From Armatimonadota bacterium (GTDB lineage Bacteria > Armatimonadota > Zipacnadia > Zipacnadales > VGFC01), in the NCBI GenBank assembly GCA_016869045.1, contig VGFC01000009.1:1-46475 (forward strand): a DNA stretch of 46,475 nt. Direction: 5' to 3'. Shown one piece after another: positions 1 through 46,475 of this stretch. The notes beneath the pieces are model-generated. The model ran no database searches. It had not been told where the DNA came from and worked only from the letters and a program-made list of their open reading frames with translations. Position 1 is the stretch's first letter. Every line of letters starts with the position of its first letter. Both the position numbers and the translations under genes were made by a program.

Positions 1-1
1 G

Positions 2-541
2 CAGGCCATCGTGGACAAGGTCGGCGAGTGCATCGCCGGCCTGTACGAGCAGGTCTGCGACATGGAGTGGCTCTCCGCCATCTGGCTGAACGACGACATG
101 GGGTTCAAGACGCAGACCATGCTCTCACCCCCGATGATGCGCCGCTTCATCTTCCCTCACCAGAAGCGCCTGGTACAGATCGCCCACGCCCACGGCAAGC
201 CCGTGATGCTGCACGCCTGCGGCAATCTCTCGGAGGTCATGGAGGACCTTATCGAGGACGTTGGCATCGACGCCAAACACTCCTTCGAGGACGCGATCAT
301 GCCCGTCCCCGACTTCAAGCGCCAGTACGGCGACCGCGTCGCGGTGCTGGGCGGCATCGACGTTCACGTGCTGGCGAGCGGCACCGAAGACGAGGTCCGC
401 GCGTACACCCGCCAGCGAATCGAGGCCTGCGCTCCGGGCGGCGGCTGGACGCTGGGCTCGGGCAACAGCGTCGCCAACTACATCCCTGTCGGCAACTTCC
501 TCGCCATGCTAGACGAGGGCCGGAAGTACGGCGTTTACTGA
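2..541 (+). CDS. URO-D family protein, C-terminal part (partial)
   Basis: The reading frame is open from the window edge to TGA at 539-541, so only about the last 180 residues of a protein of the usual 340-380 residues are present. The visible part fits the second half of the uroporphyrinogen decarboxylase (URO-D) fold. It has HACGN (base 211 onward), followed by the segments KHSFEDAIMPVPDFK and VLGGIDVHVLASG, and a glycine-rich end GGGWTLGSGNSVANYIP. In corrinoid or thiol methyltransferases of this family (MtaA/MtbA type) an HxC pair binds zinc, and the HAC here would fit that. By inference it is a cobamide- or C1-related methyltransferase rather than a haem-pathway HemE, but no corrinoid protein is visible nearby. 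A second, divergent URO-D protein lies at 5572-6771. Confidence 0.8.
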   Translation, partial: QAIVDKVGECIAGLYEQVCDMEWLSAIWLNDDMGFKTQTMLSPPMMRRFIFPHQKRLVQIAHAHGKPVMLHACGNLSEVMEDLIEDVGIDAKHSFEDAIMPVPDFKRQYGDRVAVLGGIDVHVLASGTEDEVRAYTRQRIEACAPGGGWTLGSGNSVANYIPVGNFLAMLDEGRKYGVY

Positions 542-556
542 GCCGTAAGCCGGCTG

Positions 557-586
557 TTGGGGTCTCGTTGCGAAGTGTGGCATAAT
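557..586 (+). promoter_or_regulatory. putative sigma70-type promoter for the acyltransferase pair
   Basis: TTGGGG at 557-562 and CATAAT at 581-586 are separated by 18 bases, and TGG directly before CATAAT makes an extended -10. It sits 65 bases before the GTG start at 652 and after the stop of the URO-D gene. The -35 is weak, so the extended -10 carries most of the call. Confidence 0.45.
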
Positions 587-651
587 CCCAGTGAGGTTCC
601 GCCTGCGTACGCGACCTCGCCGTGCATGGCGACCGCACTGGGGGATTCTCC

Positions 652-1734
652 GTGGATGTTCAGGTCCTGACCGACGCCGAGCAGATCGACGCGCTGAAGC
701 CGGAGTGGGACGTCCTGTTGGCCGCCTCCGCGCGACCGAGGCCCTCGCTGATGCACGAGTGGATGACGGCCTCCTCTGTCCGCTTTGGGGACAGGAGCCG
801 CTTGCTCGTCGTCTGCCTGCGGGATGCGGGGAAGCTGGTCGCGATCGCGCCCTTCCGGGAGGCCGCCTGCCGGCTGGCCGGGATTCCGGTCATGCGCCGG
901 CTGGAGTTCACCCCGCAGGTCGCCGATTGCCGCGACCTCATTGTCGAGAGCGGCGCGGAGTGGCGTGCCGTCGAGACGCTCATGGAGTGGCTGAAGACCG
1001 ACTGCCCGCGGTGGGACCTGCTACGCCTGCGGGGGTTGTGCTCGCGGTCTCCCACCCACGACTACCTCCCGCTCCTCGCTGCCCAGGCCGGGTTGGCTGT
1101 TAGCGCTTTTCGGGCTGTTCCTTGCGCCAACATCGATCTCCCGGCGTCGATGGACGAGTTCCTCGAGGAGATGCCCGGCCAGCGGCGGCGCCACGTGTAC
1201 GCACAGGTCGGACGCAAGCTGGCCCGGGAGCACGGGCAGCCCACCCTTCGCGTGTTGCGTGGCGCCGAGGTCACGCGGGCCGACCTGGAGCGCCTCTGCC
1301 AACTGCATCGGAGCGCATGGTCCACGCGCGGGGGTTCTGGCATTCTGGACGAGCACTTCTGTCACTTCCTGACCGAACTGAGCGGCGCCATCGCCGAGAA
1401 GGGCCAGCCGGTCGTCGCCTTCCTACACTTGGGCGGCCACGACATCGCGGGCCACTACGGCTTCCTGCTCGACGGCCGTTTCTTCCTCTACGTCGTCGGC
1501 TTCGATTCCACGTACGCCTCGTACTCCATCGGTGCCCAGGGGTTGCTGGCACTGGTACAATACGGGATCGAGCACGGCTGGACGGAGATCGACCTGATGA
1601 AGGGGGGCGAGCGCTACAAGTTCGACTTCACGCGGCACTGCTGCCGCGCGACGGATGTCTGGATCGCCAGAAGCCCCGCCCGGCTGCGAGCTGCGTGCGC
1701 CGTGGCCGCCCTGCGCGGTCACCTGTGCAGCTAG
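652..1734 (+). CDS. CelD/FemAB-type GNAT acyltransferase, copy 1
   Basis: This is a 360-residue protein of the acetyltransferase_6 (CelD/BcsL, FemAB-like) group, which typically transfers acyl or aminoacyl groups during polysaccharide or cell-envelope synthesis. Recognition rests on the C-terminal motif EIDLMKGGERYKFDFT, matching the family's pattern of acidic residues, glycines and a conserved YK. It also rests on the upstream GHYGFLLDGRFFLYVVGFD beta strands. I chose GTG at 652 because GGGGGA (640-645) lies six bases before it and because the paralogue begins the same way (VDVQV against VDIEV); an in-frame ATG at 622 lacks such a site. No signal peptide or membrane segment is seen, so it should be cytoplasmic. 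The next gene is a paralogue and the one after is a flippase, suggesting a small glycan-modification operon. The acyl donor and substrate are unknown. Confidence 0.75.
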   Translation: MDVQVLTDAEQIDALKPEWDVLLAASARPRPSLMHEWMTASSVRFGDRSRLLVVCLRDAGKLVAIAPFREAACRLAGIPVMRRLEFTPQVADCRDLIVESGAEWRAVETLMEWLKTDCPRWDLLRLRGLCSRSPTHDYLPLLAAQAGLAVSAFRAVPCANIDLPASMDEFLEEMPGQRRRHVYAQVGRKLAREHGQPTLRVLRGAEVTRADLERLCQLHRSAWSTRGGSGILDEHFCHFLTELSGAIAEKGQPVVAFLHLGGHDIAGHYGFLLDGRFFLYVVGFDSTYASYSIGAQGLLALVQYGIEHGWTEIDLMKGGERYKFDFTRHCCRATDVWIARSPARLRAACAVAALRGHLCS

Positions 1735-1769
1735 CGACCTGCGCCGGGCTGCAATGTCGGAGAGTTCCT

Positions 1770-2858
1770 GTGGATATCGAGGTCATCGACGGCAGTGACG
1801 GCCTACGGCGAATCAAGCCGGAGTGGGACGCACTCGTCGCCGCATCGGCTCGACCGCGCCCGTCGCTGGCATACGGATGGCTCGCCGCATCTGCCCGCCA
1901 TCTCGGCGCAGGGAACGACAGCGGTCTTCTCACGCTCTGCTTCCGCGATGGCGGGCGCCTGGTGGGGCTGGTGCCCTTGCGGGTGTGCCCGAAGCGGATC
2001 GCCGGTGTGCCTGTGCTGCGTGATATGCAGTTCGCCGTTGAGGTGGCTGACTGCCGCGACCTGGTCATTGAGGCGGGCGCTGAGTGGCGCGTGGTGGAGG
2101 CCTTCTGCCAATGGCTTCGGGACGCGCCGCCGGCCTGGGACCTGCTGCGACTCCGGGGCCTGTGCTGCTGCTCACCCACTCATGCCTACCTCCCGCTGCT
2201 GGCCAAGCACTACGGGCTCCACACGGCGGCCTGGGGCCGGGATGTGTGCGCCATCATCCACCTCCCCCGATCGATGGAGGAGTATCTGGAGCAGATGCCG
2301 GGCAAGCAGCGCCGGCGCGCGTACGCCTACAATCGCCGTCGGCTGGCCAGGGACCATGGCGAGCCGCAGCTCAGGGTCGTCGGAGGGGGCGAGATAACGG
2401 AGGCTGATCTGCGTCGCGTATGGGACCTGCACTTCGACGGATGGGAGGGCCGAGGCGGATCGGGTGTTGCAGACGACCGCTTCCGCCTGTTCCTCGGCGA
2501 CCTGGCGACTGCCTTGGCGCCGGTGGCCCAGCCGGTGCTGGCCTTCCTGCAAGTCGGCGATCGGGACGTAACCGGCGACTACGGTTTCCTGATCGACGGC
2601 CGCTACTTCCTGTACTTCGGCGGGTTCGACCCTGAGTTCGCTCGCTACTCAGTCGGGAACCAGGCGTTGCTGGCGCACGTGGAGTTCGGCATCGAACAAG
2701 GTTGGACCGAGATCGACCTGATGGCCGGCGGCGAGCGCTACAAGTTCGGCTTCACCCGCTGTGCCGGCGGCACCGCCGATCTGTGGGTGGCCAAGACGCC
2801 GGGCCGCCTGCGGGCCGCGACTGCTCTGGCCTTGTTGCGTGGGCACCTGTGTGCGTGA
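1770..2858 (+). CDS. CelD/FemAB-type GNAT acyltransferase, copy 2
   Basis: This 362-residue protein is a tandem paralogue of the preceding gene. It shares the N-terminal IKPEWDALVAASARPRPSL block, the middle LRLRGLC.CSPTHAYLPLLA block and the C-terminal EIDLMAGGERYKFGFT motif. The start is GTG at 1770, with CGGAGAG (1759-1765) just upstream and a 35-base gap after the first copy's stop. The frame remains open far upstream inside copy 1, but that stretch has no family similarity. Retention of both copies side by side suggests different acyl acceptors or sequential steps, as in FemA/FemB pairs; that is inference. The flippase start overlaps the region just after its stop, so the three genes are probably co-transcribed from the promoter near 557-586. 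Confidence 0.75.
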   Translation: MDIEVIDGSDGLRRIKPEWDALVAASARPRPSLAYGWLAASARHLGAGNDSGLLTLCFRDGGRLVGLVPLRVCPKRIAGVPVLRDMQFAVEVADCRDLVIEAGAEWRVVEAFCQWLRDAPPAWDLLRLRGLCCCSPTHAYLPLLAKHYGLHTAAWGRDVCAIIHLPRSMEEYLEQMPGKQRRRAYAYNRRRLARDHGEPQLRVVGGGEITEADLRRVWDLHFDGWEGRGGSGVADDRFRLFLGDLATALAPVAQPVLAFLQVGDRDVTGDYGFLIDGRYFLYFGGFDPEFARYSVGNQALLAHVEFGIEQGWTEIDLMAGGERYKFGFTRCAGGTADLWVAKTPGRLRAATALALLRGHLCA

Positions 2859-2883
2859 GACACGCCTGCAGAAGGGGCATCCG

Positions 2884-4398
2884 TTGAGCGAACACCCACC
2901 CGCTGAACCGCGACCCATGCGGCTCTCCCGGGCCGTCGTCGCCCTGGGGGGAGCGGGCTACATCAACCAGAGCCTGGGCCTGCTGCGCGGGCTCCTCTAC
3001 ACCCGTGCCCTCACACCCGAGGCCCGCGGTGGCGTGCAACTCGTCTTCCTGATCGCGATGTACCTCGCGTACGCCCCGATGGGCGTCTTCTTCGGGCTCG
3101 AGAAGAAGCTCCCCCTCCTGATCGGCGCCGGTGAGTCGGACGAAGCCGACCGGACCGAACGGACCGGGATGAGCGGCATCTATCTGCTCTCGTTCCTGGC
3201 CGCAGCAGGGATGTGGGCCTACGCTGCGCTGTCACACCGCGCGGAGGCCTCCGTCCGCCTCGCCATCGGTCTCGGCGGGGTCTATCTCATCTTCTCTCAG
3301 GTCGCCGGCGCCTATCGGGTCTGCTTGCGCTCCAGGCTCGAGTTTCGTGCTGTGGCCGCCTCGACCGTCTACGAGGGCCTGCTCTTGTTCGCCCTCGTCG
3401 TCGGCGGATCGTACTGGATCGGCGCGCCCGGCACGATGGCGGGCTGGGCCCTTGCCATGGGGGTCGTTTGCCTGTACCTCCTCGCCGCCGGGCGCGTCCC
3501 GGCTCTGAAGCGAATCGACCTCCGCACCGGCCTACGGCTCGTGCGCACCGGCCTTCCGGTCCTCGGCGCGGGCCTCACCGGCATCTTCGTCCGCACCGCC
3601 GACAACCTCGTAGTCGCCAACCTCCTCGGCCTGACGGCCCTGGGCCACTACGGCCTCGCCTGGACGTTGGCGTCCTACCTCTACAACGCCGCCGGCGCCG
3701 CCGACGCCGTGCTCACCCCACGCATCTACCAGGCGCACGGCAAGGGTGAACTCGCCGAGGTCCGCGACCTCGTGCTCCGCTCTACGAAGGCCTTCGCCGG
3801 CCTGCTGCCCGTGCTGTCCGGGGCCGCCGCGATCTTCGCGCCGATCCTGCTGCGGACCGTGTTGCCGCGGTACATCCCTGCAATCCCGCCCTTCCAGGTC
3901 TTCTGCTTCACCGTGACCTTCATGGCCATCCCCATGGCCGCCCGCACGGTGATGGTCGCCGTGAACCGCGAGTTCGAGATGATGGCCTGGGACGGTAGCT
4001 GCGGCTTGTTGATCGCCGGCGCGGTCTGGTTCCTTACCAATCGCGACGCGAGCGTGCCCCTCTACCACATCTCCCTCGTCGGCGGGGTCGGGCTCTTCCT
4101 GAGCGCCTACTGCATCACCACACGCGCACTGATGCTCATCGGCCTGAAGCCGTTGCGCATCGTCTGGTTCATGCTCACGGTGGCCGCGCCGTTCGCCTAC
4201 TGCGCCCTCGCCGTCTGGGCCGCCCGCATCGCTGCCGCCGCCCTCCTCCCCAACGATCCCCGCATCTTCGAGGAACTCCTCGCCCTCGTCATCTTCATCG
4301 CAGTCACCCTCCCCGTCCTCTGGTGGACCGAGCACACCACCCACATCGTCGCAACGTTCCGCAAGCGGCACACGGCGCCGTCGCCCGATGCTGGCTAG
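2884..4398 (+). CDS. polysaccharide flippase (Wzx/MviN-like, MATE superfamily)
   Basis: This is a 504-residue polytopic membrane protein with roughly 12-14 hydrophobic segments, the usual size for Wzx-type lipid-linked oligosaccharide flippases. Family-like features are the N-terminal GGAGYINQSLGLLRGLLYTRALTPEARG (residues about 20-46), the central VRTADNLVVANLLGLTALGHYGLAWTLASYLYN stretch and later paired helices. I chose TTG at 2884 because GAAGGGG (2871-2877) lies just before it. The in-frame ATG at 2761 lies inside the preceding acyltransferase and can be set aside. ATG 2918 is a weaker alternative. Together with the two upstream acyltransferases it suggests export of an acyl-modified glycan. 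Its TAG stop shares the CTAG palindrome at 4395-4398 with the stop of the convergent gene. Confidence 0.8.
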   Translation: MSEHPPAEPRPMRLSRAVVALGGAGYINQSLGLLRGLLYTRALTPEARGGVQLVFLIAMYLAYAPMGVFFGLEKKLPLLIGAGESDEADRTERTGMSGIYLLSFLAAAGMWAYAALSHRAEASVRLAIGLGGVYLIFSQVAGAYRVCLRSRLEFRAVAASTVYEGLLLFALVVGGSYWIGAPGTMAGWALAMGVVCLYLLAAGRVPALKRIDLRTGLRLVRTGLPVLGAGLTGIFVRTADNLVVANLLGLTALGHYGLAWTLASYLYNAAGAADAVLTPRIYQAHGKGELAEVRDLVLRSTKAFAGLLPVLSGAAAIFAPILLRTVLPRYIPAIPPFQVFCFTVTFMAIPMAARTVMVAVNREFEMMAWDGSCGLLIAGAVWFLTNRDASVPLYHISLVGGVGLFLSAYCITTRALMLIGLKPLRIVWFMLTVAAPFAYCALAVWAARIAAAALLPNDPRIFEELLALVIFIAVTLPVLWWTEHTTHIVATFRKRHTAPSPDAG

Positions 4399-5321
4399 CT
4401 CGCCGACCCCTTGGCTGAGTTGATCGCATCCGCTATCGCTACGGCCTTGTGTGCGTCTTGGAAGACGGCCGTCGCCCTGAGCCGGCCACGCACGGCAAGC
4501 AGTCCGGCGTTCGCGTTACACTCGGCGCTGAGGTCCCCGAAGGGGGCGCGTCTGACGCGAGCGTTCTCCCATGCGTACGTCACCAGACCCTCCCACGTCA
4601 GCTCTTCCGCCTGCCAGCCCAGGTGGACCACGATCACCTCGGCGTCCGTGGCAGCGACGATTGCCAGCCTCAGACCGCGGCTGCTGCGGGACCCCTCAGG
4701 CCGCTGGAGCAACACGACCAGTATGGCCAGGAAGATCAGCCAATCGAGAGCGCCTCCCAGAGTGTTCCGGAGAGGGGTCGAGAAGGGCCCCAGTTCCGCA
4801 AGCCCCACAACGCGGGGGCACACACTGGGGAGGAGTTCGGCTAGAACCTGCCGCAGCGCCAGTTCGCCCCTTGCGTCCACTGGGGTCCCCGCCAGGTCCT
4901 TCAGTCGTTCCACCAGTCTCCGGCGCTTGGACTCTTCCTGAGCCAGGCGCCAACGGTCTGCGGCTGCGTCGTCGATGAAGCACAGCAGGCTGAGGTCTGC
5001 GTCCGCGCCCGCGGCGGCAAGCACGGTGTCGAAGAGCTGCTGGCGGCTAAGCCCGTGGCGCTGGCACAGGTCCCGCAACTGCCGCGCCACGAGGACGCGG
5101 TGCAGCAGGACGCTGATCAGACCACCTACCACGACCCATACCAGAATGGCTATCAGAGCGAGGTCGTTGGCCTCCCGGGACCCGGGCCGGCCCTCCCAGA
5201 GCGTCGTGGCACCCATGATCGCAAGGAACCCGCCGGAAACGCCCACGAGTAGCAGCACCCCGCGCCTCTGGCCCCGCCCATGTTCGGCCAGCGCCTCGCG
5301 CAGAACGTCATCCTCCGTCAT
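4395..5321 (-). CDS. membrane protein of unknown function
   Basis: This 308-residue protein belongs to no family I recognise. It starts MTEDDVLREALAEHGRGQRR, has two close hydrophobic helices (about residues 22-45 and 55-80), a long charged and probably helical soluble part, a third hydrophobic segment (LDWLIFLAILVVLLQ, about residue 205-220) and a C-terminal soluble domain ending AIADAINSAKGSAS. The C-terminal part (AIVAATDAEVIVVHLGWQ...LTWEGLVTYAWENARV) has the alternating strands of a small PH- or GRAM-like domain, but I cannot assign it. I chose ATG 5321 because GGGAGG sits six bases upstream; an in-frame start ten codons earlier has no such site. It converges on the flippase with a shared 4-base stop overlap. 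Confidence 0.6.
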   Translation of the reverse strand: MTEDDVLREALAEHGRGQRRGVLLLVGVSGGFLAIMGATTLWEGRPGSREANDLALIAILVWVVVGGLISVLLHRVLVARQLRDLCQRHGLSRQQLFDTVLAAAGADADLSLLCFIDDAAADRWRLAQEESKRRRLVERLKDLAGTPVDARGELALRQVLAELLPSVCPRVVGLAELGPFSTPLRNTLGGALDWLIFLAILVVLLQRPEGSRSSRGLRLAIVAATDAEVIVVHLGWQAEELTWEGLVTYAWENARVRRAPFGDLSAECNANAGLLAVRGRLRATAVFQDAHKAVAIADAINSAKGSAS

Positions 5322-5571
5322 GCCGAGCCTCCCGTTCCCGCAGAAAGCCAACCCACCCGTCTCCGCAGGGCAATGAGGCGCTCGGCCGATGGGCCACCGT
5401 GCCGATCTCCCAGAGACGGACCCGACTCAGGGACCGGCGAGCGCTCGTGTCTTGGTTCGTCACGGCGTGGCCGTCACCTGCCGACCGCTAGCCCACGAAG
5501 GCCTCCCACTGCCTCCCGTCGAACTCTCTCTCGTGCCTTCGGCGCAATGCCTGTGACAGGAGTCGATACGA
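5322..5571. other. intergenic region without recognised gene
   Basis: These 250 bases separate the start of the minus-strand membrane protein from the URO-D gene and should contain divergent promoters. I see no convincing -35/-10 pair, RNA gene or strong hairpin. The only clear signal is CAGGAG at 5557-5562, nine bases before the ATG at 5572. Confidence 0.5.
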
Positions 5572-6771
5572 ATGGCCCTCACTCATCGTGAGCGTTTCCG
5601 ACGGTTGATGCACTATCAGACGGTGGATCGGGGAATCCACTGGGACTTCGGGTTCCTGGAAGAGACGATGGAGCGCTGGGCCCAAGAGGGCCTGCCGGAG
5701 GAGGTCGGGGCGCCCGGCGGGGACCGGATGGGCCGGATCAGCCGGTACTTCGGGGTCGATCCGACGATGCACGTGCCCGTGCACATCGGCCTGAACCCGG
5801 GCTTCGAGTACGAGTTGATCGAGGACCGCGAGCGTACGGTCGTGTACCGGAACGGCGACGGCTGCATTGTCGAGGAGGCCAAGGAGGGCCAGCGGACGAT
5901 CCCACACGTCATCGAGCCCGGCCTGAAGACGCGTGAGGACTGGCTGAAGTACAAGGAGCGCCTGAACCCGGACGATCCCGCCCGCCACCAATGGGACTAC
6001 GCCGCGCTCGCAGACCAGTACAACAAGGCGGACGTCCCTGTCATCATCAGCTGCGGCGCGTACATGGGCTGGCTGCGCAACTGGATCGGCGCGGCGGAGA
6101 TCGGCCTGCTCTGCTACGACGATCCCGAGCTGATGAGCGAGATGGTCAACCACCTGTGCGACCTGTTCATCGCCATGCTCGAACCCGCACTGCATCACAT
6201 CGAGGTCGATCTCGCCTGGGGTTGGGAAGACATCTGCTTCAACAACGGTCCGCTCATCAGCCCGAAGCTCTGGCGGCAGCTCGTCTATGAGCCGCAGAAG
6301 CGCGTCTTCGACGTCCTGCGGCAGCACGGCTGCGACATCATCCTCACCGACTGCGACGGCAACATCTTCGCGCTGCAGGAAGTCTGGATCGAGATCGGCC
6401 TCAACGGCGCCTTCCCCTGCGAGGTGAACGGGAACTCCGACCCCATCGAGCTGCGGAAGAAGTTCGGCCGGGAGCTACGCATCTTCGGCGGCGTCAACAA
6501 GCAGAAGATGCGCACCAGGGAGCAGGTCCTCGCCGAGCTGATCCGTCTCACGCCGCTGCTCGAAGACGGCGCCTTCATCCCCTTCTGCGACCACCGCGTG
6601 CCCGAGTACGTCCCGCTCGACGCGTACCGCTACTACGAGCGCGAGAAGCTCGCGATGCTCGGCTTCAGCCAGGAAGAGGCCGAGGCCATCGAGCCACTGA
6701 GGGGCATCACGCCCACGCAGAGCAGCGTCTTCACGAGGGGCATCGGGGGAGTGGTGAGGCCGGTTCTCTGA
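5572..6771 (+). CDS. URO-D family protein, complete
   Basis: This 399-residue protein starts with the typical N-terminus of the URO-D methyltransferase superfamily (LTHRERFRRLMHYQTVDR, then HWDFGF). The middle DLAWGWEDICFNNGPLISP and later LRIFGGVNKQKMRTREQVLAEL fit the same TIM-barrel fold. The strand that carries HxC in the partial gene at the window start here reads ILTDCDGN, so Cys is kept but His is missing. That argues against a standard zinc-dependent methyltransferase site. CAGGAG lies nine bases before the ATG. Such proteins are numerous in Armatimonadota- and Planctomycetota-like genomes and most are uncharacterised. Haem synthesis (HemE) is unlikely because the typical N-terminal PVWxMRQAGR motif is absent. 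Confidence 0.75.
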   Translation: MALTHRERFRRLMHYQTVDRGIHWDFGFLEETMERWAQEGLPEEVGAPGGDRMGRISRYFGVDPTMHVPVHIGLNPGFEYELIEDRERTVVYRNGDGCIVEEAKEGQRTIPHVIEPGLKTREDWLKYKERLNPDDPARHQWDYAALADQYNKADVPVIISCGAYMGWLRNWIGAAEIGLLCYDDPELMSEMVNHLCDLFIAMLEPALHHIEVDLAWGWEDICFNNGPLISPKLWRQLVYEPQKRVFDVLRQHGCDIILTDCDGNIFALQEVWIEIGLNGAFPCEVNGNSDPIELRKKFGRELRIFGGVNKQKMRTREQVLAELIRLTPLLEDGAFIPFCDHRVPEYVPLDAYRYYEREKLAMLGFSQEEAEAIEPLRGITPTQSSVFTRGIGGVVRPVL

Positions 6772-6829
6772 CGGCCTACGAAAACGGGAAGACCAGAGGA
6801 ACGGCGAAGAAGGGCGACGGCGGTGTGAC

Positions 6830-8446
6830 ATGAACGGCAAGGCACGACTGTGCGTACTATGCCTGGTGCTTCTGCTGGCGCTGCCGCTGGCGTCCTGCTC
6901 GCAGAAGCAGACGGTGATGGTGCCGATGGCGGATGGCGTGAAGCTGGCCACCGACGTCTGGCTGCCGAAGGGGGATGGGCCGTGGCCGGTGGCCTTCGCG
7001 CGGACGCCGTACAACAAGGACAACGTCAAGGGCGAGGGCTTCAACCAGATCGGCGTCGCGCTGGTCGTGCAGGATGTCCGCGGCCGCTTCGCCTCCGAGG
7101 GCGAGGCCCGGCCGTTCTTCCCGGATGGCTGGGGCGCGCACCAGGACGGGCTGGACGCCGCGAAGTGGATCGTCGCGCAGCCATGGTGCAGCGGCAAGAT
7201 CGCGACCTTCGGCGGCTCGGCCGTCGGAATCACGCAGTACCTTCTGGCCGGCACCGGTCCGCCGGGCCTCGTGGCCTGCTACCCCGTCGTGCCTTGCGCG
7301 AGCCTCTACGACGGGGCCTTCTTTCAGGGCGGCGTGTTCCGCAAGTCGATGATCGAGGGCTGGTACAAGCTAGCCCAGTGGCCCGACTACGCGATGGAGG
7401 AGCCGCTCCAGCACCCCCGCTACGACGACCTCTGGAAGACGCTGGACCTCACCACGCGTGCCTCGTCTGTCAAGGTGCCGATGATGCACGTGGGCGGCTG
7501 GCACGACATCTTCACCCAGGGCACCATCGATGCGTTCGTCGCCCTACAGGAGCGCGGCGGCGAGGGCGCGCGCGGCAGCCAGCACCTCATCATGGGCCCG
7601 TGGGCCCACGGCATCAAGCAGACGAAGATCGGCCAGCTCCAATACCCCGACAACGCGAAGTGGCCGGAGGGCGCGCCGGACGAACTGAAGTGGCTGACGA
7701 CGTTCCTGCTCGGCGATCCGGCGGAGGCGGACCGGCTGCCCGCGGTGTGGTACTACGTGATGGGCGCCGCGGGCGAGGAGGGTGCGCCGGGGAATGAGTG
7801 GCGGACCGCGGCCGCCTGGCCGCCGACCGCCACCGAGACGAAGCTCTACCTCGCACCCGAGGGGAAACTGACCCACGAACCGCCCCCGGCAGGAGAGCTG
7901 AAGTGCACATACGATCCCGCCAACCCCGCGCCCACCGTCGGCGGCCGCAATCTCGTCCTACCCGCGGGTCCCTTCGACCAGCGCGAGGTCGAGAGCCGCC
8001 CCGACGTCCTCGTCTTCTCGACCGACGTGCTCGACGCGCCGGTCGAGGTCACCGGCCGCCTCACGGTCAGGCTCTTCGCCTCCTCGACCGCGAAGGACAC
8101 CGACTTCACGGGGAAGATCACGGACGTCTACCCCGACGGCCGCTCGATGCTGGTCGCCGACGGAATCCTCCGGGCGCGCTTCCGTCAGGGCTTCGACCGC
8201 GATGTACTGATGCAGCCCGGCAAGACCTACGAGTTCGCCATCGACCTGCAGAGCACCAGCCTGATCTTCAACCGCGGCCACCGCATCCGCGTCGCGATCT
8301 CCTCCAGCAACGCGCCGCGGTTCGACCCGAACCCGAACACCGGCGACCCCTGGCGCGCGAACGACAACAAGCTCCCCGCCGAGCAGACAATCCGCCTCGG
8401 CGGCAAGCAGGCGTCGTACATTGTCCTACCAGTCGTCGGGGGTTGA
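6830..8446 (+). CDS. CocE/NonD family serine hydrolase, lipoprotein
   Basis: This 538-residue hydrolase belongs to the X-Pro dipeptidyl-peptidase S15/CocE group, which cleaves acyl esters, amides or peptides. An N-terminal lipoprotein signal is visible, with a positive start, a hydrophobic core and the lipobox LASC ending at Cys23. It is probably anchored to a membrane facing the periplasm or the outside. The alpha/beta-hydrolase nucleophile lies in GGSAVG (Ser130). The likely acid is Asp226 in GGWHDIF and the base is His260 in GPWAHG. The C-terminal jelly-roll (from about residue 360) shows the usual APVEVTGRLTVRLFASS and RGHRIRVAISSSNAPRFDPNPNTG. In cocaine-esterase relatives the elbow is GxSYxG; here Tyr is replaced by Ala, which may change the oxyanion or substrate pocket. 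The substrate cannot be predicted. Confidence 0.85.
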   Translation: MNGKARLCVLCLVLLLALPLASCSQKQTVMVPMADGVKLATDVWLPKGDGPWPVAFARTPYNKDNVKGEGFNQIGVALVVQDVRGRFASEGEARPFFPDGWGAHQDGLDAAKWIVAQPWCSGKIATFGGSAVGITQYLLAGTGPPGLVACYPVVPCASLYDGAFFQGGVFRKSMIEGWYKLAQWPDYAMEEPLQHPRYDDLWKTLDLTTRASSVKVPMMHVGGWHDIFTQGTIDAFVALQERGGEGARGSQHLIMGPWAHGIKQTKIGQLQYPDNAKWPEGAPDELKWLTTFLLGDPAEADRLPAVWYYVMGAAGEEGAPGNEWRTAAAWPPTATETKLYLAPEGKLTHEPPPAGELKCTYDPANPAPTVGGRNLVLPAGPFDQREVESRPDVLVFSTDVLDAPVEVTGRLTVRLFASSTAKDTDFTGKITDVYPDGRSMLVADGILRARFRQGFDRDVLMQPGKTYEFAIDLQSTSLIFNRGHRIRVAISSSNAPRFDPNPNTGDPWRANDNKLPAEQTIRLGGKQASYIVLPVVGG

Positions 8447-8489
8447 CGTGCCGTCAAACAGGGGTCTGCCTCGCCGTCTTCGCCGTTCT

Positions 8490-9020
8490 TCAGCTCTTCG
8501 GATCTTCCCCTTTCGTTCCGTTCGCCGTGCTCCCGGCGGCCCGGATCGCCGCCAGCAGCTTCGGGTTGCCCGGATGCGCCTCAAACACGGCTGTGATCCG
8601 CCGCTCGCGGTTGAGAATGAGGATCGTGGGTATGCGGCGCAGCCCGAGCTGCTTCGAGAGCCGACTGGTGCGGTCGATGAGCACGGGGTAGGGTAGCGGG
8701 TCATCCCTACACACCGCGTCGAGCTGGTCGGTCCACTTCCCATCCACGTTGATCGCCAGCAACCGGAAGCCGAGTTGTCCCTGCTCGCCCGCCAGCTCGC
8801 GGAGCTGCGGCAGCTCGGCGGTCCACGTATCGCACCAGAACGCGAAGAAGTTGAGCACGACCACCGGCTCGCGCACGTCCCGCAGCCGGAACTTCCGCCC
8901 CTCCAGGTCGAACAGTTCAACCTGCGGCATCAGCCGCCCAACCGCGGGCGGAGGAGGGCCTGCCTCCTCCGCTCCCGCGCACACCATCGAGCACGCGGCC
9001 GCCAGCGCGGCCGCCATCAT
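8490..9020 (-). CDS. TlpA-like thioredoxin-fold protein with incomplete CxxC
   Basis: This 176-residue protein has an N-terminal hydrophobic stretch (MMAAALAAACSMVCAG) followed by a redoxin domain of the TlpA/ResA/AhpC-TSA type. The domain shows VELFDLEGRKFRL, VVVLNFFAFWCDTW, LLAINVDG and the cis-Pro strand LGLRRIPTILILN. The active-site motif is C63-D-T-W66, so the resolving second Cys of CxxC is replaced by Trp. Single-Cys versions cannot act as ordinary dithiol reductants and may instead be sensors or peroxidase-like. I chose ATG 9020 because the in-frame start 15 codons earlier (9065) reads through a palindromic repeat and would add GRDESRPY-type residues. If that start is used the signal peptide would gain basic residues, so it is not excluded. 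It lies downstream of the alpha-2-macroglobulin gene on the same strand. Confidence 0.75.
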   Translation of the reverse strand: MMAAALAAACSMVCAGAEEAGPPPPAVGRLMPQVELFDLEGRKFRLRDVREPVVVLNFFAFWCDTWTAELPQLRELAGEQGQLGFRLLAINVDGKWTDQLDAVCRDDPLPYPVLIDRTSRLSKQLGLRRIPTILILNRERRITAVFEAHPGNPKLLAAIRAAGSTANGTKGEDPKS

Positions 9021-9072
9021 GTAGGGGCGCGATTCATCGCGCCCACGTGTAGGGGCGCCATTCATGGCGCCC
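9021..9072. repeat. two tandem short palindromes
   Basis: Two copies of a GTAGGGGCG-headed element stand side by side. The first has arms GGGCGCGAT (9025-9033) and ATCGCGCCC (9036-9044). The second has GGGCGCCAT (9053-9061) and ATGGCGCCC (9064-9072), each with a TC loop. The inner bases covary (CGAT with ATCG, CCAT with ATGG), so the hairpin rather than the exact sequence is conserved. They lie between the thioredoxin-like gene and the alpha-2-macroglobulin gene. Confidence 0.75.
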
Positions 9073-9087
9073 GCCGCCTTCCCGCTC

Positions 9088-12000
9088 TCACCGCTCGGCC
9101 TCCATCAGGTCCCGCACGCGCATCCGCACGAGGCGGTTGTGCCCGCTGACCTCCGGGAAGTACATGAGCGCGACGTTGCTGGGCAGGATGCGGTACATTC
9201 CGGGCGCTTCGGTCCGCAGGACATACTCGACCAACCGGTCGCCCTTCGGGATGTAGTCGAAGAAGAACACGATCCGGTTGTCCCACACCTCGCGCCGATC
9301 CCACGGTTGCCGCCACAGGTCCTCGTCATCGTCGCCCTGGATGACCTCGCAGCCCGCCGGGATGGGCTCCTCCAGCAGCACATACCGCAGGTTCTCGCTC
9401 GTCACGAGCTTCAGTTCCACCTGCACGATGCTGCCGGGCTTCTGCTCGCCTGCGGCGATCGGGTCTTCGACGGGCACGCGGTACGTCCGCTGCACTGTCA
9501 CGCCCTTGGCGACAGGTATGGCCTCCTCCGCGGGCAGCAGGTAGTGCAGCCGCGCCGACCAGTACAGCGTCCCCGTCCCCGCCTTCTCGATCCGCAGCGT
9601 GTTGTCACCCGCCTTGAGCGCCTGCGCCTCGGCGGTCAGCAGCACCGGATCGGCGAAGATGCTCTTCTCGGTCATCGACGCCTCCCCGAGCTTCGCCTCG
9701 CCCACGAACACCTGCGCCGTATAGCTCGGGCTGAGTTCGGGGAACTTCTCCAGGTAGTTGCTCAGGGCCAGTACCGCACTCGCAGTGTCCTTCGTCGAGC
9801 TCCACGCCTTCCCGCGCCGCGTGGCCATCAGCCAGCGCACCGCGGGCACGACGTTCGCGCTGTCCGGCTTCAGCTCCAGCAGCGCCCGCAGCACCTGGCT
9901 CGTGACCTCGACGTCGTTATCCAGCCACGAGTACCGATACCGCCCGCCGGCCGTCCAGTGCGAGCCGATCCCCGTCTCCACCGCCAGCCCATCCAGCTCG
10001 CTCGCCAGGACCTGCGCGGCGGCCGTCCAGTTCTCGCGGTTCGTCGGATCGCTCATGCGCGGCGCCATGCGGCTCATCGCGAGCGCCAGGCTGGCCCGGC
10101 TGAAGATGTCGAGCTTCTCGCGCTCCTGGTACAGGTCCACCCCCGCCTGCGAGCCCGTCGCCAGCGACTCCTCGTCCCACACATCGGCGTAGGCCAGCGC
10201 CCACAGCAGATAGGCCCGGGCCTCGCGGTAGCGCTCCTCGGCCAGCGCGCCGTTCAGGTACGCCACGCCGCGGTTCATTGCGCCGCTCGCGCCCACATAG
10301 CCCGACTCATCGGCGATCTTCAGCCCATACACCACGTAGGCCGTCATGTACGGGTCGCTGTCATCGAACTCCCACCAGTGCCAGCCGCCGTCTTCGTGCT
10401 GATAGCGCAAGAGCTTCTGCAGGCCGAAACTGACGTACCGATCCAGGTTCTTGGGCTCGGGCCGGTCGACCTTGAGCTTCGCCAGTGTCCGCGCCACGAT
10501 GAGGTTCGGCAGGAAGCTGTCCAGCGTCTGCTCGGCGCACCCGTATGGGTAGGTCGCGAGGTAGTCCAGGGCCTCGAAGATCGGCCCCGCCAATGAGGGC
10601 GATACGGTGACTTCCAGCTTCGCGCTGTTGGGCAGGGCATTCGCGGGCAAGGCGATCGTCTGGCTCACGCTCTGCTCGCTCAGACCCGCGAAGGCGTCCA
10701 CGTTCTTCACGCCGCTCGGGGCGACCGGCAGCACGCTTTCCATCGCGTCCCGCGCGCCCTCACCGCCGTCGGCGCTCACCAGGAACCGCGCCGCATCCGG
10801 CCCGAGCGCCTCCACGCGCCACACCAGCCGCTTGCTCGCGTCAGGTGCGAGCGTGATCGTCTGCTCCGGCGCGTCCACCAACCGCGCGCCCTCCGCGGTC
10901 AGCGCCACCTTCACCTGCCGCTCCTGGTCGGTGTAGTTGTGCACGATCGCCGCCGCCGTGCCCTCATCTCCGGCGACGTAGAAGCGCGGCAGCGTCAGCC
11001 TCACCAGAAGCGGCATCGTGACGGTCGTCTCCTGCTTGCCTTCGCCGCCGGAGGCGTCCCGCGTGAGCGCCCGCGCCGTCGCGCGCCACGTGGTGAGGTT
11101 GTCTGGCATCTCGAAGCTCACCTCGGCGCTGCCATCCGGCTTCGTCACTACCGACGGCGCCCAGTAGGCCGTGTCCAGGAACTGCCGTCGGACGCGGGCC
11201 GCCGGCTGCTCACCCCCGTCCCCTGCGAGGTACGCCACGTGCGCCCTGGCGGCCTCTTTGAACATCACCCCCATCGCCGGCATCGCCGGCGCCCCACCAG
11301 GCATCCCACCTCCATAGCCGTAGGTCTGGTACGCTCCGCCGGGGTAGAGGTTGGCCAGCGAGAAGTCCGTGGTCACCCGGGAATCGCCCGGCGACCAGAA
11401 CACGTCGAACGGGCTCGGGGTGTCATCTTCACGGATCGCGTACAGGGCCTGATCCACCACCGCGAGCCCTACGTCCGCCTCAACGCCGCGCCCGCCCGGG
11501 TCGCGCGTCGTGATCGTGTACTTCGCCGTCTGGCCCGGTTCGTAGCCTTCCTTCTCGGGGGCAACCTTGACATCGAGGCGGTGCTGCGTGGCGGGAACGC
11601 GGAGCGTCTCGTGGGCGCCGGTCCAGTCACCCTCCCGCACCACGACCGCGCTCACGCTCACCTGCGGCTGCTGCGTCTCTTTGATCGGGATCTTCAGCGT
11701 GAACTGGTTGCCCAAGAGCCGGCGCACCTGCGCATCGTAGAGGTACTCGCCCTCGACGGTCACCAGCATCCACGAGCCGAGCAGGTTCGTCTCGCCGTGG
11801 ACCAGCGCCACGTCTCCCGGCTTGTACTCGCTCTTGTCGGCCTCCAGGCGCAAGGCCGGCCACTCGTACTTCGGCTTCTTCTCGATCACGTACATCTCGT
11901 CCCAGTCGTACACCGGGTTGCCGTCGGCGTCGGTGGCCCAGGCCTCCAGCTGGTACCACCCGGGACGCGCCATCTTGTAGGTCGCCCGCCCGCGCCCGTC

Positions 12001-13755
12001 GGCATCGGTCTTGATCTTGCGGCTCTGTCGCTCTTCATAGGAACGGCCCTCGCGATCCACCTTCGACTCGATCAGGACCACTTCCACCTCCGCCGACACG
12101 GGCTTCTCATCGTAGTCCTGCGTGTTCACAAGCACCACCGCCGTGTCGCCCGCCACATACTCCTGGGCCTCGGGCATGATCGAGAGCTGGTACTGCGCCG
12201 GCACGATGGTCGTCGAGCCCTCGCCTTCGCGGGGGCGCAACGCGAACTCGCTCACCGTGGCGGTGACGCTCATCTCGCGCGTGACCGGGGCGCGTGTCGT
12301 CTGCACCTCGAAGGTGAACTTGCCCTCCTTGTCGAGGCGCCCCTCGCCGCTGAGGTCCGTCTCCGTCTCCATCGAGGCCTCGCTGCCGAGGCCCGCCGCA
12401 GTCATCACCTTCTCGGGCAGCCAGTCATCCTGCTCATAGAACTCCACCTCATAGCTGACCTTGCCGCCTGCCACGGGGCTGCCGAAATAGTAGTCGGCGG
12501 AGACCGTCACGGGGATCTTGCTGCCGATGACGTAGTGCTTCTGGGGCATCTCGACCTTCACGTCGAACTCGGGCTTGCGGTACGCCTCAACCTCGAAGCC
12601 GCTGTAGAAGCGGCACTCGTCGGGCTCCTTCCCGACGATGGTCACCAGCTCGTACTCGCCCAGCGGCGGCTCGGGCGCGAGCTGGAACTCTCCGTCGAAG
12701 GTCCCCCACTCGTTCAGGGGGTAGTCCTTGTCGAAGACCGTGTCGCCGCCCTCCGCGCGGATCTGCACCTTCACCGTCTCCAGTGTCGGCTCCAGGGCAT
12801 ACGCGCCCCGCTTCAGCTTCCGCACCGTGCCCCGGAACCGAACCAGGTGCCCCGGCCGGTAGATCGGGCGGTCGGTATAGACGTACGCGCGGTAGGCCGG
12901 GACCTTGCGGGGCACCGAGGCCGCCACAAAGGCCGGATCGCCCGTGCGCGAGGCGGCCCACAGCAGCTCCGTCGCCGAGGGCGTCGCGTACCGGAAGCGT
13001 CCGTCGGCTTCGGTCTTCACCACTGCCACGCGGCCCTTCTCGTTGTAGATCGCGACCGTGCCGCCAACGACGGGTTGCCCCGTCTCCGCATTCACCAGCC
13101 AACCCATCAGCTTGTCCGGCGAGCGCTTCGTCACCAGCGCCCGGGAGGAGACCGCCAGCCACGTCCGCTGCGTGACCCCGCCACCCTTCGCCAGGATCAC
13201 GTACACGCCCGGCTGCAGCGCCGGGAGCTTCGAATCGACGCTCATCCAGGAGTCCGGGTACGTCTTCTTCAGCGCCGCCGCCCACGTCGCTGAGGCGGCC
13301 CGCTTCGACAGGTCCAGGCGCTTCAGCCGGTACGGCAGGCCGTCCACGTTCTTGGGGTCCGAGATCGACACGGTCTTCGCGTTCGGGACCAGTTCCTCCA
13401 GGTCGATCCGGTACGCAGTCAGCGTCGCTTTGCTGAGGTTGTAGAGCGAGACCCGCACGCTCCCCTTCTCGCCCGGCATGAACGTGCGGTGATGCACCTC
13501 GACATGCACGTTGGGCGCGCTCGCTCGACGCTTGGCCTCCGGGGCCGAGGGTGGCGGCTCCTCCGCCTTGGACCACTCACCGCCCTCGGGAGGAACTGGC
13601 ATTGCGCCGGGCGGGGGGCCCTTCCCCACCATCATCTTCTGCATCTCCGCCGGCCCGCGCTGCGCGCTCGTGTACTCCACGTGGATCAGCAGGGCCACCA
13701 ACCCGGCAACACACCCTAGGCAGCACACCAACACGTGATCGCGCGTCCTCATCAT
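9088..13755 (-). CDS. bacterial alpha-2-macroglobulin family protein
   Basis: This 1555-residue secreted protein begins with a signal or anchor helix (HVLVCCLGCVAGLVALLIHV) and a proline-rich linker, followed by many macroglobulin (MG) beta domains. The MG2 motif AYVYTDRPIYRPGHLVRFRG is clear near residue 270. The alpha-2-macroglobulin core shows SFEMPDNLTTWRATARA and the thioester motif GCAEQ, with Cys1073 and Gln1076 both present. It is followed by the alpha-helical toroid (HEDGGWHWWEFDDSDPYMTAYVVYGL). A thioester-competent A2M traps and crosslinks attacking proteases. The start ATG 13755 overlaps the TGA of the upstream AMMECR1 gene in an ATGA arrangement, pointing to translational coupling. 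In many bacteria the partner is a PBP1C-type penicillin-binding protein; none is visible here. The region between MG domains around APAMPAMGVMFKEAARAHVAYLAGDGG could be the bait loop. Confidence 0.93.
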   Translation of the reverse strand: MMRTRDHVLVCCLGCVAGLVALLIHVEYTSAQRGPAEMQKMMVGKGPPPGAMPVPPEGGEWSKAEEPPPSAPEAKRRASAPNVHVEVHHRTFMPGEKGSVRVSLYNLSKATLTAYRIDLEELVPNAKTVSISDPKNVDGLPYRLKRLDLSKRAASATWAAALKKTYPDSWMSVDSKLPALQPGVYVILAKGGGVTQRTWLAVSSRALVTKRSPDKLMGWLVNAETGQPVVGGTVAIYNEKGRVAVVKTEADGRFRYATPSATELLWAASRTGDPAFVAASVPRKVPAYRAYVYTDRPIYRPGHLVRFRGTVRKLKRGAYALEPTLETVKVQIRAEGGDTVFDKDYPLNEWGTFDGEFQLAPEPPLGEYELVTIVGKEPDECRFYSGFEVEAYRKPEFDVKVEMPQKHYVIGSKIPVTVSADYYFGSPVAGGKVSYEVEFYEQDDWLPEKVMTAAGLGSEASMETETDLSGEGRLDKEGKFTFEVQTTRAPVTREMSVTATVSEFALRPREGEGSTTIVPAQYQLSIMPEAQEYVAGDTAVVLVNTQDYDEKPVSAEVEVVLIESKVDREGRSYEERQSRKIKTDADGRGRATYKMARPGWYQLEAWATDADGNPVYDWDEMYVIEKKPKYEWPALRLEADKSEYKPGDVALVHGETNLLGSWMLVTVEGEYLYDAQVRRLLGNQFTLKIPIKETQQPQVSVSAVVVREGDWTGAHETLRVPATQHRLDVKVAPEKEGYEPGQTAKYTITTRDPGGRGVEADVGLAVVDQALYAIREDDTPSPFDVFWSPGDSRVTTDFSLANLYPGGAYQTYGYGGGMPGGAPAMPAMGVMFKEAARAHVAYLAGDGGEQPAARVRRQFLDTAYWAPSVVTKPDGSAEVSFEMPDNLTTWRATARALTRDASGGEGKQETTVTMPLLVRLTLPRFYVAGDEGTAAAIVHNYTDQERQVKVALTAEGARLVDAPEQTITLAPDASKRLVWRVEALGPDAARFLVSADGGEGARDAMESVLPVAPSGVKNVDAFAGLSEQSVSQTIALPANALPNSAKLEVTVSPSLAGPIFEALDYLATYPYGCAEQTLDSFLPNLIVARTLAKLKVDRPEPKNLDRYVSFGLQKLLRYQHEDGGWHWWEFDDSDPYMTAYVVYGLKIADESGYVGASGAMNRGVAYLNGALAEERYREARAYLLWALAYADVWDEESLATGSQAGVDLYQEREKLDIFSRASLALAMSRMAPRMSDPTNRENWTAAAQVLASELDGLAVETGIGSHWTAGGRYRYSWLDNDVEVTSQVLRALLELKPDSANVVPAVRWLMATRRGKAWSSTKDTASAVLALSNYLEKFPELSPSYTAQVFVGEAKLGEASMTEKSIFADPVLLTAEAQALKAGDNTLRIEKAGTGTLYWSARLHYLLPAEEAIPVAKGVTVQRTYRVPVEDPIAAGEQKPGSIVQVELKLVTSENLRYVLLEEPIPAGCEVIQGDDDEDLWRQPWDRREVWDNRIVFFFDYIPKGDRLVEYVLRTEAPGMYRILPSNVALMYFPEVSGHNRLVRMRVRDLMEAER

Positions 13756-14414
13756 CTCCTGTCCCTCCGTTCGGCTACTCTGAAGGCTCGGATGCGGAAG
13801 TACTCGACCGCCTCGTCCGGCCCGGCGCCCGCCCGGACTCTCGCCCACTTGACTGCGAGGCTCAGGTGCGGCGTTTCGCCCGGCAGAACCACGCCGGTCC
13901 GTTCGCGAGTGCGCGCGGCGAGTCCTTGTCTCACTGGGTCGATGCTGCGCGGGTCGGTGATGCTCTCCGGCGGCGCGACGACGGACACGATGAGCTGCAG
14001 CCGGGGCAGCTCCTGGGGCTCGACAGGCGGCTTGCGTGAGTCAAGCCCCGCCGCCGCGATCGCCGCCTGGATGATCTCGTCGGCCAAAGTGGGTTGTGTG
14101 GGATGGAGGCTGCCCATGCAGCAGCGCGGGGCATCGCCCTTCACGGCGCTCACGAAGGCGCCGCTGCGCTCCCGCAGTAGCTCCGGCACGTCGTCAGGGG
14201 TAGGAATGCGTTCCCGGCGGAGGGTGTACGCATCGAAGGCCCGGCGCGCGAGGGACAACGCCCACGCCGCCGCCCCGGTGTCGTCGGCCCCGAGGTCGTC
14301 CACCGGGTCGCAGAGGCCGGGCACCGCCAAGCATGAGAGCACAGCAGCGAGGACGCTGATGCTCCCCTTCAACCGACGCCCTCCCGTCAGGCCCCTCACG
14401 TGGGTTAGACGCAC
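13752..14414 (-). CDS. secreted AMMECR1-domain protein
   Basis: This is a 220-residue protein with an N-terminal signal sequence (GSISVLAAVLSCLAVPGLC, about residues 17-35; Cys28 or Cys35 could be lipidated) followed by an AMMECR1 domain. The domain shows RSGAFVSAVKGDAPRCCMGSL, a helix ending AAGLDSRKPPV, then ELPRLQLIVSVVAPPESI and GVVLPGE. The hallmark LRGCIG of AMMECR1 proteins is here PRCCMG (residues 96-101). The start is GTG 14412-14414, with AGGGGAGG four to five bases upstream. Cytoplasmic AMMECR1 proteins have no settled biochemical role; some family members occur with Mho1/MEMO and radical SAM proteins. A predicted exported form is unusual. The 4-base overlap with the alpha-2-macroglobulin gene implies the two products work together, perhaps at the cell surface. 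Confidence 0.8.
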   Translation of the reverse strand: MRLTHVRGLTGGRRLKGSISVLAAVLSCLAVPGLCDPVDDLGADDTGAAAWALSLARRAFDAYTLRRERIPTPDDVPELLRERSGAFVSAVKGDAPRCCMGSLHPTQPTLADEIIQAAIAAAGLDSRKPPVEPQELPRLQLIVSVVAPPESITDPRSIDPVRQGLAARTRERTGVVLPGETPHLSLAVKWARVRAGAGPDEAVEYFRIRAFRVAERRDRR

Positions 14415-14522
14415 TGCGCCTCCCCTTGGTTCTCTCGCAGCCCGCTCTCAGGAGCATTACCCGCCGCCCGGCCCGCCACCTGCCGTCTCCCGACAGGTGA
14501 CCGGGGAACCGGCCCCGAATAC

Positions 14523-14545
14523 CCTCAGGAGCGAGCTACCTGAGG
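14523..14545. promoter_or_regulatory. palindrome next to the sulfatase ribosome-binding site
   Basis: CCTCAGG (14523-14529) and CCTGAGG (14539-14545) form a 7-bp inverted repeat whose spacer contains AGCGAGCT, itself nearly symmetric. The right arm runs into the sulfatase Shine-Dalgarno-like GAGGTGAAG before the TTG at 14556. It could be an operator in the divergent AMMECR1/sulfatase intergenic region or a hairpin that limits translation. It is close enough to the TTG to affect either. Confidence 0.35.
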
Positions 14546-14555
14546 TGAAGCAACC

Positions 14556-16064
14556 TTGTCCGGCCAACCGAATGTCCTGTTCATCCTGTCGGACCAGCAC
14601 AACGCGAAGTGCCTGGGCGTTGCGGGTCACCCCGACGCGAAGACACCGAACCTGGACCGGCTCGCCGCCGAGGGCGTGCGCTTCACGAACTGCATCACCC
14701 AGAACCCCATCTGCACGCCCAGCCGCGTGAGCTTCCTCTCCGGTCAGCACGTCCACAACCACGGCTACTATGGCCTCGGCGGGCCTACGCCCCGGCTCCC
14801 GAACCTGCTCGGCCGCCTTCGCGAAGCCGGCTACCGGACCGCGGCCATCGGCAAGATCCACTGCCCCGACAACTGGGTCGAGTCGGTCAGCGACCGCTTC
14901 CTGGAGGCCTACTTCGGCGAGCGCAGCGACTACGCAGAGTACCTCGCGGGTGTGGGGCTTCTGAACGACCGCGACGACGATGTCCTCCAGGAGTGGGACG
15001 CGATCGGTGGCGGAGGTCAGGGCCTCGACGCGCGGGCCTCGCGGCTGCCCTTCGAGCACTGCGTGGAGGCCTGGGCGGCGCGCGAGTCGATCCGCTTCAT
15101 CGACGCGTGCGGCGAGCACCCCTTTTTCGTCCACTGCAGCCTCCCGCGCCCGCACGAATGCTACACCCCCTCAGAGCCGTACTGGTCGATGTACGACGAA
15201 GCCGCGATCACCCTCCCACCCAACGCCGACTACGACCTGCGAGACAAGCCGCCGCACTTCGTCCAGGTTCGCCGCTGGCAGGAAGCGCCCGACTCCCGTA
15301 TGTGGATCTTCGAGCCCCGCACCTACGAAGCCGGCCGGCGGCGCGTACTCCACGGTTACCTCGGCTGCGTCAGCCAGGTGGACGCCGCGGTCGGGATGCT
15401 GCTCGACCATCTCGACCAGCGCGGGCTTGCGGGGAACACCATCATGGTCTACAGCTCCGACCACGGTGACTTCGCGGGCGAGCACGGAATCATCGAGAAG
15501 GCCCCGGGGATCTGCGCCGATGCGATCACCCGCATCCCCAGCCTCTGGCGCTTCCCGGGCCACTTCGCCCCGGGCCACCTGACCGATCAACTGACCGAGT
15601 CCGTGGACCTCGCGCCCACGCTTCTGCGCCTCGCCGGCCTCCCCGCGATGCCGACCGCGGACGGGAAGGACCTTGGCGGGCTGCTGACCGGCGGGCACGA
15701 GCCGCTCCGCGAGGTCGCGGTCACCGAGAACCCGTGGTCGAAGAGCATCCGCACCGACCGCTGGCGGTACGTGCACTACCCCGAGGGGCTGTTCCCCGGC
15801 CAGGACGTGGGCGAGCTGTACGACCTGCAGACCGACCCTTGGGAGATGCAGAACCTCTACCACCAAACCGAGCACCGCGATCGCGTCTGCGAAATGGGCC
15901 GCCGGCTCCTGGACTGGCTCATTACCACCACCCGCCCTGCCACATTCCATCCGCCACTTCAGCCCGGCCCCGAGGCCGCCAACCACCACCTCGCGGGGGA
16001 TGGCAAGGCCCTCCCCGGCGACATCCGGAAGCTCGTGGAGAAGGGGCAAGACAAGTACCTGTAG
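14556..16064 (+). CDS. type I sulfatase (arylsulfatase family)
   Basis: This 502-residue sulfatase or phosphonate-monoester-hydrolase family enzyme opens with NVLFILSDQHNAKCLG (metal-binding Asp) and TPNLDRLAAEGVRF. It carries the formylglycine motif C-T-P-S-R with Cys53 as the residue converted to formylglycine. Further metal and sulfate ligands fit AAIGKIH, the YSSDHGDFAGEHG segment and the C-terminal ENPWSKSIRTDRWRYVHYP. The start is TTG 14556 after GAGGTGAAG. No signal peptide is visible, so it would act in the cytoplasm unless a longer start is used. Cys-type sulfatases need FGE or anSME for maturation; neither is in the window. The substrate is unknown, though sulfated polysaccharide or phosphonate esters are plausible. 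It is transcribed divergently from the AMMECR1-A2M pair. Confidence 0.9.
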   Translation: MSGQPNVLFILSDQHNAKCLGVAGHPDAKTPNLDRLAAEGVRFTNCITQNPICTPSRVSFLSGQHVHNHGYYGLGGPTPRLPNLLGRLREAGYRTAAIGKIHCPDNWVESVSDRFLEAYFGERSDYAEYLAGVGLLNDRDDDVLQEWDAIGGGGQGLDARASRLPFEHCVEAWAARESIRFIDACGEHPFFVHCSLPRPHECYTPSEPYWSMYDEAAITLPPNADYDLRDKPPHFVQVRRWQEAPDSRMWIFEPRTYEAGRRRVLHGYLGCVSQVDAAVGMLLDHLDQRGLAGNTIMVYSSDHGDFAGEHGIIEKAPGICADAITRIPSLWRFPGHFAPGHLTDQLTESVDLAPTLLRLAGLPAMPTADGKDLGGLLTGGHEPLREVAVTENPWSKSIRTDRWRYVHYPEGLFPGQDVGELYDLQTDPWEMQNLYHQTEHRDRVCEMGRRLLDWLITTTRPATFHPPLQPGPEAANHHLAGDGKALPGDIRKLVEKGQDKYL

Positions 16065-16087
16065 ACGGAGGGGTCGCGTCGGAGGAC

Positions 16088-16116
16088 TTGACAGTCTTGG
16101 GGGTGGGTAGGATAAT
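16088..16116 (+). promoter_or_regulatory. strong sigma70-type promoter of vapBC
   Basis: TTGACA at 16088-16093 and GATAAT at 16111-16116 are separated by exactly 17 bases, nearly the textbook consensus. It lies 43 bases before the antitoxin start, with a palindrome between. It is the best-looking promoter in the window. Confidence 0.8.
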
Positions 16117-16136
16117 GCCGGCATCGATACCAGGAA

Positions 16137-16149
16137 CGTTGTACCAACG
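16137..16149. promoter_or_regulatory. candidate VapB operator
   Basis: CGTTG-TAC-CAACG is a perfect inverted repeat located 20 bases after the -10 element and 10 bases before the ATG. AbrB-type antitoxins normally bind such palindromes over their own promoter together with the toxin. Its position is right for autoregulation. Confidence 0.55.
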
Positions 16150-16158
16150 AGGCCGACC

Positions 16159-16368
16159 ATGAGCGTAGTGACCCTCTCCTCCAAGAACCAGGTGGTTGTC
16201 CCGAAGGCGGTGCTGAAGCAGCTGAAGTGGAAGCCCGGGCAGAAACTCGCCGTCCTGGCGAAGGGGCGCACGGCTTCCTACGTCCCCGTGCCTACGCTTG
16301 AGGAACTGCGCGGCTGCGCGCCCAGCGTGAACCTGGACAACATCCGCGAGGAGGTGGACCGATACTGA
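16159..16368 (+). CDS. vapB: AbrB/MazE-type antitoxin (VapB)
   Basis: This 69-residue protein has a SpoVT-AbrB swapped-hairpin DNA-binding domain in its first 45 residues (VTLSSKNQVVVPKAVLKQLKWKPGQKLAV). A short tail (NLDNIREEVDRY) is expected to wrap the toxin. ATG 16159 is preceded by GAGG. The next gene, two bases downstream, is a PIN-domain toxin. The promoter and palindrome upstream complete a standard autoregulated toxin-antitoxin module. VapB neutralises the RNase and represses the operon; this follows from family knowledge and the target is not visible. Confidence 0.88.
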   Translation: MSVVTLSSKNQVVVPKAVLKQLKWKPGQKLAVLAKGRTASYVPVPTLEELRGCAPSVNLDNIREEVDRY

Positions 16369-16370
16369 CA

Positions 16371-16742
16371 GTGGTCGACTCGTCAGCATGGCTGCACTAC
16401 TTCCGGGACACCGCGGTGGCCGACCGGGTTGCGCTCCGCATCACCGGTCAGCCGATCCTCGTGCCGAGCATCGTGGTCTACGAGGTCTACAAGGCCCTCT
16501 GCCGCGACGCGTCCGAGGACACGGCGGACCGGGCTGCCGCGTGGCTCAGCCAACAGACCGTCGTGCCGCTGGACGAGCGACTCGCTCTGCACGCAGCGGA
16601 CGTCAGTCTGCAGCGCCGCCTCGCCATGGCCGATGCGATCGTGCTCGCGACTGCAGAGGTGTTCGAGGCCGGTGTCCTGACCTGCGACGCCCACTTTGCA
16701 GGCCTACCGGGCGTCGAGTACATTGCACCGGAGGGAGACTGA
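16371..16742 (+). CDS. vapC: PIN-domain toxin (VapC)
   Basis: This 123-residue PIN-domain ribonuclease shows the acidic metal-binding residues in VDSSAWLHYF (Asp near residue 3), IVVYEVYKAL (Glu near 40), MADAIVLATAE (Asp near 88) and LTCDAHF (Asp near 105). All four expected carboxylates are present, so the toxin should be active. GTG 16371 gives the usual VDSSAW start and lies two bases after the antitoxin stop. A CTG at 16365 is another possible start. VapC toxins cleave tRNA or rRNA; the specific target cannot be read from sequence. Confidence 0.9.
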   Translation: MVDSSAWLHYFRDTAVADRVALRITGQPILVPSIVVYEVYKALCRDASEDTADRAAAWLSQQTVVPLDERLALHAADVSLQRRLAMADAIVLATAEVFEAGVLTCDAHFAGLPGVEYIAPEGD

Positions 16743-16783
16743 CGCAGTCCACGCCGTAGTGAGCATTCCGGGAGGTGGCTGCG

Positions 16784-17074
16784 ATGAAGATGCTCATGGT
16801 GTGCTGCGAGTCGGGCCTGCATCTGAAGGTGGTCGAGACGTTGGAGGAGGTGGGCGTGCCGGGCTACACGGTCTGCGAGAACCTGAAGGGGATGGGCTGC
16901 ACCGGCCGCAAGCAGGGCAGTCCCATCTGGCCGGGCAACAGCGTCGTCGTCCACACCTGCGTGGAGGACGACGCGATCCCCGCCATCGTGGACCGCGTGC
17001 GCCAGGCCCGCGACGACTACATCAAGCGCCCGGCGTGTGCGGTGTTCGCGGTGCCGGTGGAGAAGCTGTTGTGA
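16784..17074 (+). CDS. PII-like signalling protein
   Basis: This 96-residue protein has a ferredoxin-like fold pattern of the PII superfamily: MKMLMVCCESGLHLKVVETL, then VPGYTVCENLKGMGCTGRKQGSPIWPGNSVVVHTCVEDD and a C-terminal AVFAVPVEKLL. The loop with conserved glycines between strands 2 and 3 corresponds to the T-loop region that binds ligand in PII-like proteins. ATG 16784 has GGAGG at 16771-16775. It ends 25 bases before a glycyl radical enzyme, so they are probably co-transcribed; the PII-like protein may sense a metabolite or regulate that enzyme. It lacks the uridylylation tyrosine context of true GlnB. Cys content is high (six), which may also allow metal or redox binding. Confidence 0.65.
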   Translation: MKMLMVCCESGLHLKVVETLEEVGVPGYTVCENLKGMGCTGRKQGSPIWPGNSVVVHTCVEDDAIPAIVDRVRQARDDYIKRPACAVFAVPVEKLL

Positions 17075-17099
17075 AGGGCCGCTACCTCAGGAGCACCGG

Positions 17100-19307
17100 G
17101 TGAACCCACGCCTGCAGCAGTGCCGGCAGCAATCCCTCGAACGCGGCTTCTCGCAGTGGTCTAGCCCCAAGGAGAGTAACTGGTCGCACGCCTTCTTCGA
17201 GTTGTACGCCGACCTGCCGTTGTGGGAGCGGCAGGCGCGGAGCTTCGCGTATGCCCTGGCGAACGAGCCGCAGTACGTGTGGCCGCTGGAGCGGATCGCG
17301 GGGCAGATCTACCAGTGCTGCCCCGGCGCCGGGCAGCCGGACATGGGCGGCGTGGCGGGCGACGCACGCTGGGAGGCGTTCGCAGGTGACCGCGTCGCTG
17401 CACGCTGGCTGCGGGAGCGCATCCTGGACTACGACCAGAACGCGCCCGTGGTCGGCGATGGCGCGGCGCCCGGGCATGTCGGCTGGGACCACTCCCTGAT
17501 CCTCGGTCTCGGCACCCGTGGCCTGGCGGCGAAGTATGAGAAGGCCCTCCGCAACGGGCACGACGAGAAGGCCGAGGAGTTCTACCGCGCGGTGCTGATC
17601 GTTCTGGAGGGGCTGGACCTGTGGGTCGAACGCCTGGTGGCGAGGCTGCGCGAGGAGGCCGAAGCGACGGAGGACCCGGAGCGCCGGGGCGAGCTGCTGG
17701 ACATGGCCGGCATCTGCGAGCGCGTGCCGCGGGAGCCCGCGCACACGTTCCGCGAGGCGGTGCAGAGCTTCTGGCTCGAGTACCTCGCAGTGATGTACGA
17801 GAACCCCTACGGCGGCAACGGGCCGGGACGGCTGGACCAGTACCTCTGGCCCTACCTCGCGGCGGACTTGGAGCGCGGGACGATCACGCTCGACGAGGCG
17901 AAGGAACTGGTCATCGAGCTGTTCCTGAAGCTCCACGAGCGCATCGCGCCGCATGACGGGTGGGTCGAGGCGATCGTGGTCGGCGGGCGTACGCGGGACG
18001 GGAGCCTCGCGATCAACCCGCTCTCGCACGTGATGATCGAGGCCTTCATGGAGCTGAACCAGTCGCATCCGGCGCTGTATGTCCGCCTCCCGGATGATGC
18101 GCCGGACGACTTCGTCACGCTCACCGCGCGTTACCTGATCGAGGGCGGCAACCGCGCGCAGGTCTACAGCGACGATCCGATGATAGCGGCGCTCCACGCA
18201 GATGGCGTGGCGATCGAGGACGCCCGCGACTGGATGGCCGGCGGCTGCATGGAGGTCTCGCCGCAGGCCTGCAGTTCCGACTTCGAGTTCGCCTTCGCGC
18301 ACAATGTCGCGCTGATCCCGGAGTTCGTGCTCAACGGCGGGCGCCGGTTCGATAGCGAGACGCGGATGGTCCCCGAGACGCGCACGCTGCCGGATTACCG
18401 CACCTTCGAAGAGCTATACGGGGCCTTCGAGAGTGAACTCGCGCGGGAGATGGACCTCGTCTTCCGGCGGCTGGACGTGTATTGCGAGGCGTGGGCGAAG
18501 TACCGGCCGGCTTACCTACTATCCAGCATGACCCATGACTGCCTGGAGCGTGGGCGGTCGATCAACGACGGCGGCGTGCGCTACCCCGACTACGGCGGGT
18601 CGGGTGTCGGCCTCCCGAACGTCGGCGATAGCCTGTACGCGATCCGCCGCGCGGTGTTCGAGGACGGCTTCTGCACCGCAGAGGAGCTGCTGGAGGCCCT
18701 GCGCGCGAACTTCGCGGGCCATGAGCGCCTGCGCGCGCAACTGGCCGCCCTGCCCAAGTACGGCCAGGACGACCCCGAAGCCGATGCGATGACCGACCGC
18801 GTCCTGCGCAGCTTCACCGACCTGTGCCACAATCACCGCACGCCCCACGGCGGCCACGTCCGGCCGATCATCCTGGGCTTCGTGTGGGTCGTCACGATGG
18901 GGCAGCAGGTCGGCGCGACCGCCGACGGCCGCCTCGCCGGCCGCCCGCTCGCCCACGGCATGTCGCCGCAATGCGCCTCCATGACGCAGGGCATCACCTC
19001 GGCGATCAACTCGGCGACGCGCATCTCCCTCGGTGAGATCGGTGGCGGCGCCGGGATGATGTGGGACCTCGACCACTCGTGGGCGAGCGTCGAGGTGGTC
19101 AAGGGAATCCTCCGCACCTTCGCGAAACGCGGCGGCCAGATCTTCCAGGGCAACACCGTGGACGTGAAGACCCTCCTCGCCGCCCAGGAGAACCCGGAGC
19201 AGCACAAGCACCTCCTCGTGCGCGTCGGCGGGTTCTCGGCGCGGTTCGTGTCACTGTCGAAGGAGCACCAGGCGGAGATCATCGAGCGGCACAAGTTCGC
19301 TGGATGA
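17100..19307 (+). CDS. glycyl radical enzyme (pyruvate formate-lyase superfamily)
   Basis: This 735-residue protein carries both hallmarks of glycyl radical enzymes. The thiyl cysteine loop is MAGGCMEVSPQ (Cys383), and the C-terminal radical motif is RVGGFSARF (Gly711, 25 residues before the end). The PFL-like domain occupies nearly the whole chain, with EAVQSFWLEYLAVMYENPYGGNGPGRLDQYLWPYL in the N-terminal half. GTG 17100 is chosen from CAGGAG six bases upstream. Length and motif are closer to the dehydratase/lyase branches than to PflB, but the substrate-defining residues do not let me name one. Activity needs a radical SAM activase, which is not in the window and must act in trans. A PII-like protein precedes it. 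It is oxygen-sensitive by family, implying anaerobic or microaerobic growth. Confidence 0.88.
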   Translation: MNPRLQQCRQQSLERGFSQWSSPKESNWSHAFFELYADLPLWERQARSFAYALANEPQYVWPLERIAGQIYQCCPGAGQPDMGGVAGDARWEAFAGDRVAARWLRERILDYDQNAPVVGDGAAPGHVGWDHSLILGLGTRGLAAKYEKALRNGHDEKAEEFYRAVLIVLEGLDLWVERLVARLREEAEATEDPERRGELLDMAGICERVPREPAHTFREAVQSFWLEYLAVMYENPYGGNGPGRLDQYLWPYLAADLERGTITLDEAKELVIELFLKLHERIAPHDGWVEAIVVGGRTRDGSLAINPLSHVMIEAFMELNQSHPALYVRLPDDAPDDFVTLTARYLIEGGNRAQVYSDDPMIAALHADGVAIEDARDWMAGGCMEVSPQACSSDFEFAFAHNVALIPEFVLNGGRRFDSETRMVPETRTLPDYRTFEELYGAFESELAREMDLVFRRLDVYCEAWAKYRPAYLLSSMTHDCLERGRSINDGGVRYPDYGGSGVGLPNVGDSLYAIRRAVFEDGFCTAEELLEALRANFAGHERLRAQLAALPKYGQDDPEADAMTDRVLRSFTDLCHNHRTPHGGHVRPIILGFVWVVTMGQQVGATADGRLAGRPLAHGMSPQCASMTQGITSAINSATRISLGEIGGGAGMMWDLDHSWASVEVVKGILRTFAKRGGQIFQGNTVDVKTLLAAQENPEQHKHLLVRVGGFSARFVSLSKEHQAEIIERHKFAG

Positions 19308-19414
19308 GTCTCAGGTCTCGGGTCTCATGTCTCGTGTTCACGGCCCCAAGGCCTGCTGGGAAGGGCCCGTCCACAACCTCAGACGTGAGACCTGAGACAT
19401 GAGACGCGAGACAC
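19308..19414. repeat. heptamer array element, copy 1
   Basis: Four consecutive 7-bp units of the form GTCTCNN (19308-19335) begin directly after the stop of the glycyl radical enzyme. Four inverted units NNGAGAC (19385-19412) follow after a GC-rich centre. The arms can pair into an imperfect stem. A related element lies at 33118-33229. Confidence 0.8.
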
Positions 19415-19430
19415 TAACGAGGTTTGAACC

Positions 19431-21065
19431 ATGAACGGAGCCGACTTGCTGGTTCGCGAGTTGGGGGCGCGGGATGTAGACTGCATCTACACGCTGTGCG
19501 GGAATGGGCTGGACCCCATCTTCGACGCGACGTACCGAGCGAACATGCGGGTCATCGATACGCGGAACGAGCAGGCCGCGGCGTACATGGCCGATGCGGT
19601 CGGGCGGCTGACGCGCAGACTCGGGGTGGTCGCGGTCAGCACGGGCGTGGCGCATATCAACGCGCTCACGGGCGTGTGCAATGGGTGGTTCGACGGTTCG
19701 CCGATGCTGCTGATCACGGGCGGGAGCGATTCGGCGTACGCGGGTCGCGGCAACTTCCAGGACATGGACTCGGTCGGCCTGGCCCGACCGCTGTGCAAGT
19801 ACAGCGCCTGGGTGGACCGGCCGGAGCGGATCGCGTGGGCGCTGGATGAGGCCGCGCGGGCGGCCGTGACGGGGCGGCCGGGGCCGGTGCACCTGACCAT
19901 CCCGACGGACGTGCTCCGTGCGCCGGCGCCCGGGGCCGACCCGAACGCCGGGCGGCCGAAGAGCGCGACGGTCGAGTACAGGGGCGAAGCGGACGAGACC
20001 TCGCTCGCCACGGCGGTCCAACTCGTCTGCGCGGCGGAGCGCCCGTTCATCATCGCCGGGAGCGGCTGCTTCTACGCGGATGCGGCGGCGGAGCTCGCGG
20101 TGCTGGCCGGCCAGATGAGGGCGCCGGTGGCCGTGCCGATCTGGGACCGCGGCGCGATCGAGCAGCCCATCCCCGAGTTCGTGGGCGTCATCGGCGCGGC
20201 GAGCGGGCAGCCAGGGATCATGCCCGACGCCGACCTCATCCTGCTCATCGGAGCCGAAGTGGACTACCGCGTTGGCTACCTCGAGCCCCCCGCGGTCGCG
20301 GCGGGGGCGAAGACCATCCGCTGCGATGCGGACCCCGCGAAGATCACGCAGGGCGTCCAGCCGGACGTCTGCCTGCTTGGCGATCCGCGCCGGGTAATGC
20401 TGCAACTCGGCGAGGCGCTCGACGCCGAGGGCCATCGGGGCACCGGCGCGTGGCTGAACGAGGCGCGCTGCCGCGACGCCGACTTCCGTCGCGCGTGGAC
20501 CGAGATGCCGCCACCCGAGTCCCCGGCCTGCACGGGCCGCCACATCATCGAGGGCATTCGGCAAGCGATCACCGATGACACGTTCCTCCTCGTCGATGGG
20601 GGCAACATCGGCCAGTGGTTCCACATGTCGATGTGTGATCGGTACCCCGCGCGCTGGATGACGTGCGGGCGCAGCGCGGTCGTGGGCTGGGGCTTCCCCT
20701 CGGCGGCAGCCGTGCGGTCGGTCTACCCCGACGAGCCGATCCTCCTGCTCTCCGGCGACGGCTCGGCCACGTTCACCCTCGCCGAGATCGAAGCGGCAGC
20801 ACGCCAGAACCTGCCTTACGTCGCGATCATCGCGGATGACTCGGCCTGGGGCATCGTGGTGAGCGGTTGTCTCCGGCGCGAGCAACCGCCGGTGGCGTGC
20901 CAACTCGGCCCGATCGACTTCGCGAAGGTCGCCGAGGGGTTTGGCGGACGCGGAGTTCGGGTAGAAGACCCGTCAAGGCTCGCGCGCGCTATCGAGGAAG
21001 GCTTCGCCTCACGGCAGGTCACCGTGATCCACGTCCCCGTGTGTCACGGCGGGCCGGCGGACTGA
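19431..21065 (+). CDS. thiamine diphosphate-dependent enzyme (acetolactate synthase-like)
   Basis: This 544-residue three-domain ThDP enzyme has the N-terminal PYR domain with catalytic Glu47 in [16 protein letters not shown], a central domain (about 190-330) and a C-terminal PP domain. The PP domain has the GDG motif at 442-444 followed by [18 protein letters not shown]. The second metal residue, usually Asn at the end of the motif, is replaced in ADDSAWG (Asp469-Asp470). The family includes acetolactate synthase, benzoylformate decarboxylase, oxalyl-CoA decarboxylase and sulfopyruvate decarboxylase; overall length and the FAD-free look of the middle domain leave the reaction open. It ends 44 bases before the pseudopilin. 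No ilvN- or ilvC-like gene adjoins, so branched-chain synthesis is not supported by context. Confidence 0.8.
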
Positions 21066-21067
21066 GC

Positions 21068-21087
21068 GTCGAAGCTGGCGCTTCGAC
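21068..21087. terminator. 8-bp hairpin after the ThDP enzyme gene
   Basis: GTCGAAGC and GCTTCGAC form a perfect 8-bp stem around a four-base loop TGGC, starting three bases after the TGA. No T-run follows, so it may be a weak or factor-assisted terminator, or an mRNA-stabilising hairpin before the pseudopilin. Confidence 0.5.
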
Positions 21088-21109
21088 CTACAACCTGGGA
21101 GGAATGTAC

Positions 21110-21721
21110 ATGACCAAACGACACGGTTTCACTCTCATCGAGTTGCTGGTCGTCATCGCCATCATCGCCATTCTGGCCGCCATCTTATTCCCCGTGTTCT
21201 CGCGGGCGAGGGAGAAGGCGCGTCAGGCCTCGTGCCAGTCCAACGAGAAGCAGATCGGCCTGGCCTTCAACATGTACCTACAGGACTACGACGAGGAGTA
21301 CTGTGGCGCCGCGGCAGCGGATGCCGCCAACTTCGCCGCCTCCGGCGGATATGTCGGCGCCTGGATCTACAAGGCCCTTGGTGACACCGTCTGGGACGTC
21401 CGGGGCGGAGGCCTCTACCCGTACGTCAAGAATGTGCAGCTCTTCGTGTGCCCCTCCAAGGGGACCACGTTCAACCTGGGCTGCACCTACGAGATGACGG
21501 GAAACCTGGCGTGGCAGTCGGAGGGCGCCGTCGAGGATGTTGCCGGCACAGTGCTCCTCGGCGAGCAGAGCTGCGATGACGGCGTCGGCTCGCAGGCCGA
21601 TGACGGCGGCGGGTTCATCAAGCACAACGGCGGCTCGAACTTCTGCTTCGTGGACGGCCACGTCAAGTGGTTCCAGGCGAACAAGGTCACGCCGCAGATG
21701 TTCACGCCGGCGATGGACTGA
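21110..21721 (+). CDS. type II secretion-type pseudopilin with H-x9-DG tail
   Basis: This 203-residue protein has a prepilin leader MTKRHG cleaved before [22 protein letters not shown], the classic methylated N-terminal helix with Glu at position 5 of the mature form. It is followed by [16 protein letters not shown]. The C-terminal half contains [17 protein letters not shown], the H-x9-DG motif of the DUF1559-type pseudopilins. ATG 21110 is chosen over ATG 21104 because GGGAGG (21097-21102) is too close to the latter. Such proteins are numerous in Armatimonadota- and Planctomycetota-like genomes, where they probably form surface or secretion pseudopili. It overlaps the end of the convergent glycosidase gene by 20 bases. 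Confidence 0.92.
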
Positions 21722-24488
21722 GGGCGGCGATCTCGTCCGTGGCCAGAGCCTCCGCGTAAAGGGCGATCTCCGCGATCCGGCCGCGAAAGGTCTCGTTGCC
21801 GCCAGTCCAGTGCGGGTTGGCGCCAACAGCGAAGTCCTGGGCGGCGGTCGTGTTCCATTCGGGCACGGCCGCCGTCCTCTTCAGCTCCCCGTTCACGTAG
21901 AGACGAAGCTCGGTCCCCTGCTTCACGACTGCCACGTGCGCCCACTCGCCATTCTGCAGCGGCACGCCCTCGGTTGAGTACGCCGCCTGCGCCTCGATGC
22001 GCGCGAACAGGTCGGCGCCCTGGATGCACAGGCGCAGCGGGTCATCCATCCCTGCGCACCACGCCGAGGCGATCTGGTACAGCCCGCCGTTCGGCAGGCC
22101 CTCCGGGCAGACCCACGCGCAGAAGGTGTAGTCCCGCTCGGGGAAATACGGCAGCCGGTAGCGGAGCATCGAGGTCTGCCCGTTGAACGCGACCGCGCCG
22201 TCCTCGCCGCCATCGCGACCGGGGGCAGGGGTGATGTCACGCGCGAGATCGAGGACGCCGAGGGTCGGCTCCCCGCTCCCATTCAGCGGAGCCGCCACCA
22301 TCAGGCCGTGCTCACCCAACTCGTAGGCGACGACGCCCCGGACCGTGTTCTGCAGCGTTGCATCGACGGTGAACGACTGCAGGCCGTTCAGGCTCATGGC
22401 GCTGCCGTTTGGGTTCGAGGCGGTCACCTGCCAGTAGTACGGGCCGCCGGGAGGCAGGCCGGCCTCGTGCACATACACCGGGCCGCGCAGACCATCCGCG
22501 CGCACGACGGGGTCGGCGAGGTCCGGGCGTGTGGAGACGACCAGGGTGAACGTGCGCCCCGTAGCCTGCCCGCGACCGTAGGCGGTCCACTCCAGCAGTA
22601 GCGGCCCCGCGGCGACCGCCTCGCCGTTGCGCGGGTGCTTCAGCCAGAAGGGCGAGGGCCCTGCGTTCACGATGGGCAGCCAAGCGGCGTAGTCGGTGCC
22701 ATGGGCTCCGGCGGTCGCGAAGTCGCACAGCACCACTTCCCGCCCATCGCTCGCCACGAACTTCCGCGCCACGATGGGCTGGAAGCGCGCCTCGACGTTC
22801 ACGGGCTCCGACTCCAGCTTCCGCGCATCGAACGGCGGGATGTCGGGCGTGTCCATCGCGTTGTACTTCGGGTCGAAGGCCAGCAAGAGCGGGCCTCGGT
22901 AGATGGCTGCCGTCCCCGAGCGGCTGAGTTCGCCCGGCCAGCAGCGGGGTGACATGTCGAAGCTCAGGTCGATCGTGTCCCCGTTCTTCCACTCACGCTT
23001 GAGGCTCAGGTAGGCGCCGGGGCTAACGCCCTCGACGGGTTTGCCGTTGACCTTCACCTGCGTCGCCCTCGACCACGCGGGGATGCGCAGGCGCAGGTCG
23101 AACGCGGTGGGCTTGCTCAACCCGACCCGCAAGCGGACGGCGCCCTCCTTCGGGTACTCGGTCTCCTGGGTGAGTGTCAGAGGCGAACCGTCCGTGAGCG
23201 TGACGCTGATCTCACCCGGACCGTAGTAGCTCACCCGTGGCCCTTGGTCGTCGAGCATCACAGCCCACTCGGAGATCGCGCCGATTCCGCGCGGCGCGTT
23301 CACGGAGCAGCAGTTGAGTTCGGGCGTTCCGAAGCGCGCCTGAAAGACGATGTGGTGCGCCGAGGCCTGGCGGACCCCGTTCAGCGGCGTGTCGTACGTC
23401 CACCAGCGTCCGGACGGGTGCTGCGAGCCGAGCACGCTATTCCACGTCGCGAGTTCCAGCGCATCGGCGACCCGGCTGTCGCCCGTGAGCCGCAGCATGT
23501 CCACCGACATCGCGACCCAGGCGGTCGTGCAGCAGGTCTCGATGGCGCCCGGCGAGTAGGGATTTCCGACCGCCTGTTCATTGGTGGAGAACCCGCCCGA
23601 AGGGTGCACATCGTGCTCGAGAATCGTAGTCCAGTGGCTGGCGAAGGCGCGCCTGTAGTCCTCATCACCCGTGATCAGGTACAACTCGACGAGGCCCTGG
23701 AGGTCATGGAGGCTCTCCCAACGCGGCCGAGGCGTGCGGAAGAAGTCGATGCCCTGAACGCCCGCGCGGAAGTAGTCGCCCGCCGACTGCCAGTCGGTCT
23801 CGATCTCGCGCATCATCCGCAGGTAGCGCTCGTCGCCGGTCTCGCGATAGAGCCAGCCGAGGGAGTGGATGGCCGCCATGTTCATCTCGGGCGAGCCGGC
23901 GTCGATCACGCGCTTGCCGGTGCCGAGGAAGGTGTTGCAGATGAGGTCCCCGATGCGGATCGCGCCCTGTAGCGCGTGCTCATCCCCCGCCTCCTCATGC
24001 CACATCAGCAGGGCCAGCATGATGTGGTAATGCCCCCAGAGGTCCCAGTGCCCGAGCAACCGTTCCTCCTTGCGGAAGGGGCCGAGGTAGCCGTCTTCGG
24101 CCTGCGTGCTGAGCAGCTCGTCGATCGTGCGCTGCACGTGGGCGCGCAGCTCCGGCCGATCGGTCATGCGGCAGGCCTGGATGGCCGAGATCAGGTACTT
24201 GCCGACGAACTCCCCGGCCCACGGTACGAGGTCCGGCACGGGCTTCCGGTCCCGCGTGCGGAACATCTCGATCATCCGGGGATTCGCATCGACCGCAGGG
24301 AGCAGCCAGTTGTCCACATTCTGCTCGACGCGCTCCCCCATCGGCCCGGTCAGCCGCAGGTGCACACCAGTCGGGGAGTGCAGCGCCGGGATGCCGCGCG
24401 TACGGCCCGGCTGCGCGCCGCCGGGAGTGGCGAACAGAACCGCTACGGCGACCACGAGGCAGAGGGCCGGGAGGCAAGGCGAAGCCAT
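21702..24488 (-). CDS. GH127-like glycosidase with LamG-type C-terminus
   Basis: This 928-residue secreted enzyme has a signal peptide ([21 protein letters not shown]) and a (alpha/alpha)6-barrel-like region of the GH127/DUF1680 beta-L-arabinofuranosidase type. The zinc site of that family is readable as E317-T-C319 and C393-C394 (segment LNCCSVN), at the spacing known from characterised GH127 enzymes. Beta-sandwich domains follow. The C-terminal 200 residues look like a concanavalin/LamG carbohydrate-binding domain ([54 protein letters not shown]). ATG 24488 has AGGTG six bases before it; an in-frame TTG is found at 24506. The sugar specificity is inferred from the family: arabinofuranosides or related plant side chains. 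It lies after pyruvate kinase on the same strand. Confidence 0.85.
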
Positions 24489-24521
24489 GGGCGCACCTGT
24501 GTGCAAGGCTGGGCGCCGGAA

Positions 24522-25970
24522 TCAGGCGCCGACGACGTGGAGCTTCATCATGTTGGTGGTGCCGCGCTCGTCGATGGGCGTGCCCGCGGTGATGACGACC
24601 TTCTCCCCGATGTTCAGCAGGCCCCGGTCCCGCAGTTGGCGGTCGATCAGCTCGATCTGCTCGTCGGTCGAGGCGGCGGGGCCGACGAGGACGGGAACGA
24701 CGCCCCAGTAGAGGCTGCAGCAGCGCGCCGTCTCGGGCAGGGGCGTGGCGGCGATGATCGGGACGCTGGGCCGGCACTTCGAGGCGAGGCGCGCGGTGGA
24801 GCCCGACTGCGTGAACGCGATGAGCACCCGCGCCCCGATCTGCTCGGCGGTCTCGGCGGCCGCGGCGGAGATCGCCTCGGCGAGCGTCCGCTCGCGATCG
24901 CCGACCCACTCGGTGTGCAGGTGCTTGCCCCGAAACAAGGAGCCCTCGGCGGCCGTCGCGATGCGCCGCATCATCCGGACCGACTCCAGGGGGTACTTGC
25001 CGACCGCGGTCTCCCCGGAGAGCATCACCGCGTCGGCGCCATCGAGAATCGCATTCGCCACATCGGAGGCCTCGGCGCGGGTGGGCGTCGGATTCTCGCG
25101 CATGGAGTCCAGCATCTGGGTGGCGATGATGACCGGCTTGCGCGCCGCCGCGCAGCTCTCGATGATCGCCTTCTGCAGCAAGGGCACCTCCTCCGGTGAC
25201 GTCTCCACCGCGAGATCGCCCCGCGCCACCATCACCGCATCGGAGGCCGCCACGATCGCAGCGAGATGCTCGATCGCCTCTGGCTTCTCCAGTTTGCTGA
25301 CGATGGGGGTGTCCTTGCCGGCCGCCTGGATCGAGGCGCGCAGGTTCTCGACGTCATCGGCCGTGCGAACGAAGCTGAGGGCGATCATATCCACGCCGTG
25401 CTCCAGGCCGAAGGCCAGGTCGGCGGCGTCCTTCGCGGAGACGGCGGGCGCGCTCACCTTCACTCCGGGCAGGTTCATCCCCTTATGCTCCAGCAGCGTG
25501 CCGCCGTGGACCACCTCGCAGCGGATCAGGGAGCCCGTCGCCTCCGTGACCCGAAGCTCCAACAGCCCGTCATCCAGCAGAATGCGGTCACCCGGGTCCA
25601 CATCCTGAGCGAGAGACTCGTAGGTGGTCGAGAAGCGCTCCGCCGTGCCGACGGTCTCCTCGCACGCGATCGTGCAGACGGCGCCGTCGGCGAGGTCGAT
25701 CTGCCCGCCCTGCAACTCCCCGACACGGATTCGAGGCCCCTGCAGGTCCATCAGCACCCCGATGTGCCGGTCCTCGGCCGCGCTCACGCGACGCACCCTC
25801 TCCAGCGTCCTCTGGTGCCACTCGTGATCACCGTGGGACATGTTGAGCCGCACCACGTCCATCCCGCTCTCCACCAGGCCGCCCAGCATCTCCTCAGTCT
25901 CCGTGACCGGACCGAGCGTCGCGATGATCTTCGTCCAGTTGAAGCCCGTCATCTCGGGAAGGCGTTGCAC
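24522..25970 (-). CDS. pyk: pyruvate kinase
   Basis: This 482-residue enzyme catalyses the last ATP-forming step of glycolysis. Family signatures are KIIATLGPVTE at the start, VVRLNMSHGDHE, VLMDLQGPRIRVGEL and the active-site stretch IVSKLEKPEAIEHLAAIV with catalytic Lys. Also present are AVMVARGDLAVE, VIIATQMLDSM and LSGETAVGKYPLESV. The C-terminal allosteric-type domain is complete. The GTG at 25970 has GGAGGGG ten bases upstream; ATG 25952 is an equally plausible start, closer to other bacterial N-termini. It lies seven bases after the dehydratase stop on the same strand and is probably co-transcribed with it. Confidence 0.96.
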   Translation of the reverse strand: MQRLPEMTGFNWTKIIATLGPVTETEEMLGGLVESGMDVVRLNMSHGDHEWHQRTLERVRRVSAAEDRHIGVLMDLQGPRIRVGELQGGQIDLADGAVCTIACEETVGTAERFSTTYESLAQDVDPGDRILLDDGLLELRVTEATGSLIRCEVVHGGTLLEHKGMNLPGVKVSAPAVSAKDAADLAFGLEHGVDMIALSFVRTADDVENLRASIQAAGKDTPIVSKLEKPEAIEHLAAIVAASDAVMVARGDLAVETSPEEVPLLQKAIIESCAAARKPVIIATQMLDSMRENPTPTRAEASDVANAILDGADAVMLSGETAVGKYPLESVRMMRRIATAAEGSLFRGKHLHTEWVGDRERTLAEAISAAAAETAEQIGARVLIAFTQSGSTARLASKCRPSVPIIAATPLPETARCCSLYWGVVPVLVGPAASTDEQIELIDRQLRDRGLLNIGEKVVITAGTPIDERGTTNMMKLHVVGA

Positions 25971-25977
25971 AGGCGTA

Positions 25978-27690
25978 TCACCCCTCCGAATTCGGCGCGA
26001 CCAGGCGCGCGCCCGTTTCCGTAGAACCGGCCAAGGCTGCGTACACTGCCAGGAACCCGCCCCGGACCTTGGGCGGGGGAGGTGACCAGCCGGCCCGCCG
26101 TTCCTCCAGCACCTCCGGCGGCACGTTCAGGGCGAGCCGGCGGGCGGGAAGGTCGATCTCGATCTCGTCGCCGTCCTGCACGAAGGCGATCGGGCCGCCG
26201 ACCGCCGCCTCGGGCGAGACGTGGCCGATGCACGGCCCCCGCGTCGCGCCGGAGAACCGCCCGTCGGTCACCATCGCGACCGAGTCCCCCAGCCCCATGC
26301 CCACCAGCATCGCTGCCGGGATCGACATCTCTCTCATGCCCGGACCGCCGCGCGGGCCCTCGTAGCGGATCACGAGCACCTCGCCGGGCCTCACCGCTCC
26401 CGAGCTGAGCACGTCCCGCGCCGCTTCCTCGGACTCCAGCACGCGGGCCGGGCCGCGGTGGCGGTGCATCTTCGGGTCAACGGCGCTCTGCTTGCAGACG
26501 GCTCCTTCAGGCGCAAGGGAGCCAAACAGCACCGCCAGACCGCCCTCGCCTGCGAGGGGTTCCGCCAGGGGAGCGATCACGCCGTCGTCGCGCACGCGTG
26601 CTTCGGCCACAACGTCCCCCAGGCGCCCGTTCACAGTGGGGAGGTCGAGGTTGAGCTGGTAGGCGAGACGCGACATGAGCGCAGGCACGCCGCCCGCGCG
26701 ATGGAAGTCGGTGAGCGTGACCTCCGACGCGGGTTTCATCTTGCACAGCAGCGGAGTGCTTCGGCTGAGGTCGTCGAAGACCTTCAGGGGCAGGCTCTCC
26801 CCCACCTCGGCCGCCAGGGCGCTCAGGTGCAGCACGGCGTTGGTGGAGCCTCCGAAGGCTGCGAGCACACGGACCGCGTTGAGCAGCGCCGGGCGAGTGA
26901 GGACCTCCCGCGCCGAAGGCCCCTGGTCGGCCATCCGGACGGCGCGCTCACCGGTCGCGCGGCACAGCGCCGCACGGCGCGGATCGACCGCCGAGAGCGT
27001 CGAGGCGCCGGACAGCGTAAGGCCCAGCGCTTCCGCGAGGCAGCACATGGTCATCGCCGTGCCCAGCATGTTGCACACGCCGAAGGACGCACAGACAGCC
27101 GACTCGACCTCGTGCAGTTGCTCCGCCGACATGCGGCCGGCCAGGTGAGCCCCGATGGCCTCCTTCACATCGCTCGCCACCCGCACGGCGGGCGGGAGTC
27201 CGCCGGGACACGGGTCGGCGCACGGCAGCATGGGCCCGCCCGGCAGCACGATGGTCGGCCGATCGAGGCGCGCGGCAGCCATCAGCATTCCGGGCACGAT
27301 CTTGTCGCACGACGCGATGAGCACGAGCGCATCGAGCGCGTGCGCCTGCGCCATCAGCTCGACGGACGCGGCGATCACGTCGCGCATGGGCAGGACGTAG
27401 TGCCCGCCCGGCCCCTGCACCATGCCGTCACAGGCGGCGATCGTGTTGAACTCCCGGGGCACACCCCCCGCCGCGCGGACTCCCTCCTTCACCCAGTCCG
27501 CGAGCGTCCGCAGATGGACGTGCCCGGGCACCAACTCGGAGTACGAGTTCGCGATCCCGATCAGCGGCCGACCCATGTCCTCGTCGCTCAGGCCGGTCGC
27601 CTTCAGCAGGGAGCGCGCATACGCGCCCTCGGCGCCGGCGAGCAACCGCTGGGACGGGCGCTCCCGGAGGTCATCGGAGGGATTGGTCAT
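25978..27690 (-). CDS. IlvD/Edd family dehydratase
   Basis: This is a 570-residue iron-sulfur dehydratase. The three cluster cysteines are visible in IAACDGMVQG (Cys87), ASCDKIVPGMLM (Cys128) and FGVCNMLGTAMTM (Cys206). The N-terminal half (IANSYSELVPGHVHLRTLADWVKEGVRAAGGVP) matches dihydroxy-acid dehydratase IlvD. The third Cys region, GVCNMLGTAMTMCCLAEALGLTLSGASTL, resembles sugar-acid dehydratases more than the GSCSGMFTANSM of IlvD. It could therefore make branched-chain 2-keto acids or dehydrate an aldonic acid. The downstream pyruvate kinase and GH127-like gene favour sugar catabolism slightly, but this is inference. ATG 27690 has GAGG five bases upstream. Confidence 0.88.
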   Translation of the reverse strand: MTNPSDDLRERPSQRLLAGAEGAYARSLLKATGLSDEDMGRPLIGIANSYSELVPGHVHLRTLADWVKEGVRAAGGVPREFNTIAACDGMVQGPGGHYVLPMRDVIAASVELMAQAHALDALVLIASCDKIVPGMLMAAARLDRPTIVLPGGPMLPCADPCPGGLPPAVRVASDVKEAIGAHLAGRMSAEQLHEVESAVCASFGVCNMLGTAMTMCCLAEALGLTLSGASTLSAVDPRRAALCRATGERAVRMADQGPSAREVLTRPALLNAVRVLAAFGGSTNAVLHLSALAAEVGESLPLKVFDDLSRSTPLLCKMKPASEVTLTDFHRAGGVPALMSRLAYQLNLDLPTVNGRLGDVVAEARVRDDGVIAPLAEPLAGEGGLAVLFGSLAPEGAVCKQSAVDPKMHRHRGPARVLESEEAARDVLSSGAVRPGEVLVIRYEGPRGGPGMREMSIPAAMLVGMGLGDSVAMVTDGRFSGATRGPCIGHVSPEAAVGGPIAFVQDGDEIEIDLPARRLALNVPPEVLEERRAGWSPPPPKVRGGFLAVYAALAGSTETGARLVAPNSEG

Positions 27691-27738
27691 GGAGGCCTCG
27701 GCCCACAGGCAGGCGAACTGTACTGCGTCGGGCTACTG

Positions 27739-27747
27739 TGCTATAAT
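27739..27747 (+). promoter_or_regulatory. extended -10 promoter
   Basis: TGCTATAAT is a perfect extended -10, 69 bases before the ATG at 27816. No good -35 lies at 17 bases, which is acceptable for extended -10 promoters. It lies between the divergent dehydratase and this gene. Confidence 0.55.
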
Positions 27748-27815
27748 CCGCGCCGAGGATAACGGCAGTCTGAGTGCGCTGTCAAGGACGAAGCCGGCGC
27801 CCGGAGGCCCATTGC

Positions 27816-28463
27816 ATGAGCGGTCAGGTTGATGTCAGGAAGCTGTGGGACGCGGTAAACGCCACACTGCACGAGGGCGCGATCAACCGTCCGCTGTGGG
27901 AGGCCGCCCGGACGGTCGTGCCGCTGGTCATCGAGGAGGAGTCGGGCACACTCGTCCTGGGCATGCCGACCAACCGCATGGACCTCGCGGGGCACCTGGA
28001 GACACGGGTCAACAAGGCGCGCTTGCAGGAGATCGTCCAGGCCAAGCTCGGCCGCCGGCTCGACCTGAGGGTCATCGAGGGCGACACGATCGAGGCCTAC
28101 CAGCGGGCGGCGGAGCGCGAGAAGCTGCGCGCGGCCTCCACCGAGGCGGCGCACCTCAAGGCGCAGGAGGTCTGGACCGCCGCCGCGAGCTGGGACGCGC
28201 TGAACGAGCAGATCCTCATGTCGCACACGCAGCTCGAGAGCCGCCGCTTCGTCACCTCCCGCGTGAAGTTCATGGTCCGCTGCGTGCGGATGACCGCCGA
28301 CGCCGAGGACCGCATCCGGGAGCGCGAGCCGGGCAAAGAGGACTTCCACGAGCGCCAGCTCGCGCGAACCCTCGAGAAGATCGCCGGCCTCACCGATTCA
28401 CCGGTGGTCGTCGTGACACTGGAGTACCTGCGCTACCGATCATCAAGGAAGCCGCGAAGCTGA
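27816..28463 (+). CDS. unknown protein with DnaA-N-like segment
   Basis: This 215-residue cytoplasmic protein starts at ATG 27816 with CCGGAGG eight bases upstream. Residues 9-80 (LWDAVNATL...LWEAARTVVPLVIEEESGTLVLGMPTNRMDLAGHLETRVNKARLQEIVQAKLG) resemble the alpha/beta DnaA N-terminal domain. The shared features are an initial Trp-containing helix, strands with a terminal VLGMPTNR and a helix leading to a small C-terminal strand (RRLDLRVIEGD). The remainder is mostly charged helix ending VVVVTLEYLRYR. No AAA+ or DNA-binding domain is present, so it is not DnaA. Such DnaA-N-like modules may mediate protein contacts. I would treat the domain assignment as tentative. Confidence 0.5.
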   Translation: MSGQVDVRKLWDAVNATLHEGAINRPLWEAARTVVPLVIEEESGTLVLGMPTNRMDLAGHLETRVNKARLQEIVQAKLGRRLDLRVIEGDTIEAYQRAAEREKLRAASTEAAHLKAQEVWTAAASWDALNEQILMSHTQLESRRFVTSRVKFMVRCVRMTADAEDRIREREPGKEDFHERQLARTLEKIAGLTDSPVVVVTLEYLRYRSSRKPRS

Positions 28464-28499
28464 GGGCGTACAAGGCAACCGGGGGTTTGAGGCGCGCCG

Positions 28500-29090
28500 G
28501 TGACTGCTCGCATCCACCAACTGCTGACGGCGCAGCTCAGTGAAGACGAGCAGGTCCTCTGGACCGGCCGCCCGTCCGCGTCGGCCTACGTCGGGCGTAA
28601 CTGGATGCTCTCGGTCGTCGGCCTCTTCTGGCTCGCGCTGACGCTGATGTGGGTGGCCGGCGTGGCCTCCGGTCACTTGCCGCTGCTCTTCTACGTCGTC
28701 GCGTTCCCCCTGCTGGGGATCGCCGCCTGGATGATCGTCGGTCACATGCTGCTGGCCGCGGCTGAACTCCCGCACGTCCACTACGTCCTTACAAACTGGC
28801 GGGTCGTCATGACCTACGGCGTGTGGAGGCCGCGGCTGCGCACGATCCCGCTGAGCAAGATCGCTGAGCTGGATCTCTGCCCCCGGGCCAACGGCTACGG
28901 GGACATTCGGCTCGGCCTTGAGTTGGGCTACTGGGACGGCGCCCGCTGGGCGAAGGCCGGCGTCACCGCCTGGGGCCCGCATGACATGGTCCTGCGGGGG
29001 ATCCCGGCCTGCGCCCAGGTGTACGCCCAACTGACCCAGGCCATCCGCGCCGGCGGCCTGGCAGGCCCGAAGTCGCCGGCACAGCCGTAA
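28500..29090 (+). CDS. membrane protein with bacterial PH-like domain
   Basis: This 196-residue protein has two adjacent transmembrane helices (about residues 36-60 and 64-86) between an N-terminal soluble part beginning LSEDEQVLWTGRPS and a C-terminal PH-like part. The PH-like part has HYVLTNWRVVMTYGVWRPRLRTIPLSKIAELDL and a later YGDIRLGLELGYWDG. The LSEDEQVLWTGRPS lead and the ...RTIPLSKI strand are typical of bacterial PH (DUF304-like) membrane proteins. The start is GTG 28500 with TGAGG seven bases before it. The role is unknown; these proteins are often linked to membrane stress or lipid contact. Confidence 0.65.
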   Translation: MTARIHQLLTAQLSEDEQVLWTGRPSASAYVGRNWMLSVVGLFWLALTLMWVAGVASGHLPLLFYVVAFPLLGIAAWMIVGHMLLAAAELPHVHYVLTNWRVVMTYGVWRPRLRTIPLSKIAELDLCPRANGYGDIRLGLELGYWDGARWAKAGVTAWGPHDMVLRGIPACAQVYAQLTQAIRAGGLAGPKSPAQP

Positions 29091-29144
29091 CGAGTTCGGC
29101 ACAAGGCGCGGGCTACGCCGCCATCTTCCGAGAAGGAGCACACG

Positions 29145-29969
29145 ATGAGACTGAGGTTCACGCTTGGCTTACTCGTACTGGGGTCGTTGCTGGTTGCCTC
29201 GAGCGCAGTCCTTGCGCAAACCGAGGAGGACCAGGTCAAGGCCACGATGACAGCGCTGTCGGACGCGCTGGGCAAAGGCGACGCGAAGGCCGTCGGCGAC
29301 CTGGTCGCCAACACGGGCTTCGTCGCCGTCGTGGGCGTGATGGATGAGGCCATGGTGTTGACGAAGGACGAGATGCTGGCGCTGTTGAGCAACTCCGCTG
29401 GACCCGTGACCTTCGAGGACGTGAAGGTCACCACCCACTGGATGGTGGCGCTCGTGAGTGCGAAGGCGGTGCCGGCGAGCGTGCCCGCTGACCAGGCATT
29501 CGTTCTCGACGCGATTCTGATGCGCGAGGCGGGCAAGTGGAAGTTCGCTGCGGTCTGTCTCCTCCGAGAGGAGGCCCAGGCGAGCGAGGAGCAGATCAAG
29601 GCCTTCGTCGATCGCGTGGCCGCTCTGCCCGATTCGCTCAAGAAAGGCACGGCTCAGGACCTCACCAAGGCGCTCTACGATGACCATTTCCTCCTCGTGC
29701 TGGTGGACCCGAGCCTTGAGTTCCGCTCAGCGACCTCCAAGACGGCGCTGACCCAGATGGTCGAGGCCGTGATCCCGATGATCACTATCAGCGATTCGCG
29801 CCTCGATGTGTCGCGCACAGCCCTGGGGCGCTCCGTCGCGGTGGTGGACGGCACCTGGCTTCTGGACATCACGGACTTCGGCCAGACCAATACCGCCATC
29901 CGCGCCTATGCGACCAAGGTCAACGACGAGTGGAAGATCGTGGCCCTCGGCGGGGGGCCGGCGAAGTAG
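29145..29969 (+). CDS. secreted protein with two NTF2/SnoaL-like halves
   Basis: This 274-residue protein has a clear signal peptide (MRLRFTLGLLVLGSLLVASSAVLAQ) cleaved near residue 25. The mature part appears to contain two similar halves of the NTF2/SnoaL (DUF4440-like) type. The first runs ATMTALSDALGKGDAKAV...GKWKFAAVCLL (about 33-143) and the second DSLKKGTAQDLTKAL...DEWKIVALGGGP (about 155-272). Each has an opening helix, a strand pair and an ending with the sequence WKFAAV or WKIVAL. No catalytic residues can be named. AAGGAG lies seven bases before ATG 29145. It precedes the cytochrome cluster but a promoter lies between. Confidence 0.6.
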   Translation: MRLRFTLGLLVLGSLLVASSAVLAQTEEDQVKATMTALSDALGKGDAKAVGDLVANTGFVAVVGVMDEAMVLTKDEMLALLSNSAGPVTFEDVKVTTHWMVALVSAKAVPASVPADQAFVLDAILMREAGKWKFAAVCLLREEAQASEEQIKAFVDRVAALPDSLKKGTAQDLTKALYDDHFLLVLVDPSLEFRSATSKTALTQMVEAVIPMITISDSRLDVSRTALGRSVAVVDGTWLLDITDFGQTNTAIRAYATKVNDEWKIVALGGGPAK

Positions 29970-29982
29970 GGACACCCGTTCG

Positions 29983-30021
29983 CGACCGGCGTCCGCGGCT
30001 ACCGGCCGCGGGCGCCGGTCG
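29983..30021. terminator. 16-bp hairpin, putative terminator
   Basis: Arms at 29983-29998 and 30006-30021 are complementary over 16 bp with one T-G mismatch (a wobble pair in RNA), around a seven-base loop. It begins 14 bases after the stop of the preceding gene. No T-run follows, so termination may depend on Rho or on hairpin strength. It cleanly separates that gene from the cytochrome cluster. Confidence 0.5.
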
Positions 30022-30084
30022 TCCATCCCTCGCGAAACCCCCCTCGGCAGAGCGAAGTTGGGGATAGCGCAGCGCCGCGTTTTT

Positions 30085-30093
30085 TGTTATACT
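30085..30093 (+). promoter_or_regulatory. extended -10 promoter of the cytochrome cluster
   Basis: TGTTATACT is an extended -10 directly after a T-rich stretch (TTTTTT), 59 bases before the ATG of the 32-haem cytochrome. No -35 consensus is found at 17 bases. It would drive the five genes 30152-37596 as one unit. Confidence 0.55.
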
Positions 30094-30151
30094 GGAGTGA
30101 GTATTCTGGAATCTTGGCCCGACGGGCAAGCCGTCGGAGAGTTCGGCCGTC

Positions 30152-32338
30152 ATGCGTGATCGCATTCGTCGCCTCTTGTCGTGGGCCTGGCGCCATAAGC
30201 TCATTGTCCTCGGTCTGGTCCTCCTCGGTTTGATCGGCCTCGTGTTTGCCATGCACCAGACGAGCGGACCGGCCTTCTGTGGCAGCTGCCACGAGATGGG
30301 CTACGAGCACCGCACGTGGAGCGCGTCGTCGCACCACGAGGTGGAGTGCTCGGCGTGTCATTACCATCCCGGCGTCATCGGGATGATCCGCACGAAGATG
30401 CAGGGCGCCCAGGAAGCGGTCTCCCACTTCCGCAAGGGATGGACGGAGTCGGAGATCGGCCCGGGGATGGCCGAGGTGCCCTCCACACGCTGCCTGAAGT
30501 GCCACGCCGAGACGAAGCTGCCGCAGGAGATCACGTACCACCTCCTCCGCCACACGCACCGCAAGCACCTGGAGCGCGGGGCGGAGTGCACGCAGTGTCA
30601 CGCGAATGTGGTTCACGGGGGCAAGGCGCCCTTCAAGAACACGCCGACGATGTCCTCGTGCCTCAAATGCCACGACGGCAAACAGGCGCCGAATGACTGC
30701 TCTCTGTGTCACCTGAAGCTTGGGGAGATCAAGCCGGCGCTGTACAACCCGGCGTGGGTGGAGCACCATAGGGAGAACATCGCAACCACCGGCCGGGACC
30801 ACTGCGTCCACTGCCACGGCGAGCAGTTCTGCCGGTCGTGCCACGCCGTGGGGCGCCCGCTCTCGCACACGTCAAACTGGGTGCGCGACCACGCGGAGAT
30901 GGATCCCAAGGATCGGCCGCAATGCGCCCAGTGCCACCCGACGCGCGGGGATCGCCCAGAGGCCGATTTCTGCACGGAATGTCATACGGCCCGGAGGGCG
31001 CACGGGCCGACATACATCCGCGAGCACCCGAAGGAGTTCCAGCGCGAACCCGACGCGTGCGGGCGCTGCCACAAGGAGCGGTTCTGCCAGGACTGCCACT
31101 CCATCTACATGCCCCACAAGACCGGCTGGCTGGCCGAGCACGGCGCGGAGGCCCGGCACCGACGCGACAGCTGCCGCACATGTCACAAGGACCAGTTCTG
31201 CGAGAGCTGCCACACCCGCGGCCGGCCGGCGTCGCACACCAGGGACTGGCGGACGACGCACCCTGGCGTCGCGCGTACGTCCGGTGAGGGCTGCCGTGTC
31301 TGCCATCCGACCGACTTCTGCCAGAGCTGTCACCGCAAGTCCCTGCCGGCCAGCCATCGGGAGAGGACGTGGATACGGGCGCATGGCGGAACGGCCCTGG
31401 CCAGCCGCAACTCCTGTCGGGCCTGCCACGACACAAGCTACTGCGCGTCGTGCCATCGGGGCGTCGCCATGCCGCACCCCTCCGGCTGGCTGCACAGCCA
31501 TCCGGCGAGCGGTCGCAACCCCCGGGCGTGTCAGGCGTGCCACCAGAAGGACTTCTGCGACGCCTGCCACCGCGGCTCGAAGCCCAAGACCCATGACGCG
31601 CAGTGGGGCCGCCGGCACGGGCCGCCGGCTCAGACGCAGAAGGCCTCCTGCCTGCGGTGTCACACGGACCGGAACTGCCAGGTCTGCCACCGCATTCCGA
31701 TGCCGCATCCGAAGAACATCCGCTCCGCTCACGGCCCGCTGGCCCGGGGCGAGGACGGCCGCTACTGCGGGCTGTGCCACAAGCCCGAGGTCTGCTCGGC
31801 ATGCCACATCCCGCGCTCGTCGATGCCCAGCTCCCACCGGACCGACCAGTGGCTGACGAAGCACGGCGACGCCGAGGGGCTGGATACGCGGTGCGTGCTG
31901 TGCCACAAGCCGAAGTACTGCCAGGACTGCCACGGCCTGCCGATGCCGCATCCCGAGAACTGGCTGCTGAGCCAGCACGGCTGCCTGGCCCCGTCAAGCG
32001 CCAAAATGTGCGCGAAGTGCCACGCCTCCGAATTCTGCCAGACCTGCCATGAGAGCACGCCCCCCGACTCACACGCGGTGGCGGACTTCCGACAGAAGCA
32101 CGGGGCCAATCCATCGCAGGAGCCGCTATGTGCTCTGTGTCACGGCCGCGAGGCGGCGAAGAAGCGGGATGCGTGCCAGACCTGCCATCGGGGCGTCACC
32201 ATGCCGCATGAAGAGCGCTACGCCTTCAAGCACAAGGCCGTGGCATCGTTTGAGTCGAAGGGAACTTGTCTCGGGTGTCATGAATTGAGCTATTGCAGGG
32301 TCTGCCACGCGGAGATACCCGCGCAGAAGCAGCAATGA
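30152..32338 (+). CDS. membrane-anchored 32-haem cytochrome c
   Basis: This 728-residue protein contains 32 CXXCH motifs. Residues 1-34 form an N-terminal membrane anchor and residues 41-70 (FCGSCHEMGYEHRTW...CSACHYHPG) resemble the NapC/NrfH quinol-oxidising domain. Six haems lie before residue 190. From residue 218 on, 13 pairs of motifs follow at about 40-residue intervals (first Cys at 218, 258, 303, 341, 381, 422, 460, 500, 539, 581, 620, 660, 706). Within most pairs the two cysteines are nine residues apart, giving CxxCHxxxFCxxCH. Each module also has (P/S)H and a later H, enough distal ligands for two bis-His haems. It probably carries electrons from quinol along a wire-like chain outside the membrane. 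Start ATG 30152; no strong Shine-Dalgarno is seen. Confidence 0.9.
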   Translation: MRDRIRRLLSWAWRHKLIVLGLVLLGLIGLVFAMHQTSGPAFCGSCHEMGYEHRTWSASSHHEVECSACHYHPGVIGMIRTKMQGAQEAVSHFRKGWTESEIGPGMAEVPSTRCLKCHAETKLPQEITYHLLRHTHRKHLERGAECTQCHANVVHGGKAPFKNTPTMSSCLKCHDGKQAPNDCSLCHLKLGEIKPALYNPAWVEHHRENIATTGRDHCVHCHGEQFCRSCHAVGRPLSHTSNWVRDHAEMDPKDRPQCAQCHPTRGDRPEADFCTECHTARRAHGPTYIREHPKEFQREPDACGRCHKERFCQDCHSIYMPHKTGWLAEHGAEARHRRDSCRTCHKDQFCESCHTRGRPASHTRDWRTTHPGVARTSGEGCRVCHPTDFCQSCHRKSLPASHRERTWIRAHGGTALASRNSCRACHDTSYCASCHRGVAMPHPSGWLHSHPASGRNPRACQACHQKDFCDACHRGSKPKTHDAQWGRRHGPPAQTQKASCLRCHTDRNCQVCHRIPMPHPKNIRSAHGPLARGEDGRYCGLCHKPEVCSACHIPRSSMPSSHRTDQWLTKHGDAEGLDTRCVLCHKPKYCQDCHGLPMPHPENWLLSQHGCLAPSSAKMCAKCHASEFCQTCHESTPPDSHAVADFRQKHGANPSQEPLCALCHGREAAKKRDACQTCHRGVTMPHEERYAFKHKAVASFESKGTCLGCHELSYCRVCHAEIPAQKQQ

Positions 32339-32352
32339 CGGAGGATCAGCTC

Positions 32353-33117
32353 ATGAAGACGGGTGCATGGATTGTCGCGATCGCCGTGATCGGCGCCCTG
32401 GGCCTGACGGTTCTCGCCCAGGAGCCCCAGGCCACCATTCCGGCCGACTCCGAATACGCTGGCTCGAAGCTGTGCGGTATGTGTCACAAGGATGAGAAGA
32501 CGGCTTTTGCGGAGACGCCGCACGCCAAATACGTGCCGCCGGCCGATGCGCTCGAGCCCTGGAAGCACTCCACGGGCTGGGACAAGGCCACGGGCGAAGC
32601 CAAGGAGCCGGGCGTTCAGTGCGAGGCCTGCCACGGTCGGGGCAAGACGCACGCGGGTGCGAAGACGGAAGACAAGAAGACCCTCATCATCAACCCGCTG
32701 AACCTCGACGCACCGGGCAAGATCACCTCGATCTGCGCCCAGTGCCACGCCTACTACAAGCCCAAGGAGGGCGACGCGCCGGTCGCCTTTACGCCGGGCG
32801 AGAACATCTTCGAGAAAATCGACCTGCTGCCCGTTGAGGAGGGCAAGGCCATGCAGCAGGTCAACGAACTCGTGGGCAGCCTGCACCATACGAAGCAGCA
32901 CATGACGTGCATTCAGTGCCACACCTCCCACACGGAGGGGATGATCCCGGGCAACCTGCGCAAGGCGGTTCCGGACCTGTGCGTGCAGTGCCACGCCGAC
33001 GAAGCCGACATCGCGAAGCATACGGAGGCGCACACAACGAAGGCCAAAGAGGGCGACACGTGCGACACGTGCCACATGCCTGACGACGTGCACACCTTCG
33101 CGAAGCCGCCGAAGTAG
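32353..33117 (+). CDS. periplasmic six-haem cytochrome c
   Basis: This 254-residue protein has a Sec signal (MKTGAWIVAIAVIGALGLTVLAQ) and six CXXCH motifs at residues 41, 90, 128, 186, 210 and 237. The lead YAGSKLCGMCHKDEKTAFAETPHAK is typical of cytochrome c554- and DmsE-like soluble carriers. ATG 32353 has GGAGG (32340-32344) eight bases upstream. An ATG at 32335 overlapping the TGA of the previous gene would add six residues. It is probably the mobile partner between the membrane proteins encoded on both sides. Its stop is followed immediately by a GTCTCNN array. Confidence 0.9.
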   Translation: MKTGAWIVAIAVIGALGLTVLAQEPQATIPADSEYAGSKLCGMCHKDEKTAFAETPHAKYVPPADALEPWKHSTGWDKATGEAKEPGVQCEACHGRGKTHAGAKTEDKKTLIINPLNLDAPGKITSICAQCHAYYKPKEGDAPVAFTPGENIFEKIDLLPVEEGKAMQQVNELVGSLHHTKQHMTCIQCHTSHTEGMIPGNLRKAVPDLCVQCHADEADIAKHTEAHTTKAKEGDTCDTCHMPDDVHTFAKPPK

Positions 33118-33229
33118 GTCTCGAGTCTCAGGTCTCGGGTCTCAGGTCTCACGTCTCAGGCCTCACGTCCCGGCTGCCCCGGGTAGGTGGAGGCGTCGGG
33201 CGGGGCCCTGAACATGAGACACGAGACAC
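33118..33229. repeat. heptamer array element, copy 2
   Basis: Eight consecutive 7-bp units, mostly GTCTCNN (33118-33173; the last two have diverged to GCCTCAC and GTCCCGG), begin directly after the cytochrome stop. After a GC-rich centre two inverted units ATGAGAC and ACGAGAC (33214-33227) follow. It is the same family as the element at 19308-19414, with more units on the left and fewer on the right. Confidence 0.8.
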
Positions 33230-33244
33230 GTTCAAGGAACGAAC

Positions 33245-35170
33245 ATGCGTCCTGCCAAGCTGGACGGCGTGGCCCGCTGGGTGGCGGGCCTCGCCGTCGC
33301 TCTTATCGCGGTCGGTTCCGCTGCCGGGCAGGAGAAGTGCTTCACCTGCCACCCGGCGCCGGGCCTGGCCTCGCGCATTGCCCAGGGGCGGCATACGAGC
33401 CCCGAGGCGGAGGCGCTCGCCTTCAAGGGCGATGCCCACGTCAAGCTCCGCTGCGCGGACTGCCACCGCGAGGCCGCGACGGTGCCGCACCCGTCGGGAA
33501 TGCAGCCGGCGCAGTGCCAGAGCTGCCACTCGACGATCCGCGCGCACGTGCTGGACCATGGGCGCCCGGAGTTGAGGGGCAAGCTGCCGACGTGCGTCAC
33601 CTGCCATGGCTACCACCACGTACTCCGGGCCCATAACCCGGACTCACCCGTCTCGCACCGCAACGTGCCGGACCTCTGCCTGAAGTGCCACGGCGGCACG
33701 CTCGCCAGCCCCTTCGGATACGACCAGAGCGTCCACGGGCGCGCCCATCGGCGGGACCCGAATTCGGCGGCGGCCATCTGCACGGACTGCCACAGCGTGC
33801 ACCCGACGGCAAGGGGTGGGCATCTGCTCACCCTCGCAACCCGCGCTCGCGTACCCAGGACTTGCGGCCGCTGCCATGAGGAGGCTCTCAAGCAGTACGG
33901 GGGCGGTATCCACGGGGATGCGCTGCGACGTGGTTCGCCGGATGTGCCTGTATGCACAACCTGTCACGGCGCGCACCGCATCCTGCCTGCGAGCGGTCCG
34001 GCGTCGTCTGGGTACACCCGCTACGTTCCCGGAGCCTGTGGGGCCTGCCACGCCTCGGTGCGGCTGATGGCGGGTTACGGGCTGAGGTCCGACCTGTACG
34101 CCTCCTACCGCGCCAGTTTCCACGGCGTCGCCAACAACCTCGGTAGCCTGCAGGTCGCCAACTGCGCCAGCTGCCACGGTGCTCACGACATTCGCTCCTC
34201 ATCCGATCCGCGCTCTCGCACCCATCCGGCGAATCTGGCGAAGACCTGCGGTCGGTGCCATCCTGGGGTCGGACCGAATGTCGCGCGCGGCCAGGTCCAC
34301 CTTACGATCGCCAGGTCCAGCGAGCCGGTTGTGTACTGGGTGGCGTTAGGTTTCCGTTGGATCACGATCCTCGTGATGACCGCTCTGATTGGGCACATCA
34401 TCCTCGACCTCGCCGCCAAGATCCGACGGGGGGGCTTCCGCTCGCGGGAGGCGCGGCCGCCTGCAGCGGAGACAGACCACGTCGAGCGCTTCAGCCTGCT
34501 CATCCGCCTCCAGCACGCGGTTCTGGTGCTGAGCGTGCTCATCCTCGTCTTCACCGGGCTCCCGCTGCGCTTCCACGGCTGGGGCGTCTCCCGGCTGTTC
34601 TTCGACCTCGTCGGTGGCGTCCACGCCGCCGGCTTCCTGCACCGCATCGGCGCGGCGCTGCTGGTCGTGGTCAGCGGGTTCCACGTGCTCTGGGTCCTGT
34701 TTGGGCGCGAGGGCCGCCGCAACTTCCGGCAGCTCCTGCCCTCCTTCCATGATGTCCGCTGCGTGTTCGTGAACCTGCTCTGGTTCCTTGGGCTGTCGCG
34801 GGAACGGGCGCGCTTCGGACGGTTCAGCTACATCGAGAAGTTCGACTATTGGGCCGTCTACTGGGGCTGTGTCGTGATGATCGTCTCCGGGTTGCTGCTG
34901 TGGCACGAGGAGATCACCTTGCGGCTCCTGCCAAAGCTCTACACCGACGTCGCTCGCGAAGCACACAGCGATGAGGGGCTGCTCGCTGCCCTCGCGATCT
35001 TCGTGTGGCACTTCTACAACGTGCATCTGAACCCGGACCATTTCCCCATGAACTGGGCCTGGCTGACCGGCCGCATCTCCAAGCGGGAGATGGAGGAGCA
35101 CCACCCGCTGGAGTATGAGCAGCTTGCAGGCCACGCACCGACAGACGGCGTCGAGCCGGGAGATAGCTAG
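33245..35170 (+). CDS. 11-haem cytochrome c fused to b-type membrane cytochrome (CbcL-like)
   Basis: This is a 641-residue fusion. After a signal sequence there are 11 CXXCH motifs at residues 32, 70, 91, 117, 145, 179, 207, 237, 265, 307 and 335. The C-terminal 280 residues form a cytochrome b of the FdnI/HydC or thiosulfate-reductase type, with five hydrophobic segments (about 365-388, 424-442, 462-486, 534-553 and 577-594). Candidate haem-b histidines are His424, His480 and His589. This layout equals that of the Geobacter CbcL quinone oxidoreductase, which links the menaquinone pool to extracellular electron acceptors; the analogy is by architecture only. ATG 33245 has AAGGAA seven bases upstream. 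The gene stop touches the start of resB. Confidence 0.9.
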   Translation: MRPAKLDGVARWVAGLAVALIAVGSAAGQEKCFTCHPAPGLASRIAQGRHTSPEAEALAFKGDAHVKLRCADCHREAATVPHPSGMQPAQCQSCHSTIRAHVLDHGRPELRGKLPTCVTCHGYHHVLRAHNPDSPVSHRNVPDLCLKCHGGTLASPFGYDQSVHGRAHRRDPNSAAAICTDCHSVHPTARGGHLLTLATRARVPRTCGRCHEEALKQYGGGIHGDALRRGSPDVPVCTTCHGAHRILPASGPASSGYTRYVPGACGACHASVRLMAGYGLRSDLYASYRASFHGVANNLGSLQVANCASCHGAHDIRSSSDPRSRTHPANLAKTCGRCHPGVGPNVARGQVHLTIARSSEPVVYWVALGFRWITILVMTALIGHIILDLAAKIRRGGFRSREARPPAAETDHVERFSLLIRLQHAVLVLSVLILVFTGLPLRFHGWGVSRLFFDLVGGVHAAGFLHRIGAALLVVVSGFHVLWVLFGREGRRNFRQLLPSFHDVRCVFVNLLWFLGLSRERARFGRFSYIEKFDYWAVYWGCVVMIVSGLLLWHEEITLRLLPKLYTDVAREAHSDEGLLAALAIFVWHFYNVHLNPDHFPMNWAWLTGRISKREMEEHHPLEYEQLAGHAPTDGVEPGDS

Positions 35171-36637
35171 ATGGCCGGAGGCCAGCCGGCGATGACAAAC
35201 GAGGCGCAGGACGAAGGGTCCCTGACCGGCGGTCTGTGGGGCCTTCTGCAGTCCGTGCGTACCACCATCTACGTGCTCCCGGTCCTCGCGATCGCCACGA
35301 CGATCGGGGCCGTCATCCCCCAGAAGCGCCCGCCGGAATACTACGACATGGCCTATGGCCGCATGTGGGGCGGCGCCCTGACCGCGGTGGGGTTCGACAA
35401 CATCTACAACTCGACGTGGTTCATCATCCTCGTCGGCGTTCTGCTGCTGAACCTCGCGGCCTGTGTGGCACGGTCGTTCCGCCGGGCGGCGCGGCAGTAC
35501 CGAGGGCCCGCTCCCGAGACGCTCGCGAGGAAGCTCGAGGGCGGGCGAGGCTGCTGGCAGGCCAACTCGACGGACCCGGACGCCAAGGGCCGGCTGCTGG
35601 GAATGCTGCACCGAGCGCGGTTCGCGGTGACCGAGAGCACCGGGCCGAAGGGCCAGTCATGGCTCCTGGTCCGCCGCTGGCCGCTGGCCCACTACGCGGG
35701 AATCGTGACCCACCTCGCGATCTTCCTGGTGGCGGTCGGCGCGGTGCTCGGGCGGCTGCCGTGGACCTCACTCGATCAACGCATCACGTTCGCCGAGGGC
35801 GAGACGTTCCCGGACACCGATAAGAAGCTCGGCTTCGCAGTGCGGCTCGATCACTTCCGTATGGACTTCTACGAGGGCACCGACCAGCCGTCCCTGTACG
35901 AGAGCGACGTCGTGCTGCTCGACGGCGATCGGGAGCTGAGCAAGGGCATGGCCACGGTCAACCGTCAGGTCGTCTACCGGGGCGTGGCGCTGGGCCAGGC
36001 GAGTTGGGGCCTGGCGGGCGTGCGACTGACGGTCACCGGCCCGGACGGGAAGACCGAGCCGGCCAACCTGCCCCTCACCGAGATGGCCGGGCCTCATGGC
36101 GACACGACGTGGGGGTTCGAGGACCAGAGCCGGATCGCCATGCTCGGCGACCAGAAGAGCGCGCTGGTCGGCATGGAGTTCGTGCCCGACACGCAGGCGG
36201 GCAGCACCTACCCGAAGCACCCGGCTGTCGCCGTGCAGGTTGTCACGGGCCTGGCTGCGAAGGACCATCAGGTCCATGACGTGGGCACCGTGGGCCTGGG
36301 CGAGGAGCGTTCCGCCGGCGGTTACCGCGTGCGGTTCGACGACCTCGTCTACGTCTCGACCCTCTCGGTCCGCAAGGACCCAGGGCTGCCGCTGGTGTGG
36401 CTCGGGTTCATCCTGGTCTCCCTGGGGATGGCCCTCATGTTCTACGTCCGCCCGCGGGCGTTCCTGGTGGAGGTGGGCGAAACCGATCAGAGCCCGGAGG
36501 GCGTGGTACGCGTGGCGCCGATGGGGAGGGAGTTCGCCGAGGGCGATCGACGGATCATCGAGACCGTCTGTGGCACGCGCCTCACGCCGATGAGCGCTGG
36601 CGGCGGCCGCCGCAGTGGCAGGAGGGTACGTTCGTGA
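35171..36637 (+). CDS. resB: cytochrome c biogenesis protein ResB
   Basis: This 488-residue ResB/Ccs1 family protein belongs to the system II cytochrome c haem lyase, which with CcsA exports haem and attaches it to apocytochromes. It has four membrane helices (about 32-54, 79-101, 174-198 and 404-424) and a large periplasmic domain between the third and fourth. Family marks are TTIYVLPVLAIATTIGAVIPQ, the NSTWFIILVGVLLLNLAAC segment and the C-terminal PLVWLGFILVSLGMALMFYVRPR. ATG 35171 follows the previous stop without a gap. The gene ends in GTGA, overlapping the ccsA start, so the two are translationally coupled. The genes upstream need at least 49 haem attachments. Confidence 0.93.
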   Translation: MAGGQPAMTNEAQDEGSLTGGLWGLLQSVRTTIYVLPVLAIATTIGAVIPQKRPPEYYDMAYGRMWGGALTAVGFDNIYNSTWFIILVGVLLLNLAACVARSFRRAARQYRGPAPETLARKLEGGRGCWQANSTDPDAKGRLLGMLHRARFAVTESTGPKGQSWLLVRRWPLAHYAGIVTHLAIFLVAVGAVLGRLPWTSLDQRITFAEGETFPDTDKKLGFAVRLDHFRMDFYEGTDQPSLYESDVVLLDGDRELSKGMATVNRQVVYRGVALGQASWGLAGVRLTVTGPDGKTEPANLPLTEMAGPHGDTTWGFEDQSRIAMLGDQKSALVGMEFVPDTQAGSTYPKHPAVAVQVVTGLAAKDHQVHDVGTVGLGEERSAGGYRVRFDDLVYVSTLSVRKDPGLPLVWLGFILVSLGMALMFYVRPRAFLVEVGETDQSPEGVVRVAPMGREFAEGDRRIIETVCGTRLTPMSAGGGRRSGRRVRS

Positions 36638-37596
36638 GCAACGGCAAGCAGGCTGTTCCACCAAGCCCCGCGACCCCAGAGGCTGAAAGCCCCGTCGATC
36701 CGTTGGCGCCCGACCGCGTCGACGCGCTCACCTACCGCCTCGTCGCGATGGGGTTCATCCTGCTGACGCTGGTCATCATCACGGGGGCGGCCTGGGCGCA
36801 GTACACCTGGCACAAGTGGTGGAGCTGGGACCCCAAGGAGACCTCGGCGCTTGTGGCGTGGCTGGTGTACTTGGTCTACCTGCACGGACGCCTGCTCGGC
36901 TGGTCGAAGCGGCTCTTGGCGTGGATCGCGGTGCTCGGCGCCCTCGCGGTCATCTTCTGCTATGCGGGCGTGAACTTCCTCGGCGGCCTACACGCCTACG
37001 GCGCGCCGACTCAGAGCATTGCCGAGGGTGCCCGCAACGCCTTCCAAGGCATGCGAACGCTGGAGGCCACCCTCGCGAAGAGCTTCCTGGTCTTCTACCT
37101 GGTCGCGTTCGTGCTGTACCTGGGTGCGGCCGTGTTCGCCGCCGGTGAGGTTGACCCGGAGGCCGGCCGGTCCCACAAGGCCCGGCTGGCGTGGGTCGGC
37201 GCCATACCCACACTGATCGGCTTCATCCTACATACCATCGCCCTCGTCAACCGGTCCGTCGAGGCCGGCCACCTGCCGTTCAGCAGCGGCTACGAATACG
37301 CGGCCTCCTTCGCGTGGGCGATCGTGCTGGTCTTCCTGATCCTCCAGTTCCGCGTGCGCACGCCGGTGATCGGCGCGGCCTCGCTGCCCTTCATCCTCCT
37401 GATCCTCGCCTACGGTTTCCTCTGGTTCGGGGACAAGGGCGTCTCGCCGTTGCCGGTGGCCCTGCAGAACAAGTTCTGGCTCCACCTGCACGTGGCGATC
37501 GCCATCATCAGCTACGCCGCCCTCATCCTGGCGACGGCAACCTCGGCGATCTACCTCGTCAAGTCGAGGGGTACTCCGGAGACGGCGGAGTCGTAG
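36634..37596 (+). CDS. ccsA: CcsA/ResC haem lyase with circularly permuted halves
   Basis: This 320-residue CcsA family protein is the haem-handling partner of ResB. The C-terminal half of a normal CcsA comes first here: residues 30-55 (VDALTYRLVAMGFILLTLVII), then the WWD motif WWSWDPKET (62-70) and GVNFLGGLHAYG (112-123, His120). The normal N-terminal half comes second: FLVFYLVAFVLYLGAAV (151-167), GFILHTIAL (His200), GHLPFSSGYEYAASFAW (212-228), LQNKFWLHLHVAIAIISYAA (278-296; His284/286) and LVKSRG. All expected haem-ligand histidines and the WWD site are retained, so the permuted protein may be active. GTG 36634 has GGAGGGT six bases upstream and overlaps the resB stop by four bases. Confidence 0.88.
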   Translation: MSNGKQAVPPSPATPEAESPVDPLAPDRVDALTYRLVAMGFILLTLVIITGAAWAQYTWHKWWSWDPKETSALVAWLVYLVYLHGRLLGWSKRLLAWIAVLGALAVIFCYAGVNFLGGLHAYGAPTQSIAEGARNAFQGMRTLEATLAKSFLVFYLVAFVLYLGAAVFAAGEVDPEAGRSHKARLAWVGAIPTLIGFILHTIALVNRSVEAGHLPFSSGYEYAASFAWAIVLVFLILQFRVRTPVIGAASLPFILLILAYGFLWFGDKGVSPLPVALQNKFWLHLHVAIAIISYAALILATATSAIYLVKSRGTPETAES

Positions 37597-37634
37597 GGGT
37601 TGGCAGGTCCGAACCGCCGTCAAGGCACTACGAC
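37581..37634. terminator. nested inverted repeats between ccsA and usp ends
   Basis: GACGGCGG (37581-37588) pairs with CCGCCGTC (37614-37621), and GTCGTAG (37590-37596) can pair with CTACGAC (37628-37634). The two pairings interleave and cannot both form, so they are alternative structures. It lies where two convergent genes end, so a bidirectional terminator is possible. No T-run is present. Confidence 0.3.
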
Positions 37635-38450
37635 GATCGTGGCGTTGACGATCTCCAGCGCGGCCGAGAGCCAGTCCCGGTGTAAGAGGGTATCCCAGCG
37701 GCTTGAGCGCGGCACCACCACCAACGGGCTCTGACGATCGCCGACGCTCGCGACCAGGGCATCCCTCGCGGGTGGTTTGCGGACGATCACGTCGGCGGAG
37801 TGGCCGTGGTCAACGAGGTAGCGCTTGAGGTCCCGGGCCGACGGGCCGGCGACATCCTGCTCCGCAGCCACCAGCAGCGCCTCGAGCTTCACCTTCAGCA
37901 GCCATGCCAACTCGCCGGCGACGCGGACCGTGCACGCGCGCGCAGCCTCGGCCGGGCAGGCGGCCAACACCGAGCGGGTCGGCTGATACTGGCGTGGGGT
38001 CACGACGACCGGGCACCTCGCCACCATGGCCACGCGGCGCGCCGACCGCGCCGAGCGCCCGCCCGAGCCGGGCTCGGCCAGCGCGTCGCGTCCGATGAAG
38101 ACCAGGTCGCTGAACCGCGACGCGCGCGCGATGGCGGCGGGCAGGTCGCCGTAAGCCGGGCGGGCCAGGCAGCGCACCGTCAACTCGCGGCACAGCTCGA
38201 CGGCCTCGCTCAGCACGGCATCGGCCTCGGCGCCGGCGGCAGGCTCGTCCGTGTTCTCGGGCACCGGCGCCGCCAGCGCCACGGGATCGGGCTCCCTGCC
38301 GCCCAGGAGTGAGGCGTCGTCCGGCGCCGTCTTGCCCACCGTCAGGAGCACGACCCGGCCGTCGCAACAGCGGGCCAGATCCACCGCGTGCTGTAAGGCG
38401 ACACGCGCGCCATGTGAGCCGTCATAGGCTACGAGCAGGCTTCGGATCAT
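37620..38450 (-). CDS. tandem-domain universal stress protein
   Basis: This 276-residue protein has two UspA-like domains. The first opens SLLVAYDGSHGARVALQHAVDLA and ends with VVVTPR after a long variable loop. The second starts RSVLAACPAEAARACTVRVAGELA and ends with NATIVVVP. The ATP-binding G-2x-G-9x-G(S/T) pattern is partly kept in the first domain (FIGRDALAEPGSGGRSARSARRV). ATG 38450. Usp proteins bind nucleotides and help cells survive starvation or oxidative stress; the specific role here is unknown. It converges on ccsA. Confidence 0.75.
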   Translation of the reverse strand: MIRSLLVAYDGSHGARVALQHAVDLARCCDGRVVLLTVGKTAPDDASLLGGREPDPVALAAPVPENTDEPAAGAEADAVLSEAVELCRELTVRCLARPAYGDLPAAIARASRFSDLVFIGRDALAEPGSGGRSARSARRVAMVARCPVVVTPRQYQPTRSVLAACPAEAARACTVRVAGELAWLLKVKLEALLVAAEQDVAGPSARDLKRYLVDHGHSADVIVRKPPARDALVASVGDRQSPLVVVPRSSRWDTLLHRDWLSAALEIVNATIVVVP

Positions 38451-38538
38451 CTGGGGCCCAATCCCACCAAGCGCTGAACCTCCCGGCGCCCCCTTGCAGG
38501 CGGACGCGCTCTGCAGTAGACTTCACGGCAACTCGCCC

Positions 38539-39240
38539 ATGAACCTCCCACGACCTCTTGAGGAGGGCACTCTCGTTCGCCGGCTGAACCGCTTCGCCGC
38601 CCAGGTCCGCGTCGGACGAGGCACGTGGCGCGTCCACGTCCCCAACACGGGGCGGTTGGGCGAACTCCTCGTCGAGGGAGCGCGGGTCTACATACATCCT
38701 GTCGCCGATGCCCGGCGCGCGACACGCGGCGACCTCCTGCTCGTGCGTCACGGGCGCGCTCTTGTCAGCGTTGACTCGCGCGCGCCGGCGGCCATCGCGG
38801 CGGAAGCCTTCCTCAGCCAGACCGTTCCTCCTCTCCGGGGTGTGACGGAGGTCGTGCGGGAGGTGTCGTTCGGCCGAGGCCGAATCGACCTCTGCGTGCG
38901 CGCGGAGAGCGAGGAGTGGCTCGTGGAGGTGAAGGGCTGCACGCTCGTGCGCGGCGGCGTGGCGATCTTCCCCGACGCCCCGACGGAGCGCGGCCGCCGG
39001 CATGTGGAGGAGTTGGCCGCCTTCGCCGCGCAAGGCGGACGGGCGATGGTGCTGTTCGTCATCCAGCGCAGTGACGCCCACAGGTTCCGCGCGAACCACG
39101 AGACAGATCCGAGGTTCGCCGGCGCGTTGGCGGACGCCGCGGCGGCGGGCGTTGTCATCAGGGCGCACACCTGCCGCGTCACGCAGCGACGGGTGACACT
39201 CGGGCCGGCGGCGCCAGTCACGCTCCACCCGACGCAGTGA
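38539..39240 (+). CDS. sfsA: SfsA family protein
   Basis: This 233-residue protein matches SfsA in length and motifs: PLEEGTLVRRLNRFAAQV at the start and VHVPNTGRLGELL as the conserved N-terminal OB-like segment. The C-terminal nuclease-like core has IDLCVRAESEEWLVEVKGCTLV, GVAIFPDAPTERGRRHVEELA and AMVLFVIQRSDA. The acidic pair and Lys in VEVKGCTL correspond to a PD-(D/E)xK-type site. SfsA was named as a sugar-fermentation stimulation protein and probably binds or cuts nucleic acid. ATG 38539 gives the standard N-terminus; an earlier in-frame start would add 15 unrelated residues. Confidence 0.9.
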   Translation: MNLPRPLEEGTLVRRLNRFAAQVRVGRGTWRVHVPNTGRLGELLVEGARVYIHPVADARRATRGDLLLVRHGRALVSVDSRAPAAIAAEAFLSQTVPPLRGVTEVVREVSFGRGRIDLCVRAESEEWLVEVKGCTLVRGGVAIFPDAPTERGRRHVEELAAFAAQGGRAMVLFVIQRSDAHRFRANHETDPRFAGALADAAAAGVVIRAHTCRVTQRRVTLGPAAPVTLHPTQ

Positions 39241-39250
39241 GGGAACACCG

Positions 39251-39805
39251 ATGCGGGTGATCGCGGGGGAAGCGAAGTCGCTACGTCTGATCGCGCCGAA
39301 AGGCGTTGGCCTCCGCCCCACCTCCGACGCCGTGCGCGAAGCCCTCTTCAGCAGCCTCGGGAGCGACGTGGTCGGCGCGCGCTTCCTGGATGTCTACGCA
39401 GGCACCGGGGCGGTCGGGATCGAGGCGCTGAGCCGGGGAGCGGAGTTCTGCGCATTTGTCGAACGGGATCGCCGGTGCGTGGAGGCGATTCGCAGGAACC
39501 TGGGGAATACCCGATTGTCCGCCCGCGCCGCGGTTGTCCAGGGCGATGCGCGACGCGTGATCGGGCGCGTCCTGGCGGAGTACGGGCCCTTTGGCCTCGT
39601 GTTCGCCGACCCGCCGTATGACGACGCAAGCGCGGCGGAGGTCGCGAAGGCGGTCCTGGGGGCCGATGGGTTCGCCGAGCCGGGATGGCTCATCTATCAG
39701 CACTCGAAGGATGCGCCGCCGGGCGGGCTACCGACGCCGGTGCGGACGCGGGCCTTCGGTGAGACGGCGATCGCGTGGTTCGCGCTACCCGTGAAGGGAG
39801 ACTGA
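39251..39805 (+). CDS. rsmD: 16S rRNA (guanine966-N2)-methyltransferase RsmD
   Basis: This 184-residue methyltransferase starts MRVIAGEAKSLRLIAPKGVGLRPTSDAVREALFSSL, the RsmD signature. It has the SAM-binding FLDVYAGTGAVGIEALSRGA and the catalytic VFADPPYDD motif (DPPY for exocyclic amine methylation). It modifies G966 of 16S rRNA. The start ATG 39251 follows sfsA by ten bases, and coaD starts six bases after its stop. The rsmD-coaD order is a well-known conserved pair. Confidence 0.96.
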   Translation: MRVIAGEAKSLRLIAPKGVGLRPTSDAVREALFSSLGSDVVGARFLDVYAGTGAVGIEALSRGAEFCAFVERDRRCVEAIRRNLGNTRLSARAAVVQGDARRVIGRVLAEYGPFGLVFADPPYDDASAAEVAKAVLGADGFAEPGWLIYQHSKDAPPGGLPTPVRTRAFGETAIAWFALPVKGD

Positions 39806-39811
39806 CACAAG

Positions 39812-40318
39812 ATGCCACCGGGCCCGGGTGAACGTGTTGCGGTCTGTCCGGGCACGTTCGACCCGATTACCTATGGGCACCTCGACGTCATCGAGCGCGC
39901 AGCGAGGCTCTTTGACCGCGTCGTCGTTTCGGTGGCGGTGCAGTCTGGCAAGCAGCCGCTCTTCAGCGTGGAGGAGCGCGTGGCCCTCGCCCGGAGCGCC
40001 TGCGAGCACTTGGCGAACGTCGAAGTCGACGAGTTTGACGGCCTGGTGGTCGAGCACGCGCGGAGGCACGGGGCCTGCGCGCTGGTGAAGGGGCTGCGCG
40101 TGGTGTCGGACTTCGAGCGCGAGATGCAGATGGCGCTCATGAACCGGGCGCTGGCGGAGGAGGTTCCGACGCTCTTCCTGATGAGCCATGCCGACCACGC
40201 GTTCCTGAGTTCGAGCCTGGTGAAGGAAGTCGGATCGGTGGGCGGCGACATCAGCCGCTTTGTGCCGCCAGCCGTGGAGCAGGCGCTGCGCGCCAAGTTC
40301 GGTCACACGGGTGCGTAG
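39812..40318 (+). CDS. coaD: phosphopantetheine adenylyltransferase
   Basis: This 168-residue enzyme makes dephospho-CoA from ATP and 4'-phosphopantetheine. Motifs are VCPGTFDPITYGHLDVIERA (nucleotidyltransferase T/HxGH-like site with His23), ACALVKGLRVVSDFEREMQMALMNR (the substrate-binding RxxxDFxxE-type segment) and the C-terminal FLSSSLVKEV (usual ISSSxVKE). ATG 39812 is close after rsmD. Confidence 0.97.
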   Translation: MPPGPGERVAVCPGTFDPITYGHLDVIERAARLFDRVVVSVAVQSGKQPLFSVEERVALARSACEHLANVEVDEFDGLVVEHARRHGACALVKGLRVVSDFEREMQMALMNRALAEEVPTLFLMSHADHAFLSSSLVKEVGSVGGDISRFVPPAVEQALRAKFGHTGA

Positions 40319-40353
40319 GGCAGCTACAGGAGAACGCACAGGCCTACGGGCGC

Positions 40354-40464
40354 AAGCCTCACCCCCTGCCCCCTCTCCTGAAGGGAGAGGGGGTGAACGA
40401 CGCACGGCCGCGACGTTGACGTTTCCCCCTCTCCGTTCAGGAGAGGGGGCAGGGGGTGAGGCTT
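40354..40464. repeat. 29-bp perfect inverted repeat
   Basis: The arms at 40354-40382 and 40436-40464 are exactly complementary over 29 bp, rich in CCCCCTG and CTCTCC runs. A second, inner pairing (GGGAGAGGGGG near 40383 with CCCCCTCTCC near 40425) extends the structure. It lies in the coaD-coiled-coil gap together with a short 14-bp-period direct repeat at 40489-40513. It could be a transcription terminator or a dispersed repeat. Confidence 0.85.
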
Positions 40465-40488
40465 CCACTGCCGTCAGCCGGACTGCGA

Positions 40489-40513
40489 TAACCCGAAACT
40501 CGTAACCCGAAAC
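40489..40513. repeat. two direct copies of TAACCCGAAAC
   Basis: TAACCCGAAAC occurs at 40489-40499 and 40503-40513, giving a 14-base period. It sits just after the 29-bp inverted repeat and before the next gene. No known binding protein is suggested by it. Confidence 0.6.
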
Positions 40514-40536
40514 CTAGCCTTGGGGGGCGGACAACC

Positions 40537-41031
40537 ATGGACGTGGATCAACTCCTCGACGAGCTGGAGGACATCATCGAGCGCGGCGAGCGCTTCTGGC
40601 ACATCTTCGGCGGCCGGGCGATGGTGCGGGCCGACCAGGTCTATGACGTGATCCACCGCGTCCGGGCGAGCATTCCCGAGGACGTTCGCCAGGTTCAGGA
40701 TGGCGGGCGCGAGCGGGAGCGCATCATCGATGAGGCCCACGGCGAGCGCGCCAAGATCATCGAGGCTGCCAAGGAGCAGGCACGACTGCTGGTGGATAAC
40801 GACCAGCTCGTGATCGAGGCGCAGCGCAAGCGCGATGACATCCTCGAGCGGGCCCGCATCGAGGCCGAGGGCATCCAGGCCGATGCGGAGCAGTACGCCC
40901 AGGACATCATCGCGAAGCTGGGCGAGTACCTGGGCCGCATCCAGACGGCGGTGGAGAACACCCGCGACATGCTTCAGCGTGATGCGGACGCCACCCGCCC
41001 CCAACCGGCATCGGAGAAGGACGCCACGTAG
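40537..41031 (+). CDS. coiled-coil protein of unknown function
   Basis: This 164-residue protein is almost entirely charged heptad-like helix between about residues 55 and 145 (ERERIIDEAHGERAKIIEAAKEQARLLVDNDQLVIEAQRKRDDILERA...). An N-terminal part MDVDQLLDELEDIIERGERFW precedes it and no signal sequence is visible. It resembles small DivIVA- or MukB-like coiled-coil proteins, often found near coaD in other bacteria, but I cannot assign a function. ATG 40537. It may be an adaptor or a cell-division or membrane-associated filament protein. Confidence 0.6.
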   Translation: MDVDQLLDELEDIIERGERFWHIFGGRAMVRADQVYDVIHRVRASIPEDVRQVQDGGRERERIIDEAHGERAKIIEAAKEQARLLVDNDQLVIEAQRKRDDILERARIEAEGIQADAEQYAQDIIAKLGEYLGRIQTAVENTRDMLQRDADATRPQPASEKDAT

Positions 41032-41041
41032 GGTGGCGAGG

Positions 41042-41105
41042 GTCGAAATTGGGGACAGGCACCAATCCTCGACGTCCAAGATTGGTGCCTGTCCCCGATT
41101 TCGAC
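41042..41105. repeat. long hairpin with GACGTCC loop, copy 1
   Basis: Arms at 41042-41067 and 41080-41105 are complementary over 26 bp with one mismatch. The 12-base loop contains GACGTCC (41071-41077). It lies between the coiled-coil gene and ackA, ending 14 bases before the ackA TTG. The copy at 42336-42408 shares the arm sequence type (GGGACAGG) and the loop heptamer. Confidence 0.85.
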
Positions 41106-41119
41106 CCGGGAGAGACCCC

Positions 41120-42346
41120 TTGAAGCTGCTGGTCATCAACTGCGGTAGCTCGTCGGTGAAGTACGCGCTCTATGAGATGGACACGGAGGCGGTGCTGGCC
41201 TCAGGCCTGGCCGACCGCGTCAGCGTGAGAGGCGGCGACGAGGCGACGCTGAAGCACGAGCCGGTCGGTCGCGACGCCATCACGGTCTCCCGGCCGATGC
41301 CCAACCACACCTCCGCCATCGGCCTCATCATGGAGGCGCTCACCGACCCCGCGCACGGCGTGCTCGACAGCGTGCGCGAGATTGAGGCGATCGGGCACCG
41401 GGTGGTACACGGCGGCACGAAGCACGCGAGTTCGGCGCTGATCGACGCGGACGTGATCGCCGCCATCGAGGCGTGCGTCGAGCTGGGACCGCTCCACAAC
41501 CCGCCGAACCTCGCGGGCATTCGGGCCTGTGCGAGCGTCCTGCCCGATACGCCGCAGGTGGCCGTGTTCGATACCGCCTTCGGACAAACCGTCCCGCCTC
41601 ACGCGTACCACTACGCAATCCCGCACGACCTCTATGGGAAGTACGCGATCCGGCGCTACGGCTTCCACGGCACGTCGCACCGCTATGTGTCGGGGATCGC
41701 CGGCGGCTTGCTGGCCGAGCGGGGTGTGCCTCGAGAGACGCAGCGGATCGTCACCTGCCATCTCGGGAACGGCTGCAGCATGAGCGCCGTGCTGGGCGGC
41801 GAGTGCGTCGATACCAGCATGGGCCTCACGCCGCTTGAGGGCCTCGTGATGGGCACGCGCTCCGGCGACATCGACCCGGCGCTGGTGTGGTTCATCATGG
41901 AGCATGAGGGCATCGACACGGACCAGGTCGATGCCCTGCTGAACAAGCAGAGCGGGTTGCTCGGCGTGTCGGGAATCAGCAGCGACATGCGCGACGTGCT
42001 CGCCGCCGAAGCGCAGGGCAACGAGCGGGCGAAGCTCGCCCTCGATGTGTACTGCTACCGCATCCGCAAGTACGTGGGGGCCTATGCGGCGGCCCTGGGC
42101 GGCCTCGATGCCCTCGTGATGACGGCGGGGGTCGGCGAGAACTCTCCGATCATCCGCCGCCGATGCGTGGAAGGGCTCCGGTTCCTCGGCCTGTGGCTCG
42201 ATGACGCGGCGAATGACGCGGTCGTCGGGCCGAAGCAGCCCCAAGACATCGCGCAGCCCGACAGCCCGGCGCGCATCTACGTCGTCCCGACGGATGAGGA
42301 ACTCACCATCGCGCGTGACACGAAGGAGATCGTAGGGCGAAATTAG
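41120..42346 (+). CDS. ackA: acetate kinase
   Basis: This 408-residue enzyme interconverts acetyl phosphate and ADP with acetate and ATP. Key residues are visible in VINCGSSSVKYALYE (Asn7 region), IGHRVVHGGTK (catalytic Arg), YGFHGTSHRYVSG (His), HLGNGCSMSAVLGG and MGLTPLEGLVMGTRSGDIDP (Arg). The last expected Glu is in MTAGVGENSPIIRR. TTG 41120 after CCGGGAGAG gives the standard MKLLVINCGSSS start. Its final residues and stop codon lie in the left arm of the hairpin at 42336-42408, where GTAGGGCGAAATTAG encodes V-G-R-N-stop. No pta lies next to it. Confidence 0.97.
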   Translation: MKLLVINCGSSSVKYALYEMDTEAVLASGLADRVSVRGGDEATLKHEPVGRDAITVSRPMPNHTSAIGLIMEALTDPAHGVLDSVREIEAIGHRVVHGGTKHASSALIDADVIAAIEACVELGPLHNPPNLAGIRACASVLPDTPQVAVFDTAFGQTVPPHAYHYAIPHDLYGKYAIRRYGFHGTSHRYVSGIAGGLLAERGVPRETQRIVTCHLGNGCSMSAVLGGECVDTSMGLTPLEGLVMGTRSGDIDPALVWFIMEHEGIDTDQVDALLNKQSGLLGVSGISSDMRDVLAAEAQGNERAKLALDVYCYRIRKYVGAYAAALGGLDALVMTAGVGENSPIIRRRCVEGLRFLGLWLDDAANDAVVGPKQPQDIAQPDSPARIYVVPTDEELTIARDTKEIVGRN

Positions 42347-42408
42347 GGACAGGCCCCAATTTCCGGCATGACGTCCGCCGGAAATTGGGGCCTGTCCCTA
42401 ATTTCGCC
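42336..42408. repeat. long hairpin with GACGTCC loop, copy 2
   Basis: Arms at 42336-42367 and 42377-42408 are perfectly complementary over 32 bp. The nine-base loop ATGACGTCC contains the same GACGTCC as copy 1. The left arm carries the last codons and stop of ackA, and the right arm ends just before the Shine-Dalgarno AGGAGG of the HD-domain gene. Confidence 0.88.
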
Positions 42409-42421
42409 ATAGGAGGCCTCC

Positions 42422-42985
42422 ATGCCCACCCGCGAAGAGGCGCATTCCCTCCTCTGCGAGTATACGCAGAACGCGAACCTCCGCAAGCACGCCTACGCCG
42501 TCGAGGCTGCGATGCGCCTCTACGCGGAGCGGCTCGGCGGCGACCCGGACGAGTGGGGGACCGTCGGCCTGCTGCACGATTTCGACTATGAGCAGTACCC
42601 CCAGGCGCCCGACCACGCGACCCAGGGCGCTGAGACTCTCCGCGAGCGCGGCTATCCCGAGCACTGGATTCGCGCGATCCTCAGCCACGCGGACTACATG
42701 AACGTTCCACGTGAAACACCGATGGCGAAGGCGCTCTTTGCCATCGACGAACTGACCGGCTTCATCGTGGCGGTAGCGCTTGTGCGGCCCACGAAGAGCA
42801 TCATGGATGTCGAGGTGAAGTCCGTCCGCAAGAAGATGAAGGACAAGGCCTTCGCCGCCGCCGTCAGCCGCGAGGATATCGCCCACGGTGCCGAGGCCCT
42901 CGGCATCCCCCTCGACGAGCACATCGCGGTCGTCATCCAGGCCATGCAAGGCATCGCGGCAGAGCTGGGGCTGCCGGGGTCATAG
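42422..42985 (+). CDS. HD-domain phosphohydrolase
   Basis: This 187-residue HD-superfamily protein has NLRKHAYAVEAAMRLYAERLG (first His), GLLHDFDYEQYP (HD pair) and a later ILSHADYMNVPRETPMAKALFAIDELTGF (further His/Asp). The LRKHAYAVE...HDFDYE pattern is common to HDIG-type phosphohydrolases. ATG 42422 has AGGAGG five bases upstream. The substrate, whether a nucleotide or phosphorylated metabolite, is unknown. Confidence 0.78.
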   Translation: MPTREEAHSLLCEYTQNANLRKHAYAVEAAMRLYAERLGGDPDEWGTVGLLHDFDYEQYPQAPDHATQGAETLRERGYPEHWIRAILSHADYMNVPRETPMAKALFAIDELTGFIVAVALVRPTKSIMDVEVKSVRKKMKDKAFAAAVSREDIAHGAEALGIPLDEHIAVVIQAMQGIAAELGLPGS

Positions 42986-43043
42986 GCCGGCAACATCGTT
43001 GCAGAGAGCAGAGCACAGCCAGTCCGTCGGGAGGTGGTGCCAG

Positions 43044-44402
43044 GTGCATCTGCGAGCAGTCGTGGCATTGGCTGGGCTGGCCGCCCTGTCGGTCCCCTTA
43101 CTCGCCGACGTCTCCTTCACTACTCCCCAGTACACGGTCCCCACCGAGAACGCCTGGGACTACTACGTGGCTGCGTTCGCGCTGCTGCCGCCCAAGGGGG
43201 AGGTGTGGGATCGCGCGCAGCCCTTCGGTGAGCAGCCGTCGATTGCAGGTGTGGAGGCGCTTCTCCGCGAGGGCGGGCCGGCACTGGCGAAGCTCCGGGA
43301 AGGTCTGGGCAAGCCGTGTGTGCCGTTGTACGCAGAGGTCGGGAGTTCCGCGGCAGGCGGCCATGCAGCGCTCGGACCGGCGCGATCGATGGCTAAGTTG
43401 CTGGCCTGGGAGGCGTGGCTGGCTGCGCAGCGTGGGGACAACGAGGGCGCCTTCGCGTCCTGCCTGGACGGCATGATCTTGGGGCAGGACATCGCGCGCA
43501 ACGGCGGGGTGCTGGCGAAGCTGGTGAGCATCGCCTGCGAGGGCATTGCATGCTCCTCGATCCGCCGAGCCATGGCCTCGGCGGCCGGCGACCAGGCGGC
43601 GTTGGCCAGGTTCGTGTCGGGTCTCCAGGATGTCGAGAGCCGCGGGGTGCCCTACGCCGACAGCCTCGCACACGAGTACGGCACCCAGGTCACCTACCTG
43701 AGGTGGCTCCGCGGCAGCGGCGCCATGACGCGCGAGCAGTTCCGGCAGCGCTTTGGCACGCGCGCGATCGGCGCCGCCACCATCCTCGCGCGGCGCGAAC
43801 TGGACGGACGCTACTCCGAAGCCGTGGCGCTCGCCGAGCGTCCCACATGGGAGTGGACCTGGACCCGGCCCAGTCAGGCCGAGAGAGACGCCGCGCTCGA
43901 TGGCTTGACGCGCGCCGTTCGGCTCTTCCCGCGAGCACCGCAGTCCGCGACCCCCTCCCCTCGGCAGCAAGAGGGCTACAACCGGCAACTCGTTCGCGCC
44001 AGGCGTGAGGCGATGAAGGTGTTCTTGCCTGAGGACCAGACGCTTGCTGAGCTGCTCAGCCTGCCCCTGGGGCACGACCAGACCGTCGTGAGGCACCTCG
44101 CGGATGTCCGCGGCACACTCCTCGTCGCAGCTCTTGAGCTCCATCGTGCGCGAACGGGCGAATACCCAGCGGCCTTGGCGAACCTCGTGCCCGCCATCCT
44201 GACCTCCGTGCCCCTCGATCCGTGGTCTGGTGAACCGTTCCGCTATGCCCGCACCACGGCAACCGAGTACAAGCTCTACAGCGTCGGCGCAGACAAGGTC
44301 GATGACGGCGGCGTGGGCCGAGGAATCGGCGCATACACCTTCTCGCTGAACGGGGACGTCCTCTTCTCGCCCGGCCCTCTGCCAGACCCGGGGAAGGGCT
44401 AG
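43044..44402 (+). CDS. secreted protein family member 1 (GspG-like C-terminus)
   Basis: This 452-residue protein starts at GTG 43044 with GGGAGG nearby, followed by a signal peptide ending SVPLLADVSF. The mature N-terminus TTPQYTVPTENAWDYYVAAFALLPPKGEVW is shared with the two paralogues downstream. The middle contains AWEAWLAAQRGDNEGAFASCLDGMILGQDIARNGGVLAKLVSIACEGIAC. The last 80 residues (ALELHRARTGEYPAALANLV...VPLDPWSGEPFRY...EYKLYSVGADKVDDGG) look like the C-terminal segment of GspG/major pseudopilin, with DPW and Y-L-x-S-x-G-x-D. There is no prepilin leader, so it is not a pilin. The function is unknown. Confidence 0.65.
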   Translation: MHLRAVVALAGLAALSVPLLADVSFTTPQYTVPTENAWDYYVAAFALLPPKGEVWDRAQPFGEQPSIAGVEALLREGGPALAKLREGLGKPCVPLYAEVGSSAAGGHAALGPARSMAKLLAWEAWLAAQRGDNEGAFASCLDGMILGQDIARNGGVLAKLVSIACEGIACSSIRRAMASAAGDQAALARFVSGLQDVESRGVPYADSLAHEYGTQVTYLRWLRGSGAMTREQFRQRFGTRAIGAATILARRELDGRYSEAVALAERPTWEWTWTRPSQAERDAALDGLTRAVRLFPRAPQSATPSPRQQEGYNRQLVRARREAMKVFLPEDQTLAELLSLPLGHDQTVVRHLADVRGTLLVAALELHRARTGEYPAALANLVPAILTSVPLDPWSGEPFRYARTTATEYKLYSVGADKVDDGGVGRGIGAYTFSLNGDVLFSPGPLPDPGKG

Positions 44403-44415
44403 CTGGTTGCGGTTA

Positions 44416-44516
44416 CTGAGTCTCGCGTAAGTTGGGAAACACAGAGTGGGGCTCAGACAGGCAGGAATGCCCGTCCTCCAAGACGGCAGGTGTTCGCCAA
44501 CTTACGCGAGACTCAG
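44416..44516. repeat. 20-bp inverted repeat with nested hairpin
   Basis: CTGAGTCTCGCGTAAGTTGG at 44416-44435 and its perfect complement at 44497-44516 form the outer stem. Inside, CCCGTC and GACGGC-type arms around 44470-44487 can form a second hairpin. The element lies between two paralogous genes, 14 bases after the first stop. Confidence 0.8.
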
Positions 44517-44532
44517 CAGGAGGCTGAGTGGA

Positions 44533-45840
44533 ATGCGTCTACGGCTTGCGGCGGCGATCGCGTTGGTTGCTTCCTCGGCTCATGCCCATGCCGACGTCTC
44601 CTTCACCGTCCCCCAGTACACGGTGCCCGCGGACAACGCGTGGGACCACTACGTCGCTGCCTTCGCCCTCTTGCCCCCCAGGGGTGAGCTATGGGATCGG
44701 GTCGAACGCGTGTGGGGGGAGCCCTCGGTAGCCGATGTGGAGGCGCTGCTGCGCGCCGGGTCGCCGGCACTGGCGGTGCTGCGCGGAGGCCTGGGGATGC
44801 CGTGCGTGCCGTTGTACGTCGAGGTGGGCAGCGCGGGCCAGGGACCGCCCCCGCCCTGGGCAGCGGCGCGCCAGATGGCACGGCTGCTCGACTGGGAGGC
44901 CTGGCTGGCCACTCAGCGAGGCGACTACGAGGGCGCATTCGCCTCCTCGCTCGATGGGATCACTCTGGGACAGGACCTCGCCCGCAACGGCGGGACCCTC
45001 GCGCGGTCCGTGGGCATGGTGTGCGAGAACATCCCCCTCCACCGCATCCGCCGCACTGTGGCGGCGGCGGCCGGCGACGAGGCAGCGTTGGCGAGGCTTG
45101 TAGCCCGCCTCCAGGGGCTCGAGGCCCACGAGGTGCCGTACGCGGACTCCCTCGCGCACAGCCACCAGAGGAGCATCGCCTACCTGAGGTGGCTGCGCGA
45201 CAGCGGGACGATGACGCGAGAGCAGTTCCAGCAGCGCTACGGGACGCGCGCCACCGGGGCCGCGGTCATCCTGACCACGCGCGAACTCGACCGACGGTAC
45301 TCCAAGGCCGTGGCGATAGCGCAGGGCCCGACGTGGGAGTGGGTTCCGGCCCCGACCAGACCCTCCACGGGCACTGCCTCCGCGGTCCGCCCGCAGAAGG
45401 CGCGGCGGACCCCGCGGTCTCTGGCTCTGACCCCTCGGCAGCTAGCCCGCCTAGGCCGCCGGTTCGACCGCATCCTGCAGGGGATCAAACGGTGGAGCGA
45501 GGACCTGACGCTCGTGGACTCGTTCAGCCCGTCGCGGTATACAGGTCCGTGGACCGTGGACCATCTCGCGCGTCTTCGTGGCACGCTCCTCGTGGCCGCA
45601 CTCGAGCTACGCCGCGCCCGCACGGGGGAGTACCCCGCGGTTCTGGCGGACCTCGTACCTGGCATCCTGAACTCCGTGCCGGTCGATCCGTGGACGGGCC
45701 AGCCCTTCCGCTATGAGCGCATCAGTGCCACCGAGTACAAGCTCTACAGCGTCGGCCCCGACCGCGCAGACGATGGCGGGGTCGAGAAGGGGCCGAAGAA
45801 CACGGGCCGCTACGACCTGCGCTTCGCCGCGGGGAAGTGA
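44533..45840 (+). CDS. secreted protein family member 2 (GspG-like C-terminus)
   Basis: This is a 435-residue paralogue of the preceding gene. It has a signal peptide MRLRLAAAIALVASSAHAHADVSF, the lead VPQYTVPADNAWDHYVAAFALLPPRGELWDR, then QMARLLDWEAWLATQRGDYEGAFASSLDGITLGQDLARNGGTLARSV. The C-terminal end is ALELRRARTGEYPAVLADLV...VPVDPWTGQPFRYERISATEYKLYSVGPDRADDGG. ATG 44533 has GGAGG about eight bases upstream. The middle linker (about residues 275-330) is rich in Arg, Pro and Thr and differs most from member 1. No enzyme motif is visible. Confidence 0.65.
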   Translation: MRLRLAAAIALVASSAHAHADVSFTVPQYTVPADNAWDHYVAAFALLPPRGELWDRVERVWGEPSVADVEALLRAGSPALAVLRGGLGMPCVPLYVEVGSAGQGPPPPWAAARQMARLLDWEAWLATQRGDYEGAFASSLDGITLGQDLARNGGTLARSVGMVCENIPLHRIRRTVAAAAGDEAALARLVARLQGLEAHEVPYADSLAHSHQRSIAYLRWLRDSGTMTREQFQQRYGTRATGAAVILTTRELDRRYSKAVAIAQGPTWEWVPAPTRPSTGTASAVRPQKARRTPRSLALTPRQLARLGRRFDRILQGIKRWSEDLTLVDSFSPSRYTGPWTVDHLARLRGTLLVAALELRRARTGEYPAVLADLVPGILNSVPVDPWTGQPFRYERISATEYKLYSVGPDRADDGGVEKGPKNTGRYDLRFAAGK

Positions 45841-45911
45841 CCGCCCACCAAGACCTCTCGCCCGGTGAAGCGTCTGCCCTCAATGAGAACCCTCTCCCAT
45901 CGGAGGCGTCG

Positions 45912-46475
45912 ATGAGACTCGCGTGCTGCTGCGTGGTTGTGCCGTTGCTGGGATCGGTCTGCGTTCTCGCCGCGCCGATCAACGTACCCGTCTACCCCGT
46001 GCCCGACGACAACGCCTTCGACCACTACGTGCAGGCGACGAAGCTCTTCCCGGAGGGGCGGCCGTGGGACGAGGCAGCGGGCGATCCCGAGGCCCTGGAT
46101 CCCGCAGAAGCCGAGCTAATCGTGCTGGACGCCGGCGCAGCCTTAGAGGAGTTCCGGCTGGGTCTCGACAAGCCGTGCGTGATGCCCGGCCCGGTCGACT
46201 TCTCCACGACCTTCCCCTACCTCGCGGACTTCCGCAGCCTGACTCGCCTGCTGATGGTAGAGGCGATGGTCCGTCTGAACAACGAAGACGCGCCGGCGGC
46301 GTTCGGCTCGTACATGGACGCGATCAAGCTCGGACAGGACATTGCGCGCAACGGCCCGCTGGTCCACAAGCTGGTCAGCATCGCGTGTGAGTCCATCGCC
46401 CTGAAGCAGATCCGCCGGTCGGCGCCGATGGCCGGTGACGCCAAGGCGCTAGGCGAGCTGATCAAGCGCCTGGAG
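45912..46475 (+). CDS. secreted protein family member 3 (partial, runs off window)
   Basis: An open frame from ATG 45912 with GGAGG (45902-45906) upstream runs 188 codons to the window edge. It starts MRLACCCVVVPLLGSVCVLAAP, a signal peptide, followed by INVPVYPVPDDNAFDHYVQATKLFPEGRPWDE. That aligns with the N-termini of the two preceding paralogues (TVPTENAWDYYV, TVPADNAWDHYV). Later SYMDAIKLGQDIARNGPLVHKLVSIACESIALKQIRR matches the corresponding block of members 1 and 2. It is truncated before the GspG-like end could be seen. Confidence 0.75.
   Translation, partial: MRLACCCVVVPLLGSVCVLAAPINVPVYPVPDDNAFDHYVQATKLFPEGRPWDEAAGDPEALDPAEAELIVLDAGAALEEFRLGLDKPCVMPGPVDFSTTFPYLADFRSLTRLLMVEAMVRLNNEDAPAAFGSYMDAIKLGQDIARNGPLVHKLVSIACESIALKQIRRSAPMAGDAKALGELIKRLE

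Follow-up and report, generated by a model that had tools for sequence, protein, structure and literature searches.

A 32-haem repeat cytochrome on a NapC/NrfH-like anchor in Armatimonadota: a putative membrane-tethered wire for extracellular electron transfer

The stretch of DNA analysed here, referred to as the window, covers positions 1–46,475 of contig VGFC01000009.1 from an Armatimonadota bacterium (assembly GCA_016869045.1), that is, all 46,475 nucleotides. It carries a gene for a repeat cytochrome, called the wire protein below, which is followed by genes for further multihaem proteins and for cytochrome c biogenesis (Table 1). The wire protein contains 32 CxxCH motifs, four of them in a head domain, two in a linker, and 26 arranged as 13 pairs in a tandem array. 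The initial annotation had placed the feature at 30800–32310; the gene itself begins ahead of this interval, at 30152, and six further haem motifs (residues 43, 66, 114, 146, 170 and 183) precede the array.

Table 1. Features of the wire gene and of the genes that follow it, in window coordinates.
Feature	Coordinates	Strand	Remarks
32-haem NapC/NrfH-headed repeat cytochrome ("wire")	30152..32338	+	ORF, 728 aa, about 82 kDa peptide
Single N-terminal transmembrane helix, about residues 16–35, putative inner-membrane anchor	30197..30256	+	KLIVLGLVLLGLIGLVFAMH; one hydrophobic segment, inside NrfH alignment
NapC/NrfH-like tetrahaem head, residues 20–155, CxxCHxM at 43–49	30209..30616	+	PF03264, NrfH of 2j7a
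Linker with two further haem motifs (170, 183), residues 170–187	30659..30712	+	CLKCHDGKQAPNDCSLCH; Cys/His invariant in 15 orthologues
Module 1, residues 218–257	30803..30922	+	x4 core, His 239 and 247
Module 2, residues 258–302	30923..31057	+	insert, CxxCHx11CxxCH, His 284 and 292
Module 3, residues 303–340	31058..31171	+	x4 core
Module 4, residues 341–380	31172..31291	+	x4 core
Module 5, residues 381–421	31292..31414	+	x4 core
Module 6, residues 422–459	31415..31528	+	x4 core
Module 7, residues 460–499	31529..31648	+	x4 core
Module 8, residues 500–538	31649..31765	+	x4 core
Module 9, residues 539–580	31766..31891	+	x4 core
Module 10, residues 581–619	31892..32008	+	x4 core; sole free Cys of the protein (611)
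Module 11, residues 620–659	32009..32128	+	x4 core
Module 12, residues 660–705	32129..32266	+	insert, CxxCHx10CxxCH
Module 13, residues 706–728	32267..32335	+	x4 core, not followed by a distal His
Six-haem cytochrome	32338..33117	+	partial similarity to DmsE/GSU2203 decahaem family
CbcL-like protein, 11 CxxCH and C-terminal cytochrome b561 domain (PF01292)	33245..35170	+	
ResB (System II cytochrome c biogenesis)	35171..36637	+	PF05140, E 1e-55
CcsB/CcsA-type (System II cytochrome c biogenesis)	36637..37596	+	TIGR03144, 201.7 bits, above cut-off 187.6

The 13 first-cysteine positions listed in the initial annotation, which are the module starts of Table 1, proved exact throughout, and each opens a pair of CxxCH motifs. 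Successive modules start 38–46 residues apart. The compact CxxCHx4CxxCH core, which had been ascribed to every module, is exact in 11 of the 13, whereas the two motifs are separated by 11 residues in module 2 and by 10 in module 12. Likewise, the two distal histidines described for each module are present in modules 1–12, where at least two non-motif histidines lie downstream of the pair, one a few residues past it and another about eight residues further, but not in module 13, since the protein ends after its second CxxCH. Because module 13 lacks distal histidines and H205 and H206 stand ahead of module 1, a register in which the histidines come first is also possible. The ligands for the two haems of module 13 would have to come from this head-side register, from another chain or from a partner. 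The suggestion that each unit could bind two bis-His haems is supported by the presence of histidines for such ligation in essentially every unit; among 201 extracted modules, all have at least two spare histidines, 165 have exactly two, and the commonest spacing between them is eight residues.

The periodicity of the array is far from what its composition alone would produce. In 2000 residue shuffles of the repeat region, CxxCH occurred 0.55 times on average and five times at most, against 26 observed, and no shuffle held more than a single CxxCHx4CxxCH pair, whereas the protein has 11. GC3 is high in the reading frame. At the DNA level, the module copies are mostly 60–77% alike, with the exception of one 35-nt pair (86%) and one 25-nt pair (80%), so that the duplications must be old. 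The protein is also very economical in peptide, using 22.8 residues per haem over its whole length and 19.7 in the 26-haem array. Electron-transfer cytochromes whose length is proportional to haem number and which have less than 5 kDa of peptide per haem have been described as 'peptide minimized' (PMC7096707), and the wire protein, at 2.56 kDa per haem, falls under this limit.

The NapC/NrfH-like anchor recognised in the initial annotation was confirmed. The head matches PF03264, the NapC/NirT cytochrome c N-terminal family, with an E-value of 1.3e-14 and 54.7 bits against a cut-off of 24.1. The solved NrfH structure 2j7a is matched as well (E 6.4e-7), over a stretch that takes in the one membrane helix and CxxCHxM as the first motif. 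The single N-terminal anchor and four-haem head that mark the NapC/NirT group are present, as hydrophobic residues 16–35 and CxxCH at 43, 66, 114 and 146. A role as NrfH partner of NrfA in nitrite reduction was rejected, since the NrfH equivalog TIGR03153 is not reached (56.1 bits against a cut-off of 134.2) and no PF02335 protein, that is, no NrfA (cytochrome c552), was found among the window genes scanned. Quinol oxidation is the activity for which NapC-type heads are mostly known. By this homology, the head of the wire protein may likewise oxidise quinol at the quinone pool.

Homologue searches covered relatives, the whole phylum (291 genomes) and named genomes, and all sequences came from MAGs. 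A full-length wire, with the head and the greater part of the array matched, is encoded in 14 of the 291 Armatimonadota genomes including its own, with E-values below 1e-150. In the genomes searched, these matches show the long headed wire to be an Armatimonadota family. Homologues with other repeat numbers, the existence of which had been raised as a check, were indeed found with the pitch maintained. The orthologues in the 13 other genomes are 35–45% identical to the window protein, keep the anchor, and mostly carry 10–13 modules at a pitch of about 38–43 residues. Nearly all members of the full-length family have 28, 30 or 32 haems; one relative has 20 haems and seven modules. Among the aligned orthologues, which are 35–44% identical to the window protein, the cysteines and histidines show little or no variation in the head, in the linker and in most modules.

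Changes in module number fall mostly in the C-terminal half of the array. The pattern of long and short modules (40 and 38 residues) in the first half is largely common in position among orthologues, and on this basis the array does not seem to expand freely. When single modules were compared by best match, the result was only roughly position-specific. A regular alternation of long and short modules, which would make a four-haem super-repeat, seemed probable by eye but was rejected, since the 66 alternating steps compare with a shuffle mean of 61, and 375 of 2000 shuffles were as high.

The two-haem module also occurs outside the headed family. Headless versions are found in secreted-type proteins with 5–8 units. 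On one contig (G041:C66), a 32-haem headed wire (L027) lies a few kb from a headless relative with 20 haems and eight modules (L016). In another family (f13), the module stands behind cytochrome b; at loci L010 and L090–L096 (genomes G048, G233, G237, G238, G240 and G241), about 6–8 two-haem modules follow a bc-type cytochrome b and a monohaem domain in one fused chain. Additionally, Actinomycetota, for instance Ca. Aquicultor, encode short proteins of 10–12 haems with this module. Several module matches each were obtained in Actinomycetota MAGs G292–G296, G299 and G301–G303, mostly in frames of 300–400 residues with short arrays, and these frames often form adjacent gene pairs. No relatives were found among viral contigs or in PHROGs.

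Some of the genes that follow the wire gene have counterparts in other wire clusters. In the wire cluster of genome G245, counterparts were found of the six-haem cytochrome (34% identity over 203 aa) and of the CbcL-like protein (41% over 517 aa, encoded next to the wire). Genes for b561 proteins or for multihaem–b561 fusions are present in the wire cluster of 11 of the 14 full-length-wire genomes by Pfam, or of 12 when G053 is included, whose gene was assigned only by its position, nine haems and six helices. The G053 cluster (L099) holds a set similar to that of the window, with a decahaem–barrel fusion, ResB, a seven-haem protein, a CcsA/CcsB-type protein, the nine-haem protein with its six-helix part, and the wire. 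In several loci the b561 gene abuts the start of the wire gene or runs into it, and no b561-type gene was seen in wire clusters L021 and L022. Elsewhere in the window, positions 17037–19307 encode a pyruvate formate lyase-like glycyl radical enzyme and positions 40835–42346 an acetate kinase, hinting at a fermentative carbon metabolism in the same organism.

Candidate outer-membrane conduit genes, pairing an MtrA/DmsE-type cytochrome with a beta-barrel, are also associated with the family. In L021 and L022, a DmsE/MtrA decahaem gene and then an MtrB/PioB- or GSU2204-like barrel gene lie upstream of the wire, and in L025 the corresponding position holds a decahaem gene and then a 555-aa gene without a family match. 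Decahaem–barrel fusions are encoded in L098, L099 and L100 (L098:3793–6888, plus strand; L099:3324–6326, plus strand; L100:11854–14778, minus strand). These chains of about 1000 residues consist of a DmsE/MtrA-type multihaem part and a beta-barrel-like part ending in Phe, and apparently represent MtrA and MtrB as one polypeptide. The window's own operon contains no porin; a DmsE-like gene followed by a barrel gene lies on another contig of the same genome (C285), where the barrel is cut by the contig end. Over 381 residues, this barrel is 28% identical (E 3e-38) to the barrel beside the wire in G012. Against PF11854, the porin candidates gave weak scores or none. A TIGR03508 match is present in 14 of 14 wire genomes and in 84 of 277 others (Fisher p 1.3e-7, a value uncorrected for shared ancestry).

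Structure prediction was less informative. The AlphaFold model of the full-length wire (15 rows) reached a pLDDT of 50 and a pTM of 0.26 and was too weak to use. For a five-module fragment with 47 register-matched rows, the values were 71 and 0.37, and short helices recur in each module. No solved fold matching the models was found by Foldseek and VIA-align. Among PDB sequences, a module profile found only weak matches, the best with an E-value of 0.0004; they were cytochrome subunits of photosynthetic reaction centres, and the similarity was judged to be driven by CxxCH.

Taken with the NapC-type anchor, the b561 partner and the genes for an outer-membrane conduit, the peptide-minimized mass is most simply read as the mark of a tethered periplasmic wire. 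With moderate confidence, the protein is proposed to be a quinol-pool-linked, inner-membrane-tethered haem wire for extracellular electron transfer. The N-terminal helix and the NapC/NrfH-type head would hold it at the quinone pool, with the head sitting next to the b561-type (CbcL-like) quinol oxidase encoded by the same cluster. Electrons would enter at the head and cross the periplasm along about 26 bis-His haems, which are expected to be loaded and stacked linearly in the 13 two-haem modules. A decahaem cytochrome of the DmsE/MtrA type, seated in an outer-membrane barrel, would receive the electrons from the wire by direct contact and pass them out of the cell. ResB and CcsB from the same cluster would support haem attachment. 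About 27 haems in one chain have been calculated to be necessary for spanning a 200 Å periplasm (PMC7096707), and by the published proportion of length to haem count, 28–32 haems would reach about 207–237 Å, the width of a periplasm.

A further proposal is more tentative and is put at slightly below an even chance. Since anchor and periplasm-length wire would be joined in one polypeptide, no shuttle between inner and outer membrane would be needed, and the number of modules might set the length of the wire and so serve as a molecular ruler of the envelope, the arrays being short in Actinomycetota and mostly of 10–13 modules in Armatimonadota. Several observations count against the wire reading. 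The six-haem cytochrome of the operon could be a shuttle, which would be needless beside a full-length wire, and one family has only 20 haems. Additionally, the structural models are weak and match no fold, the porins are absent from the own operon and score poorly against PF11854, and the data come from MAGs throughout.

The main rival, considered unlikely, is that the array serves chiefly as an electron capacitor, storing electrons at the inner membrane in the absence of an acceptor and forming no bridge to the outer membrane. Storage is favoured for periplasmic monomeric nanowires such as GSU1996 of Geobacter (PMC10138318), the 26 extra haems would provide a large capacity, and the adjoining six-haem cytochrome could act as a shuttle. 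Nevertheless, a store does not require the clustering at 28–32 haems seen in nearly all full-length orthologues, and the association with porin and decahaem genes also argues against it. Less likely still is an extended quinol dehydrogenase hub, in which the array would dock several soluble periplasmic partners with no continuous wire to the outer membrane. CymA supplies electrons to several partners in the periplasm (PMC7096707), and a range of 7 to 13 modules and the other multihaem proteins of the wire clusters would suit such a hub. However, so little peptide per haem leaves little specific docking surface, and the strong linear periodicity of the array is also at odds with it.

The quinol oxidation for which NapC-type heads are generally known speaks against a reversed flow, that is, an inward conduit feeding the quinone pool from iron or mineral oxidation, and this reading is regarded as improbable. 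In its favour, CbcL/MtoC/MtrH-type proteins occur in Fe(III) reducers and Fe(II) oxidisers alike (PMC6295460), and an Armatimonadota MAG is reported to carry MtoAB-like genes (PMC9671151). That the array is a sequence artefact or a chance periodicity has a negligible probability; Cys/His-rich sequence does inflate generic cytochrome matches such as PF14522, but nothing was found in support of an artefact, and the shuffles, the retention of Cys and His in orthologues at 35–45% identity, and the high GC3 of the frame all contradict it.

Armatimonadota have few cultivated members. The crossing of the periplasm, roughly 200 Å wide, is usually explained by diffusing shuttles or transient complexes. 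Bridging candidates named earlier have 21–24 haems (PMC7096707). The family described here is conserved and has 28–32 haems and its own anchor; its genes cluster with that of a b561-type quinol oxidase and often with genes for an outer-membrane conduit. With this family the direct-wire model becomes testable. Moreover, the regular unit of 38–40 residues, with about 20 residues per haem, is naturally suited as a building block in synthetic protein wires.

A published description of a 32-haem headed wire was not found in the open-access literature, and the initial annotation's view that an anchor joined to a two-haem repeat is unusual is upheld by a survey of three known families of quinol oxidases/reductases in extracellular electron transfer, in which the combination is absent (PMC6295460). 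The wire protein shares with NrfH and CymA (NapC/NirT/NrfH) the N-terminal helix, the four-haem head and the CxxCHxM first motif; known members such as CymA are tetrahaem proteins (PMC6295460), whereas the wire adds two haems and 13 two-haem modules. ImcH, which is used in extracellular electron transfer, likewise has a NapC-like domain extended by further c-haems. ImcH homologues, however, mostly have three transmembrane helices and 6–10 haem motifs and are not encoded beside mtrAB (PMC6295460), while the wire family has one helix and 28–32 haems; with one helix and 32 motifs, the window protein was not identified as ImcH. Proteins of the CbcL/MtrH/MtoC type combine 3–23 haems and a cytochrome b part in one chain (PMC6295460), and the wire lacks PF01292; a CbcL-like protein, whole or split, shares the wire cluster as a neighbour and is not the wire itself.

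Among wire-like proteins, the dodecahaem nanowires GSU1996 and GSU0592 of Geobacter also consist of small haem domains repeated along a single chain, and they have been solved, with haem edge distances of 3–5 Å (PMC10138318). Their repeat is a c7 domain that holds three haems, one of them with His-Met ligation, whereas the wire has two-haem modules of 40 aa on a membrane anchor, and the wire protein has no match to TIGR04257 (c7-type triheme domain). MtrA/DmsE decahaem proteins are likewise peptide-minimal wires and are neighbours in several wire clusters, but have Paired_CXXCH-type spacing and no anchor, unlike the wire gene. PCC3 of Fe(II) oxidisers, with about 21–24 haems in repeats, has been suggested as a periplasm bridge next to a porin (PMC5566968, PMC7096707). 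It uses a separate five-helix membrane protein, no NapC-type head being described, and spends 22–39 residues per haem (median 26; PMC5566968), against 22.8 overall and 19.7 in the array of the wire. The PCC3-like locus L067:7443–14342 encodes 21-haem and 60-haem proteins, then an 807-residue frame that is a possible porin. The PCC3-like protein of L067 has motif gaps of 12, 13 and 28 and no x4 pairs, a difference in spacing that rules out PCC3 as the identity of the wire. The giant extracellular MHC that is a trait of PCC3 clusters was found neither in the window nor in the wire clusters inspected. Periplasmic haem wires are already known; what is new is this anchor together with this two-haem module, a combination present in none of CymA, ImcH, CbcL, GSU1996 and PCC3.
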